Program-made: the position numbers and the translations under genes
Shown here: piece by piece, positions 1 to 64,000 of the stretch
Layout of the letters: every line of letters starts with the position of its first letter
Position numbering within the stretch: the first letter of the stretch is position 1
Notes under the pieces: model-generated
Told to the model about the DNA's origin: nothing
Seen by the model: only the letters and a program-made list of their open reading frames with translations
The model's database searches: none
Origin: Basidiobolus meristosporus CBS 931.73
Lineage: Eukaryota > Basidiobolomycota > Basidiobolomycetes > Basidiobolales > Basidiobolaceae
Assembly (NCBI GenBank): GCA_002104905.1
Contig: MCFE01000088.1
Location: forward strand, 112,782 to 176,781
Direction: 5' to 3'
Length of the DNA: 64,000 nt

Positions 1-2069
1 TCTCTCATGGAGTTCTGCCTGATCGTCTCCAACCAGTTCTCTCCTCAAACCCAGATGAACTCGCTCGCTTCTTTGATGAAGGCCTTGTTGGTGTTGCCCA
101 ATGAGAAATCCACCGACGAGGAAAACGTTGATGACACTCTCTTCGACATCGAGCAGCATTCCAACAAACATCTTCGTCAATTCAAGTTCGCCTCCCTCTC
201 GTTCGCCGGTAAACTCCTTAGCAACAAGGCGTTCTTGTCCAAGATTCTCACTCTGCAGGACGACAACCAGTTGGAGCAGTACTTCCTCTCGATCTCCGAG
301 TTGCTTCTCTCCATTGTCACCAACGTCACCACCTTCGTGGGCCAGAAGACTGGAGACTCCGTCGAGAAGTTCTGGAAGGGTCTCCTCAAGGTCACTTACG
401 ATGTTTTGGATAAGGTGAACAACCTTCTTCCATTGCCATCATTCTTGAACATCGTATCCCAATTATTGAACCACGAGCACAGCACCATTCGTCGCAAGTC
501 TATGTTGTTGCTCAGTGAGAAGGTTGCCAACTATTCGGAATGCACCGATGCCGAGGAGGCCGCCTTTGTTGAGATGGTGCCCCGTCTGGCTGCCGTTGTG
601 GAGTCTGCCGGCCAATCTACCGAGCAAGACGCAGTCATCAAGCAGACCGCTCTGTTGACCATTTCTGCTTTGCTTCGTCGCTTTGCTCAGAAGAACCCCA
701 ATCCCTTCGTGGAGATTCTGCCGGTTGTCATCGGTGATAGTGGCTTGAGCCACTCCAATATGCAGGTCTCCGCCTCCAGCCTTGTCTGCCTCACATACTT
801 CTGTCAAGAGTTGGGTCCTAGAGTGATTCCTCAGTTCCCCAAGTTCATGCCAGTCATTCTCAATATCCTGGAATCTTGCTTCGGCGAGAAGGAACTCTCA
901 GCCAATACACGTCTCCTGGTCCAATTGAGCGCTTTCAGTTCACTGGAAACCATTGTCAAGACCCTTCCTCAATTCCTCAGCCCCTACGTCCAAAGAATGC
1001 TGGCCTGCGCGCTTCAGCCTTCGTTGAGCCATTTCGAGGAAGACGATAAGGAGAGAAAGGTGTTCGGAAAGGCCCAAAGCCTCTTGTCTGAGATGGCCGC
1101 CAAGGTCCCCACCCGTATCCTGCTCCCTCAAGTGTATCAGTATCAGGGATTGGCAGTCAAGAATGGAACAAACTCGCTCATTCCTCTTTACACTGTATTG
1201 GAGACCGCCATTTCCAGCATGAACCGCGCAAACATCTCCACTCACTACAAGAGCATCTTCAAGTTCTTCCTGATCTCGTTCGATTTCCGTCGTCAACACG
1301 GAAGCGAGTTCACTGCTGAGGAGGTCGACCGGGTCGAGAGCAAGGTCATTGAATCCTTCCTTCAATTGGTCATGAAGTTGAACGAAACCCTGTTCAAGCC
1401 TCTATTCTTGAAGACCTTGGACTGGGCCACCACCGAGCTTGCACAAAAGGACGACAACTCCAGACTCATCTTCTTCTACAAGCTTCTGGACACCTTGCTG
1501 GAGAAATTGAAGTCCATCATCAGCCCCTACTACGTGTACGTTCTGGATCATACTATCGCCAAGTTGGAGGCATACAAATCCGAGCAGAAGAGCACCGACT
1601 CTCTTTGGGTGTTCATGATCGACTCTCTCCACAAGTGCTTCTTGTATGACAACGACAACTTCTGGTCGGGCGATGTATTCAACAAGGTCCTTCAACCCTT
1701 GGTTGACCAAATGGATAACGTCAATGGAGGCGCTGCTCTCTATCATCAACACATTGATCAGCACTTGGTCCTTGTCTTGGCCAATTAGCTGTCACGGCCA
1801 GCAACGAGGCACTCTGGAAGCCACTGAACCACGAGGTGTTGCTCAAGTCCCGTAACGATCAAATGGAGATCCGACTCGCATCCCTCCTCACCCTTCAAGA
1901 CTTCTACTCCCGTCTGGGTGAGGAGTTCCTTGTGCTGTTGCCCGAAACCATTCCCTTCCTTGCGGAACTTATGGAGGATGACGAGCAGAAGGTGGAGAAA
2001 CTCACCCAGGAAGTGATCGCCCAGATCGAGCAATATTTGGGAGAATCTCTCCAGAAATACTTCCACTAA
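1..2069 (+). CDS. UTP10: UTP10/HEATR1-like SSU processome protein, C-terminal part (5' end outside window, one frameshift)
   Basis: C-terminal portion of a HEAT-repeat nucleolar protein of the UTP10/HEATR1 (BP28) family. Members belong to the t-Utp subcomplex, which is needed for rDNA transcription and 18S pre-rRNA processing. The frame is open from base 1, so the true start lies upstream. The stretch with SAISSMNRANISTHYKSIFK belongs to the conserved BP28 C-terminal domain, and the last 80 residues (LWKPLN, then LLPETIPFLAELMEDD, ending near GESLQKYF) match the family C-terminus. The frame that runs to a stop at 1788 changes phase near 1767-1772; reading from HLV into CLGQLAV restores the family sequence and needs one extra C there. 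No intron of reasonable size explains this, so it is a one-base deletion, either real or a consensus error. A poly(A) signal AATAAA follows at 2197-2202. Confidence 0.87.
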
Positions 2070-3030
2070 ATCCACCGGGAGTTGCATTTTCCCTTTCCAT
2101 GTAATATCGCAGAGATGCTCTCACGCACCCCTTCCCCGTACCTACTCTGGACGACAATCCCTATCCACCCGTCCACCACTAGATCATGTTTCTGTTAATA
2201 AAATCCATATAGAATAACCCATACTGTCCCAAGGCTCGGAGGAATTTCCAAATGCAAGGGCAAACATGAGGAGGATTTCTTCCACAGAGCCCGCGCAACA
2301 TAATCAATGCGGCAATGCCTTGATTCGGTATCATTGGAATTCAATCTTGTAACCATCCACCAAGCGATGCACCTTTACATACCATTCCACTGGTAACCCA
2401 CTGCAGCCAATCACCTGCGGGATGTATATTTATATCCACCAGGTACAGTGTATTCGCAGGATTGCTGTGACGACGTCAGAGATTGACACGAACTGAATGG
2501 ACAAACTGTAAACAAACGGATTGTGTATTTAGGGATCCGAACTGATCGATATCATCTCATCTCACCCCACCCTCCCGTTCTCACCCTAGTTAGAAAGAGT
2601 GACCAGTCGGAGGAGGTGGGCCTGAAATCAGCGCACCACACGCTCCCCTCCTGATCCAAATCTACCCCTCTTCTCTGGAATTCACCCAATTCCTCAATCA
2701 GATATTCCCTAGGAAAAATTCCATTCGATCATTTCCAATTTCCCACCGCCAAATACGTCCCGTCAAAAGGTTAGGGCCCTTGTTGCTTAGGTCTACCCAC
2801 TTGCCCTCGATTCTTTAGCGAACGTAGCGACGAGCCTTCGAAGTATTGCTCGCACAGTCTCCCCCTTCCGCATTCTACCTCGTAGACACACCCCTAGTTT
2901 TTACCCCCCCCCGTTAGAAAACTTCCTCCCGTACCCTCTCGGAAGTTGTTGCTGGTCTATCAAGGCCTATTTCCACTCACAGCAGTCTCCTTTCCGACCA
3001 TTCCTTGCTAGCCTAGGCAGCATCCGGAGC
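2070..3030. promoter_or_regulatory. Intergenic region: UTP10 3' end and promoter of the ankyrin gene
   Basis: No coding sequence is supported here. An AATAAA at 2197-2202 fits the UTP10 polyadenylation signal. A CRE-like element, TGACG directly followed by ACGTCA, lies at 2468-2478. The stretch from about 2545 to 2990 is rich in C and T (pyrimidine tracts such as those at 2565-2590 and 2895-2912), a common pattern in fungal core promoters and 5' leaders, and leads into the start codon at 3031. I see no TATA box close to that start. Confidence 0.4.
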
Positions 3031-5035
3031 ATGCTGAAAGAATACAACAACCGACCTAAACGCGGGAAAGAGTTGTGGACTAGTATGAGAAACTCGATCC
3101 AGACCAGAGTGCGGAAAACCTCGACCACCAACGATAGCGAGACCGCGCCTTCAGATAGCGATAGCTCGAGTATCCGGTCCGCCTCTTCGAGCCACAGTAT
3201 GGAACGTCGACGGTCGGACTTTTTCATGAACAAACTCAAAGTCTGGATAGGCTCCTCCCCCAACAGTCCGACCACCACGCCCACCACCAGTGTCGAAAAC
3301 ACGCCCACCACCCCCACCAAAAAAGAAACCCTTCGGTCGGACTCGAGTGGTCCCAATTCGTTGGCGTTGTCGAACCTCTCTCTGGAAGAAGCTCCGGCTC
3401 TCCCAGCCAGGAGCAAATCTAAAACCTCCCTTACCATTGATATCAGTGAGGCCACTCTGGCCCCACCCTCACCACAGTCAGAGTCGGAACTCTGCAGTCC
3501 GATCTCCGACGACGAACCGCATGTCTTGTGGAACAGCATCAAGCAAGCAATTGACCGTGGAGATCGCACCGCGCTCTCCAACATCTTCATCACCCGGAAC
3601 TCCTCCACGGTGTTGCAGGTGCTGCTCACGTACTCGTATTCCAACCACGACAAAATCTACCGTCACGAGCAGGAGATCATCCAGGATGCCGATGAGTTGC
3701 TGGGCAAGTCGGTAGAAAACCTGAACGGCCTGCAGATAGCCTGCATGCTGGGCGACGAGGAGCTGGCGTTGGACATCTTGCAATACGTCGCTTACGAGTC
3801 CGAGAAGATGGACGCCAAAAAGGTCCTCTACGAATTCATGTCAAGAGTGTGGGGCGGTGGCAACACCGCGCTGCACCTGGCCAGTTTTCTGGGGATGGCC
3901 GACCTGGTGAAGAAACTCCTCGACCTCGGCGCCAACACCAACAAACGTAACGATAGAAAGTACAAGCCAGTAGATTGTGCGGATGACGATGAAACCAGAG
4001 CGTTGTTCATGAATCTATTCGAAGGTAATGCTTATATGGAAGGTCATTTCGCAGTCGCGTCTAACATGTTTCTTGCTGGCCACCAGTTGTTCGTTATCCC
4101 CTCAAAAGAACCTGCTCTGTGGACGAAGCCTATGCCCGCAGGCGACGGGAGCAATCCACGGCAAAAGCCTCTTCCGTCGGCTCGGTTAGCGGGAAAAAGA
4201 TCGGGCTATCAAAAGAAGCCGAGAGCGACCTGGAGGTGGGCACGTTGTCAACGTACCAACCTATCACTGCCTCGTCGCCAAATTTCAAGTACAGCTTGAT
4301 CAATGGCCCACCCGGAGGCTCCACCAAGCTTGACTCGTCGGAGAGAAACTCTTCGAGCGAACTGAGAAAGGATGTTGCCCCTAGCCGATCCAGCCAGAAA
4401 AAGAAACATGTGTCATTCGATCCTTACACGCTGTTGTCCAGCAGTGCCCGCCTGGGAGACCTCGACGAAGTCAAACGTCTATTAGAAAATCGCAATATCG
4501 AGGGGCTATCACCGAATTACCAAACGCCACATAGCCTTCTCTCTCCGTTACATCTTGCCGCTAGCTATTGCCACCTGAGGCTGTGTAAATATCTGGTGTC
4601 AGTTGGTGCTGACGTTAACATTCAAGACGCCGAGGGCTGGACTCCACTGCATTGTGCGGCGGCTGAGGGCCACATGGAGATCCTTCGATATCTTCTTAGT
4701 ATGGACGAGGTGGATGTGAACCTTTTGAATGAGGAAGATGAGTCGGCCTTGGATGTGGCAGAAGAGGAATCGATTCGTTCATTTTTAGAAGGTAAGTCCC
4801 GCTGTAAGGCATTCCCCCCATGACGCAGCTATTGATTATTCTTTTCCAATTGACAGAGCAATTTAAGCGCAGGGAGCTCTCCAGCAATGCTCGGACGTCT
4901 CAGGATTCTGACCCATCCACACAAGATCAGAGATACACCGGCGCAAGAGGGCCTTACTCACGAGCCAAATCGGATCTACAGCGGAATCGACTTGGGTATG
5001 GGCTCAAGAAAAACGAGGTGACCACGCATGGGTGA
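3031..5035 (+). CDS. Ankyrin-repeat protein with PP1-docking motif (MYPT/PPP1R16-like), 3 exons
   Basis: Exons 3031-4024, 4087-4791 and 4857-5035 (introns of 62 and 65 bases with GT-AG ends) join in phase to give 625 residues. The first 150 residues are Ser/Thr/Pro-rich and probably disordered. Residues about 160-330 hold helical repeats ending in a clear ankyrin unit (NTALHLASFLGMADLVKKLL). After a second disordered stretch, KHVSF at about 438-442 fits the RVxF docking motif for protein phosphatase 1 and is followed directly by ankyrin repeats (LSPLHLAASYCHLRLCKYL, GWTPLHCAAAEGHMEILRYL). The order RVxF then ankyrins is that of the myosin-phosphatase targeting family, so a PP1 regulatory/targeting subunit is the likely role; this is inferred. 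A basic C-terminal tail of about 60 residues comes from exon 3. Confidence 0.8.
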
Positions 5036-5442
5036 GGTGCCCACGTAGATATCCCATATGTCCGGGTTCGAGAGATTTCATACATCGTATATTCCTCACC
5101 GATTTCCGACGACCCAAGCGAGCCTACGCGCGTGGAGATCTGATGGCTTCCTTTTCAATGTACAAATTGCCGAACACGGCCTTTTTAATCATGGTTCTCG
5201 TCAACTACTTTAATCACTTCCATTGCATACAAAGCCCTGCCCAATATATATATATGTTTGCTTTTTGGCCATACCGGATTTCCAATTTGGTAGAGAATCT
5301 CCCAACCATCAGGCGTGTGGCGTGTGGGATGTAGACCTATATTAATCAACTAGAATGTTCACTGAATAAACTGAGGTGTAAATTGATCAAAACCATTTTA
5401 TTCAGGCCAAAATTGCCGCTTGCGGGGTGCATTGCAAACAGC
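5036..5442. other. Convergent intergenic region
   Basis: Lies between the 3' ends of the ankyrin gene (+) and GH20 copy 1 (-). It contains a short TA run near 5243-5255. On the minus strand an AATAAA at about 5396-5403 is suitably placed as the poly(A) signal of GH20 copy 1. No gene is seen. Confidence 0.4.
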
Positions 5443-7131
5443 TTAGCAATTGCGGGGATTACGGGCACACCACAAGGGTTGCAAGGGCTCAGCACCAATG
5501 CCACGATCAACCAAACGAGCTCTTTGCTCGTGGATACGTGGGAACACGTCACCAGTCTTGCGAATAGTGCCGTCAGCAAGCTTGATGTCGGACCAGAGGA
5601 CTTCGGCGGCCGCAGCGCCACGAGGCCACAAGACACGATCAAGGTTGATGCCATCGATTTGCTCCGCCCAGAGGCCTACCTCACCGCCAAGGACAAGCTT
5701 TGACTGTTCCTTGGTCATGTTGGCAGTGAGGTCATAGTTGTAAACAACCTGCCAGCCCTTGTAAGGATCACACCATGAGTTGCCTTGGCTGTCACTGATC
5801 CAGGCACCACGGCCACAGTCAAGATACCATCTCTCGTAGCTGGTGGAGATCACTCGATGGCCAGCACCCACTACCTTCAAGGCATCGGCAGCACCGAGCC
5901 ATACTTGGACGGCAACATCCTTCTGCATGGGGATGTGGTGGCTGGTCAAGGCCTCTTGCCAGGTGATTGGAGTCTTCTTGTTCTCACGGACCCAGTTGTG
6001 AGACTTGAGGACGAATTTCTCAAAGACGCTGTCAAGGGTGACGTTGTTCTTCTGGAGGTACTCGGGGTAGCCAGGAGAGGTCTCCCAGCACTTGAAGTTC
6101 ACCTCATCACCACCGATGTGGACGAACTCGTCGTCGAACCAGGTGGTCACTTCCTTGAGGAAGTTGCGAACAATGACATCGGTCTTGGGGTTGATGATGT
6201 TCAATTGACCACTGTTGGGTTCAGCAGCGTATTCAGACCAGTTGGGCTGGATATTCATGCAAGTGACAATGTCAGGGAAGGCAAGACCCCAGGAGTAAGC
6301 ATGGCCTGGAATATCGAACTCGGGGTAGACTCTGATGCCGCGGTCCTTGGCATAGCTGACAATGTCACGGACATCCTTCTCGGTGTACACCCAGCGCTTG
6401 CTGTAGGCTCCCTTCTCGGCCAACTCAGGGTAGGTCTTGGTCTTGAGGGGGAAGCTGTGCTGATCGATGATGTGCCAGTGGAGAACGTTGAGCTTGTTGT
6501 ATGACATGCCATCGAGGGTGCGCTTGATGTCGGCAACCTTGAGGAAGTTGCGAGAAGTGTCGATCATCACACCACGATGGGGGAACACTGGCTTGTCAGT
6601 GATCGACACTGGGGCCAATGGGATGCGGAACTGGTTGGTCTCCTCAGTCCAGCTGACAAGCTGCGAGAATGACTCGAGACCACGAAGGGCACCATACACA
6701 CTCTTGGCCGTGATGGTGGCCTGACCACCCTTGGCTGGGACATTCAAGGTGTATGACTCATCGGTGTCGAGGTTGAGCTTGGTGTTGCCACCGCTGACTT
6801 GAATGCTGAGACGATTCAACAAGGGGTACTTGCCCTTGGGTGCGAGGGCGTGAGTAGGAACAGAGGTGGTAGGAGTGGGGAAGACAGTCTTGGCAACAGG
6901 GTTGAGGAGAGCACCATACTCACCCTTGGTGAAGATCAACTTCTTGTAGCGGCGGACAGCTCTCTCAAGGATATCTTTGCCAGCACCGGCCTTGATGGAG
7001 ACATCGAGTTCGTGATTGCTCAGACGGACGATGTTCTTGCCAATGTCCATCTTCTCGGGCAAGGGCCAGACCCAAGCCATGGAGGTGGCGGCCAACAGCG
7101 AGATAGAGGTAAGGAGTTTGATAGCAACCAT
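5443..7131 (-). CDS. Secreted beta-N-acetylhexosaminidase, GH20 (array copy 1, intact)
   Basis: An intact intronless 562-residue enzyme that removes terminal GlcNAc/GalNAc from chito-oligosaccharides or glycans. Residues 1-19 form a signal peptide (cleavage likely after SMA, before WVWPLP). Residues about 20-165 match the GH20 N-terminal alpha/beta domain, and about 180-530 the catalytic barrel. The family signature HIGGDE is at 338-343, giving the catalytic pair Asp342-Glu343. [12 protein letters not shown] (218-229) and the Trp-rich WLGAAD and WYLDCG strands line the active site in this family. The C-terminus ends [16 protein letters not shown] lies 62-68 bases upstream of the ATG (7193-7199). 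The gene is the downstream-most member of the ten-copy array, and its frame is uninterrupted. Confidence 0.95.
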   Translation of the reverse strand: MVAIKLLTSISLLAATSMAWVWPLPEKMDIGKNIVRLSNHELDVSIKAGAGKDILERAVRRYKKLIFTKGEYGALLNPVAKTVFPTPTTSVPTHALAPKGKYPLLNRLSIQVSGGNTKLNLDTDESYTLNVPAKGGQATITAKSVYGALRGLESFSQLVSWTEETNQFRIPLAPVSITDKPVFPHRGVMIDTSRNFLKVADIKRTLDGMSYNKLNVLHWHIIDQHSFPLKTKTYPELAEKGAYSKRWVYTEKDVRDIVSYAKDRGIRVYPEFDIPGHAYSWGLAFPDIVTCMNIQPNWSEYAAEPNSGQLNIINPKTDVIVRNFLKEVTTWFDDEFVHIGGDEVNFKCWETSPGYPEYLQKNNVTLDSVFEKFVLKSHNWVRENKKTPITWQEALTSHHIPMQKDVAVQVWLGAADALKVVGAGHRVISTSYERWYLDCGRGAWISDSQGNSWCDPYKGWQVVYNYDLTANMTKEQSKLVLGGEVGLWAEQIDGINLDRVLWPRGAAAAEVLWSDIKLADGTIRKTGDVFPRIHEQRARLVDRGIGAEPLQPLWCARNPRNC

Positions 7132-7537
7132 TGATTAAGATTAACAGGTGAATACGGACTCTATTGCTGAATCGCCAAGCTGCTTCGGACGGCTTTATAC
7201 TTTTTCTTGAGTGGCATCCTTCATAGAGATGAATACACATGGGCTGCAAGTGTAACACAAAACCCGAGTGAATACATTACGTTCTTAAAATGTTCAAATT
7301 GAGCTGCCATGAGAATATCGAGCTTACCAAAGTAGAAATGTGTGACGATGGACAATTGGCTCAATTGAAGGGTTGACTAGATGGGGTTCCGTGGAAGTGT
7401 TTGTTAAACTTGGTAGACTGAGGTCTCAAAGAAATATCAGCGCCTACTTTATTAAGGATTCCGGGGGAAATCACTTTATTCATGAGTTCGTCACGAAAAT
7501 CTATCATCCTTTGGTGACTAATGTATGGGGGGGGGAA
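7132..7537 (-). promoter_or_regulatory. Promoter spacer of GH20 copy 1
   Basis: Upstream region of copy 1. On the minus strand it has a TATAAAG box at 7193-7199 and, further up, the motif TCGGGTTTTG (7258-7267), a one-mismatch match to TCGGGTTTTC found upstream of several other copies. The left flank of copy 2 carries AATAAA (minus) near 7470, a likely poly(A) signal. No gene is seen. Confidence 0.5.
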
Positions 7538-9226
7538 TCAGCAATTTCTTGGGTTGCGAGCACACCACAGCGGTTGCATGGGCTCAGCACCAATGCCACG
7601 ATCAACCAAACGAGCTCTTTGCTCGTGGATACGTGGGAACACATCGCCAGTCTTGCGAATAGTGCCATCAGCAAGCTTAATGTCGGACCAGAGGACTTCG
7701 GCGGCCGCAGCGCCACGAGGCCACAAGACACGATCAAGGTTGATCCCATCAATTTGCTCTCCCCACACTCCAACCTCTCCACCAAGTACGAGCTTGGCCT
7801 CATCCTTAGTCATGTTGGCGGTGAGGTCGTAGTTGTACACGATCTGCCAGCTCTTATACGGATCGCACCATGATTTATCCTGGTTGTCACTTATCCAGGC
7901 ACCATGACCACAGTCGAGATACCATCTTTCATGACCAATAGAAATTACGTGATGACCAGTGCGGACTATCTTCACCGCATCAGCAGCACTTAGCCACACT
8001 TGAACATGAACATCCTTCCTCATAGGAATATGATGGCTAGTCAACGCTTCTTGCCAGGTGATAGGAACTTTGTTGTTCTCACGAACCCATTGATGAGCTT
8101 TCAAAACGAATTGCTCAAGAAGGTTGTCGATGGTGACGTTGTTCTTCTGGAGGTACTCGGGGTATCCAGGAGAGGTCTCCCAGCACTTGAAGTTCACCTC
8201 ATCGCCACCGATGTGGACGAACTCGTCGTCGAACCAGGTGGTCACTTCCTTGAGGAAGTTGCGAACAATGACATCGGTCTTGGGATTGATGATGTTCAAT
8301 TGACCACTAGATGGTGCGGCCGAATGTGCAGCCCAGTTAGGTTGGATATTCATGCATGAAACAATGTCAGGGAAGCAAGACCCCAAGAGTAGGCATGGCC
8401 TGGAATATCGAACTCGGGAATAACTCTGATGCCACGGTCCTTGGCATAGCTGACAATGTCGCGGACATCCTTCTCGGTGTACACCCAGCGCTTGCTGTAG
8501 GCTCCCTTCTCGGCCAACTCAGGGTAGGTCTTAGTCTTGAGGGGGAAGCTGTGCTGATCGATGATGTGCCAGTGGAGAACGTTGAGCTTGTTGTATGACA
8601 TGCCAGTCGAGGGTGCGCTTGATGTCGGCAACCTTGAGGAAGTTACGAGATGTGTCAATTAACACTCCACGATGAGCAAACGCTGGCTTGTCAGTGATTG
8701 AAACGGGGGCAAATGGGATGCGGAACTGATCGGTCTCCTCAGTCCAGCTAACAAGCTGCGAGAATGACTCGAGACCACGAAGGGCACCATACACACTCTT
8801 GGCCGTGATGGTGGCCTGACCACCCTTGGCTGGGACATTCAAGGTGTATGACTCATCGGTGTCGAGGTTGAGCTTGGTGTTGCCGCCACTGACTTGGATG
8901 TCAAGGTGAGTCAACAATGGATACTTGTCCTTGGGTGCGAGGGCATGAGTAGGAACAGAGGTGGTAGGAGTGGGGAAGATAGTCTGGACAACAGGGTTAA
9001 GAAGAGCGCCATACTCGCCCTTAGTAAAGACTAACTTCTTGTAACGACTGATAGCTCTCTCAAGGATATCTTTTCCAGCATCAGCTCTGATGGAGAAATC
9101 GAATTCTTGACTGCTCAAGCAGACGATGTTCTTGCCAATATCCATCTTCTCAGGCAAGGGCCAAACCCAAGCCATTGAGGTGACGGCCAAAAGTGAGATG
9201 GAAGTAAGGAGTTTAGTGACTACCAT
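7538..9226 (-). CDS. Secreted beta-N-acetylhexosaminidase, GH20 (array copy 2, divergent, two frameshifts)
   Basis: The most divergent paralog of the array, with its own substitutions in the signal peptide, N-terminal domain and C-terminal half (for example DNQDKSW where the others have DSQGNSW). Signal peptide, HIGGDE and the CARNPRNC end are all kept. Two single-base indels break the frame: an extra G at about 8606 and a missing G at about 8374. They offset each other, so only some 78 codons in between are out of frame. That shifted tract is nearly identical to copy 1 although the flanks differ clearly, which suggests gene conversion or an assembly chimera. No nonsense substitutions are present. 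TATAAA lies at 9273-9278 (minus), 47-52 bases upstream of the ATG. Confidence 0.85.
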
Positions 9227-10213
9227 ATGTTAAAACTCTATTAAGGAATATGTCATGTTTTATTGCTTTTAATTTATACTCGGCTGTTTGCCGAAGACCA
9301 CTCCATATATATCGGGGTTTCGGATGCATGATTGAGAGTTACCGTGCAGTCACCAGAACTTGATCTTACCATGACTTAACTATTCAATTCACTTGAGATG
9401 TTAATATCAAACGCCCCTCGTCCACTGCTATGTCAAGACAATAATCTGCAAGGCAAACCTAATCTTCGATACGGATTTGTTGTGTATCGAAGTTTACTGC
9501 TGATTGCCAGCGATCAAGTACATGAATAGGATTCTGGCAACCTATAAACGCATCGAAAATGTCGCATTGCATGGAGATCCTTAACCTGAAAATGACCGGA
9601 TATGTACAGGGTATGCACAGAGTGTGGGTACTGTGTATTATGCATCAACACTCCAGAAGTGTGAAATAACGAGAAGGGACTTATCCATTCCAAATTTAGC
9701 GGAAAATGGAATGCTGATCCAGGACCTGATACAAGGAATTTCATCAAGTTATCTTTAGATTACCTTACCACTGAAATCCGGACCCAAGAATCATTCTCAA
9801 AAATAGCGATTCTCCGAGCTGGACTAATGACCAAAGCAATCATGTGGTTTTTCTTGTGGGAGGTATGAAATTTCATTAGGCAGAATATGGAAATCCGCAC
9901 GGGAAACAATCGATAATTAGTCCAACGGACCTATCCTATAGCTGGGTGATTTACGACGACTAGTCAAACAGGTGTACAACCCATGAAAGTATATCCTTGC
10001 TAAACTCAGCTCCCTAAATTAGGTCCCAGCTCAAAAAACCCGGAAATACAAGACGCTTTATGAATACGAATCAATATATCGATTTATTAGGTCAAAATTG
10101 GTAGATCAAATGCCATACTTCTAGATGGCGAAATCAAAATACTGGAACACATTCTTCACGACATCGGTAAAAAAAACGCCCATTAAGTGGGTTGCAATTT
10201 CGAGTGCTCAAAA
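9227..10213 (-). promoter_or_regulatory. Spacer between GH20 copies 2 and 3
   Basis: Nearly 1 kb without a supported gene. TATAAA for copy 2 is at 9273-9278 (minus strand). Near 9302-9312 the plus strand reads TCGGGGTTTC, similar to the shared array element but in the opposite orientation, so it may be chance. The rest is AT-rich and shows no recognisable feature. Confidence 0.4.
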
Positions 10214-11904
10214 TTAGCAATTGCGAGGGTTGCGAGCACACCACAATGGCTGCAAGGGCTCAGCTCCAATGCCACGATCAACCAAACGCGCTCTTTGCTC
10301 GTGGATACGTGGGAACACATCGCCAGTCTTGCGAATAGTGCCATCAGCAAGCTTGATGTCCGACCAGAGGACTTCGGCGGCAGCAGCGCCACGAGGCCAC
10401 AAGACACGATCAAGATTAATGCCATCGATTGCTTCGGCCCAGAGACCAACCTCACCACCGAGGACAAGCTTTGACTGTTCCTTGGTCATGTTTGCGGTGA
10501 GGTCGTAGTTGTACACAACCTGCCAGCCCTTGTAAGGATCGCACCATGAGTTGCCTTGGCTGTCACTGATCCAGGCACCACGACCACAGTCAAGATACCA
10601 TCTCTCGTAGCTGGTGGAGATCACTCGATTTCCTGCCTCAACTACCTTGATGGCATCAGCGGCACCAAGCCATACTTGGACGGCAACATCCTTTCCGATG
10701 GGGATGTGGTGGCTGGTCAAGGCCTCTTGCCAGGTGATTGGAGTCTTCTTGTTCTCACGGACCCAGTTGTGAGACTTGAGGACGAATTGTCCAAAGAGGT
10801 TGTCAAGGGTGACGTTGTTCTTCTGGAGGTACTCGGGGTAGCCAGGAGAGTCCTCCCAGCACTTGAAGTTCACCTCATCACCACCGATGTGGACGAATTC
10901 ATCGTCGAACCAGGTGGTCACTTCCTTGAGGAAGTTACGAACAATGACATCGGTCTTGGGGTTGATGATGTTCAATTGACCACTGTTGGGCTCAGCAGCA
11001 TAGTCAGACCAGTTGGGCTGCATGTTCATGCAAGTGACAATGTCAGGGAAGGCAAGACCCCAAGAGTAGGCATGGCCTGGAATATCGAACTCGGGATAGA
11101 CTCTGATGCCGCGGTCCTTGGCATAGCTGACAATGTCACGGACATCCTTCTCGGTGTACACCCAGTGCTTGCTGTAGGCTCCCTTCTCGGCCAACTGAGG
11201 ATAGGTCTTGGTCTTGAGGGGGAAGCTGTGCTGATCGATGATGTGCCAGTGGAGAACGTTGAGCTTGTTGTATGACATGCCGTCGAGGGTGCGCTTGATG
11301 TCGGCAACCTTGAGGAAGTTGCGAGAAGTGTCGATCATCACACCACGATGGGGGAACACTGGCTTGTCAGTGATCGACACTGGGGCCAATGGGATGCGGA
11401 ACTGGTTGGTCTCCTCAGTCCAGCTAACAAGCTGCGAGAATGACTCGAGACCACGAAGGGCACCATACACACTCTTGGCCGTGATGGTGGCCTGACCGCC
11501 CTTGGCTGGGACATTCAAGGTGTATGACTCATCGGTGTCGAGGTTGAGCTTGGTGTTGCCACCGCTGACTTGGATGTTGAGGTGAGTCAACAGTGGGTAC
11601 TTGCCCTTGGGTGCGAGGGCGTGAGTAGGAACAGAGGTGGTAGGAGTGGGGAAGACAGGTCTTGGCAACAGGGTTGAGGAGAGCACCATACTCACCCTTG
11701 GTGAAGATCAACTTCTTGTAGCGGCGTACAGCTCTCTCAAGGATATCTTTGCCAGCACAGGCCTTGATGGAGACACCAAATTCGTGATTGCTCAGACGGA
11801 CGATGTTCTTGCCAATATCCATCTTCTCAGGCAATGGCCAGACCCAAGCCATGGAGGTGGCGGCCAACAGTAGAGATAGAGGTAAGGAGTTTAATGGCAA
11901 CCAT
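10214..11904 (-). CDS. Secreted beta-N-acetylhexosaminidase, GH20 (array copy 3, two frameshifts)
   Basis: Full-length paralog with HIGGDE and the standard C-terminus. Two single-base insertions break it: an extra G at about 11658 (between the N-terminal residues VAKT and VFPTP) and an extra base at about 11871 within the signal peptide. Everything else is undecayed. With the signal-peptide indel, an in-frame ATG at 11945 would give a longer N-terminus that still has a hydrophobic stretch, but the TATA-like TATTTATA at 11960-11967 sits only about 15 bases upstream of it, so 11904 is the more credible original start. Confidence 0.85.
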
Positions 11905-12688
11905 TCTAGTGCTGAATGTTTTCCTCTCAAATTACTGATACTCATCGCCGGAATTATGCTTATAAATAGTGGCTCTGAAGGTTAACTGGGTCTGGAGCTG
12001 TCAAGAGTTACGTTAGACGAAATTAACGGAGGGTTGTTTGATACTGCTTTCGGCAATCGTGCTACAATTATCGACATTAAAATAGAAAATAGCATGGTTT
12101 TGAAAACCCGATACTAGCAGGATGCTTTACAAGGAATTATTATCGTATTGGCCACCTCCTGGATAATGAATTCTCTAACCTGAGCTAAGGTAGCGGGTTT
12201 GACAGAATTACTGAAGAGTCTGGAGTATTTTTACCTGTTTGGTCTAATTTAGGATAAAGTGATGGTAACATTAACGTAGGTCGTACCGGGTACCTCATAA
12301 CTCGATTTTATAGGTATGACTACAACATTATTTGACATAGCACAACCGCACCCTTGACGTCGAGAACTCTCATGTACGCTATATTTTGCTTTGAAATTCA
12401 GTAGTCTTGTAATCCTGATGTTTTGTGCAGTGTAAAGATCCTAAATCTTCAAAACATCGTGAGGCTACTCGTAAAATAATCAAGATCCAAGAATTAGTAC
12501 CTAAACACGCCTTCTTCTATTTCCATCACTATTCTTGGTGATCATCAACAGAAGTTCAATTCATTCGAGTATAGAATATCGAAATGTCGTCCCAAAACAT
12601 CTGAAAAAATTCTGGAAAATAATATTTATTTACTTCATTAAGTGGCTTGAATACTAGCAAGGATTATTCTTATTATACTATGAAATGA
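11905..12688 (-). promoter_or_regulatory. Spacer and promoter of GH20 copy 3
   Basis: Contains TATTTATA at 11960-11967 (minus) and the shared element TCGGGTTTTC at 12102-12111 (minus), about 200 bases upstream of the start. The far end has AATAAATATT (minus) near 12623-12632, a plausible poly(A) signal for copy 4. No gene is seen. Confidence 0.5.
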
Positions 12689-14377
12689 TTAGCAGTTGCG
12701 GGGGTTGCGAGCACACCACAATGGCTGCAAGGGCTCAGCTCCAATGCCACGATCCACTAGACGAGCTCTTTGCTCATGGATACGTGGGAACACATCGCCA
12801 GTCTTGCGAATAGTGCCGTCAGCAAGCTTGATGTCCGACCAGAGGACTTCGGCGGCCGCAGCGCCACGAGGCCACAAGACACGATCAAGGTTGATGCCAT
12901 CGATTGCTTCGGCCCAGAGACCAACCTCACCACCGAGGACAAGCTTGGACTGTTCCTTGGTCATGTTGGCGGTGAGGTCGTAGTTGTAAACAACCTGCCA
13001 ACCCTTGTAAGGATCGCACCATGAGTTGCCTTGGCTGTCACTGATCCAGGCACCACGACCACAGTCAAGATACCATCTCTCGTAGCTGGTGGAGATCACT
13101 CGATTTCCTGCCTCAACTACCTTGATGGCATCAGCGGCACCGAGCCATACTTGGACGGCAACATCCTTTCCGATGGGGATGTGGTGGCTGGTCAAGGCCT
13201 CTTGCCAGGTGATTGGAGTCTTCTTGTTCTCACGGACCCAGTTGTGAGACTTGAGGACGAATTGTCCAAAGAGGTTGTCAAGGGTGACGTTGTTCTTCTG
13301 GAGGTACTCGGGGTAGCCAGGAGAGTCCTCCCAGCACTTGAAGTTCACCTCATCGCCACCGATGTGGACGAATTCATCGTCGAACCAGGTGGTCACTTCC
13401 TTGAGGAAGTTGCGGACAATGACATCGGTCTTGGGGTTGATGATGTTCAATTGGCCACTGTTGGGCTCAGCAGCATAGTCAGACCAGTTGGGCTGCATGT
13501 TCATGCAAGTGACAATGTCAGGGAAGGCAAGACCCCAGGAGTAGGCATGGCCTGGAATATCGAACTCGGGGTAGACTCTGATGCCGCGGTCCTTGGCATA
13601 GCTGACAATGTCACGGACATCCTTCTCGGTGTAAACCCAGTGCTTGCTGTAGGCTCCCTTCTCGGCCAACTGAGGATAGGTCTTGGTCTTGAGGGGGAAG
13701 CTGTGCTGATCGATGATGTGCCAGTGGAGAACGTTGAGCTTGTTGTATGACATGCCGTCGAGGGTGCGCTTGATGTCGGCAACCTTGAGGAAGTTGCGAG
13801 AAGTGTCGATCATCACACCACGATGGGGGAACACTGGCTTGTCAGTGATCGACACTGGGGCCAATGGGATGCGGAACTGGTTGGTCTCCTCAGTCCAGCT
13901 AACAAGCTGCGAGAATGACTCGAGACCACGAAGGGCACCATACACACTCTTGGCCGTGATGGTGGCCCGACCGCCCTTGGCTGGGACATTCAGGGTGTAT
14001 GACTCATCGGTGTCGAGGTTGAGCTTGGTGTTGCCACCGCTGACTTGGATGTTGAGGTGAGTCAACAGTGGGTACTTGCCCTTGGGTGCGAGGGCGTGAG
14101 TAGGAACAGAGGTGGTAGGAGTGGGGAAGACAGTCTTGGCAACAGGGTTGAGGAGAGCACCATACTCACCCTTGGTGAAGATCAACTTCTTGTAGCGGCG
14201 GACAGCTCTCTCAAGGATATCTTTGCCAGCACCGGCCTTGATGGAGACACCGAATTCGTGATTGCTCAGACGGACGATGTTCTTGCCAATGTCCATCTTC
14301 TCAGGCAAGGGCCAGACCCAAGCCATGGAGGTGGCGGCCAACAGCGAGATAGAGGTAAGGAGTTTGATAGCAACCAT
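12689..14377 (-). CDS. Secreted beta-N-acetylhexosaminidase, GH20 (array copy 4, intact)
   Basis: Second fully intact paralog, 562 residues, with the same start ([13 protein letters not shown] signal peptide), HIGGDE catalytic motif and CARNPRNC end as copy 1. It differs from copy 1 by scattered substitutions (for example NLFGQFVLK for SVFEKFVLK) and is very close to copies 3 and 6-10. With copy 1 it is the safest candidate for a working gene. Its promoter carries the ACTTAAAG-type box shared by copies 6-9. Confidence 0.95.
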   Translation of the reverse strand: MVAIKLLTSISLLAATSMAWVWPLPEKMDIGKNIVRLSNHEFGVSIKAGAGKDILERAVRRYKKLIFTKGEYGALLNPVAKTVFPTPTTSVPTHALAPKGKYPLLTHLNIQVSGGNTKLNLDTDESYTLNVPAKGGRATITAKSVYGALRGLESFSQLVSWTEETNQFRIPLAPVSITDKPVFPHRGVMIDTSRNFLKVADIKRTLDGMSYNKLNVLHWHIIDQHSFPLKTKTYPQLAEKGAYSKHWVYTEKDVRDIVSYAKDRGIRVYPEFDIPGHAYSWGLAFPDIVTCMNMQPNWSDYAAEPNSGQLNIINPKTDVIVRNFLKEVTTWFDDEFVHIGGDEVNFKCWEDSPGYPEYLQKNNVTLDNLFGQFVLKSHNWVRENKKTPITWQEALTSHHIPIGKDVAVQVWLGAADAIKVVEAGNRVISTSYERWYLDCGRGAWISDSQGNSWCDPYKGWQVVYNYDLTANMTKEQSKLVLGGEVGLWAEAIDGINLDRVLWPRGAAAAEVLWSDIKLADGTIRKTGDVFPRIHEQRARLVDRGIGAEPLQPLWCARNPRNC

Positions 14378-15070
14378 GACTTAATCCGGAAGTCAATAAT
14401 TAGATAAACTGAGAAGGAGACTTTGAAATCGTTGATACCTGACTTATCGCGAAGAATTTTCCTTTAAGTAGTTCAGTGGTGGTCGGGTTCTTGAGAGCAA
14501 CGTATGACGAAGTTAATTTTGTGTTGTCAGGCATTTCATTTTGCCATCATACCTCCACCATCCGTATTGCATGAGCATAACTTGTCAACGAAAACCCGCT
14601 TGAGCAAGGTGTTTGATTTGCTGAGATTGAATGAGATTACAAATTGGTTTTTTGATTGAGCGTGTATCCTAAAAGTCGCATCCATACGAAATTGCAACAG
14701 GCTTGAGTTACCGGTTTGGACGACATTCGTAGTTGTTTACTATTCGGTGAGGTCCAAATTAGGATAAAGTGCTGGCAACCTGCCTGACGATGTTCCTTCG
14801 TATCATAGTAACGGACTGAGTTTGTACAACATGCTTCTTCCATCGGAAAATTGCGCAGGATAGCATAACGTGACTATATCGCCAACATTATTATACCATA
14901 ACCATGGCGATAATAAGCCGGATAAATTCCGCAATATTTTGAGGATGATATCAAGTGCAACAAAATGCTATCCATATTACTGTATTCAACGAGATATAAA
15001 TTTTGGTCAAAATTTCTTAATTATTATTTTAAATCAAAAACATCAAAGTATGCATTATATTAAGAAAGAA
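14378..15070 (-). promoter_or_regulatory. Spacer and promoter of GH20 copy 4
   Basis: The minus-strand motif CTACTTAAAG lies at 14462-14471, 85-94 bases upstream of the ATG. A one-mismatch copy of the shared element (GCGGGTTTTC) is at 14590-14599 (minus). The block just upstream of the ATG (14370-14395) matches that of copies 6-10. The remainder is AT-rich with no recognisable gene. Confidence 0.5.
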
Positions 15071-15944
15071 TTGGCAGTTGTGAGGGTTGCGGGCACACCA
15101 TAATGGCTGCAATGGCTCAACATCAATGCCTCGATCAACCTGACTAGCTCTTTGCTCATGGATACGTGGGAACACATCGCCAGTCTTGCGAATAGTGCCG
15201 TCAGCAAGCTGATGTCGGGCCAGAGGACTTCGGCGGCAGTAGCGCCACGAGGCCACAAGACACGATCAAGGTCGATGCCATCGATTGCTTCGGCCCAGAG
15301 TCCAACCTCGCCACCGAGGACAGGCTTTGACTGTTCCTTGGTCATGTTGGCAGTGAGGTCGTAGTTGTACACAACCTGCCAGTTCTTGTAAGGATCGCCC
15401 TGTGGGCTACCTTGGCTGTCACCGGGGCCACTGGGATGTGGTGCTGATCGGTTTCCTCAGTCCAGCTAACAAGCTGTGAGAATGACTCGAGACCACGAAG
15501 GGCACCATACACACTCTTGACCTTGATGGTGGCCTGACCGCCCTTGGCTGGGACATTCAAGGTGTATGACTCATCGGTGTCGAGGTTGAGCTTGATGTTG
15601 CCACCGCTGACTTGGATGTTACGGTGAGTCAACAGTGGGTACTTGCCCTTGGGTGCGAGGGCGTGAGTAGGAACAGAGGTGGTAGGAGTGGGGAAGACAG
15701 TCTTGGCAACAGGGTTGAGGAGAGCACCATTCCCGCCCTTGGTGAAGATCAACTTCTTATAGCGGCGGACAGCTGCCTCAAGAATATATTTGCCTGCACC
15801 GGCTTTGATGGAGACACTAGATTCGTGATTGCTCAGACGGACGATGTTCTTGCCAATGTCCATCTTCTCGGGCAAAGGCCAGAGTCAAGCCATGGGGGTG
15901 GCCGCCAACAGTGAAATAGATGCTAGGGGTTCAATAGCTACCAT
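15071..15944 (-). pseudogene. GH20 hexosaminidase pseudogene (array copy 5, 814-base internal deletion)
   Basis: Only the N-terminal third and C-terminal fifth of the GH20 gene remain. By comparison with copy 4, 814 bases between about residues 170 and 440 are gone, removing HIGGDE and most of the barrel. The junction at 15420-15422 retains a shared CAC, consistent with microhomology or slippage. Further lesions are a Trp-to-stop change in the signal peptide (near 15890), a one-base deletion near 15211, and loss of the stop codon (TAA to CAA at 15071-15073). Unlike the other broken copies, this one also carries many substitutions, so it is genuine decay. Confidence 0.92.
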
Positions 15945-16727
15945 TGTTTTCCTGCTGGTTTTGCTCTCATAATTTCGGTACGTAACTTCAGGATAAACGA
16001 TACTTCTTACATTCTAAAGGCTCATAGACTGGTGGGCCTCTGCAACGGGATGTAACATTTCACTCTTTTTAGCTTTGACATGTTGATAATTCACTTCACC
16101 TGTATTGATTCAGTACGTCTCGCTATACTGGTAGTAGGTTGAAGCGGAATAAACATCTGTTACTTACAGAACTAGATTCATGGCCAGTTTCCCAACAAAC
16201 GCGTTGCAGGCTGGACTTAGTTAAATCAGGAATCTAAGATTGGTGGGCAATTGTCGAAGTACATGCCAAACGTACTATATCCTTTTGTAGAGGAACCTGA
16301 TAGAGAATATGAGAAACTTCTATCGCAGTTTTGCCGGTACGACTCATCAGGTTTTTTCCAAATCACATATCTGCAGTGTAAATCTAGGGTGTACATTGGG
16401 CGGAGTATGCTCAGAAGAGTTGAATGGCTACTTAAGGCTAGCCAATATTAAAGATAATTGTAGTACAAGCGCAACAGTGGCAGAACATATGTGCTATGGC
16501 TCATACCCACGTTGAGGCCAGGTGGGTAACCTGCACTATTACTTCGCGCAATGTATGCCTGCATCAATCAACACCTCAAAACCAGTAAGTAATTCATGAT
16601 TCAAAATTGAAACAAGCATTTCGAGAAACATGAAGAATAGTTTATGTATTCATTAATCGAGAAGGTAAAATACCGTGCAAATACTATAGCCAGAATTAGC
16701 AAAATATGCATTTCATTATAAAATAAA
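15945..16727. other. Spacer between GH20 copies 5 and 6
   Basis: AT-rich sequence upstream of the pseudogene. I do not find the TCGGGTTTTC element or the ACTTAAAG box here, in keeping with decay of copy 5. AATAAATTA-type sequence (minus) near 16720 may serve copy 6 polyadenylation. No gene is supported. Confidence 0.35.
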
Positions 16728-18417
16728 TTAGCAGTTGCGCGGGTTACGGGCACACCACAACGGCTGCAAGGGCTCAGCGTTAATACCGCGATCCACTAGA
16801 CGAGCTCTTTGCTCATGGATACGTGGGAAAACATCGCCAGTCTTGCGAATAGTGCCGTCAGCAAGCTTGATGTCCGACCAGAGGACTTCGGCGGCAGCAG
16901 CGCCACGAGGCCACAAGATACGATCAAGATTGATGCCATCGATTGCTTCGGCCCAGAGACCAACCTCACCACCGAGGACAAGCTTTGACTGTTTCTTGGT
17001 CATGTTGGCGGTGAGGTCGTAGTTGTACACAACCTGCCAGCCCTTGTAAGGATCGCACCATGAGTTGCCTTGACTGTCACTGATCCAGGCACCACGGCCA
17101 CAGTCAAGATACCATCTCTCGTAGCTGGTGGAGATCACTCGATTTCCTGCCTCAACTACTTTGACGGCATCAGCGGCACCGAGCCATACTTGGACGGCAA
17201 CATCCTTTCCGATGGGGATGTGGTGGCTGGTCAAGGCTTCTTGCCAGGTGATTGGAGTCTTCTTGTTCTCACGGACCCAGTTGTGAGACTTGAGGACGAA
17301 TTGTCCAAAGAGGTTGTCAAGGGTGACGTTGTTCTTCTGGAGGTACTCGGGGGTAGCCAGGGGAGTCCTGCCAGCACTTGAAGTTCACCTCATCGCCACC
17401 GATGTGGACGAACTCGTCGTCGAACCAGGTGGTCACTTCCTTGAGGAAGTTGCGGACAATGACATCGGTCTTGGGGTTGATGATGTTCAATTGACCACTG
17501 TTGGGCTCAGCAGCATAGTCAGACCAGTTGGGCTGCATGTTCATGCAAGTGACAATGTCAGGGAAGGCAAGACCCCAGGAGTAAGCATGGCCTGGAATAT
17601 CGAACTCGGGGTAGACTCTGATGCCGCGGTCCTTGGCATAGCTGACAATGTCACGGACATCCTTCTCGGTGTACACCCAGCGCTTGCTGTAGGCTCCCTT
17701 CTCGGCCAACTCAGGGTAGGTCTTGGTCTTGAGGGGGAAGCTGTGCTGATCGATGATATGCCAGTGAAGAACGTTGAGCTTGTTGTATGACATGCCGTCG
17801 AGGGTGCGCTTGATGTCGGCAACCTTGAGGAAGTTGCGAGAAGTGTCGATCATCACACCACGATGGGGGAACACTGGCTTGTCAGTGATCGACACTGGGG
17901 CCAATGGGATGCGGAACTGATCGGTCTCCTCAGTCCAGCTAACAAGCTGCGAGAATGACTCGAGACCACGAAGGGCACCATACACACTCTTGGCCGTGAT
18001 GGTGGCCTGACCGCCCTTGGCTGGGACATTCAAGGTGTATGACTCATCGGTGTCGAGGTTGAGCTTGGTGTTGCCACCGCTGACTTGGATGTTGAGGTGA
18101 GTCAACAGTGGGTACTTGCCCTTGGGTGCGAGGGCGTGAGTAGGAACAGAGGTGGTAGGAGTGGGGAAGACAGTCTTGGCAACAGGGTTGAGGAGAGCAC
18201 CATACTCACCCTTGGTGAAGATCAACTTCTTGTAGCGGCGTACAGCTCTCTCAAGGATATCTTTACCATCACAGGCCTTGATGGAGACACCAAATTCGTG
18301 ATTGCTCAGACGGACGATGTTCTTGCCAATGTCCATCTTCTCGGGCAATGGCCAGACCCAAGCCATGGAGGAGGCGGCCAACAGTGAGATAGAGGTAAGG
18401 AGTTTGATAGCAACCAT
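16728..18417 (-). CDS. Secreted beta-N-acetylhexosaminidase, GH20 (array copy 6, one frameshift)
   Basis: Full-length paralog with signal peptide, HIGGDE and CARNPRNC. A single extra G in a G run at 17349-17353 shifts the frame just after the catalytic motif (near residues SPGYP), and the coding sequence on both sides is otherwise undamaged. An indel in a homopolymer with no other decay is typical of a sequencing error, but a recent real mutation cannot be excluded. Residue 58 region reads ACDGKD where copy 4 has AGAGKD, a variant shared with copies 7 and 8. Confidence 0.87.
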
Positions 18418-19281
18418 GACTTAATCCGGAAGTCGATTCAAGTGGCAGTCTGGGAATGAATGACTGTGAAGGTATTGATACTCCTCTGGCTCCAGCGTAG
18501 CTTCCTTTAAGTAGCTGATCGAAAACTGAGTTACGAACAACTAGATGGGGCGGGTTCATTATTGTTGCTTGGTGTGGTGTTTTACCATTGTATTCGTGAT
18601 TTTCGTCATACACAAACATTGCATGACGCCGGAAACCCGATTGAATCTGGTGGTTAAAAATATGGAGATCACAAGAGGATACATATTTGCCTAATTTCCA
18701 ATTAGCCCTCGTCCTAGGGCATGGTGTCATGATTGTTACAGATACAAATTTTGTACCTGTTTGAGTGAGTTCCAGTTTAATGAATTGCTTAGGCGGTATT
18801 CTAGATATCCAATTAGGGTATATTGCCAGTGCATCAAAGATTTACAAGCTTATTACACTCGGTTTTCTATATATACAATGTGAGATGGTAATTAGTGGAC
18901 AATACTCAAGATGGTTCAGGCAGGTAGAAATTAAGCAATGGTAAAGCACCAGCACGTTGGTTTACCGCTATATAGGTACAAATATATGCTTAATGTAACG
19001 TTATTTTAGAAACCGCGTGCTATATATGATGCAAGTACTGCGGGTACAGAAACGAGAGGTACTTCAAATAATGTGTTTTGATTTACAGTAACATGTTATG
19101 TTGATCAATGCGTCCATTATAACAAACATAAAGCTCCGAAGGGGATGATCAGTACTATGATTAACACTGCGCATTATTACTTTTACAGAACTGTCATCAG
19201 AAAATCCCTTTCGAAATTTATTTGTATCATTGTTTGCACTCAAGTCAGCAAATATTATTATTACTCATTATTAGGGAATAC
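18418..19281 (-). promoter_or_regulatory. Spacer and promoter of GH20 copy 6
   Basis: CTACTTAAAG (minus) at 18505-18514, 88-97 bases upstream of the ATG, and a one-mismatch copy of the shared element (TCGGGTTTCC, minus) at 18631-18640. A block just above the ATG (18410-18470) is nearly the same in copies 7-9. No gene is seen in the remaining AT-rich sequence. Confidence 0.55.
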
Positions 19282-20971
19282 CTAGCAGTTGCGGGGATTG
19301 CGAGCACACCACAATGGTTGCAAGGGTTCAGCATTAATACCACGATCCACTAGACGAGCTCTTTGCTCATGGATGCGTGGGAACACATCGCCGGTCTTGC
19401 GAATAGTGCCGTCAGCAAGCTTGATGTCCGACCAGAGGACTTCAGCGGCCGCAGCGCCACGAGGCCACAAGATACGATCAAGGTTGATGCCATCGATTGC
19501 TTCGGCCCAGAGACCAACCTCACCACCAAGGACAAGCTTCGACTGTTCCTTGGTCATGTTGGCAGTGAGGTCATAGTTGTAAACAACCTGCCAGCCCTTG
19601 TAAGGATCGCACCATGAGTTACCTTGACTGTCACTGATCCAGGCACCACGGCCACAGTCAAGATACCATCTCTCGTAGCTGGTGGAGATCACTCGATTTC
19701 CTGCTTCAACTACTTTGACGGCATCAGCGGCACCAAGCCATACTTGGACGGCAACATCCTTTCCGATGGGGATGTGGTGGCTGGTCAAGGCCTCTTGCCA
19801 GGTGATTGGAGTCTTCTTGTTCTCACGAACCCAGTTGTGAGACTTGAGAACGAATTGTCCAAAGAGGTTGTCAAGGGTGACGTTGTTCTTCTGGAGGTAC
19901 TCGGGGTAGCCAGGAGAGTCCTCCCAGCACTTGAAGTTCACCTCATCGCCACCGATGTGGACGAACTCGTCGTCGAACCAGGTGGTCACTTCCTTGAGGA
20001 AGTTGCGAACAATGACATCGGTCTTCGGGTTGATGATGTTCAATTGACCACTGTTGGGCTCAGCAGCATAGTCAGACCAGTTGGGTTGCATGTTCATGCA
20101 AGTGACAATGTCAGGGAAGGCAAGACCCCAGGAGTAAGGCATGGCCTGGAATATCGAACTCGGGGTAGACTCTGATGCCGCGGTCCTTGGCATAGCTGAC
20201 AATGTCACGGACATCCTTCTCGGTGTAAACCCAGTGCTTGCTGTAGGCTCCCTTCTCGGCCAACTGAGGATAGGTCTTGGTCTTGAGGGGGAAGCTGTGC
20301 TGATCGATGATGTGCCAGTGGAGAACGTTGAGCTTGTTGTATGACATGCCGTCGAGGGTGCGCTTGATGTCGGCAACCTTGAGGAAGTTGCGAGAAGTGT
20401 CGATCATCACACCACGATGGGGGAACACTGGCTTGTCAGTGATCGACACTGGGGCCAGTGGGATGCGGAACTGATCGGTCTCCTCAGTCCAGCTAACAAG
20501 CTGCGAGAATGACTCGAGACCACGAAGGGCACCATACACACTCTTGGCCGTGATGGTGGCCTGACCGCCCTTGGCTGGGACATTCAAGGTGTATGACTCA
20601 TCGGTGTCGAGGTTGAGCTTGGTGTTGCCACCGCTGACTTGGATGTTGAGGTGAGTCAACAGTGGGTACTTGCCCTTGGGTGCGAGGGCGTGAGTAGGAA
20701 CAGAGGTGGTAGGAGTGGGGAAGACAGTCTTGGCAACAGGGTTGAGGAGAGCACCATACTCACCCTTGGTGAAGATCAACTTCTTGTAGCGGCGTACAGC
20801 TCTCTCAAGGATATCTTTACCATCACAGGCCTTGATGGAGACACCAAATTCGTGATTGCTCAGACGGACGATGTTCTTGCCAATGTCCATCTTCTCGGGC
20901 AATGGCCAAACCCAAGCCATGGAGGTGGCGGCCAACAGCGAGATAGAGGTGAGGAGTTTGATAGCAACCAT
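19282..20971 (-). CDS. Secreted beta-N-acetylhexosaminidase, GH20 (array copy 7, one frameshift)
   Basis: Full-length paralog with the family signal peptide, HIGGDE and CARNPRNC end. One extra base at 20136-20139 breaks the frame at the residues [10 protein letters not shown], upstream of the catalytic pair. Both halves are otherwise undecayed and nearly identical to copies 4, 6 and 8. The C-terminal RGINAEPL is shared with copy 6, whereas the others have RGIGAEPL. Confidence 0.87.
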
Positions 20972-21856
20972 GACTTAATCCGGAAGTCGATTCAAGTGGC
21001 AATCTGGGAAGGATTGACTGTGAAAGTAATGATACTCCTCTGGCTGCAGCGTATCTTTCTTTAAGTAGCAGATCGAGAGTAGAGGTACGAATAACCATGT
21101 GGGACCAGGTTAATTAAGTGTTGCCTCATGTTGTATTTCACCATCGCGTTGCCAGCATCCCTTGACTCTGAAAACCTGATATGAGCATGTGGCTGAATAT
21201 ACTGAGATTGAAAGAGGATACAAAACGGGCCGTTTCCATATCGGACCTCGTCCTAGGGAACGGAGTCGATATCGTCACAAAGGTACGACTTTTGATCCGG
21301 TTTGAGTGAGTTCCAGTTTAGTGAATTGCTTTGGAGGTAGCCTAGATTGATTGACATTAATTTAGGATATTGTATCAGTGCACTGGAAATTTATTAGCCT
21401 ACTGCCATGGTGAATGTTTACCATACTAAGAGGCGCTACCAGTAATCCAGTATGGTAGAATTTTAATATAGATATTTTGCCAATTTACTGTAAGTCCCAT
21501 AGTCTGCAATCATTGGCTTCCGTTTTTCCGGTGTGAAAATAGGCTTTCCGTAACATGATTCGACAAGCCTCGCACAATGTTGATACAGGTCTGTTTTTCA
21601 TAATGACGTGAAGCACCTCAATATCTGTGGATTTGTATAGAGCAACAGAAAAGGTAAATCAAACGCTTCAATTGGAAACATGCTCTGATAAACAACCAAT
21701 TCCGCGTCTTGGTACTATATTAAATAATAGCAATATTAATCGGCGTACTGATACTATAGTAAACAAAAATATTATCATTATTCAAAATATGTATTTATTT
21801 GTTGCATTAGGTTTGATGAATACCATCATACAGTGTTCCTACGTAACATGGAATAA
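20972..21856 (-). promoter_or_regulatory. Spacer and promoter of GH20 copy 7
   Basis: CTACTTAAAG (minus) at 21059-21068, 88-97 bases above the ATG. A one-mismatch form of the shared element (TCAGGTTTTC, minus) is at 21170-21179, next to a block (about 21195-21225) repeated almost exactly upstream of copy 8. AATAAATA (minus) near 21790 fits a poly(A) signal for copy 8. No gene is seen. Confidence 0.55.
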
Positions 21857-23546
21857 CTAGCAGTTACGAGGGTTGCGTGCACACCACAATGGTTGCAAGG
21901 GCTTCAGCTCCGATGCCACGATCAACCAAACGCGCTCTTTGTTCGTGGATACGTGGGAACACATCGCCAGTCTTGCGAATAGTGCCATCAGCAAGCTTGA
22001 TGTCCGACCAGAGGACTTCGGCGGCAGCAGCGCCACGAGGCCACAAGACACGATCAAGGTTGATCCCATCGATTGCTTCGGCCCAGAGACCAACCTCACC
22101 ACCGAGGACAAGCTTCGACTGTTCCTTGGTCATGTTGGCAGTGAGGTCGTAGTTGTACACAACCTGCCAGCCCTTGTAAGGATCGCACCATGAGTTGCCT
22201 TGGCTGTCACTGATCCAGGCACCACGGCCACAGTCAAGATACCATCTCTCGTAGCTGGTGGAGATCACTCGATTTCCTGCCTCAACTACCTTGATGGCAT
22301 CAGCGGCACCGAGCCATACTTGGACGGCAACATCCTTTCCGATGGGGATGTGGTGGCTGGTCAAGGCCTCTTGCCAGGTGATTGGAGTCTTCTTGTTCTC
22401 ACGGACCCAGTTGTGAGACTTGAGGACGAATTGTCCAAAGAGGTTGTCAAGGGTGACGTTGTTCTTCTGGAGGTACTCGGGGTAGCCAGGAGAGTCCTCC
22501 CAGCACTTGAAGTTCACCTCATCACCACCGATGTGGACGAACTCGTCGTCGAACCAGGTGGTCACTTCCTTGAGGAAGTTACGAACAATGACATCGGTCT
22601 TCGGGTTGATGATGTTCAATTGACCACTGTTGGGCTCAGCAGCATAGTCAGACCAGTTGGGCTGCATGTTCATGCAAGTGACAATGTCAGGGAAGGCAAG
22701 ACCCCAAGAGTAGGCATGGCCTGGAATATCGAACTCGGGGTAGACTCTGATGCCACGGTCCTTGGCATAGCTGACAATGTCGCGGACATCCTTCTCGGTG
22801 TACACCCAGTGTTTGCTGTAGGCTCCCTTCTCGGCCAACTGAGGATAGGTCTTGGTCTTGAGGGGGAAGCTGTGCTGATCGATGATGTGCCAGTGGAGAA
22901 CGTTGAGCTTGTTGTATGACATGCCGTCGAGGGTGCGCTTGATGTCGGCAACCTTGAGGAAGTTGCGAGAAGTGTCGATCATCACACCACGATGGGGGAA
23001 CACTGGCTTGTCAGTGATCGACACTGGGGCCAATGGGATGCGGAACTGATCGGTCTCCTCAGTCCAGCTAACAAGCTGCGAGAATGACTCGAGACCACGA
23101 AGGGCACCATACACACTCTTGGCCGTGATGGTGGCCTGACCACCCTTGGCTGGGACATTCAAGGTGTATGACTCATCGGTGTCGAGGTTGAGCTTGGTGT
23201 TGCCGCCACTGACTTGGATGTTGAGGTGAGTCAACAGTGGGTACTTGCCCTTGGGTGCGAGGGCGTGAGTAGGAACAGAGGTGGTAGGAGTGGGGAAGAC
23301 GGTCTTGGCAACAGGGTTGAGGAGAGCACCATACTCACCCTTGGTGAAGATCAACTTCTTGTAGCGGCGGACAGCTCTCTCAAGAATATCTTTGCCATCA
23401 CAGGCTTTGATGGAGACACCAAATTCGTGATTGCTCAGACGGACGATGTTCTTGCCAATGTCCATCTTCTCGGGCAAGGGCCAGACCCAAGCCATGGAGG
23501 TGGCGGCCAGCAGCGAGATAGAGGTAAGGAGTTTGATAGCAACCAT
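21857..23546 (-). CDS. Secreted beta-N-acetylhexosaminidase, GH20 (array copy 8, frameshift only at the C-terminus)
   Basis: Signal peptide, N-terminal domain and the whole catalytic barrel including HIGGDE are in one frame. One extra T at 21903-21904 changes only the last residues: after RGIGAE the protein ends ALATIVVCTQPS (stop at 21864) in place of [14 protein letters not shown] (stop at 21857). The terminal CARNPRNC cysteines are conserved in all other copies and probably pair with a partner elsewhere, so the effect on folding is uncertain. The start at 23546 is that of the paralogs. Confidence 0.9.
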
Positions 23547-24314
23547 GACTTAATCCGGAAGTCGATTCAAGTGGCAATCTGGGAAGGATTGACTGTGAAA
23601 GTAATGATACTCCTCTGACTGCAGCGTATCTTTCTTTAAGTAGCAGATCGAGAGTAGAGGTACGAATAACCATGTGGGACCAGGTTAATTAAGTGTTGCC
23701 TGATGTTACATTTCACTATTGCGTTACTAGCATCACTTGACGCCGAAAACCCGATCTCGATATGTTGTAGAATATACTGAGATTGAAAGAGGATACAAAA
23801 CGAGCTGTTTCCAAATCGAACATCGTTCTAGGGAACGGAGTCGACAATGTAGTAGAGGTACAAATTTCGAACTGGTTTGAGTGAGTTCCAGCTTAGTGAA
23901 TTACGCTAGAGGTAGTCCAGACTGCTTGAACGATCATGATTATGATATAGCGCCTGTAAACTAAAAATCTACTGGTTCATGTAATTCGGTTTTCCATTTT
24001 ATCGGTGTGGATATATACGTACCAAAGCATAGCCAGGCGCATTCAGCACCCATGAGGATTGAAATGATCACTCTACCAAAACGCAGAGCACCAAACCCAG
24101 TGTAGTGAGGCCTGCAGCGCACGAGCGTATTGACACTTTAATTGGAAGCAACCACTGAGTACTCCAGGGTACTGATTTACATTAGCAGTAATACCCACTA
24201 TTGCTACCACCACGAAGTATTCACCATATGAAAGTTGAAACATCAAATTTATTGTCTTCATTAAGTTCAATAGACACCACCAAATAAATTAATACTCATT
24301 ACTATACGAAATAC
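23547..24314 (-). promoter_or_regulatory. Spacer and promoter of GH20 copy 8
   Basis: CTACTTAAAG (minus) at 23634-23643, 88-97 bases above the ATG, and an exact TCGGGTTTTC (minus) at 23745-23754. The first 250 bases above the ATG closely match those of copy 7. No gene is seen beyond that. Confidence 0.55.
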
Positions 24315-26004
24315 CTAGCAGTTACGGGGGTTGCGGGCACACCACAATGGTTGCAAGGGCTCAGCTCCAATTCCACGATCAACCAAACGCGCTCTTTGCT
24401 CGTGGATACGTGGGAACACATCGCCAGTCTTGCGAATAGTGCCGTCAGCAAGCTTGATGTCCGACCAGAGGACTTCGGCGGCAGCAGCGCCACGAGGCCA
24501 CAAGACACGATCAAGGTTGATGCCATCGATTGCTTCGGCCCAGAGACCAACCTCACCACCAAGGACAAGCTTTGACTGTTCCTTGGTCATGTTTGGCAGT
24601 GAGGTCATAGTTGTACACAACCTGCCAGCCCTTGTAAGGATCGCACCATGAGTTGCCTTGGCTGTCACTGATCCAGGCACCACGGCCACAGTCAAGATAC
24701 CATCTCTCGTAGCTGGTGGAGATCACTCGATTTCCTGCCTCAACTACCTTGATGGCATCAGCGGCGCCGAGCCATACTTGGACGGCAACATCCTTTCCGA
24801 TGGGGATGTGGTGGCTGGTCAAGGCCTCTTGCCAGGTGATTGGTGTCTTCTTGTTCTCACGGACCCAGTTGTGAGACTTGAGGACGAATTGTCCAAAGAG
24901 GTTGTCAAGGGTGACGTTGTTCTTCTGGAGGTACTCGGGGTAGCCAGGAGAGTCCTGCCAGCACTTGAAGTTCACCTCATCGCCACCGATGTGGACGAAC
25001 TCGTCGTCGAACCAGGTGGTCACTTCCTTGAGGAAGTTGCGGAACAATGACATCGGTCTTGGGGTTGATGATGTTCAATTGACCACTGTTGGGCTCAGCA
25101 GCATAGTCAGACCAGTTGGGTTGCATGTTCATGCAAGTGACAATGTCAGGGAAGGCAAGACCCCAAGAGTAGGCATGGCCTGGAATATCGAACTCGGGGT
25201 AGACTCTGATGCCACGGTCCTTGGCATAGCTGACAATGTCGCGGACATCCTTCTCGGTGTACACCCATTGCTTGCTGTAGGCTCCCTTCTCGGCCAACTG
25301 AGGATAGGTCTTGGTCTTGAGGGGGAAGCTGTGCTGATCGATGATGTGCCAGTGGAGAACGTTGAGCTTGTTGTATGACATGCCGTCGAGGGTGCGCTTG
25401 ATGTCGGCAACCTTGAGGAAGTTGCGAGAAGTGTCGATCATCACACCACGATGGGGGAACACTGGCTTGTCAGTGATCGACACTGGGGCCAATGGGATGC
25501 GGAACTGATCGGTCTCCTCAGTCCAGCTAACAAGCTGCGAGAATGACTCGAGACCACGAAGGGCACCATACACACTCTTGGCCGTGATGGTGGCCTGACC
25601 ACCCTTGGCTGGGACATTCAAGGTGTATGACTCATCGGTGTCGAGGTTGAGCTTGGTGTTGCCACCGCTGACTTGGATGTTGAGGTGAGTCAACAGTGGT
25701 ACTTGCCCTTGGGTGCGAGGGCGTGAGTAGGAACAGAGGTGGTAGGAGTGGGGAAGACAGTCTTGGCAACAGGGTTGAGGAGAGCACCATACTCACCCTT
25801 GGTGAAGATCAACTTCTTGTAGCGGCGGACAGCTCTCTCAAGAATATCTTTGCCAGCACCGGCCTTGATGGAGACACCAAACTCGTGATTGCTCAGACGG
25901 ACGATGTCCTTGCCAATGTCCATCTTTTCGGGCAATGGCCAAACCCAAGCCATGGAGGTGGCGGCCAACAGCGAGATAGAGGTGAGGAGTTTGATAGCAA
26001 CCAT
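24315..26004 (-). CDS. Secreted beta-N-acetylhexosaminidase, GH20 (array copy 9, three frameshifts)
   Basis: Full-length paralog whose pieces cover the whole family sequence (signal peptide, [14 protein letters not shown]) but in several frames. The lesions are an extra T at 24592-24594, an extra base at 25043-25044, and a missing G near 25699. All three are one-base changes in or beside short homopolymers and no nonsense substitution is seen. If real, the gene is dead; if consensus errors, it is an ordinary active copy. Confidence 0.85.
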
Positions 26005-26757
26005 GACTTAATCCGGAAGTCGATTCAAGTGGCAATCAGGGAAGGATTGACTGTGAAAGTATTGATGCTCATCCAGCTTCAGTATACCTCTCTTTAAGTA
26101 GTTGAACTTCAGTTCAGTGACGAAGATTCATGTGTGACGAAGTTAATTAAGTGTTGTCTCGTGTTGCATTTTGCTATCTTACTGAAGCTATTCGTATTTT
26201 TGAGCCTCATCTTATTCCGAAAACCCGATTGAGACAGGTGGTCGATATACTGAGATTGAAAGAGCGCACCAATTAGTATCATTCTATATTAGTATTCGCC
26301 CGAGGATACCACACTAAAATACATCAAGGTATGATATCTGAACTGGATTGAGTGACGTTTGGCTTATGGAGCAATCTTGGAGGTTGCTCAGACGGACTGA
26401 TTCCAAATAAGGATATATTGCCTGTATAATGCACGTAGACTTGCCCTCGTTCTTCATCCTGGCTGGTGTAACCATGCATCGCTACCGCCAACAAAACATA
26501 CCTTTTCCATTTTATGTATGCAGTTTCCAGACTAACATGAGAGTCTAATATTTTTGTATGTGCTGTGAAGTGTTTCGCAGACCAGACTGTTTGCGTACCC
26601 AGTGGGAATACAAGGTGTGGAAGAAATTGGTATATCTTAGCGCCCTCGGAAAGATGATACTATTCCCTTTTGTAATTTAAAATATCGTATTTATTCATTT
26701 CATTAAATAGGACGCAGATCCTTAATTAATAATACTGTTCATTACATTATGTGAGAA
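26005..26757 (-). promoter_or_regulatory. Spacer and promoter of GH20 copy 9
   Basis: CTACTTAAAG (minus) at 26092-26101, 88-97 bases above the ATG, and an exact TCGGGTTTTC (minus) at 26219-26228. AATAAATACG (minus) near 26688 fits a poly(A) signal for copy 10. No gene is supported. Confidence 0.55.
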
Positions 26758-28448
26758 TTAACAATTGCGGGGGTTGCGGGCACACCACAATGGTTGCAAG
26801 GGCTCGGCACCGATGCCACGATCAACCAAACGAGCTCTTTGCTCGTGGATACGTGGGAACACATCACCAGTCTTGCGAATAGTACCATCAGCAAGCTTGA
26901 TGTCGGACCAGAGGACTTCGGCGGCAGCAGCGCCACGAGGCCACAAGACACGATCAAGGTTGATCCCATCGATTGCTTCGGCCCAGAGACCAACCTCACC
27001 ACCAAGGACAAGCTTCGACTGTTCCTTGGTCATGTTGGCAGTGAGGTCATAGTTGTAAACAACCTGCCAGCCCTTGTAAGGATCACACCATGAGTTGCCT
27101 TGGCTGTCACTGATCCAGGCACCACGGCCACAGTCAAGATACCATCTCTCGTAGCTGGTGGAGATCACTCGATTTCCTGCCTCAACTACCTTGATGGCAT
27201 CAGCGGCACCGAGCCATACTTGGACGGCAACATCCTTTCCGATGGGGATGTGGTGGCTGGTCAACGCCTCTTGCCAGGTGATTGGAGTCTTCTTGTTCTC
27301 ACGAACCCAGTTGTGAGACTTGAGGACGAATTGTCCAAAGAGGTTGTCAAGGGTGACGTTGTTCTTCTGGAGGTACTCGGGGTAGCCAGGAGAGTCCTCC
27401 CAGCACTTGAAGTTCACCTCATCACCACCGATGTGGACGAACTCGTCGTCGAACCAGGTGGTCACTTCCTTGAGGAAGTTGCGAACAATGACATCGGTCT
27501 TGGGGTTGATGATGTTCAATTGACCACTGTTGGGCTCAGCAGCATAGTCAGACCAGTTGGGCTGCATGTTCATGCAAGTGACAATGTCAGGGAAGGCAAG
27601 ACCCCAAGAGTAGGCATGGCCTGGAATATCGAACTCGGGGTAGACTCTGATGCCGCGGTCCTTGGCATAGCTGACAATGTCACGGACATCCTTCTCAGTG
27701 TACACCCAGTGCTTGCTATAGGCTCCCTTCTCGGCCAACTGAGGATAGGTCTTAGTCTTGAGGGGGAAGCTGTGCTGATCGATGATGTGCCAGTGGAGAA
27801 CGTTGAGCTTGTTGTATGACATGCCGTCGAGGGTGCGCTTGATGTCGGCAACCTTGAGGAAGTTGCGAGAAGTGTCGATCATCACACCACGATGGGGGAA
27901 CACTGGCTTGTCAGTGATCGACACTGGGGCCAATGGGATGCGGAACTGATCGGTCTCCTCAGTCCAGCTAACAAGCTGCGAGAATGACTCGAGACCACGA
28001 AGGGCACCATACACACTCTTGGCCGTGATGGTGGCCTGACCACCCTTGGCTGGGACATTCAAAGGTGTATGACTCATCGGTGTCGAGGTTGAGCTTGGTG
28101 TTGCCACCGCTGACTTGGATGTTGAGGTGAGTCAACAGTGGGTACTTGCCCTTGGGTGCGAGGGCGTGAGTAGGAACAGAGGTGGTAGGAGTGGGGAAGA
28201 CAGTCTTGGCAACAGGGTTGAGGAGAGCACCATACTCACCCTTGTTGAAGATCAACTTCTTGTAGCGGCGGACAGCTCTCTCAAGGATATCTTTGCCAGC
28301 ACCGGCCTTGATGGAGACACCAAACTCGTGATTGCTTAGACGGACGATGTTCTTGCCAATGTCCATCTTCTCGGGCAAAGGCCAGACCCAAGCCATGGAG
28401 GTGGCGGCCAACAGTGAGAATAGAGGTAAGGAGTTTGATAGCAACCAT
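26758..28448 (-). CDS. Secreted beta-N-acetylhexosaminidase, GH20 (array copy 10, two frameshifts)
   Basis: Last paralog of the array, with all family landmarks present. An extra A in an A run at 28061-28063 breaks the N-terminal domain near residues SYTLNVPAK, and an extra A at 28419-28420 breaks the signal peptide. The catalytic barrel is in one frame. Its promoter differs from copies 4-9: it has a consensus TATAAAAGG at 28511-28519 (minus), 63-71 bases upstream of the ATG, and I do not find the TCGGGTTTTC element. Confidence 0.85.
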
Positions 28449-29298
28449 GACTTAATCCGGAAGTCGATGAAAGTACTGAACTGATAATGCTTGTTCCTCA
28501 GCTGTAATGACCTTTTATAAGCGTACAGACCTCGTGTTCATTAGCCGTCTATACACTAGTGATACTTTCGAAATTTCAATCTAATCCGGAGTAAATCCAT
28601 AGGATTACTATATTGTGAGAATTCTACCGCAAAATCCATATTCTCTTGGTACGAGGGTTATGCCAAACGTAGGCTTTCACCTGGCATAATGAAGCCAGGG
28701 ATATTCCAGTATTGACAAAATCTAGTAAATTACTAACTTGAGTGACTGGTATCTCCCGTTCCCGTTGGCTATGCACAGTAGTACATCGGAAGGTCGAGAT
28801 TCCATTATCTTGTGAGACTGCCATCATTTGACGGAGTTGAAAATGCTTGCTGATTTTACCAATAATCATTGTACCTCGATTGTTGAACACTGATGACAAA
28901 AAGGGAGATATTAAATCCATAACAGCTTTCGTGATTAACAGCCCTAATGTAGACTCGTATAACCTATACTGAACTGCTGGCCATACTCATGTGCTACTGG
29001 AGTACATATGGTGGGACGGTCAGTGACTTAGGCGAAGGTACCGTCAAGGATTGTCTAAAGACTCAATAATAGCGTCTTTAGGATGAGCTCTCTTGCAGAG
29101 ATCTACCAAATACGGGCGTGCACAATAGAGGAGCTAAATCTCTGCAGAGTTGGGGGAATTTTTGAAATAATCACATTGAGAAAATGCCCGCAGCGTTTAT
29201 TTCCTTTGGAACTACAGATTCTCTCCTGTTGTATAAATATGGCATCTTACCATTCACCATATCTCAGGGTTAGCTTCACCTTCCATCTAGTTATCTCG
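28449..29298. promoter_or_regulatory. Divergent promoter region between GH20 copy 10 and the deacetylase
   Basis: TATAAAAGG (minus) at 28511-28519 serves GH20 copy 10. TATAAATA (plus) at 29232-29239 serves the deacetylase, and because it overlaps an upstream in-frame ATG at 29239 it argues for the ATG at 29299 as the real start. Nothing else recognisable lies between them. Confidence 0.55.
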
Positions 29299-30248
29299 AT
29301 GTTCTACTCCAGCCGGTATATTTTGTACGCTAGCTTACTAAGTGGTTTTGTATTGGCTCAAGATACCGGGGTCAATATCCTGACTGCCTGCACAACACCT
29401 GGTCAATTCGCATTGACCTTCGATGATGGTATGTTGGAGCCACAAATACCCGGCGTAGACGGTCTTCTAACTGTTTCTATTTAGGGCCAGGACCAGCGAC
29501 AGGAAAATTACTGGAGATTCTGAAGCAAAAGAACGTCAAAGCCACGTTCTTTTCTCTTGGAGTACAAGCGAGAGATGTCAACTTGGGAAAATACCTGAAA
29601 ATGGCGCTGGATGATGGACATCAGATTGCCTCGCATACTGATCGTCATTTGTCATTAAACACACTAACAGCTGAAGAGATACGGGTGGAGATGCGGATGG
29701 CAGAGATATCCATTCAACAGGCCTCAGGTGTGGCACCAATCTACATGAGGCCTCCATATGGAGATTGCAACTTGAGTTGTCAAGAAGTGATGAAATCCAT
29801 CGGATATCATATTGTTGCTTGGAACATGGACTCGAATGACTGGCAGTATGTCGCCACTCCTCAAAACTACGATTCCCTAGTAGCGAACATGATACAAAAG
29901 CTAGATTCTTCAAACTCAAATGTTGATAGCTTCATCTCTCTTCAACATGATATCCACGAATTCAGTATTGAGAGAACATCTAGGATCATCGACCTCATCC
30001 GGGAGAAAGGCTACCAGTTTACCACGGTTGCTGAATGCCTAGGAAATCAATGGCCAATGTATAGAAGTGGGCCAGCTGTTGAATCCACAGAGATCGTAAC
30101 CACCCCAGCCGTGGTGAATGTGGTTGCAGCTCAAACTAGTGCACCCAGCTCTTCTCCGTCCAGCCGTCAGCAAACAAGCGAGAGTAGCAGCATTCAAATC
30201 TGGACACCTCTGTTCTACCTGGTGTTGTTACACATGATATACCAATGA
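29299..30248 (+). CDS. Chitin/polysaccharide deacetylase (CE4), probably GPI-anchored, 2 exons
   Basis: Exons 29299-29428 and 29485-30248 (56-base intron) give 297 residues. All carbohydrate-esterase-4 motifs are visible: TFDDGP (spanning the intron), SHTDRH (His-x3-His metal site), RPPYGD, NMDSNDW and ISLQHDIH. Such enzymes remove acetyl groups from chitin, producing chitosan at the cell wall. A signal peptide (MFYSSRYILYASLLSGFVLA) opens the protein. A Ser/Thr-rich stretch and a hydrophobic C-terminal tail (PLFYLVLLHMIYQ) suggest a GPI anchor. The start at 29299 is chosen because a TATA box at 29232-29239 precludes the upstream in-frame ATGs. Its place beside the GH20 array fits a chitin-related neighbourhood. 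Confidence 0.9.
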
Positions 30249-30550
30249 CTGACCGCACCACCAATATCTCTTTCAGTTTATCCAATACCTACCCACCAAC
30301 ATTTCCTACTAAAATATTCGAGATTTACTCCCACATTCCCGTTGAACGAATAAATAGTCGAGTCTTGGAGCGTGGTGGATTGTGCCAGAGTGTATATATT
30401 TTCCTTTCCATGATTTTTTTGCATTAACCTATCTATAAGTACTACTTGTTGGTATGATATGGCATGAGGAAGTATATATGCTAAGGAGGTTACTAAGTGT
30501 GATGAGTGTACAGAATTGAATGAAATATGGTAGTGATGCTAAGCGCCACT
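30249..30550. other. Convergent intergenic region
   Basis: Lies between the 3' ends of the deacetylase (+) and the mitochondrial carrier (-). A short reading frame at 30245-30427 on + is not supported by any recognisable motif. I see nothing else. Confidence 0.35.
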
Positions 30551-32002
30551 CTAGAATGCAGTTTTCGCTGGTAGAACCCCTTCTTTAGAGTCCTTGTAGG
30601 TGAAGATTGCGCGGCGTAAAATTCCTACAAAGCAGAAAGAAAGAGCAAAATGAGGTCCAATACGTAAGAAATGGGTCACGAAGCCTTTGTAAAGTGCTCC
30701 ATAACCCTCGGACGAGGTAACTTTCTTGAATGCGTCCAGACCGTTGGCGTATAGAAGACCACTTCCATCCTGAGATGTGGGCTGATTATAGAGACGGGTC
30801 TACCATGACAGTTGTGCAAGTAAGTAAATCAGAGTAACAGTGGTGAGCGTATCAGGTGAGCACTTTACCCTTAGCGTATCAATGGGATTCATACACAAGA
30901 CAGACCAGAACGCGCTGTAGAAACCACATACAATATCTACCCATGCACTGTCTTCATATCCCTTTCGCAGCATGTATTCCTTGCTCAAGGAATAGGTGCT
31001 CATGTTTGCTCCGCTGCCTACCAACGAGCGGGCCATTGACATCATGGAACCTCTGTATAGGCCAACAATTCCATCTCGTTTGATTACACTGACTAATGCA
31101 TCGCTAAGACCCGAGTAACTACATGCCTCAACATGATAGTTTTAAACCAGTTAGACTCCCTTGCAAACACACATTTCGATCACTTGTAACTTACCCATGC
31201 TGATACCCAACATGCGCAGCTCCAGAACTTTTCACTGCCGCCTGCAATCTAACACCCACGCATATTAGCTTTCATCAAATGAACACGGAGCCTGAGAGCT
31301 GCATTACCTTGTTTTAGCCAATTCAAATGGGTTACAACTAACTGCACCCATAGCACCACATATACTTCCCACAATAACGCGCTTCCAAGTAGGTGCAGTG
31401 ACTCCACAATTGGGATCGTGTACTGCATTCAGCAGTGGGTCAAACATTCCCTGCAAGCCAACAAAAAGCATGAGCATTGTCTCGCTAAGGAAGAGCGAAC
31501 AGGCCAACAAACTCACAATGCGAAAAATATTCTTGGAACCTTCTCTGTAAACAGCAGGTGTGATACCCTTGTACAAGGCTTTAAAGCCTAAATAACGCAA
31601 CAGTAAGCAAAGGAGGGAAGGCTTGTGTTTAGTGAAGCGTTGCTATTGATACTATACCTTCGTTGTTCCAAATCTTCCACATGCAGTCAAAGCTATTCTT
31701 GTATATCTGATAATTTTCGAATACATCAACCTCTGTCCCAGAACTGAAGACTTTAATGGAAAGATAGGTACCCTCTTTTCTGCGAGTTTTTCGCCTTGTA
31801 GTTGCATCCTTACTTTGGCTGGAATAGAGTGAGCAAGCGTCCAGGAAAAATACCAACTACTCCCTCGAAGAGAATACATACCCACATCGAACGGGTTGGT
31901 GAGAAACACAGCTACAGCAGGGGCAATGGCCGAAATGGTGGCACTCTCAGCCAACGAAAGTTGTCTTTGAGGGCCCTCCTTGGTGTCTCTATTATCACGC
32001 AT
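30551..32002 (-). CDS. Mitochondrial carrier (SLC25; OAC1/SLC25A34-35-like), 8 exons
   Basis: Exons (minus) 32002-31882, 31818-31772, 31706-31658, 31587-31517, 31450-31308, 31248-31195, 31118-30869 and 30799-30551 join in phase to 327 residues, the normal carrier length. The three repeat signatures are NPFDVAKVR, NPFELAKTR and NPIDTLRTR, each ending a transmembrane helix facing the matrix. Features such as RMQLQGE after the first signature and RLYNQ after the third resemble the oxaloacetate carrier OAC1 and animal SLC25A34/35, so a dicarboxylate or oxaloacetate substrate is likely but unproven. The fourth intron (66 bases, GTGAGT to TTGCAG) lacks a stop in frame, so it could be mistaken for coding sequence. 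The gene is transcribed divergently from the inositol monophosphatase. Confidence 0.9.
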
Positions 32003-32460
32003 GGCTTGTTTCAAGATAAAGTGCAAAGGCTAAAAAAAGCAAAGGCACCATCTTGATCGAGGAAATAGTCAAAATATTCATGGGTAAAATCGGTTTCTCA
32101 GTGATGTACTGCAGAGATTTTCCAACATGTAATGGGACTACTTTCCATATCGGGAGCACTGGACCATCGTGTGGAAGGGATACTTCGATATTAAACTGGA
32201 TATCAAAGCTCCACAGGCAGATATCTATAATTTCCGAAAACCTCCGAGCAATCACACTACTCACAGCCACGCTTAATTCACACTTCTGTCTCGGTACTAG
32301 AACAAATCAGGAAATCCAATCTCTTAATGTTTGGTGCCTTCATGCCAGTAATCACGCTGCTTTCAAACCTCCACCTATTTGATCCTGCCATCTGCTCTGA
32401 TCCTGATCCTGATCTCCTTTGTGTTAAATATTTGTCGAGATTCAATGCTCTACCGAAACT
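32003..32460. promoter_or_regulatory. Bidirectional promoter region (carrier / inositol monophosphatase)
   Basis: A 458-base region between divergently transcribed genes. Near 32395-32420 the plus strand has a short run of GATCCT-type repeats just ahead of the monophosphatase leader. I see no clear TATA box for either gene. Confidence 0.4.
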
Positions 32461-33667
32461 ATGAGTCAGTCAGTTACTCCAAGCGAAGAGTTACGCACTT
32501 ATTTAGAATACGCTGTGCTGGTTGCTCGTGAAGCCGGCGCCATCATTAAAGATGTGTTTTACAGCAAAAGCACCAGCCTTCACATCAAAGATCAGAATCC
32601 TACCGACCTAGTCACCGCCACCGATCAATTGGTCGAGAAATTGGTGTTTGGAAAGTTGAAGGAAAAATACCCCCAACACAAGTAAGAGTGCACAAGCCCG
32701 ATGAGTTCGTTTCGAGTTGCCAATGATTTCTCTTAGATTTGTCGGGGAAGAGACTACAGCAAGCGGAGAAGCTTGGAAGCTGAGCGAGGAGCCTACCTGG
32801 ATTGTTGACCCAATTGGTAAATTCCCTTGTGCGTCCTCACTTTCTTTCGTGGCTTACTCAGTTGTATTCCCATTTTTTCAGATGGTACCACGAACTTTGT
32901 TCACGGGTAACAAAACATCGCAGCAATTGCTCTTTTCTGTTTGGACCGAAATCAGTTAACACCTTTCTAGCTTTCCATTTGTGGCTGTTAGCATTGGCTT
33001 GGCTATTAATAAGGAACCAGTGGTTGGAGTAGTTTATAATCCTATTCTTGATGAGGTAAGGCCAGTATTTGTGGATTGGCACTCGACTTGTATTAATATA
33101 CTGCTATTGAAGCTTTACACTGGAGCAAAGGGATTAGGTGCACACCTGAATGGCGCTATCCTTCCTCTGACCCAACCAAATATTCCCCCACTTCCCGATC
33201 TCGCTCACTGTCTCTTTGTGACCGAATACGGCGCCGATCGGCTTCCTTCAGTCATCAACCCCAAGGTATCCTCCATCCATCGCATGGCAGCCGAAAATAC
33301 CAAGGATTCCCCCGGTGGTCGTGTTCGCGGAATCCGGTCTACTGGTTCAGCTGCACTCAACCTGTGTATGTTAGCCAGGGGTGGCTCTGACATTTATTGG
33401 GAGATTGGTGTTCACGTATGGGACATTGCCGCAGCCATGGTTGTTCTTCAAGAATCGGGAGGATTGGTTGTTGATGGTACAGGAAGATGGGGTGTAGCAT
33501 CCTCTCAATGGTCACAAGAGTTACGTAACAAAAACGTGAACATTCTTGGCCGAAAGGTACTGGGTATTAGAGCATCCGGGGATGGTTTAGAAAACTCCTA
33601 TCGTATTTTGGAGCAAGCTCTATCGTTGTTCGAGGATCTTGAAGTTGAGCATGACGGAAGTCAGTAA
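32461..33667 (+). CDS. Inositol monophosphatase family protein, 5 exons
   Basis: Exons 32461-32681, 32737-32816, 32882-32906, 32971-33055 and 33113-33667 join in phase to 321 residues. The Mg-dependent phosphatase motifs are present: GEE (metal ligand), DPIDGTTNFVHG and WDIAAAMVVLQESGG (second metal Asp). The enzyme hydrolyses inositol-1-phosphate to inositol; some relatives in fungi are QutG-like proteins of uncertain substrate. Exon 3 is only 25 bases and encodes most of DGTTNFVH, so automatic prediction could skip it. The C-terminus (about 40 residues after the last conserved block) is longer than in animal enzymes. Confidence 0.92.
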
Positions 33668-34079
33668 TCACAAGGAATCGGATCCAATAAACAATGCCAC
33701 ACAATCCAGATAGATATTTCAAGTGTTTCGATCAATAATGTGCCAATTTAGATGAAGTGTTTTCTATAGAGAAGCAATATGTTGCATACATCAACCACTG
33801 GAGGCGCAAGCGGTCGGGCATTTACTTACAGTCAGACAATCATCGTCTTTTCTTGGCCAAAAATTCCAGATTAACCTCCGAATCCTATTACAACAGAATG
33901 GACTTTTGTGTATCAATCAGATGGCTCCACCATGATGGCGTCTAGGGAAACATAATGAGGCTTCACTGCATTCATACAGCGCCTATATAAGCATTCCCCA
34001 CAATGCTGCCTCGATTTTTAGGAATTGCCATAGTCAATACACTTATTCTGGTCGCCTCAGCGCTTCAATATCTTCAATC
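33668..34079 (+). promoter_or_regulatory. Promoter of the PX/PB1 gene, with TATA box and overlapping upstream ORF
   Basis: TATATAAG lies at 33984-33991. An upstream ATG at 34003 opens a 28-codon reading frame (to 34089) that overlaps the main ATG at 34080 in another frame. If transcription begins about 30 bases after the TATA box, the upstream ATG may fall outside the mRNA. No other gene is seen in this interval. Confidence 0.45.
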
Positions 34080-35981
34080 ATGGCGGTAGTTAATATCACC
34101 TCCCCCATCATCCGACATGCACCGCTACTAGCTAGCGCCCAAATCACTGGGATAGACATTCGTAGAGAGGCCTGCTGGTTCGTCATCACTGTGATACCGT
34201 TTCCGGAGGAGAAGGGGGATTATCAGCAACTCAACGGGTCTTACAAGATCTTTAGGAGATTTGAGCACTTCCAGTATTTCGCCAACTACATCCAAGTGGA
34301 ATGCAATAGTTCCAACTGCCAGGTTCCGAAGCTGAAAACGCGGAAGCGACTATTGTTCTCCAAGCTTCTGTATGCGGAGCGTAGGAAGGAGGATCTGAAC
34401 GTATTCTTGATGAAGGTTTTCCAGCTCCCGCTGAAAGTCAAGTCCTCCCTGTGTTTCGCCGAATTCCTAGGCATATGGAAGGGGGATCTCAAAGAGAATG
34501 GTTTGGATGAAACATTCACTCCGAAAATTGACTACCTTGGTAGAGAATTAAGTTCTGAAGCGAACAAAATCACCGCTGCTCCGGTGGCGCCAGGTGATAA
34601 TTTTGACCAGAATTTCGATTTGCTAACCCAACGTCCACACGTTAGAAACCATCCACACAAGCAACGATACCATGAAAGAAAGAAACACACTGCAGAGCCC
34701 TTGGATAAGCCCAAACCCAGGGCCGACCTGAAGAGGAATTCTATGGAGAAGACTGTACTCTCTGATGCCGCTGTGCAGCGAGCCAAAACATGTTTAGCCA
34801 ATAGCCTTCAAAGCCATTATACAATGTCCACTCCATGGAATAACCTAAAGAAAACGCCTTCCCTCAAGGTAGCCCCATGGAATATACGCCACCTAACGCC
34901 TAAAGAAATGCTCGCCTTGGAGGATAAGCGCCAGTCGTTAGTTCGATCCCACACGTACACGTTGGGAGTTAGGAGAAGTATGCACTTCGTATCTCCTTTC
35001 ATCCGGGTCAAAGTGATTTTGAATGCTGAGCATATCATCAACTTCCTGGTGCCACGATACATTCAACTTGACGAGCTACGTCAACGGGTTTTCGGGAAGT
35101 TCAATAACAGTGGAATCACCGATTACGACCGGGAGGAGATGATAGTTCTTTGCTACAAACGGGACAACAAAGTTGTCATAGTAGCTACCAACGAAGACCT
35201 ACGCAAAATCATAGTGAACGATACCGACAAATTCACCTTTTATTTGGCCTCAAACAACCTGTTGGAGGAATTCTTTTGGATGAGAGAGGTGATCGAGATG
35301 CAGGAAACGCTATTGAAAAGACACAGCACACAACATTCCAAGCAGCCGAGTGGTGAGCAAGGGAAATCCTCTCAGCAGAGAAAATCTCAGGAGCTACAGA
35401 GAGCCTCTAGTCGGCGTCAAACGGCCTTGGTATCACTCCAAAGGCAGAATACCCTTGCCAACTTCAGGAAAACCGGATTAACTTCCTCGACCGCAACTAA
35501 TCACAACAGGAACTCCTTCTCAGTGAAAACAAGGAGCTCGACTGGAAGCTACCGAGCTCGTCGAGTTCGCCACACCGATCGACAGTACAAAAAGAAAAGC
35601 AAGGAGAAGAGCGGGCTTTCAGAGGCGGTCTCTTTGGTGGAGGAGCCGGACGAATACCAAATAGATCAGCCGATCTATGAAATAACCCTCGACGCGGAAA
35701 GCTCGATGCACCTTAATATCCGCCCTAATATTCATTACAACGATCTTCATCAGCTAGTAGTCAAAGAAGCCCGCCTTTCAAACAATTCATTCGAAAGGCG
35801 CCTGACCTACAGAACCAGCGATGCCGAGCTCGTTCATTTAGCAAGCAAAGAGGAGCTGGCCAAACTCTTTACCACGCTCGCTCATGACGATGATGGGGAA
35901 AGGCTGGTGGCGACGAAACAAACACTCTATCTTCTTCCCAGCAATCTATTTGCTCGACTTCAGCAAGAAACAGTGCCCTGA
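34080..35981 (+). CDS. PX-domain protein with PB1-like domains
   Basis: A single-exon 633-residue protein. Residues about 20-145 fit a PX phosphoinositide-binding domain: strand-rich start, YKIFRRFEHFQYF, KLKTRKRLLFSKLLYAERRKEDLNVFL and the final helix ending near FLGIW. Residues about 310-395 (RVKVILNAEHIINFLV ... TDKFTFYLAS) and 535-630 (YEITLDAESSMHLNIR ... LYLLPS) both resemble the ubiquitin-like PB1 fold. The linkers are basic and Ser/Gln-rich. The PX plus PB1 combination recalls scaffolds of the Bem1/NADPH-oxidase-regulator type, but I see no SH3 domain, so this is a structural comparison only and its partners are unknown. Confidence 0.7.
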   Translation: MAVVNITSPIIRHAPLLASAQITGIDIRREACWFVITVIPFPEEKGDYQQLNGSYKIFRRFEHFQYFANYIQVECNSSNCQVPKLKTRKRLLFSKLLYAERRKEDLNVFLMKVFQLPLKVKSSLCFAEFLGIWKGDLKENGLDETFTPKIDYLGRELSSEANKITAAPVAPGDNFDQNFDLLTQRPHVRNHPHKQRYHERKKHTAEPLDKPKPRADLKRNSMEKTVLSDAAVQRAKTCLANSLQSHYTMSTPWNNLKKTPSLKVAPWNIRHLTPKEMLALEDKRQSLVRSHTYTLGVRRSMHFVSPFIRVKVILNAEHIINFLVPRYIQLDELRQRVFGKFNNSGITDYDREEMIVLCYKRDNKVVIVATNEDLRKIIVNDTDKFTFYLASNNLLEEFFWMREVIEMQETLLKRHSTQHSKQPSGEQGKSSQQRKSQELQRASSRRQTALVSLQRQNTLANFRKTGLTSSTATNHNRNSFSVKTRSSTGSYRARRVRHTDRQYKKKSKEKSGLSEAVSLVEEPDEYQIDQPIYEITLDAESSMHLNIRPNIHYNDLHQLVVKEARLSNNSFERRLTYRTSDAELVHLASKEELAKLFTTLAHDDDGERLVATKQTLYLLPSNLFARLQQETVP

Positions 35982-36255
35982 AGAGCACCACATATGTACA
36001 TATTCCCACCTCCGTTACACTCCGCGCATCCCCTGCACCGTCGACCACGGCCAAGCCACCTGGTATCAAGATAACTTAACCAGCCAACCCCGGATTAAGG
36101 ATTCGATGATAATTACTTTCTTTATTTATGATTAGAATTGCTAGGATTGGTCGTAGAGATTCCAATAAACATGCTCACCAAGACAAAAATTATATACAGT
36201 AACGGCGATAATAGAAATTCAGAAATAGTGACACATGCCTTCCACAGCCACCACG
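35982..36255. other. Convergent intergenic region
   Basis: Short region between the PX protein gene (+) and the phosphodiesterase (-). A plus-strand AATAAA near 36164 and minus-strand AT-rich sequence fit 3' ends. No gene is seen. Confidence 0.35.
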
Positions 36256-39200
36256 TCATGTTGGTGTTGCGGTGCGACTAGATTTCTCTCTCATATAAAC
36301 ATTCCAGTACTCTCGCGTAGCGTGACAACTGCTCACGTGGACCGAAATGGAGGGAAGGATTCCGGCTATGGCCTTGAACAGAGGAGTGGCAACGAAATCA
36401 GCGAAGGTAATGGCCAATCGTGGTTGCTGGGGATTCTCGCGGTCCCCAAAGGCTGACACTGGCAGCTGGATGTCCCTTTCCTCATCTCCCTTTTTCACAA
36501 GTAGACACGGGTTAATATTCGCACCACGGAAAGATCATGCACACTGAATTACCTGATTGAACATCTCCTCCTGAATAAGATCCGACCATACTCGGGCTAG
36601 GTGGAGTGGTCTAACCGTATTGCTGATGTCCGCGCATTTCATCAGCATCTCTAGCAATCGAAGTCGGTGGCTTCTGTCGTCCCACCGCCACCCAGAGGTA
36701 ACGCATTCATTGAAGTTGGCCATCACCTCCATGTGTTTCCCCATGTCCGTAGCCAGGATGCATTTGATAATGATGGATCGCAACTCGGCCACCACCGAAG
36801 CCGGCAGGTTGCTTAGTATATTGGCTTCTGGCAAAGTACGTAGCAGAACAAACGTCTGATGCGCGTGGAAATTCTCCAGCACCGAGGAATCGTTGTAAAG
36901 TACGGCTAGCTCGGAGCTGGTGGCGACATGGAAATTGTTGGTATGCCCATCATGAGATAGATCATGGCACAAGCATGCTATTATGAATGCGAATCGCTCG
37001 TTCATGGTGAACACATAGCCTTCCGAGCCCTCTAGCACATTGTCCGATGCCCCCGTGCCGCTCGGCTTCGTAGCTGACTCTGTGTCGCTTACTGCACATA
37101 CTGGGTCTTTGTTTGCGGTGGATGCTGCGGTCACGAGATCCAAATTGCAACATGCCTCACGAAGAAACAGGTAGCCAGCTTGAGTAACATCGAACGCATG
37201 ACGAAAGTTGTGGTAAGGATTTTGAGAGGTGTTGTATCCATCCTTGACTGCGTGGAAGAAAGAAGTGAGCGTTTCCAAAGGAATACTGTAATGCTCAATA
37301 AAACCGAGCTCATTAAATATATCGACCAGGAAGGGGAGAAGCTCCGTTTCGGTGTACGACCAAACATCAAACTCCCACGAGTTAAGCAGGGTGGCTCTCT
37401 GGGGCTTCGGATAGAGGGTCGAAGGGCTGAGGGGTGTCTCCGTATACTCCACATCAGAGGTTGGCGTTGGCGGCACGGTGGTGATTTGTGCAAGCTCCTC
37501 TTTTGGTCGGAGTTCGGGATCCAAACTAAGACCATGGTGATTTGTGGTCATGCATTTCGATGGGCTATTTCTATCCGTTGTAGCTTCAGTTATTGGCAAA
37601 CTTTCCACTGGTAGGCTGGCAACCTCATCAGTATCTAGGGTCTGTTCGACCAACGTCTCTGCCATGCCATTAGAATCTTCATCCCCATCAGGGCAATATT
37701 CTGGGATGTTCTCCAATGTTTGGTCGTAGGGGTAGTCGTGCTTTAAACCAGTTTCATACTTCAGGTCGTCGATAGATTCCTCGTTCTCCAACCCCGGCAT
37801 TTCCAAGAGATAGTTAAGCGAGGGGCCCTGAGGTCCGAAAGGCTCTTCGTTCGACACTTGATCATGTATGCTATGTATTCTTTGTCTTCGGGATCTTAAT
37901 CCACTGGCAAAGCGAGTAAGCTGTTGAGTATCAGAGTTGCGACGATTATTAAGACTATGATAGTACGAATGATTCCTCATGCTTCTATAATCAGGTGAGA
38001 TCTCAGATACGTTTATCCGACTGTAATCCCATGTGTCAGACGGCCAAAAGTTATTCTCATTGAATAGGGAGTTGGTTGAACCTTCCAGGGATGAGGCTCT
38101 ACGATGCCTGGATGGACGCGAAAATCGTGACTTGTCCAAGTTGACCCCCTCCGGAGGAATCGATAATGGCGCATCCTTGATCACCTCAGAGGACAACCAA
38201 TTACGCGTTTCTGCATTGAGATTTTCATTATGCAGAAGCTTTTCAAACGCCGGCCGGTATAGATTGGTTGACTTCAAGGAAGACAAAATGGAAGCAAGAG
38301 TGTTCCTAAAGAAATGATTCGTTTAGACCCAACGAGGATCAGATGCCATGTGTTTGTGTGTTCATACTTCGCTTCATCAGACATGCCAGTGCTTTGCAGG
38401 AGATCGGTCACAGTTCTGGTAATCAGGTTTATAGGCGTCTCAATTGCTTGTAGCATTTGATCCTGTAGTTTATCGACCGCCAACTCAAGGGACTTTCTTT
38501 TGTTACGCTCCTCTTCGAGCATCAATATCACCTATGAAGAGTAGATTTCAGTAGAGATCCTTAGTGTGGTCTTGAGTACCCTATACTACCTTTTGCTCTT
38601 TCCGCTTTCGCCAAACGCTTCTCCACACAGTTTTAACAGTCTCAAGTCGCACAGGCTTGAGAACATAGTCATCAGCCCCTAGCTGAAGGCAATTACAAGC
38701 AAGTTCAAGTTGCTCAGGATCAGCCATCACTTAGGATAAAAAGCTTAGAGTTGTGCCCATTTCGCGATATATTGAAAATCCCTTACTGATCACCGGAAGG
38801 TCTTTCAACGCCTCGGTGGAGCGAACCATCTTCAATACCTCCAGTCCCTGATTGAATCCGTCGGGGTTTTCGCAAGTAATGCTGACAATGACCAACTGGT
38901 AGCATGGCGTAGGAAGGTCGGCCTATATGTACATGTAAGTAAGGAATAGGAACGATAACACGTCGATCCTAGTACTTACAGCTGAATCGGTGCATGATCG
39001 CTGGAGGATCGCTATTGCTGAGCCTTTATCTGCCACTAGATCAACTGTGAAATGAAAGAAGGCAGGTAAACACGGGTTGTTTCAACAGGCAGAAGTCGTC
39101 TAACATACCAGGATAACCGATCTTTCGCAAATGTTGTCTCACTAAACGACCGTGTAGTATATCCTCATCATATATTAAGACCTTCACTTCACTAGGTCTA

Positions 39201-39490
39201 AAGCTGAGTTTTCTTAGGAAAAACTGATGAAAGGTCGGATCTGTAGGAGATACAGGTGGGGTGTATTGATCGAGTGAAGATACAGAGCTTCGTCTCTCTG
39301 CATTATCTGAAGCCAAATTCAGTCCTACGGGGGAGGACAGGGTGAGTGTAGAGAGGGGAGCATTTAAAGTGTTGGTTTGGTCTTCTGGCTTATTACTATC
39401 AAAGGAATATGACTTTGATGTCTGATCGTAAGAAGTTGATCTCATAGTTCTAAGTGTAAGAGGCTTTGTGGTGCCCTGATAATAAGGCAT
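36256..39490 (-). CDS. Cyclic-nucleotide phosphodiesterase with N-terminal degenerate receiver domain (RegA-like architecture), 7 exons
   Basis: Exons (minus) 39490-39109, 39044-38980, 38922-38787, 38729-38590, 38531-38368, 38305-36553 and 36489-36256 join in phase to 957 residues. Residues about 101-240 form a two-component receiver fold (VLIYDED, LVIVSI, GADDYVLKPV). The phosphoacceptor Asp position is Ser163, the conserved Thr/Ser is Ala197, and the Lys (219) is kept. A coiled coil follows (about 242-280), then a long disordered region. The class I phosphodiesterase catalytic domain (about 605-940) has YHNFRHAFDV, CHDLSHDGHTNN, ATDMGKHMEVM and KCADISN, all metal or substrate ligands. It should hydrolyse cAMP or cGMP. 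The order receiver-PDE is that of Dictyostelium RegA; here phosphorylation control appears lost. The last acceptor (AAAAAG) is unusual but keeps phase. Confidence 0.88.
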
Positions 39491-40091
39491 CTTATAAGCA
39501 AGTCAAGTACCAAATAGATCAGTGAATAGTCTATCAAAAGTTATGGAATTAACAAGAAATTTGCATTATTTCAACGTGCTTGACGTTGTCTTCGGTGAAT
39601 CTTTGGCTGGTAAGTGAAGAATTGAAGCTCCAGAGACTAGTCAAGAGGGAATCCAGGTACACGGAAAGTATTTCAAGATTATTCATTGATCAATTCCACT
39701 GGTGTTCCAAAATGGGAGACCGGGTTACAAAAATGATTGAGTGCGCGTTGAAGAATCTGGATAGGACTGACACGTACCTCATGATATGAAACTAAAAGTG
39801 ATAACGATAACAAATATCCTATTGATCCACACTATGTAAATGATAACAAATCCTATTGATCCGCACTCTCTTGAGCCGATTTATTGGTTCTTGGATACAC
39901 CAGGTTTGACACTCACCCTGACCAATCAGACTCGACTGGAAAGTTCTCGCAGCAAAAAAGAAATCTGTCACCCAATGGCATAGTACAGATGAGCATATTT
40001 AGGGTTAGTCTGGACATGCATGCTCCCATGCACGATACCATGCACCTACCTGACCATTTGTAGCAAACCGAATAAATTAAGCAATGATCAT
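39491..40091. other. Intergenic region upstream of the phosphodiesterase
   Basis: Contains a near-direct repeat of about 25 bases at 39805-39880 (ACAAAT followed by CCTATTGATCC, twice). Otherwise no recognisable feature; a short + frame at 39580-39789 has no supporting motif. Confidence 0.35.
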
Positions 40092-41517
40092 TTATTTCTT
40101 GCCCAACAATACCCGTTCTAGCTGCCAGCTTACGGGTGGTAGCGTTAAGATGATTTTAAGTGCAATGGTCATGGCCGGTAGAACCGCGCTAACCAAGCTG
40201 ATGGATGGTGGCTTTCCGGTGAGCACATTTTTCCAATACGGCGTGGTGATCAGCAAGTCGTGCGTGAATCCGATGCAAAGTGCCAGCCAGCCAAGACGGG
40301 ACTGGATGAAGCGCCATTCTCGCCAGCTCAGGCTGCTGGAAATACTTGGTAGCGAGGAGATGCATAATATCCCATACAGCAATATGGATAGATTGGCGAA
40401 GAACAGGCCGAGCTGGTCTTGGAATGTGAAGTGGCTTTGGAATGAATGGAATGAGACGATTGCTCCCATGCAGCCATGGATTAGAATCCCTGCGAAACCA
40501 AGGAGACCAAGGTTTTTTCGATGATTGAGCCAATGAGCTAGCCAGATCGGAAACGGCCTGGAGGCTGTGCCTCTCATCAGTTGCACGATGCTGGCCACAC
40601 AGCCAGCAAGATTGGTTACTGCAAACATGTTTATCGCGGTGCAGGCCACAATGCGATTCATCAGCTATACAGCATGGATTAGTGTATGATAAGTGAGAAG
40701 CATTTCGCTCCTACTTACGACGAGTGGAAAGTCGTTTATGGGGGACTTCTTGATTGCATACTCCGTAATGACAACATACAAGACAAATGCAAGATACACC
40801 ACCACAGCAAAGTAGAATGGGATTCTCCATTCTTCGAAGAACGCTAGCGGGAGTGCTTCGATCTCTCGAGCGTTTGACAAGGCACCGGAATTAACGGGTG
40901 TGTAGCTGAACTATATGCTTAGTACACGATCAAGTAACGAAGCAACATTGCTCTTACCCCATTATTTTCACGATGAGGGATGCTATATCATACGTTTCTA
41001 TGTGGTCGGTGCATATGTATACCTGCTGATTCACCTTGCGTACATCATTTTGCAGACTATACGCCGAGATAGTGTTAAACCCCTTCACAATTTTACTTCC
41101 AGGTAAAAGAACTTGGAGCCTTTCGGCAATGCAAAAGCCCCCTTCGAGGGATTCTTTGCGGTTACTTGGATTAGAAACGTCAATGATTGTCTTGCCCCCG
41201 AGCGCATCCCTAAACTGCTCGGCGAATGCCTTGTGGTGAGCCCAAGGAATGGTCAGAAAGATTGTGGAGCATGAAGAGATAACTTCTTCATGTGTCACTG
41301 CTTTGCAAGGAAGCTCGAACTCCACTTTGGTTGGGTCACGGGATCCAATCATGATGTCAATACCACATGCTACCAGCCGTACCGCCAGGGCGCGACCATA
41401 CCAGCCGGTCCCTATGATCCCTATTCTCGAGTCTTCAATCCTAAGAGTACTGGTGGTAACGACTGGTTTCTCATCCATGTCGATGAAGGAGGTGATGCGC
41501 CCATTCAGCTCGGTCAT
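40092..41517 (-). CDS. STEAP-like metalloreductase (NADPH-oxidoreductase domain plus six-TM haem domain), 3 exons
   Basis: Exons (minus) 41517-40958, 40905-40719 and 40664-40092 join in phase to 439 residues. The N-terminal half is an F420:NADP oxidoreductase-type Rossmann domain: GIIGTGWYGRALAVRL at about 33-48, GSRDPTK, IFLTIPWAHH, IIDVSNP, VKGFNTI. NSGALSNAREIEALPL then leads into a six-helix ferric-reductase-like membrane domain with HRKNLGLLGF, a His in GILIHG and another in GFTHDLL as likely haem ligands. Domain order, size and linker match animal STEAP metalloreductases, which move electrons from NADPH through FAD and haem to Fe(III) or Cu(II). Start 41517 is the first ATG; an upstream non-coding exon cannot be excluded. 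Confidence 0.85.
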
Positions 41518-42753
41518 TTGAAAGCTAGATCGCCTAAACAAAATTGATTGATGATTAGAAGGGCCACAGCGCTCTTATATACGTTTCAAGAGACACTGCT
41601 GCTTGAATCATAGGTTGCATTCACTAGCTCGTTTGTATATTCTCTTGTCACCTGTTACTGACAGGTACCTATCCGGATGACGATAAGCTCGCAACTCGCA
41701 ACTCGTATTTCTATCTTTACTCTCTTACACATGTCTGGTGAAATGAACCTTATTCCTCTGAAACGTAACCATTGATAGTAGATGCTAGCCTCCAATGGAT
41801 TTGTCCGCTTAATGCGAATGAATCATCGCCAGTGATGGTCCAGCCACGATATATTAGAGGCAAGATATGTCAATGGAGGTGGTATGCCAGATAAAGTAGT
41901 GTCTAAATGAAGACGGTATTGCAACTGGAGCAATATTTCCTCAATGCTCTCGTTCATTGACATCGCATCTGGCCTCCAATTCCCTCCTTCAGAAAACCCA
42001 TGGCCATGGTGTCAGTTCCCAAGCGAAAAACACGTTCTATGTTGAGTAACCACTGGCTGCATAAATAGATTTCATCAGCTACGAAATCCTTGGCTAGACT
42101 GGATCAACGTTTGGATGCCATACAAGGCTTAATATCTTCGCTATAAGCTGAGAGTATCTTCCCTAAAATGATCAGTGCTGTGACAGGATTGACATTGCCA
42201 AAATTGGTAAAATCTATCCTTAATTGTACTCCGCAACCGAGGTCGTTGATGATTGCTTCTAAGCAAACGGAGTATTTCACATTCTTCATGGAGCTTCTTC
42301 GCTTGCGCAGCTGTTGAAAAAACCAGTTGTGTTGTTAAATATAACCCGTTTGCTATATATATGAATACGTATGTTGAATGGCTGAGATTTGTTATTCATA
42401 TAGTGCTCTTCGGCAGCATCTTTAGATCATAACTCTCAGATATGGCAGTTATCAATCCGCACCATTACTATCCCCAATGTCACCATTCTACTCTCATAAG
42501 GATGTCATCCTTCGAGCTGGAAAATAATTAATAAGTCAATCGGATCACTTGACTGGATTCTGTGGATTCTGTGGCTGCCTTTAAAGATTGCATGTTGTCT
42601 GACTTTGGCGGAGTAGTAAAACGGGAGCACAGACACTGTAAGGAATATCAAAGTAGCCGTTTCATCACTGGCCGCAATATGCAGTAGAAAGCCTCGTGTT
42701 CCATATAAATCAGAACGACGCTTTGACGATCGTTATCATCGTTATCGTTCCCC
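41518..42753. promoter_or_regulatory. Intergenic region with promoter of the first small secreted protein
   Basis: No gene is supported over 1.2 kb. TATAAAT at 42704-42710 is 44 bases ahead of the small secreted protein at 42754. A minus-strand frame at 42104-42289 has no recognisable motif and no promoter-like context. Confidence 0.4.
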
Positions 42754-43074
42754 ATGAAAATTAAGCTGCTCTGGTGTAATCTGGCTATACTGGGTCTTGC
42801 TGTTCGCTCTTATGCTTGGTGTGCTCCGTGGAAAAGCGGAAGTAGCATGTATGTCTGTAAGCATACTGGGAAGTCCAACTGCATCAATGTGAACAGTGGT
42901 GATTCATGTATAAACCTGACCGGGGGCCCGTTTGTCTCCGGATACTCTGCTGGGTCACACAAGTGTAAGGTATTCTCAGAGGTTGGCTGTAGAGGAAATG
43001 GATATGATGTAGACCGGTCTGGTTTTTCAAGATTTCCACAAGTAGCAAGATCGATAAAATGCCCCTGTGTTTAG
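42754..43074 (+). CDS. Small secreted cysteine-rich protein (106 residues)
   Basis: A single-exon protein with an N-terminal hydrophobic signal peptide (about 1-21, ending RSYA before WCAPW). The mature part has eight cysteines in about 85 residues, suggesting four disulphides, and a segment CKVFSEVGCRGNGYDVDRSG. That segment faintly resembles the Greek-key strands of beta/gamma-crystallin-like secreted proteins, but this is weak. Gly, Ser and Asn are frequent. TATAAAT lies at 42704-42710. I do not recognise a family; a secreted effector-like, antimicrobial or wall protein are all possible. It stands alone in gene-poor DNA. Confidence 0.7.
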   Translation: MKIKLLWCNLAILGLAVRSYAWCAPWKSGSSMYVCKHTGKSNCINVNSGDSCINLTGGPFVSGYSAGSHKCKVFSEVGCRGNGYDVDRSGFSRFPQVARSIKCPCV

Positions 43075-44857
43075 TAACAATGTATGGAGATACACTACAT
43101 TGTCTAACATTGCATCAGTATCCCAAATAAAATTCTACATTCTATATGAGATATATGGAGCATTGTGAAGAGTTTGCGACTACAATATACACACTCATTA
43201 AGTACTCAATTCTTATTTGGATGGATCTCTACTTCCTTTGGGCTTAATATATACATAATTACCAGTTAATCCCGAAGCTCTTGACAAGTATTTTGCATGC
43301 ATATTATGATTTCATGTTCAGATGGTGCTTTGGAATCCTGCATGCATAAGCCGAAGGGTCCTTCCCCAAAATACAGAACTTACACTTAGAGTCACTTTGG
43401 ACTTCCATAGCTACTTGCCACATTACCCTCATATTCAATATGGTAATTGAGCTGATATAATGTGATTATTCAGGTCTCACCTGTATACGGAGCATTTGCA
43501 GTAGAGTTGATCAGCCAAACATCAACATAAGACTGTATCAAAATGCCACTAACAAATTAGAAGTAACATTCAATGCTGCTGTCTACAGCCATAATATCAA
43601 GTGGATTACAAGCAATGTTCAGGTGTGGTACATAGAAGTGTAAAGCTGGCTACCAAGAATAATTTTGGCGTCCGATTATACGTATACAACTACATCCAAC
43701 CATCTATGTATATAATTCTTGTCATAAAGAAAAGCAGGAAACATCCCAACGCTTAACATAAAGCATGATATTGTTGGCGGGGGATTTTTTTACACTGAAC
43801 ACTTTGTATATCATTCTACAGTCTAACTTTGATATGACACCAACTAGCCAAGAAATTATGCTTAATATATAATCAGCTAAAAATTCGTAACACACTTTTG
43901 TGCGCTATTTCTCATGCAATTATGCATTATGTACTAGATGTGGGGCAAATATAATGGCCGTCGTGCCTGCTTACCGCCAATAATCGAAAGAATCCACGAA
44001 AATAGTACAGTAATGTTTATAGCCACGCTGATCAAGTACTTCGGTAGCTTCGTCGAACCCGAGAGGAGCTCAAACAACAAGGGGTATCATGATTTTTATT
44101 TTATATAAAAACCAACGCTGATGTCCCAGTCCGTAAATCTGGAGTTATGTACTATACACCCTATAATTTGGTGAAAGAACGATATCTGGTAACGGAGAGA
44201 TATGAAAAACTGGTAAAGCCTGTACGACCGCGTTTACGCTGTGCTTTATTGCAATTCCAGTTCGAATCAACTATTGTATCAGATGATGCGATGTTGGATT
44301 ATCAGTTGTGCAAGGTTTTGTTCATTCTTGGCTATTCTTGAAGCTCAGCCCTGACCCACAGCACGAAGACTTTACGTGATATCGATTTTCATTTTTCAAT
44401 CTTTAACACACGTGAGCTTAACATGGTGATCATTGCTATATTTGTAATGAATACCGTTTTAACATACCTTTGTGGGAAAATTAGACGATCTTTCGTTCAC
44501 ATTGATCTACGTAGTAATTCCAAGAATTCTCCGATTCATATGAGCCGCAGCAGAGCTTTTCTAAGGATGAGATTGTCAGTGTACATTCGCACACGACTCT
44601 GATTAGTGCAAGTGGTGATACCTACAGTTATGAAGCGATGCTTGGACCCTCTTATGTGAGAAAGCTACAGAGCATGTGTACGACCGAGTTGATTTTGGCC
44701 ATGGACCTTTGAGCAGTAAGACTCAGCTATATATAACTCGAGTTTTGAAACCCAGGAGAGTGTACTAACTTTCACAATATACAGTAACCGTAAGTTTTCC
44801 TTTCTTTTCTGTTCGTACAATGTTGCTGAACCGCACTGTCCTCTAGTCTTAGCAATC
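43075..44857. other. Long AT-rich intergenic region
   Basis: Nearly 1.8 kb with no supported gene. A plus AATAAA at 43128-43133 fits the 3' end of the preceding gene. A TATATATAA run at 44728-44736 precedes the next small secreted protein. Short frames in between (such as 44147-44341) show no motif. Confidence 0.4.
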
Positions 44858-45148
44858 ATGAAGATTTCCGCCGCCATCGCCCTCCTTGCATGTACTCTTA
44901 CTGTCGATGCTGCTTGCGAATTCAAGGTCTACACAAATGCCGACTGTACTGGTTACCGATTCTCCCATATATCCAACCAGTGTCAATCACTCGACACCCC
45001 AGCCAGATGTGCTTCAGGCAGCGGTTGTGCTGTCACTGACTGTATCACCCTGTGGGCCAAAGACAACAGAACCGTCAGATGCTGTGGAAACGGAAATTGC
45101 TATAGTAGCTTGGAAACCTACAAGACCTGTAAAGGTGGCAGATGCTGA
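44858..45148 (+). CDS. Small secreted cysteine-rich protein (96 residues)
   Basis: Signal peptide of about 18 residues (MKISAAIALLACTLTVDA) followed by a mature chain with about eleven cysteines, including CC and a terminal C. The opening CEFKVYTNADCTGYRF has the same general shape as CKVFSEVGCRGNGY in the other small protein at 42754, so the two may be remote relatives. TATATATAA at 44728-44736 is the likely promoter, leaving about 90 bases of leader. AATAAAG at 45169-45175 is the probable poly(A) signal. No family is recognised. Confidence 0.72.
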   Translation: MKISAAIALLACTLTVDAACEFKVYTNADCTGYRFSHISNQCQSLDTPARCASGSGCAVTDCITLWAKDNRTVRCCGNGNCYSSLETYKTCKGGRC

Positions 45149-46234
45149 TCACTCGTTCAAATCGAATTTAATAAAGTCGGCGTTAACCTGAAGGAATGTT
45201 TTGGAGAATATATATTGGTATGATTGGTAACTGTTCTTTTGACTCATTCAAAACATGAAGTGTTGCATGGTCCTATCTATGGATGGCGACTTCGCTAAGC
45301 TTGGCAGTCCCTCACTCACTCAAGGTATATCGGAAACACATTCAACACCAAATGATTAACCGAGAAACTTATCAAACTTATCGAGCGTCATACTTCCCCA
45401 AATTCCTTCCTCACTCTAAAAATCCGGGCTTCATTAATTGGAGGAAGGTCAACTAGAGGCACAGAAATTGCTAGCAGAATTCATATCAAGGTCCATTGGT
45501 TTGTATTCTGCTCGGACTTTGCTCCATATGGAATACCACTTGATTGTTAACGTATTCCAGACGATGCCACTCCTACTGCCATCAACCCCGATAGCCCATT
45601 CAGCCAAGTTTGATCTGTTTAACTTTGCTCAGCTGCTCTACACTTAGTCTGGAGTGCCACTACTGGGATGCGCATGAGAAATTTTGGATCCTTTGTGCAA
45701 CAGTGGTACACCGGTTTCTTCCCCATTATAGTTACAGTATCTATAACCTCCGCCTTGTTGAATGCCCGACCGAACGTTGTTGTAGGCGGAGAGCTGTGAG
45801 CTTGGTATCACCTGGTCTGGGACAACACACTTTTGTAACGCATATGGTCCAACTGGGGTTACTGTAACTCTTCTTCAAGCGGATGAGCGTTTCAACATAG
45901 GAACAGTGATAGGTGAGTGGAGCTATATGACTATCGAATTCACACTTTTAGCATCACCCATTGGTAGCATTGTTTACAAGATGAAATATCAATGACCAAA
46001 GGACCAGGTTTAGGTCTTTGTCAAACAATGCTTCTACCCAAACAATCGGGTGCTTTCTGGTGACTAATGCGTGCTCATCAACCTTGTTGCAGAAGTGTTG
46101 CATCATCCCAAGCATCGTAGTTTTCTTGTGGAAAAGTTCACTCTCTTTGCAGTAGCGCATGCCAACATCATCACCACTCATCCTTGTCGATGATATCCTA
46201 GGTGCCATTTAACTATCAAGTAGTAAATTACTAT
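45149..46234. other. Intergenic region, no supported gene
   Basis: Several frames of 70-85 codons exist on both strands (for example minus 45954-46208), but none has a recognisable motif, intron pattern or promoter. Some may be remnants of old repeats. Confidence 0.35.
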
Positions 46235-46520
46235 TGATTTGTAGTAAATTTCGTATTTACATCAATACAAGTTAATCTATGGACTTTATCTTCTCAGTCA
46301 GGATCTACTTGGAACATTTCTCACCAGAATGTCAGGTACCCAGAATAGGATTTTCTCCAGGTTGTCCAAAGACCCGGAGCTTTGCATATGTGTTCTCGGG
46401 GCCTTCCTAAAAAGTGTTCATTTGTTAGTTTTGCCAAGACCTTGTAGAATACAAAGCCCACTTTTGCATCTAATAAACTACAAAGTGAAAGATACATAAT
46501 GTACTAAAGCTCTGTTGGAT
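46235..46520 (+). mobile_element. Degenerate solo LTR fragment, Ty1/copia family
   Basis: The stretch around 46320-46505 (containing AGGTACCCAGAATA, GTTGTCCAAAGA, the TTTGCA..TGT..TCGGG.CCTTCC block and an AATAAAC near its end) aligns, with many differences, to the LTR at 52992-53340 read on its own sense strand. The ends are worn and I cannot fix exact borders. No flanking coding remnant is seen, so it is a solo LTR or fragment. Confidence 0.6.
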
Positions 46521-46648
46521 GTACTTTGGTTCATGCTCAGTTTGGATGGAGGATTTGGGTATCCACAAGGTTAAGGTTATGGTGATTAAATTCAGCAGAA
46601 TTAAATTGGTATATTGGGGTATAATCACTGGTATCTATTTTATACGGT

Positions 46649-46690
46649 GCTATTTCGTTGCTATTTCGTTGCTATTTCGTTGCTATTTTA
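46649..46690. repeat. Minisatellite, 11-base unit, about 3.8 copies
   Basis: Unit GCTATTTCGTT is repeated perfectly three times (46649-46681) with a partial fourth copy ending in GCTATTTTA. It lies about 150 bases beyond the 3' end of the aromatic-acid-exporter-like gene. Confidence 0.9.
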
Positions 46691-46839
46691 TACCTTGTAT
46701 TTATGACCAAATCAATCAATTCTCGCCCTGGTGAGGTGCACGATCCAAGGCTACGTATGAGTTTACTTGTCTTTAATCCTTATTTGGCGAACATGTCGGC
46801 CGATTCAAAGCATTGGACTCTAGTGGCTGGTAAGCGCAC

Positions 46840-49800
46840 TCAAACCATTTGCGTCCAATTCCTAGGAATGTCAATACCAACCAATTCTTGTACAACTTCG
46901 ACCAACTTCTGCAGTTCCATAACAAATGCTGTATTGTAGAGGAAAAATGAGGCGAAGACACTAAATAAAAGCTTAATATCCCTGGAATCTATCATCGATC
47001 ATAGATACACTTACATAAAATCAGGGTCCTTGAGACGTGTATATTGGAAGCTGGGCAATGTAGATTGGGCCAGAGCATCTTTGGGATAGCAGAGGTATGG
47101 TGGAAATGAGATTTTAGCCGCCAGCCCAGCAGAGACATGCTTGAATCCGGCCAGTACAGTGGCAACCTAAAATGAAGGCATACGTACTAAGATTGCATAT
47201 CACGCAGTATCTTTGAGTGATAGGTTCTATTTACGTAATTATTGCGGGGTTCCTTTGTCTTCAAGGACAGTTCAGCACGCCATTCCGGTGATAATTTTTC
47301 TAACGAGAGTTCCTAGAATAACCTTTTTAAGCAAATGACAAACACAAAAGAGACAACAGTCAAACTTACAACAGCATGTAGTACGTGTGTCATATTCTCC
47401 ACATACTCGAGTATTTTTGCATATTTGTCACGTGGATATTTACCGCGAAGAGGTGGTTCATACTTTGTGTGCACGAGGAGAACTTTTTCCGCGGCAATTT
47501 GCTGTTGTATATTCACCACTAGTTTCTGAAAGTTTTTCCTGTACCTCTCAGTGAAGAGACCCTCTGGAGACCAATTTTCTATCATATCTCCCAGAGATGC
47601 ATACAGTGTGCTTATATCACGAACAGTATGGGAAAGTCTAAGTCTCAATGCAACACGTCCTGTAGTAGGGGGTGGTATGCAGTACATTATAGAAGCAGCT
47701 ACTACACCAATTACGACCATTAGGCATCGCTGCAGCAGAGGGACGTAAGTAAAGGATTTCATTTGGGAACAAAATCTACTTACCATTCCTGCCACCATCC
47801 ACACAGGATCCGGATTATCATCTAGAACGTAATGGTATCGATATACAACAACCTATATATTCCTGGTCAGTGAATCATCCGGATATCGAAGGTTGAACAC
47901 TCACCAAACAGAGTGTAATCTGCGTCATCAGGACTGCTACTCGCCAAAATGGTTTGAAGAAGAAAACGTGATATAGTGCGTAATTAACGATGAACATGAC
48001 CACGCAGAGAGCATACGATACTCCCTGGCAGATCTCCCAAATGACTATTGCACCGACCACTCCAGCCACCGTACCAATCAGACGAAGCAAAAATCTACAA
48101 ACCAGACCTAGTTAATGATAGCAACCATTGAAGGCAAAGCAAATATTACCCTAGGATCTGCAAACCGGAGCTTGGAAACATCCAAAACACAAGAGTAATA
48201 GCAGCCCACTGACCGACCCATTTGTTGTACCATTCAGCAGAGTTAGGAAAATATGCTGGAAGCGACAGAAGAACGCACCCAATGGATGTTTTCAAGACAG
48301 TAAGAATTTCTGGGCAGAATAGCCAGAGGTTGAACTGATAAAGTTTGTGGAAGAACACTTCACATCGTGACGCCGGTGCAAGAGCATCTGGATCGCGCCA
48401 ACGGAGGTTACCAGCATAATCATGCTCCAAAGAAGATGGTCCCAAAGTGGTGTCGAGTGAGCTTGATGGTCTATCCATGCATTGGTCTTGTTCGGCTCTT
48501 TGACCCAATTGACTGTCCTTAGCGGTAACATCCTCATTAGTGGTGTCTCCCTTGATCCATTTTTGAAATGCCATATTTGGCCACGAGATCCGTCTTTTGA
48601 TCCTCGTTTCTTCCAAAGATGCTATGAAGTCTGCTACTTTCAACACGCTTTCCGTGTACTCATAAAGGTTGTATTGAAACAATAGTGGTAATAACATTGC
48701 GTTGTGTTGACACCTCTGTGGATCTGGGAATAAGATGGCCATTTCTCGAGCCCTAAGTTCCTCAAATATTTGAATCGCCTCCCTTAGCTTCTGCCCTAAT
48801 CGAGGTTTTGGAGCCTCGTCGTCAACCTGTGCAGCATTTGTAGGAAGTTGTCCATCAGCTAGGCGATTGTGCTCTCCACTGTTCATGTTACTCAGACATT
48901 TGACGCATTCTGATAGTGTAGATGTGCACTCTAAAACTAACGCACTACATATTGGTCTGAGTGTGCGCAATATACTCGTGTATTTTTCTAGAAACTCCAC
49001 TTCGGTAGTTGGATCAACTTTCTCCTCGGTGCTAGCTAGCCACTGGTAATAGTTTGCTTGAGTTCGGACGCTGTACATATCCTGCTCCATGATCCTGCTC
49101 AGACTAATGCCATGCAAAGGAGCAGTCATTGACTTGATGATATCGGTTAAATGACTAAAGTCTTTTGCCTGCAACTTGGAGTAAAGGATTTCACGGTGAA
49201 CGGCATGCTTCATTTCAATCAGCGACAGAACATCTCCTTGAAGCTGCTGGCCAATAATGGACAAGGGTGGTACAGCCTCGTCCGCTGCAGCCTCTATGTC
49301 TCGTAAAAATACCTCCGATTGCAGAGTGAGCAGCTTATTGAATGAGTGGCAAGTTTTGGCCAGCCTATCTAGATAATTGTTGATGGTGTATTCCGGCCAC
49401 AGTACAACGCCAACAACGAGAGACACACCAATACCAACCATGGTTGGTATAACCATGGTCCACTTAAATAAAGGAATGGGTAAGAATGCAACCGATAGTA
49501 AGACATAGCCTTCTGTAACTTAACATACAACAATCGTGGGTACAAACCCTGGAACCGCTGCTGCAGATGTCAATGCCAAGATAAGGATTATGGAGCCCAA
49601 TATACCACCGAAATTCACTTCATATTGCGATTAGAGAGTTATGATACATGAATACGCAAAGTATTATTATAAAGCACTAACTCTTTGGATAAGCCGTTCT
49701 GAGCCAATTAAAAAAAAAGGTTCCCACAAATAGAAATACTGCTAAAATGGCCCCATTGCTTATTTGGAAGGGACTTGGCTTGGTGGGATCCCGAGAAAGG

Positions 49801-50241
49801 TTTGCAAGATACATACCTAATGTAATAATAAGTCAGCATCGTACAGAAGGAAGGTATTCTTAGTGAGATGTACCGAGAAAACTCCAAGCAGCACCGATCA
49901 TGACACCTAGGCCACTAAAGATTGTTGTCTTGTTAAATCTTCTACGTTAGAGGTTTGCGGGGGTAATGGTATAGTTATCAACTACTCACCTCTAGCTGTA
50001 GTCCGACTGGTTTAACTGGACACGTAAATATCGCTGCCAGGAAGACCAAGAAATCGCCTTGGCCAATACCTTTGCTGGTGACCAGATCAAATATTAACAC
50101 CAAGGTAACAGTTAATGCAATATCTGCCTTCAGCACTTTCTTGAACTGGGCATAGCCCGGACAGATTGCCCTTAGCTTTACGAGGAGACCACGCTTGGGT
50201 GGTATAGATTCTGATATTTCTTTACCAGCTCGAAGATTCAT
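46840..50241 (-). CDS. Aromatic-acid-exporter-like / BRE4-type multispanning membrane protein (FUSC-like), 11 exons
   Basis: Exons (minus) 50241-49990, 49928-49874, 49816-49682, 49617-49529, 49462-48150, 48094-47905, 47852-47784, 47729-47370, 47312-47235, 47166-47015 and 46960-46840 join in phase to 937 residues. The N-terminal half has about six hydrophobic helices (IALTVTLVLIFDLV, ILAVFLFVGTFFFNWL, SIILILALTSAAAV, MVGIGVSLVVGVVLW), then a long helical cytosolic region (about 200-550), then a second membrane block (VVGAIVIWEICQG, ALCVVMFIVNYALYHVFFF, VVIGVVAASIMYC) and a helical C-terminus. This two-block layout is that of fungal putative ER/aromatic-acid exporter proteins (ArAE_2/BRE4). The substrate is unknown. 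The intron 49528-49463 ends in TTTAAG, which is atypical but keeps the frame. Confidence 0.85.
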
Positions 50242-51274
50242 TCTATCACAACCAGCAGGAGTTGGTCAAGGTGGAATTTCTTGCTTATTTGCCAAGAATA
50301 AGAACTGCGTGAAGTCAGAGGATTTATATAAGGAAATCCTCCGAACCAAATGAGTCTGATGTGTGTCGATCAATCTAGTCCTTTTCTGATGACAAAATCA
50401 GCCACTCCCTGCATGCTTCCCTGCAAATGGATTGGGTAAACCATCAATCATGACATTGGTAAAGCATCAGCTTTCACTGTTGTTTAGGTCATTTTACTAG
50501 TAAAACTTGGTAAATCGCAAAATACAATTACTTCTTGTTGACACTGTTGTAATATCTCCTCTTGACTGTACTCCTAACATGCAACAAATGCCAACAGACG
50601 GATCTTGGGATAGGTTGCAAGGGTTTTCCCGGGAATAATCAAGTTCTACTGGCAATCACTCCAAATTTGGGGTCAGATATGGTATTAGAATTTTGATTGG
50701 AATAATGTCCAAAAAATAATCTTCCTGTCTCGGTACGTGCGGGGAACAATTAAGGACACTGAGATAGGAAGGACGGGATTAAAACGGTACCAGGGTTTAC
50801 GCATCCCGAAATACCATAGTAGAAGAGTGGGGCGCACCTTTTTTTAAGTTCAGAACATTCGATAAAATACCGGGGGATGAGTTTAAGCAGGCGGATAAGA
50901 TGGCCATCCGTAGCAGCAAGTTTGAACATATGCTGGATTAGATGTATTTCTTTCAGCCTCGAAAATTTGCCGATATTACTGAGAAATCTCTCCACAGGCG
51001 GTGTCTGTTAAGAATTTTATCCTGACTACTGTACACGTTTGTATGTGAATCCATCTCGGACAAAATTATTCTTACTAGTTATGAGATGTGCTTAAAACGC
51101 TCCAGTTACATTGGCTATTTGATTGTCCCCTTGGCACCTTGAAAGTACGGCTTTCAAAAGCCTTCATTTCGATTGTAATTTCCCTACTTATGTTTCTCTG
51201 GAGGCTTACAATCCTGACAACGTCCTATTTGCTATAGGGCTTTTGGACTATTATCTCCCCGAGCACCAGACTGC
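50242..51274. other. Intergenic region, no supported gene
   Basis: About 1 kb between the exporter-like gene and the transposon block. A minus frame at 50750-50995 (81 codons) shows no family motif. Nothing else is recognised. Confidence 0.35.
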
Positions 51275-51626
51275 TGTTAGTTGCAAATTTTGTAATTACA
51301 CCTAAATATTCACCTAACTTGGTCACTTAGATTATTGTCAGCAAATCTTAGAGAATTCTGGCCAAATTCCTTGTCGGAATTTACCAAGAATATTTCACCA
51401 AAACATCAGGTACCCGGAATATGAAATATTGGTAAGTTGTCCAAACAGCCCGAAACTTTGCACACATGTCCTTGGGACCTTCCTAGGCATGCTCTATGTG
51501 TTTGTCTTTGCCAAGATCATGCAAAAGTATAATCACTACTTTCATACTCAATAAATCATTAAGTAAGAACCACATAATATATTAGTTTTCCCAATCACTT
51601 CCAGTATCTCGAAAACTTCTACAACA
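51275..51626 (+). mobile_element. Solo LTR, Ty1/copia family
   Basis: About 352 bases starting TGTTAG and ending ACAACA that align throughout with the copia LTR at 52992-53340 (opposite strand), including ACCTAAATATTCACCTAACTT, the CAGGTACCCGGAA block and a CAATAAATCATTAAG block. No internal domain flanks it. I do not find a clear 5-base target duplication, so the ends are approximate. Confidence 0.75.
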
Positions 51627-51709
51627 ATTTATGAGACCCAAGCTGTCACTCTCTGGAGTGTCTAATGCTGATATTACAGAAATTTTTCCTGCTGCCTAAA
51701 AGTTGGATG

Positions 51710-51893
51710 TGTTGTGAGTTTTGTATTACACCTAAATATTCACCTAACTTAGTTGTGTTGACCATTATCTACAAAACTGTAGAGAATTCTGGCCAAATTC
51801 CTTGCTGGGATTTACAAAGGATATTTTCATCAAAACATCAGGCACTAAGAACATCCAATTTCCTCAAAGTTACCAAGCAATCCCACTTTGGGG
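51710..51893 (+). mobile_element. Truncated LTR, Ty1/copia family
   Basis: Begins TGTTGTGAGTTTTG and follows the first half of the copia LTR (ACCTAAATATTCACCTAACTT, AGAGAATTCTGGCCAAATTCC), then stops where the next, unrelated LTR begins at about 51897. Confidence 0.7.
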
Positions 51894-51896
51894 GGG

Positions 51897-52584
51897 TATT
51901 GTGCATCAACATTTAAAACTTAGACAATTTCACTCCATTAGAAGATTTAGTACCCTAACTGATTTTTGCTAACCCAAAAATAACTAATCCCTGTTATGGT
52001 TTATTTTATTGCTTCTCAGAATCTATTTTTATCTGTCACTCCTGATCAATTTCTATGTGGTCACTATGTCCTCAACTCATCTGCTAAGCCTTTCCAAGTG
52101 ATTAGTCCTCTGAGATCCATCCAACCACTAAGCAGTTGCCAAGACATCAGCTGATTAATGATGCAAATTTTCATTTATCTTATGCTCCCCAACAGATTTC
52201 AATTAGTCCAGTCTCTTGGCACTTATTAATTCAACTTGATCTGAAAAGTATAAATAAAGTTTACTGAACCTTCTGGCTTAGTGTGCGTCTTGACAAAATT
52301 AAGATTGTGCCTCAGCAAAATTATGAATTCAACAATTCTGTTCTAGATTCTACCCAAGCATAGCATATCTAGGACCCCAAGAACACCAAGCCTAGCCTGC
52401 ATAGCAAACCAACACTGTTGCCTTTATAGCCCAACTCAGCCATATACAAGACCAGTATTTGACCAGAACTTCTCTGCTGATATTTCTGTCACTCTTGACA
52501 ATTCTAAGATACTGTGCTTAGTTGTCACTTAGGTTCAGTTAACTCATTCAAGAGTTTTGTTACACTTTACCCTTGGATACAACT
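51897..52584 (+). mobile_element. Solo LTR, Ty3/gypsy-type family
   Basis: About 688 bases that align along their whole length with the LTR at 53650-54346 on the other strand: shared GTGCATCAACATTTAAAACT start, CAAGACATCAGCTGAT block, a TATAAATAAAG promoter-like box near 52248-52258, and a CTTGGATACAAC end. Both edges are degraded (TATTG for TGTTG; CAACT for CAACA), so it is the older copy. Confidence 0.75.
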
Positions 52585-52991
52585 GGGGGAAGGGAAAGTT
52601 GCCAAGTTGGTGAAATCTTTATTTGAGTCAAGAGCTAATCTAAGTACAAATAAAGAAGCCAACTAAGAAGTCTAGAACTTCTCTAATAAGTATTCCAATC
52701 TATGTTTTGTTTCATCTCTAATGTTTGTTTCAACAAAGTCAAGCTCATCAGGGGTAAATATAAAATTCATGGGTTTTTGGGGAAGTACAAATTGTAGATG
52801 TTTTTTATCAATATAATCTAAGACTGGAACCCAGCCTGGGATTAGGTGTAGTAGGAAAGGTTTGTAGACTTGTAAGTGGCTCTGCCACATATATCTTAGA
52901 TGGTCCTGTGCCAGTAGTTGTGGTTTCTCAGCTTTTTGAAGTTTTGAAGCAAGCTCTGTTACTACAGCAGAGCCAACCAGGGTGTGCCAGC
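52585..52991 (-). mobile_element. LINE-2: 3' fragment of a second non-LTR retrotransposon family
   Basis: On the minus strand this encodes the end of an ORF2-like protein (WHTLVGSA, AEKPQLLAQD, MWQSHLQVYKPF, ending LEYLLEKF) that aligns with the C-terminus of LINE-1 ORF2 (SEKPKLAYLK, LWQQYLQQHTPF) at low identity. It is followed by a tail with the shared AAATAAAGATTTCACC core, a short palindrome CCAACTTGG, and C-rich sequence. Its 5' side is cut off by the copia LTR at 52992. Confidence 0.8.
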
Positions 52992-53340
52992 TGTTGTAAG
53001 AGTCTTGGAGATATTGGAAGTGATTGGGAGAACAAGTAGATTATGTGGTTTTCACTTAATGATTTATTGAATGTAAAAGTGGTATTTATGCTTTTACTTG
53101 GTTTTGGCATTACAAACACATAGAATAGGTTAAGGAAGGTCCCAAGAACATTTGTGCAAAGTTAGGGGCTGTTTGGACAACTTTGAGAGTTTTCATGTTC
53201 TGGGTACCTGGTATTTTGGTGAAAATATTCTAAGTAAATCCCAACAAGGAATTTGGTCAGTATTCTCTAGGATTTGAGGATAATGATCTAAGTGACTAAG
53301 TTAGGTGAATATTTAGGTGGAAATACAGATTTTTACAACA
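52992..53340 (-). mobile_element. 3' LTR of a Ty1/copia element
   Basis: 349 bases with perfect 8-base terminal inverted repeats (TGTTGTAA at both ends, read inward). It lies immediately after the copia polyprotein end and a purine-rich tract GAGTGGGAG. Two further copies of the same LTR are at 51275 and 51710, with a worn one near 46300. It appears inserted in the LINE-2 fragment. Confidence 0.85.
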
Positions 53341-53351
53341 CTCCCACTCAG

Positions 53352-53649
53352 CTAAATGTGCATACTGACTAGTCCTAATTTTGACCTAAGATATTCAAAC
53401 TTGTCTCTAGCTAATGGTTTGGTAAATATGTCTGCAATCATTTCATCTGTAGGACAGTAAACTAAGCTAACTAAGTTATTCTCTATAGCTTCACATATGA
53501 AATGATGTCTAATATCTATGTGCTTGGCTCTAGCATGAAAAGTTGGATTTCTACCTAATTGTATACATCCTTCATTATCTTGAAATAAAGTAGTAGGCAC
53601 TTTTTGACATAGGCCTAAATCTGTAAAAAGTTTTCTTAACAACACTGCT
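53352..53649 (-). pseudogene. Ty1/copia pol, C-terminal RNase H remnant
   Basis: On the minus strand, QAVLLRKLFTDLG and then QDNEGCIQLGRNP, ARAKHIDIRHHFI and TDEMIADIFTKPLARDKF are the standard end of copia RNase H, with the stop at 53352 just before the 3' LTR. The rest of pol is missing because the gypsy LTR at 53650 interrupts it; the bases CTGCT at 53645-53649 could be one half of the gypsy target duplication. Confidence 0.88.
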
Positions 53650-54346
53650 TGTTGTATCCAAGAGAAAGTGTGATAAAACTCTTGAATGGTTTAACTGAAC
53701 CAAAGGGACAATTAAGTGCAGGATCTTAGAATTGTCAGAGAGTGGCGGGAATATTAGCAGAAAGATTCTGATCTAATATTGGTCTTGGATATAGATGGGT
53801 TGGCTGTAAAGACAATGATATTTGTTTGCTAGGCAGGCTAGGCTTGGTGTTCTTTGGAGTGCTAGATGTACTAGGCTTGGATAGAAACTAGAACGGAATT
53901 GTTGGATTCTTATTTTTGCTGAGACAGAATCTTAATTTTGTTGAGACACACACTAAACCAAAAGGTTCAGTAAACTTTATTTATACTTTTCTGATCAAGT
54001 TGAATTAGTAAGCGCCAAGGGACTGGATTGATTGAAATCAATTTGGGTGCTCATAGGTGCATAAGATAAATGAAAATTACATCATCAATCAGCTGATGTC
54101 TTGGCAACTGCACAGTGGTTGGATAGATCTCAGATGACTAATTACCTGGGAAGGCTTGGCAGATAGGCTGATAACGTAATGACCATTTGAAAATAGATCA
54201 GGTGTGATAGCTAAAAATAGATTCTGAGGTGGGATAAAATAAACTGAAACTGGGATTTGTTATGTTTGGGTTAGGGAAAATCAGTTAGGGTACTAGATTT
54301 TCAAACGGAGTAAAATTGACTAAGTTTTAAATGTTGATGCACAACA
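53650..54346 (-). mobile_element. 3' LTR of a Ty3/gypsy (chromodomain) element
   Basis: 697 bases beginning TGTTGTGCATC and ending GATACAACA on the minus strand, 36 bases after the stop of the integrase-chromodomain frame. It contains a TATAAATAAAG box on its sense strand. It inserted into the copia coding region and is better preserved than its relative at 51897-52584. Confidence 0.85.
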
Positions 54347-54382
54347 TCACTTCCTTCCGGAAGAGGAGTTTTTTGATGCCTT

Positions 54383-54731
54383 CTAGGTTCCTCTGCGGCT
54401 CCAATACTGATCAATAATGGCAACATCATCAAAGTTGGTGTAAGGTTCCCAGATGTTGTGTTTGGCATCATAGCCTTTCCACTTGACTAAATAAAGGCAA
54501 TTTGGTTCTTCTCCATCATGGTCCACAATAGCTTCCACTTCATAGGATTCCAAAGTTACTGGGTCTTGAGAAATGAGTTTGAGTGAAGAAGGTGGAAAGT
54601 TTTTGGGTAGCAGTGCTCCAGTGTTATCCTGAAGTACATAAGATCCTCCAGTAGTGCGTCTGACAACCTTGAATGGTCCTTCATACTTGGGGTCAAGCTT
54701 AGATTGCCGGATTGGATCTAGTGTCATGACA
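54383..54731 (-). pseudogene. Ty3/gypsy integrase C-terminus with chromodomain (truncated)
   Basis: The minus frame ends a gypsy polyprotein: DPKYEGPFKVVRRTTGGSY and VLQDNTG match the integrase C-terminal SH3-like part, followed by a chromodomain (YLVKWKGYDAKHNIWEP, then a C-terminal helix with IIDQYW). This identifies a chromodomain-bearing Ty3/gypsy element, a group that in fungi often targets heterochromatin. The upstream part is lost at the insertion of LINE-1 copy a. Confidence 0.9.
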
Positions 54732-55096
54732 TAGGGTTAGGGGGGAGACAGTCACCAACAGGTGAAATCTTCATTTCAGTTGAAACAAAGTAGCCAGCGC
54801 TACTGTTGTAGCTTTGATACAAGAGTGTGTAGCTGAGGGGAATTTGTAGGTAAGTTAATAAGAAGTGATGATAGTTCTTCAGTGCTCAAGACACTGTTCA
54901 GTGGGAAGGGGGGTGGCAAGAGAGGTAAGAATGACTTGTGAACAACATTAATGAGGGGAATGTGATAAGGATTGATATTCATCATAAAGGGAGTGTGCTG
55001 CTGCAGATATTGCTGCCAAAGGTCTGTCAAGTACTTCAGGTAGGCCAGCTTGGGTTTTTCTGACTGCAGAATAAATTCAGCAAACTTCTTGACTTC
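54732..55096 (-). mobile_element. LINE-1 copy a: 5'-truncated 3' fragment
   Basis: Contains only the end of ORF2 (LWQQYLQQHTPF to the stop near 54800) and the 3' tail (hairpin CACC-TGTT-GGTG, C run, CCCTAACCC). Truncation at about 55096, just upstream on the sense strand of KKFA, is the usual result of incomplete reverse transcription. It lies inside the gypsy integrase region. Confidence 0.88.
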
Positions 55097-55130
55097 TTAG
55101 GGTTAGGGGGGAGGAAAGTCACCAAGTGGT
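55097..55130 (-). repeat. SINE 3'-end fragment
   Basis: About 34 bases matching the tail of the SINE at 59665 (AAAGTCACCAAGTGGT on +, preceded by TTAGGGTTAGGGGGGAGG). It is cut off by the start of LINE-1 copy b. Confidence 0.7.
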
Positions 55131-55197
55131 GGGTTAGGGGGGGAGACAGTCACCAACAGGTGAAATCTTTATTTCAGTTGAAACAAAGAAGCCAGCG

Positions 55198-57966
55198 CTA
55201 CTGTTGTAGCTTTGATACAAGAGTGTGTAGCTGAGGGGAATTTGTAGGTAAGTTAATAAGAAGTGATGATAGTTCTTCAGTGCTCAAGACACTGTTCAGT
55301 GGGAAGGGGGGTAGCAAGAGAGGTAAGAATGACTTGTGAACAACATTAATGAGGGGAATGTGATAAGGATTGATATTCATCATAAAGGGAGTGTGCTGCT
55401 GCAGATATTGCTGCCAAAGGTCTGTCAAGTACTTCAGGTAGGCCAGCTTGGGTTTTTCTGACTGCAGAATATAGTGAGCAAACTTCTTGACTTCAGCATC
55501 TCCAAGTATAGTTCTCCAGCAGGAGCCAGGTGTTGTGTGGTGTGTTCTCTTCCAGGCCTTAATCAGTGGGTTGTTGCAGTTGTGAAGTCTGAGGTATAAT
55601 CTGGTTCTAAGGTAGAGAAGTCTGATCTTATAGGGCATAAACGCAAAAGCACCAAGAATAGCATGTCTGTAGGGGCATTCAGGCAAATGAGGCACCAAGG
55701 AGGTAATGCACCATACTGCAAACTTGTCAAGCTTAGTGCAGTCTCTAGAAGTAAGAGAGAGAAGTGGTAAGCCAAATTCCAGGACAGGGAAGACAAACTG
55801 CTTGAGTAGAAGGAGGCAGCTGGGAGCTGAAGTTGTAGGAGGAGTAACAGCCAGTAGCTTGTGGAGTGCCTGTCTTGCTAGGATAATTCTCTTCTTCAGG
55901 TGTGCTCCAGAGTCTAGTCCAGTAGGAAGGAAAGGAAAGCCAAGATATGTAGCAGAAACCTGAGCAGGTAGAGTGGAGTTCTCCAAGTTGATGGGAGAGC
56001 CCAAAGGTACTGTCTTTGCAATGGAAAGCTGGAGATTATTCTTCTGCAGATACTGGTGGATGGTCTGAGAGTCTTGTTGCACATTGGAGGAGGATATTCT
56101 GATGTCATCAGCAAAGAGAGTAACCAGGCAGTCAGCTGAGAGTCTTGGGAAATCATTCAGGAAGATGGCAAACAGTATAGGACCAAGCACAGAGCTTTGA
56201 ACCACTCCATTAGGAACTGAGAACACAGCTGATTGCTCACTTGGGTGCAGAATTCTTGCTTGTGGATCCAGAATCAGAGACCTGACAAGGAGGATGAGAG
56301 AGGTACTGGAGAAGCATTGCAACTTGGACCAAAGCAGATTTCTGTCAACTGAATCAAAGGCCGTAGTAATATCAAACAGAACAGAGGGATACTTGCACTG
56401 GAGAGAGTGATCTTGGCTACGTATGACTGCATATTCCAAGGAGAGGCCAGGAACAAAGCCAAACTGTGCAGGATGAAACTTGAGGGAGTCAGAGTAGAGC
56501 TCCTGAGCAAGCAGAAGCTCAAACACCTTTCTGCAGGTGGGCAGCAGAGATATTGGCCTGTAGGAGCTAGGATCCAGGTGCTTTCCTTTACCCTTGTACA
56601 GTGGCAGAACATTTGCAAAGGACCATTCCTCAGGAGTAGAAAGCTGGGCTGAGCATTGCTGAAACAGTGGAAGCAGAAGTGCAGACATGGCCTTGGTACT
56701 AGTCTTCAGAAGCTCATAAGAGATTGTGTCCACACCTGGAGCAGTAGAGTTGGGAAGCCTCTTGAGCACATTATGGATTCTCCTTTGATCAAGTGCAAGT
56801 GGGATGGGCAGAGTCTTGAAGTCAGGATGAAAGCCAGGAGTTGAGTACTGCTTTGTAGAGAAGAAGATGTTAGCCAGCTGTTCTGTTGAAGGTAACTTCC
56901 TGGAAGAGGGCCTCATTGCCCTGTAGAGTCTTGATACTGTTCTTGTTATAGAGTTGGAAGATTGCAGAGGCAAAGAACTCATAATATGATCCCAGAGCTG
57001 AGTATGCAGAGTGTGGTGAATTGCCTTGGAGTGGTGTATTGCTGTCAGGAGGAGTTTCTCTGTTTTTGGGTTAGGGAAACTCAGGTAGCTTTGTTGCAGG
57101 GCTGAAACAATGGATTCCCATTTTCTTGAGGTAACAGCAGTAGTCTTGCATGGCAGTGAGAGGGAGGCAGACACCAGAATCAGATGCTTCACAAAGAGCC
57201 AGGCAAAGTTGAGATCATCTGGCAGAGAAAGTAGCAAACTGGCAAGCTTCAAGTAGTTCCCAAAGTCTTTCTTCTGATTCTTGGTAGCTTTGTGGGTGAG
57301 CACAGTAAGTTTTGGCAGCTTCTTCTTCACAACTGGTTGCATAGAAAGGGACCAGGCTGGGTGGTCAGAGGCTCTCAAGGATCCTAGCTCAGCTCCAGAG
57401 AATTGCTTGACTTCATTCACAAAGTAGAGGGCAGCAGCAGAAGGGCAGATCCAGTCAACACATCTTTTCTCAGATTGAGCACCTAGTGCTAGCAGGTGGC
57501 TTTCTCTCAGGAAGTTCAGTAGGAATGTAGACCTTGGCTTCATTCTTGCAGTCAGAGTAGTCTTGTTCTCAGGATGGGGAATGTTGAGATCTCCAAGCAA
57601 GATAACAGGTGTTGATATAGATTGTTGGTATTGCTGAACCTTCTGGCATGTAACTTGCACTTCCTGAAGGGCTAGACTTGGAGGCAGATAGCAGAGCACC
57701 AGACTGATAGTTGGCAACTGGAGAGCAGCACAGTAAGGGGAGTAAAGAGGAACACAGAGCTGAGGAGTATTGATGGTAGAAGAGATGAAGCAGATAGAGG
57801 AGGTATTCTTTGTTCTAGGAGTAGAAAAGCAATATAGATTAGTCAAAAGTATAGAGGGTAGCTGGACATCAATCAAACACAGGAGGGAAAATCTTGAAAG
57901 AAGTCTCTCTAGAGTTGGTCTTGATGGCTGTATGCTGTTGCAGTTAAGCAACAGAACTTCAGGTAG
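55198..57966 (-). CDS. LINE-1 ORF2 protein (AP endonuclease and reverse transcriptase)
   Basis: About 920 residues in the same frame as ORF1, directly after its TGA. The first ATG lies over 140 codons in, inside the endonuclease, so translation must begin by readthrough, reinitiation or a non-ATG codon. Endonuclease motifs: LLNCNSI, VILLGDLNIPH and SDHPAW. Reverse transcriptase motifs: SYRPISLLPTCRKVFE, VLFDITTAFDSVDRN (motif A), GVVQSSVLGPILFAIFLNDF and LFADDIRISS (catalytic Asp pair). GVVQSSVLG carries Ser where copies d and e have Gly (GVVQGSVLG), so this copy may be less active. The C-terminus lacks an evident RNase H domain. Together with ORF1 it would copy element RNA at a nicked target. 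Confidence 0.88.
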   Translation of the reverse strand, partial: LPEVLLLNCNSIQPSRPTLERLLSRFSLLCLIDVQLPSILLTNLYCFSTPRTKNTSSICFISSTINTPQLCVPLYSPYCAALQLPTISLVLCYLPPSLALQEVQVTCQKVQQYQQSISTPVILLGDLNIPHPENKTTLTARMKPRSTFLLNFLRESHLLALGAQSEKRCVDWICPSAAALYFVNEVKQFSGAELGSLRASDHPAWSLSMQPVVKKKLPKLTVLTHKATKNQKKDFGNYLKLASLLLSLPDDLNFAWLFVKHLILVSASLSLPCKTTAVTSRKWESIVSALQQSYLSFPNPKTEKLLLTAIHHSKAIHHTLHTQLWDHIMSSLPLQSSNSITRTVSRLYRAMRPSSRKLPSTEQLANIFFSTKQYSTPGFHPDFKTLPIPLALDQRRIHNVLKRLPNSTAPGVDTISYELLKTSTKAMSALLLPLFQQCSAQLSTPEEWSFANVLPLYKGKGKHLDPSSYRPISLLPTCRKVFELLLAQELYSDSLKFHPAQFGFVPGLSLEYAVIRSQDHSLQCKYPSVLFDITTAFDSVDRNLLWSKLQCFSSTSLILLVRSLILDPQARILHPSEQSAVFSVPNGVVQSSVLGPILFAIFLNDFPRLSADCLVTLFADDIRISSSNVQQDSQTIHQYLQKNNLQLSIAKTVPLGSPINLENSTLPAQVSATYLGFPFLPTGLDSGAHLKKRIILARQALHKLLAVTPPTTSAPSCLLLLKQFVFPVLEFGLPLLSLTSRDCTKLDKFAVWCITSLVPHLPECPYRHAILGAFAFMPYKIRLLYLRTRLYLRLHNCNNPLIKAWKRTHHTTPGSCWRTILGDAEVKKFAHYILQSEKPKLAYLKYLTDLWQQYLQQHTPFMMNINPYHIPLINVVHKSFLPLLLPPFPLNSVLSTEELSSLLINLPTNSPQLHTLVSKLQQ

Positions 57967-59502
57967 TCAGGCAGAGGTTGTAGCTTCTTCAGAGGCAGCA
58001 TTGACAATGTGACCTGCAGAGTCCCAGAGCTCTTCAAATGGTGCATCACTTAAGTCAGCAAGGAGGGAAATGGCATGGTTCTTGAGGAAGTATGCCACAT
58101 CATAGGAGGGGGCTTGTCTCTTGATGGCAGCAAAGAAAGACAGAATGGCAACATGGGCTGGAGGCTTGTTGAACAGTAGAGAGTCAGAGGATTCAGATTC
58201 TTCAGGCACTATCTTGAAGTCAGTTTTCAGCCAGTTAAGGTTCTTCTCCACAAAGGCAACAAATGGGTCAGCAATGTTTTGGTCTAGGATAACCTCCAGA
58301 ATCTTCCCTTTTCTCCAGGCCAGGTTGACAATTCTTGAGAGCTGAATATTGCATGCCTTGAGTGCTTTCCTGATGTTGGAAATGGGAGTCCAGGGAACTT
58401 GCTTCAAGTACACCACAGTCCAGGTAGAAGCTGGTGGTAGGTTTGCTGGGGGCTTGTAAGTCCTTCTGTGTTGCAATGGAGCTGCAGTAGTCAGATTGGA
58501 GTCCACATTCTCAGTAGAAGGTTTTCTTGATGTGTCTTGCTGAATAGTACTGGAGCTGGATGTGCTGATAATTCTTGCTAGAACCTTGCCTGCATAAGTC
58601 TGAGGTATAGCTGAGGTGACTGTAGAGGTGGTGGCAGCTGGTGCAGGTGGAGAGGCAGAGACTGAAGCAGGAACTGAGGTCACCTGGGAGAAGGCAGTAG
58701 AAGCAGGTTTTCTGGGAGGAACAGAGTTCACTATCCAGTTGTTCTGTAAAACACTGGAGTAGCTTTTCTGTGGAACAGGATCTTGCTCTTGAACAGGAAC
58801 AGAAGCAGGAGGCTGGGGCTGAGCAGTAGTGGTAAGGCAGTGGCACTCCAAGGAAGCTTTTTGCAAGGCATCTCTGGCAGTTTTCAGGGCAGTATTGGCT
58901 TCATTCTTGAGCTTCTTGCATTGGGCATCCAGTCTCTTGTTTTCAATAGCCAGGGCAGTATTGGCAGCCTCTAAATCAGCAATTCTCTTCTCAATTGCAA
59001 GGAATCTCTGAAGAAATGCATCAGTAGAAGTGCTGGCATCTGGGAGAGCAGTGGCAGGAATAGAGTCCATTGACAGTGGGCTTCTTGGAGGCAAGGAAAG
59101 TGGACTGGCAGATTCAGGCACAAAAGGAGATATCCTGGCAGGAGGAGAAGGAGTATCCAAGGCAGTAACAGAGGCAATTCTTGTTGGTGAAGCAGCAGCA
59201 GGGGAGGCAAGCCTGTTCAGAAACTGGGCAGGAGAGAGTGCTTGAGGAGAGGGAGTCTTCAGCTTGCCAAGCATGTCTTCCATCAGAGTGATACCAATAT
59301 TCCTGGTGCATTTGCAGAGAAAAGTAAGCTTCCTGAGTCTGCCAGCTCTTCCATTCCTTCTGATAGTTCCTTTGTTTCCACAGTTGGGGCAAGAAATCTT
59401 CTTGACAGACTTGTCAAAGCAATCAAGAACCTTCCTTTCAGGTGTAGTGGGCTCCTGTTGAGGTTTTGGTGGCATATCCAGAGTTTCAGCTTCAAATTTC
59501 AA
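57967..59502 (-). CDS. LINE-1 ORF1 protein (zinc-binding motif, coiled coil, RRM-like region)
   Basis: A 511-residue protein starting at an ATG. Near the N-terminus CPNCGNKG then FLCKC forms a zinc-ribbon-like Cys cluster. Residues about 165-220 are a heptad-rich coiled coil (IEKRIADLEAANTALAIENK). A long Pro/Ser/Ala-rich linker follows, then a C-terminal region with WTVVYLKQVPW, ILEVILDQ and a helical end, which resembles the RNA-recognition-like fold of ORF1 proteins. Such proteins bind element RNA and form RNPs. The stop is TGA at 57967-57969, followed by CTA, and the frame stays open beyond it into ORF2. Confidence 0.82.
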   Translation of the reverse strand: MKFEAETLDMPPKPQQEPTTPERKVLDCFDKSVKKISCPNCGNKGTIRRNGRAGRLRKLTFLCKCTRNIGITLMEDMLGKLKTPSPQALSPAQFLNRLASPAAASPTRIASVTALDTPSPPARISPFVPESASPLSLPPRSPLSMDSIPATALPDASTSTDAFLQRFLAIEKRIADLEAANTALAIENKRLDAQCKKLKNEANTALKTARDALQKASLECHCLTTTAQPQPPASVPVQEQDPVPQKSYSSVLQNNWIVNSVPPRKPASTAFSQVTSVPASVSASPPAPAATTSTVTSAIPQTYAGKVLARIISTSSSSTIQQDTSRKPSTENVDSNLTTAAPLQHRRTYKPPANLPPASTWTVVYLKQVPWTPISNIRKALKACNIQLSRIVNLAWRKGKILEVILDQNIADPFVAFVEKNLNWLKTDFKIVPEESESSDSLLFNKPPAHVAILSFFAAIKRQAPSYDVAYFLKNHAISLLADLSDAPFEELWDSAGHIVNAASEEATTSA

Positions 59503-59556
59503 TTTTTGAGATTTTTGGGTGATTTTTGATGGGCGGGATCAAAATTAGGGTTAGGG

Positions 59557-59664
59557 TTGCGCGCTGTGACTGCTTTTACGATCGCAAGGTCAGATCCTAG
59601 GAAAAATAAAAATAGTTAGTAAAGGTGATTTAATGGATGGATGGATGGATCGGAGTCAGATTCA
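59557..59664. other. Short spacer with an ATGG tetranucleotide run
   Basis: Lies between the 5' end of LINE-1 copy b and the SINE tail. ATGG is repeated about four times at 59633-59650. Nothing else is recognised; part may be 5' UTR of the LINE. Confidence 0.45.
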
Positions 59665-59753
59665 TTAGGGTAGGGGAGGAAAGTCACCAAGTGGTGAAAT
59701 CTTTATTTACTTATGACAAGTATCTAAAGAAGCCAAGTTAATCTGAAGTAATT

Positions 59754-59872
59754 CCTAGAAAGCTAGGTCTGAGAGATATCTTCCTGGTAAGCCAGGTCTG
59801 AGAGTTGAGAAGCTGAGTGGTACTATATTTCCTAGTTAGCTAGGTCTGAGAGAGGTTTCCTGGAAAGCCAGG
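59754..59872 (-). repeat. Four short stem-loops with covarying stems in the SINE body
   Basis: Four 14-base hairpins at 59754-59767, 59783-59796, 59831-59844 and 59859-59872: CCTAG/CTAGG, CCTGG/CCAGG, CCTAG/CTAGG, CCTGG/CCAGG, each with a 4-base loop and followed on + by TCTGAGA or CCTGAGA. The fourth stem pair alternates A-T and G-C with both sides changing together. Confidence 0.8.
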
Positions 59873-60124
59873 CCTGAGAAGTGAGAATCTGAATATATCT
59901 GAGCTAAGTTATACTGGTTTGCGGTAGCTGAATTGTGGCCGGAATGGCCAGTAGACTGGGGGAACTGAGATGAATTTCTGGGCGATCACTGGCCAAATTT
60001 ACTAGGCAAATCTGGCCAATTAGCATTTCAAGGATTTCAGCCAATCAGAGCCTTTACTTTGCCCGATGGTTGATCAAGCCATCTCCCAATGAGCACACAT
60101 CAATTTATTAATCAAATTTTGCTG

Positions 60125-60194
60125 GATCCAGGATTTGAACCCACAACCATGGGTATGGAAGGGTTAGGGATAACCACAAGGCTAAGTGTTCTTG
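60125..60194 (-). ncRNA. tRNA-like RNA polymerase III promoter region of the SINE
   Basis: The A-box-like TAGCCTTGTGGTTA and a consensus B-box GGTTCAAATCC are about 30 bases apart, as in tRNAs. I cannot fold a complete cloverleaf with paired acceptor ends, and no terminator follows directly, so this is an internal Pol III promoter of tRNA origin and not a tRNA gene. Confidence 0.7.
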
Positions 60195-61440
60195 GTTAGG
60201 GTTAGGGGGGAGACAGTCACCAACAGGTGAAATCTTTATTTCAGTTGAAACAAAGAAGCCAGCGCTACTGTTGTAGCTTTGATACAAGAGTGTGTAGCTG
60301 AGGGGAATTTGTAGGTAAGTTAATAAGAAGTGATGATAGTTCTTCAGTGCTCAAGACACTGTTCAGTGGGAAGGGGGGTAGCAAGAGAGGTAAGAATGAC
60401 TTGTGAACAACATTAATGAGGGGAATGTGATAAGGATTGATATTCATCATAAAGGGAGTGTGCTGCTGCAGATATTGCTGCCAAAGGTCTGTCAAGTACT
60501 TCAGGTAGGCCAGCTTGGGTTTTTCTGACTGCAGAATATAGTGAGCAAACTTCTTGACTTCAGGATCTCCAAGTATAGTTCTCCAGCAGGAGCCAGGTGT
60601 TGTGTGGTGTGTTCTCTTCCAGGCCTTAATCAGTGGGTTGTTGCAGTTGTGAAGTCTGAGGTATAATCTGGTTCTAAGGTAGAGAAGTCTGATCTTATAG
60701 GGCATAAACCCAAAAGCACCAAGAATAGCATGTCTGTAGGGGCATTCAGGCAAATGAGGCACCAAGGAGGTAATGCACCATACTGCAAACTTGTCAAGCT
60801 TAGTGCAGTCTCTAGAAGTAAGAGAGAGAAGTGGTAAGCCAAATTCCAGGACAGGGAAGACAAACTGCTTGAGTAGAAGGAGGCAGCTGGGAGCTGAAGT
60901 TGTAGGAGGAGTAACAGCCAGTAGCTTGTGGAGTGCCTGTCTTGCCAGGATAATTCTCTTCTTCAGGTGTGCTCCAGAGTCTAGTCCAGTAGGAAGGAAA
61001 GGAAAGCCAAGATATGTAGCAGAAACCTGAGCAGGTAGAGTGGAGTTCTCCAAGTTGATGGGAGAGCCCAAAGGTACTGTCTTTGCAATGGAAAGCTGGA
61101 GATTATTCTTCTGCAGATACTGGTGGATGGTCTGGGAGTCTTGTTGCACATTGGAGGAGGATATTCTGATGTCATCAGCAAAGAGAGTAACCAGGCAGTC
61201 AGCTGAGAGTCTTGGGAAATCATTCAGGAAGATGGCAAACAGTATAGGACCAAGCACAGAGCCTTGAACCACTCCATTAGGAACTGAGAACACAGCTGAT
61301 TGCTCACTTGGGTGCAGAATTCTTGCTTGTGGATCCAGAAACAGAGACCTGACAAGGAGGGTGAGAGAGGTACTGGAGAAGCATTGCAACTTGGACCAAA
61401 GCAGATTCTGTCAACTGAATCAAAGGCTTAGTAATATCAA
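60195..61440 (-). mobile_element. LINE-1 copy d: 5'-truncated
   Basis: Holds the second half of ORF2 (frame 60265-61389; GVVQGSVLG, LFADDIRISS and the full C-terminus) and the standard tail. It breaks off after the codons for VDRN, where the sequence enters the indel-rich stretch at 61400-61582. It is almost identical to the matching part of copy e. Confidence 0.88.
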
Positions 61441-61582
61441 AACTAGAGAAAGTCACAAGTGTGAATCTTATACTTATGACAAGTATCTAGAAGCAAGTAA
61501 TCTGAAGTATTCCTAGAAAGCTAGTCTGAGATATCTCTGTAAGCAGTCTGAGTGAGAAGCTGAGTGGTACTATATTTCTAGT
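61441..61582 (-). repeat. Indel-ridden SINE fragment between LINE-1 copies d and e
   Basis: Aligns with SINE bases 59679-59850 but lacks about 20 short pieces, nearly all one base of a doubled base or one unit of a GAGA-type repeat, with almost no substitutions. The pattern resembles raw long-read error more than evolution. Confidence 0.75.
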
Positions 61583-64000
61583 AGGGGGGAGACAGTCACC
61601 AACAGGTGAAATCTTTATTTCAGTTGAAACAAAGAAGCCAGCGCTACTGTTGTAGCTTTGATACAAGAGTGTGTAGCTGAGGGGAATTTGTAGGTAAGTT
61701 AATAAGAAGTGATGATAGTTCTTCAGTGCTCAAGACACTGTTCAGTGGGAAGGGGGGTAGCAAGAGAGGTAAGAATGACTTGTGAACAACATTAATGAGG
61801 GGAATGTGATAAGGATTGATATTCATCATAAAGGGAGTGTGCTGCTGCAGATATTGCTGCCAAAGGTCTGTCAAGTACTTCAGGTAGGCCAGCTTGGGTT
61901 TTTCTGACTGCAGAATATAATGCAGCAAACTTCTTGACTTCAGGATCTCCAAGTATAGTTCTCCAGCAGGAGCCAGGTGTTGTGTGGTGTGTTCTCTTCC
62001 AGGCCTTAATCAGTGGGTTGTTGCAGTTGTGAAGTCTGAGGTATAATCTGGTTCTAAGGTAGAGAAGTCTGATCTTATAGGGCATAAACCCAAAAGCACC
62101 AAGAATAGCATGTCTGTAGGGGCATTCAGGCAAATGAGGCACCAAGGAGGTAATGCACCATACTGCAAACTTGTCAAGCTTAGTGCAGTCTCTAGAAGTA
62201 AGAGAGAGAAGTGGTAAGCCAAATTCCAGGACAGGGAAGACAAACTGCTTGAGTAGAAGGAGGCAGCTGGGAGCTGAAGTTGTAGGAGGAGTAACAGCCA
62301 GTAGCTTGTGGAGTGCCTGTCTTGCCAGGATAATTCTCTTCTTCAGGTGTGCTCCAGAGTCTAGTCCAGTAGGAAGGAAAGGAAAGCCAAGATATGTAGC
62401 AGAAACCTGAGCAGGTAGAGTGGAGTTCTCCAAGTTGATGGGAGAGCCCAAAGGTACTGTCTTTGCAATGGAAAGCTGGAGATTATTCTTCTGCAGATAC
62501 TGGTGGATGGTCTGGGAGTCTTGTTGCACATTGGAGGAGGATATTCTGATGTCATCAGCAAAGAGAGTAACCAGGCAGTCAGCTGAGAGTCTTGGGAAAT
62601 CATTCAGGAAGATGGCAAACAGTATAGGACCAAGCACAGAGCCTTGAACCACTCCATTAGGAACTGAGAACACAGCTGATTGCTCACTTGGGTGCAGAAT
62701 TCTTGCTTGTGGATCCAGAAACAGAGACCTGACAAGGAGGGTGAGAGAGGTACTGGAGAAGCATTGCAACTTGGACCAAAGCAGATTTCTGTCAACTGAA
62801 TCAAAGGCCTTAGTAATATCAAACAGAACAGAGGGATACTTGCACTGGAGAGAGTGATCTTGGCTAAGTATGACTGCATATTCCAAGGAGAGGCCAGGAA
62901 CAAAGCCAAACTGTGCAGGATGAAACTTGAGGGAGTCAGAGTAGAGCTCCTGAGCAAGCAGAAGCTCAAACACCTTTCTGCAGGTGGGCAGCAGAGATAT
63001 TGGCCTGTAGGAGCTAGGATCCAGGTGCTTTCCTTTACCCTTGTACAGTGGCAGAACATTTGCAAAGGACCATTCCTCAGGAGTAGAAAGCTGGGCTGAG
63101 CATTGCTGAAACAGTGGAAGCAGAAGTGCAGACATGGCCTTGGTACTAGTCTTCAGAAGCTCATAAGGAGATTGTGTCCACACCTGGAGCAGTAGAGTTG
63201 GGAAGCCTCTTGAGCACATTATGGATTCTCCTTTGATCAAGTGCAAGTGGGATGGGCAGAGTCTTGAAGTCAGGATGAAAGCCAGGAGTTGAGTACTGCT
63301 TTGTAGAGAAGAAGATGTTAGCCAGCTGTTCTGTTGAAGGTAACTTCCTGGAAGAGGGCCTCATTGCTCTGTAGAGTCTTGATACTGTTCTTGTTATAGA
63401 GTTGGAAGATTGCAGAGGCAAAGAACTCATAATATGATCCCAGAGCTGAGTATGCAGAGTGTGGTGAATTGCCTTGGAGTGGTGTATTGCTGTCAGGAGG
63501 AGTTTCTCTGTTTTTGGGTTAGGGAAACTCAGGTAGCTTTGTTGCAGGGCTGAAACAATGGATTCCCATTTTCTTGAGGTAACAGCAGTAGTCTTGCATG
63601 GCAGTGAGAGGGAGGCAGACACCAGAATCAGATGCTTCACAAAGAGCCAGGCATAGTTGAGATCATCTGGCAGAGAAAGTAGCAAACTGGCAAGCTTCAA
63701 GTAGTTCCCAAAGTCTTTCTTCTGATTCTTGGTAGCTTTGTGGGTGAGCACAGTAAGTTTTGGCAGCTTCTTCTTCACAACTGGTTGCATAGAAAGGGAC
63801 CAGGCTGGGTGGTCAGAGGCTCTCAAGGATCCTAGCTCAGCTCCAGAGAATTGCTTGACTTCATTCACAAAGTAGAGGGCAGCAGCAGAAGGGCAGATCC
63901 AGTCAACACATCTTTTCTCAGATTGAGCACCCAGTGCTAGCAGATGGCTTTCTCTCAGGAAGTTCAGTAGGAATGTGGACCTTGGCTTCATTCTTGCAGT
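61583..64000 (-). mobile_element. LINE-1 copy e (runs off the window; two frameshifts in ORF2)
   Basis: ORF2 from the endonuclease (SEKRCVDWICPSAAALYF, SDHPAW) through reverse transcriptase (VLFDITKAFDSVDRN, GVVQGSVLG, LFADDIRISS) to the C-terminus and tail. One extra base near 61922 (before KKFA) and one extra G near 63166 (at the codons for TISYELL) split the frame into 61644-61952, 61792-63246 and 63161-63991; the element continues beyond base 64000. Apart from these indels the coding sequence is undamaged. Confidence 0.88.

Follow-up and report, generated by a model that had tools for sequence, protein, structure and literature searches.

Telomere-specific LINEs have been described in Bombyx (SART1 and TRAS1) and Drosophila (HeT-A and TART), and the endonuclease of SART and TRAS is of the AP type. 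The production of ORF2 by LINEs is a long-standing question, for which stop-codon readthrough is an unfamiliar route. ORF2 of SART1 is coupled through an overlapping stop-restart site (PMC5972666), and production of the TART polyprotein is called unknown in one account (PMC5009743). In fungi, the telomere LINEs MoTeR1 (Magnaporthe) and FoTeR (Fusarium) are oriented with the 5' end facing the chromosome terminus (PMC12857005); they possess a restriction-like endonuclease and one large ORF. Zorro3 of Candida, a LINE with two ORFs, has an inter-ORF region and requires the first ATG of ORF2 (PMC1965478). Recoding at a stop codon is known from other elements. In murine leukaemia virus, a stop codon splits the structural and polymerase ORFs within one frame (PMC5009743); this retrovirus uses UAG with a 3' pseudoknot. 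The fungal LTR element Tca2 of Candida albicans has a single in-frame UGA before pol and a potential 3' pseudoknot (PMC2194720). As to the context of the stop, UGA-CU is reported to suffice for efficient readthrough in Ustilago, a following A helps in human cells (PMC4207609), and UGA-CUA alone gives approximately 1.5% readthrough in human cells (PMC4132726). The UGA plus CU(A) context is evolutionarily conserved in fungal peroxisomal isoforms and in mammalian MDH1, LDHB and OPRL1 (PMC4207609, PMC4132726), and the extension in these genes is a short tail.

We analysed a window of 64,000 nucleotides from contig MCFE01000088.1 of Basidiobolus meristosporus CBS 931.73, whose minus strand carries a LINE that has two ORFs, like Zorro3, and belongs to what we call family A (Table 1). 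Direct reading of the minus strand at the junction (GAA GAA GCT ACA ACC TCT GCC TGA CTA CCT GAA GTT CTG TTG CTT AAC TGC AAC AGC) places CTA (57966-57964) immediately after the ORF1 stop. The frame is open for 523 codons upstream of the TGA and for 922 codons past it, up to a TAG at 55200-55198, and the motif LLNCNSI begins 6 codons past the stop. Counted from CTA as codon 1, the ORF2 frame offers its earliest ATG at codon 142 in family A and at codon 59 in family B, another family of this genome, and both lie within the endonuclease. An earlier note on this DNA had read the junction in this way, with a frame open for more than 900 codons, LLNCNSI within ten codons of the stop and no ATG until deep in the endonuclease, and each of these readings was borne out. 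As a fungal retroelement with a single in-frame UGA before its polymerase, the LINE resembles Tca2 and, in its frame arrangement, murine leukaemia virus; however, it is a non-LTR element with UGA-CUA and without a 3' structure shared between its families. In contrast to the short tails of the known UGA-CU(A) genes, the extension would be a 922-residue enzyme, and the base at +7 is C rather than G.

Table 1. Positions in the window of the LINE, its junction signals and the neighbouring copies of the array.
Feature	Position	Strand	Evidence or remark
ORF1 stop codon TGA, same frame as ORF2	57967..57969	-	TGA in 30/30 family-A loci and 32/33 family-B places
CTA C directly 3' of stop, UGA-CUA weak-termination context	57963..57966	-	PMC4207609, PMC4132726
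7-bp hairpin CUGUUGC/GCAACAG, 12 nt 3' of stop, absent from family B	57935..57954	-	folding vs shuffles
ORF1, 502 codons from ATG (at 59475) to TGA; N-terminal Cys cluster, coiled-coil-like stretch, conserved C-terminal domain	57967..59475	-	reading, relatives P0077-P0083
ORF2, 922 codons + TAG; AP-type endonuclease and reverse transcriptase; first in-frame ATG codon 142	55198..57966	-	
3' UTR; C run merging into CCCTAA-type repeat; contains AATAAA and CACC-TGTT-GGTG	55137..55197	-	C run then TAA in 27/30 loci
5' UTR of window copy	59476..59544	-	starts directly after two CCCTAA repeats
AACCCTAACCCTAA, telomere-type repeat at 5' end	59545..59558	-	
Downstream head-to-tail 5'-truncated family-A copy, terminating in C run + CTAACCCTA	54740..55096 (approximate ends)	-	
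Upstream head-to-tail 5'-truncated family-A copy, 3' end on CCCTAACCCTAA	60205..61443 (approximate ends)	-	
Another family-A copy of the array, leaving the window; 3' end continues CTACTAG, not CTAA	61584..64000	-	

The assignment to the LINEs is based on several features. ORF2 matched RVT_1 in Pfam (E 2e-22), and its best PDB match was LINE-1 ORF2p (E 3e-11). Its residues 88-202 gave a weak match to Exo_endo_phos_2 (E 2e-4; 21.6 bits against a curated cut-off of 27.4). PF14529 is annotated on P0005 alone among the five close ORF2 relatives, and many remoter relatives bear PF14529 or PF03372. A reverse transcriptase of the retrotransposon type is preceded by an AP-type endonuclease (the weak Pfam match) at the N terminus, 5'-truncated copies that share their 3' end were observed, and a repeat comparison of the window revealed no LTRs. 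In neither the A nor the B ORF2 did a simple pattern search find a Cys-His or R(H/P)D-type motif of a restriction-like endonuclease, and there was no Pfam match to one; in its AP-type endonuclease and its two ORFs, the Basidiobolus element differs from MoTeR1 and FoTeR. Pfam matches of ORF1 to coiled-coil types were weak and under the cut-off. The window copy is one among very many genomic copies and may itself not be active, because two conserved reverse transcriptase positions differ from all five ORF2 relatives.

All 30 family-A ORF2 loci that were read carried TGA CTA in frame, 28 of them with a stop-free ORF2. A junction search that left the stop codon free and permitted up to 3 mismatches yielded 152 genomic places, and all of the 100 listed, with exact flanks, read TGA CTA. 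The earlier note had named a sense codon at 57967-57969 in other copies as evidence against readthrough; none was present among the family-A junctions read, and exact-flank searches for VNN or TGB at the family-A stop gave 0 and 0 (THN lies outside both patterns). Among 40 scored places, 11 tied for the top score at 100% identity. Family B is far more distant: its ORF2 is 48% identical to that of family A (439/918), and the pS between them, 0.770, corresponds to synonymous saturation. Nevertheless, 31 of 33 family-B places carried TGA CTA at this position and in this frame, the exceptions being C830, with CAA at the stop in a copy with several other stops, and C102, with GTA after the stop. 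When the A and B junctions were aligned flush at the stop, 13 bases were identical (TCTGCCTGACTAC). Because leucines shared by A and B have an identical codon in just 23 of 93 cases (0.17 expected from codon use, from a smaller sample), the kept CTA is not a matter of mere recency. The stop and its leaky context are thus conserved over deep divergence in the two families covered by DNA-level reading of junctions. A motif search for a third family in genome G000 gave six regions that were read, one of them a B copy and five without a relative; with P0003 as the query, the 51 places scored of 1269 candidates all resembled family A. Scans of viral contigs and prokaryote genomes found no relatives.

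Proteins from other sources were also compared. No fused ORF1-ORF2 protein was found among the five close ORF2 relatives, though such lengths were in range, and separate ORF1 and ORF2 proteins came in three pairs from contigs of equal size (4636, 4892 and 5665). The ORF1 relatives terminate at about the same place. The ORF2 relative P0001 begins MDLLLLNCNS, a possible start codon just past the stop in that element. Gene callers may print GTG and TTG starts as M.

We then estimated selective constraints on both sides of the stop. For ORF2, pN/pS was 0.21 in 30 family-A loci ranked by protein score, 0.18 in 4 family-B copies obtained by protein ranking, and 0.32 in the 4 open copies among 8 family-A copies sampled without protein ranking. 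The 4 frame-broken copies of those 8 gave 0.86, and all 8 together 0.77; the selection signal therefore depends on open copies. For ORF1, pN/pS was 0.23 in a selected set of 10 family-A loci and 0.86 when all 19 loci with sufficient flank were included. The latter value probably reflects truncated or shifted flank forced into the alignment, because 9 of the 19 loci differ from the window copy at at least 177 of 1497 sites; these 9 were left out of the 0.23 figure. The earlier note had proposed that low dN/dS on both sides of a conserved TGA-CTA would favour readthrough, and the open or selected copies gave 0.18-0.32 for ORF2 and 0.23 for ORF1. ORF2 in open TGA-bearing copies is under purifying selection, and this signature of readthrough, selection on an in-frame downstream ORF, was found in the open or ranked sets. 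Since a blocking stop would not permit such selection, the ORF2 protein is evidently produced despite the stop, as judged from these sequences.

Because the stop and its context are kept across saturated families and open copies show purifying selection on ORF1 as well as ORF2, UGA-CUA readthrough yielding an ORF1-ORF2 fusion is probably the best explanation. Under this scenario, the ORF1 protein would result from normal termination at the UGA, while a minority of ribosomes would misread the UGA as sense in its weak context and continue in frame, giving a fusion that carries the endonuclease and the reverse transcriptase. Readthrough would then set a high ORF1:ORF2 ratio, comparable to gag:gag-pol in some retroviruses. 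Actual readthrough of the stop, its frequency and the fusion as an active enzyme are what we infer. Several observations count against readthrough. The base after CUA is C, and G is the optimum (PMC4132726); the 3' hairpin of family A is absent from family B; the gag-UGA-pol junction of Tca2 gave no readthrough in S. cerevisiae, as far as reported in PMC2194720; and the start of P0001 and the family-B places C830 and C102 deviate. The hairpin was also considered as a signal common to the families and was rejected: its z value in family A was -2.2 over 53 nt (4 of 200 shuffles were equally good) and -0.17 over 173 nt, and no counterpart was found 3' of the stop in family B, where z was -0.40 over 180 nt.

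The fusion proposed in the earlier note is thus favoured by conservation and selection, and other initiation or a separate mRNA remain its rivals. First, ORF2 might be a separate protein made by termination-reinitiation or by internal non-AUG initiation just past the stop. The first 11 codons do contain near-cognate codons (family A has CTG and TTG as codons 5-6, family B has ATA as codon 4), P0001 may have a start at codon 2, SART1 has its stop-start overlap, and for L1 a route resembling reinitiation has been put forward (PMC5972666). However, neither family has an AUG at the junction that could serve ORF2, so coupling of the SART1 type was not seen, and in six family-B copies all frames are free of ATG between -145 and +102 nt around the stop. 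The earlier note had named an ATG start for ORF2 upstream in another frame as contrary evidence; near the junction, no ATG was found in the ORF2 frame nor, in those six copies, in any other. The near-cognate codons, moreover, differ in place between A and B, and reinitiation leaves unexplained why UGA CUA is kept at the stop and at +4..+6 and why ORF2 stays in the frame of ORF1. We consider this route unlikely.

Second, a spliced mRNA or one from an internal promoter might give ORF2 another start codon. The stop sits in CTGAC, a sequence similar to a branch point motif, and family A has an AG at +11; in addition, the gag-pol junction of Tca2 holds a minor promoter (PMC2194720). Against this, the stretch from the stop to the conserved Asn codon is free of AG in the B copy L071, the AG of L072 is placed differently from that in A, and no junction read came from a copy lacking an intron-like piece across it. 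No splice acceptor or near-cognate ORF2 start at the junction was common to A and B, and a second mRNA seems distinctly improbable. Third, another bypass of the stop, by an in-frame hop, 2A-like StopGo or a host suppressor tRNA, has a precedent in the StopGo 2A sequences of trypanosome and sea urchin LINEs (PMC5972666), but the NPGP motif is absent from A ORF1, A ORF2 and B ORF2, and such a bypass has very little probability. Use of UGA as a sense codon by the host is unlikely on the weak evidence of five GH20 frames in the window, four of which end in TAA and one, perhaps a gene fragment, in TGA. Finally, the earlier note's own alternative, a nonsense mutation in a former single-ORF element, could explain dead copies that are young and nearly identical if one mutated master had seeded them, but it was rejected for practical purposes, given the identical TGA in family B, whose divergence from A has reached synonymous saturation, the within-family selection on ORF2 3' of the TGA and the similar ORF1 ends of relatives from other sources.

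The genomic placement of family A resembles that of SART1/TRAS1 and HeT-A/TART and, in its orientation, that of MoTeR1 and FoTeR. With contig ends taken as chromosome ends (one, at L031, was seen running in telomere repeat), 35 of 36 family-A loci had their 5' end outward and a contig end at most 12 kb away on that side, and on contigs longer than 50 kb, 29 of 30 loci were near an end, compared with 3.0 expected. The TAA that follows the 3' C run could belong to the element; the C run is followed by TAACCCTAA in only 8 of 30 loci. Judged by this placement, family A is a telomere-targeted LINE whose copies share one orientation and occupy telomere repeats at the ends of chromosomes, and it would insert at telomere repeats. 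It is rather likely, on sequence grounds, that a Basidiobolus lineage of telomere-targeted AP-endonuclease LINEs makes its whole endonuclease/reverse transcriptase as a fusion through programmed UGA-CUA readthrough. No earlier report of a LINE with gag-pol-like recoding, or of a fungal AP-type telomere LINE, was found among the open-licence papers listed. If true, the gag-pol solution of retroviruses has also been reached by convergence in non-LTR elements, and the six-base context UGA CUA would control a large enzyme in a natural case. The telomere targeting had been missed by the earlier note. The link to chromosome ends has a possible bearing on telomere upkeep, and the fungus also has a telomerase-like gene.

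The LINE copy in the window belongs to family A, the telomere-associated two-ORF family of Basidiobolus meristosporus CBS 931.73. Direct reading bore out in its details the earlier note's observation of a TGA-CTA junction between two ORFs in one frame (table), for which a readthrough fusion had been proposed, with a nonsense mutation as the alternative. Pfam searches recognised a reverse transcriptase in ORF2 (RVT_1, E 2e-22) and a weak, below-cut-off match to an AP-type endonuclease (E 2e-4), and the best PDB match of ORF2 was LINE-1 ORF2p (E 3e-11). At two conserved reverse transcriptase positions (DITTAFD, VVQSSVLGP), which are uniform across all five close ORF2 relatives, the window copy carries private residues.

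Features of the window referred to in the text
Feature	Position	Strand	Remarks
Family-A LINE copy	59544-55137	minus	~4.4 kb
ORF1	ATG 59475 to TGA 57969-57967	minus	direct reading
ORF2	CTA directly after TGA, to TAG 55200-55198	minus	922 codons open, same frame as ORF1
Private reverse transcriptase residues	~56180-56375	minus	
AAATAAAGATTTCACC-loop-GGTGACT	55148-55174 and ~59682-59708	minus	4-bp stem, loops differ
Fragment like C-terminus of P0005/family-B ORF2	52672-53040	minus	label from reading translations
Copia-like	53352-53690		label from reading translations
Chromodomain gypsy-like	54383-54736		label from reading translations
GH20 beta-hexosaminidase array	5443-28537	minus	tandem

Comparison of family-A copies upheld the junction. 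A genome search with 34 bases of the junction (at most 3 mismatches, stop codon left free) found 152 places, and TGA CTA was present in all 100 of the matches listed, exact matches first. Exact-flank searches for other codons of the types VNN and TGB at the stop gave 0 each. TGA CTA was also present in all 30 loci picked by protein-score ranking, which are hence no random sample; ORF1 is broken or truncated in many of them, and L021 and L023 have one stop each inside ORF2. Eleven of 12 further regions showed TGA CTA, the twelfth (C577) being truncated within the junction; among these regions, C360 is one of the 30 ranked loci and C667 is among the 100 listed junctions.

The low ratios on both sides of the stop that readthrough had been expected to leave were found in the selected family-A loci, with a pN/pS of 0.21 for ORF2 across 435 pairs of the 30 ranked loci; for ORF1 it was 0.23, in 10 of 19 loci selected for collinearity. 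Eight copies drawn from the junction list regardless of protein score gave ORF2 values of 0.32 for the 4 open copies, 0.86 for the 4 frame-broken copies and 0.77 for all 8. Dead copies of a living lineage would be expected to give such a contrast; judging from the low pN/pS of open copies and the high pN/pS of broken ones, TGA-bearing copies evidently do make ORF2.

A query with P0005, a close ORF2 protein relative, brought out family B, a second, diverged LINE family in the same genome (51 candidates scored out of 1279). The sequence at the family-B junction is GAG TCT GCC TGA CTA CAR AAC ATA CTC TTA CTC AAT TGC AAC. TGA occupies 32 of 33 junction places and TGA CTA 31; C830 has CAA in place of the stop, in a copy carrying several other stops, and C102 has GTA after the stop instead of CTA. 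Family-B ORF2 has 949 codons (4 copies) and a pN/pS of 0.18 (4 copies from the protein ranking). The ORF2s of the two families are identical at 439 of 918 positions (pS 0.770, pN 0.364), with the same codon at 179 of 427 shared degenerate residues and at 23 of 93 leucines. Synonymous sites are saturated between the families, and the stop, the frame and CTA were therefore retained across this saturation. Aligned flush, the identical stretch at the junction is TCTGCCTGACTAC, 13 bases, and other identical runs of 16, 13 and 12 bases occur within the 323 codons compared. Because two families make a single comparison and similar identical runs occur elsewhere, the conservation between them is suggestive, not overwhelming, evidence. 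A fragment resembling the C-terminus of P0005 and family-B ORF2 was also read in the window, with copia-like and chromodomain gypsy-like neighbours.

As the earlier note had claimed, ORF2 has no in-frame ATG until deep in the endonuclease: the first is codon 142 in family A and codon 59 in family B, each within this domain. Family A does have upstream ATGs that are out of frame, the nearest at -32; in six family-B copies the interval between -145 and +102 holds no ATG, whatever the frame. Near-cognate codons stand at codons 5-6 in family A and codon 4 in family B, at positions that do not match; no AG precedes the conserved Asn in family-B copy L071, and no NPGP motif was found. Readthrough would therefore be the simplest remaining route to ORF2. 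PMC4207609 and PMC4132726 describe UGA-CU(A) as a leaky context in a fungus and human cells; the example of Tca2 cautions that a heterologous assay may show no readthrough of a UGA that lies in frame (PMC2194720). On sequence grounds, the TGA-CTA junction is real and conserved and most likely functional, and we favour UGA-CUA readthrough as its probable role.

The protein collection held five close ORF2 relatives (47-79% identity) and seven ORF1 relatives, including P0079 from Basidiobolus ranarum (58% identical in the alignment), and no ORF1-ORF2 fusion was found among these five and seven. Three ORF1/ORF2 pairs lie on contigs of equal size (4636, 4892 and 5665). The last two residues of ORF1 are SA or TA in P0077, P0078, P0080 and P0083 but differ in P0081 and P0082; the P0079 sequence is diverted short of the ORF1 end. 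The ORF2 relative P0001 begins MDLLLLNCNS, which could mark a genuine start codon in that element; P0002-P0005 begin further inside ORF2, at starts that were set by gene callers and weigh little. In the part of the open-licence literature covered, on LINE readthrough, fungal telomere LINEs, Basidiobolus telomeres and Zorro3, no LINE was reported to use stop-codon readthrough and no telomere LINE was reported from Basidiobolus.

Family-A copies in the window form head-to-tail arrays and are for the most part 5'-truncated. Among 36 loci with known contig extents (the 30 ranked loci and 6 more), 35 lie within 12 kb of a contig end on their own 5' side, C726 being the lone exception, and the 5' side is the shorter in 33. 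On contigs longer than 50 kb, 29 of 30 loci lie within 12 kb of an end, against 3.0 expected. MoTeR and FoTeR likewise have the 5' end outward (PMC12857005), and MoTeR1 is the fungal case in the background list of telomere retrotransposons in PMC10088271. At the 3' end, a C run is followed by TAA in 27 of 30 loci and by TAACCCTAA in 8 of 30; under a looser test, 25 of 30 loci have CCCTAACCC no more than 260 bases from the ORF2 end. Because this TAA may be the element's own terminus, contig-end placement is the stronger telomere evidence. The telomere repeat was seen running at one contig end (L031). A telomerase RNA-binding domain gave a two-piece match above the cut-off (C880:173109-173423), and telomerase and telomere LINEs would seem to coexist in this host.

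Of the 152 family-A junctions, 147 are read from the minus strand of the contig, so that the outer ends of copies would mostly be the right-hand ends of contigs; this may be a habit of the assembly. Mixed arrays hold both families, and at L049 the 3' end of a family-A copy abuts a 5'-truncated copy of family B. In the window, both AAATAAAGATTTCACC stem sites stand at C-run ends within the array, one of them the family-A 3' end and the other perhaps of family B, and the stem may be a reverse transcriptase recognition site. Elsewhere in the window, the tandem array holds many GH20 genes and fragments, several apparently broken, and the gene at 5.4-7.1 kb matches Basidiobolus meristosporus CBS 931.73 proteins.
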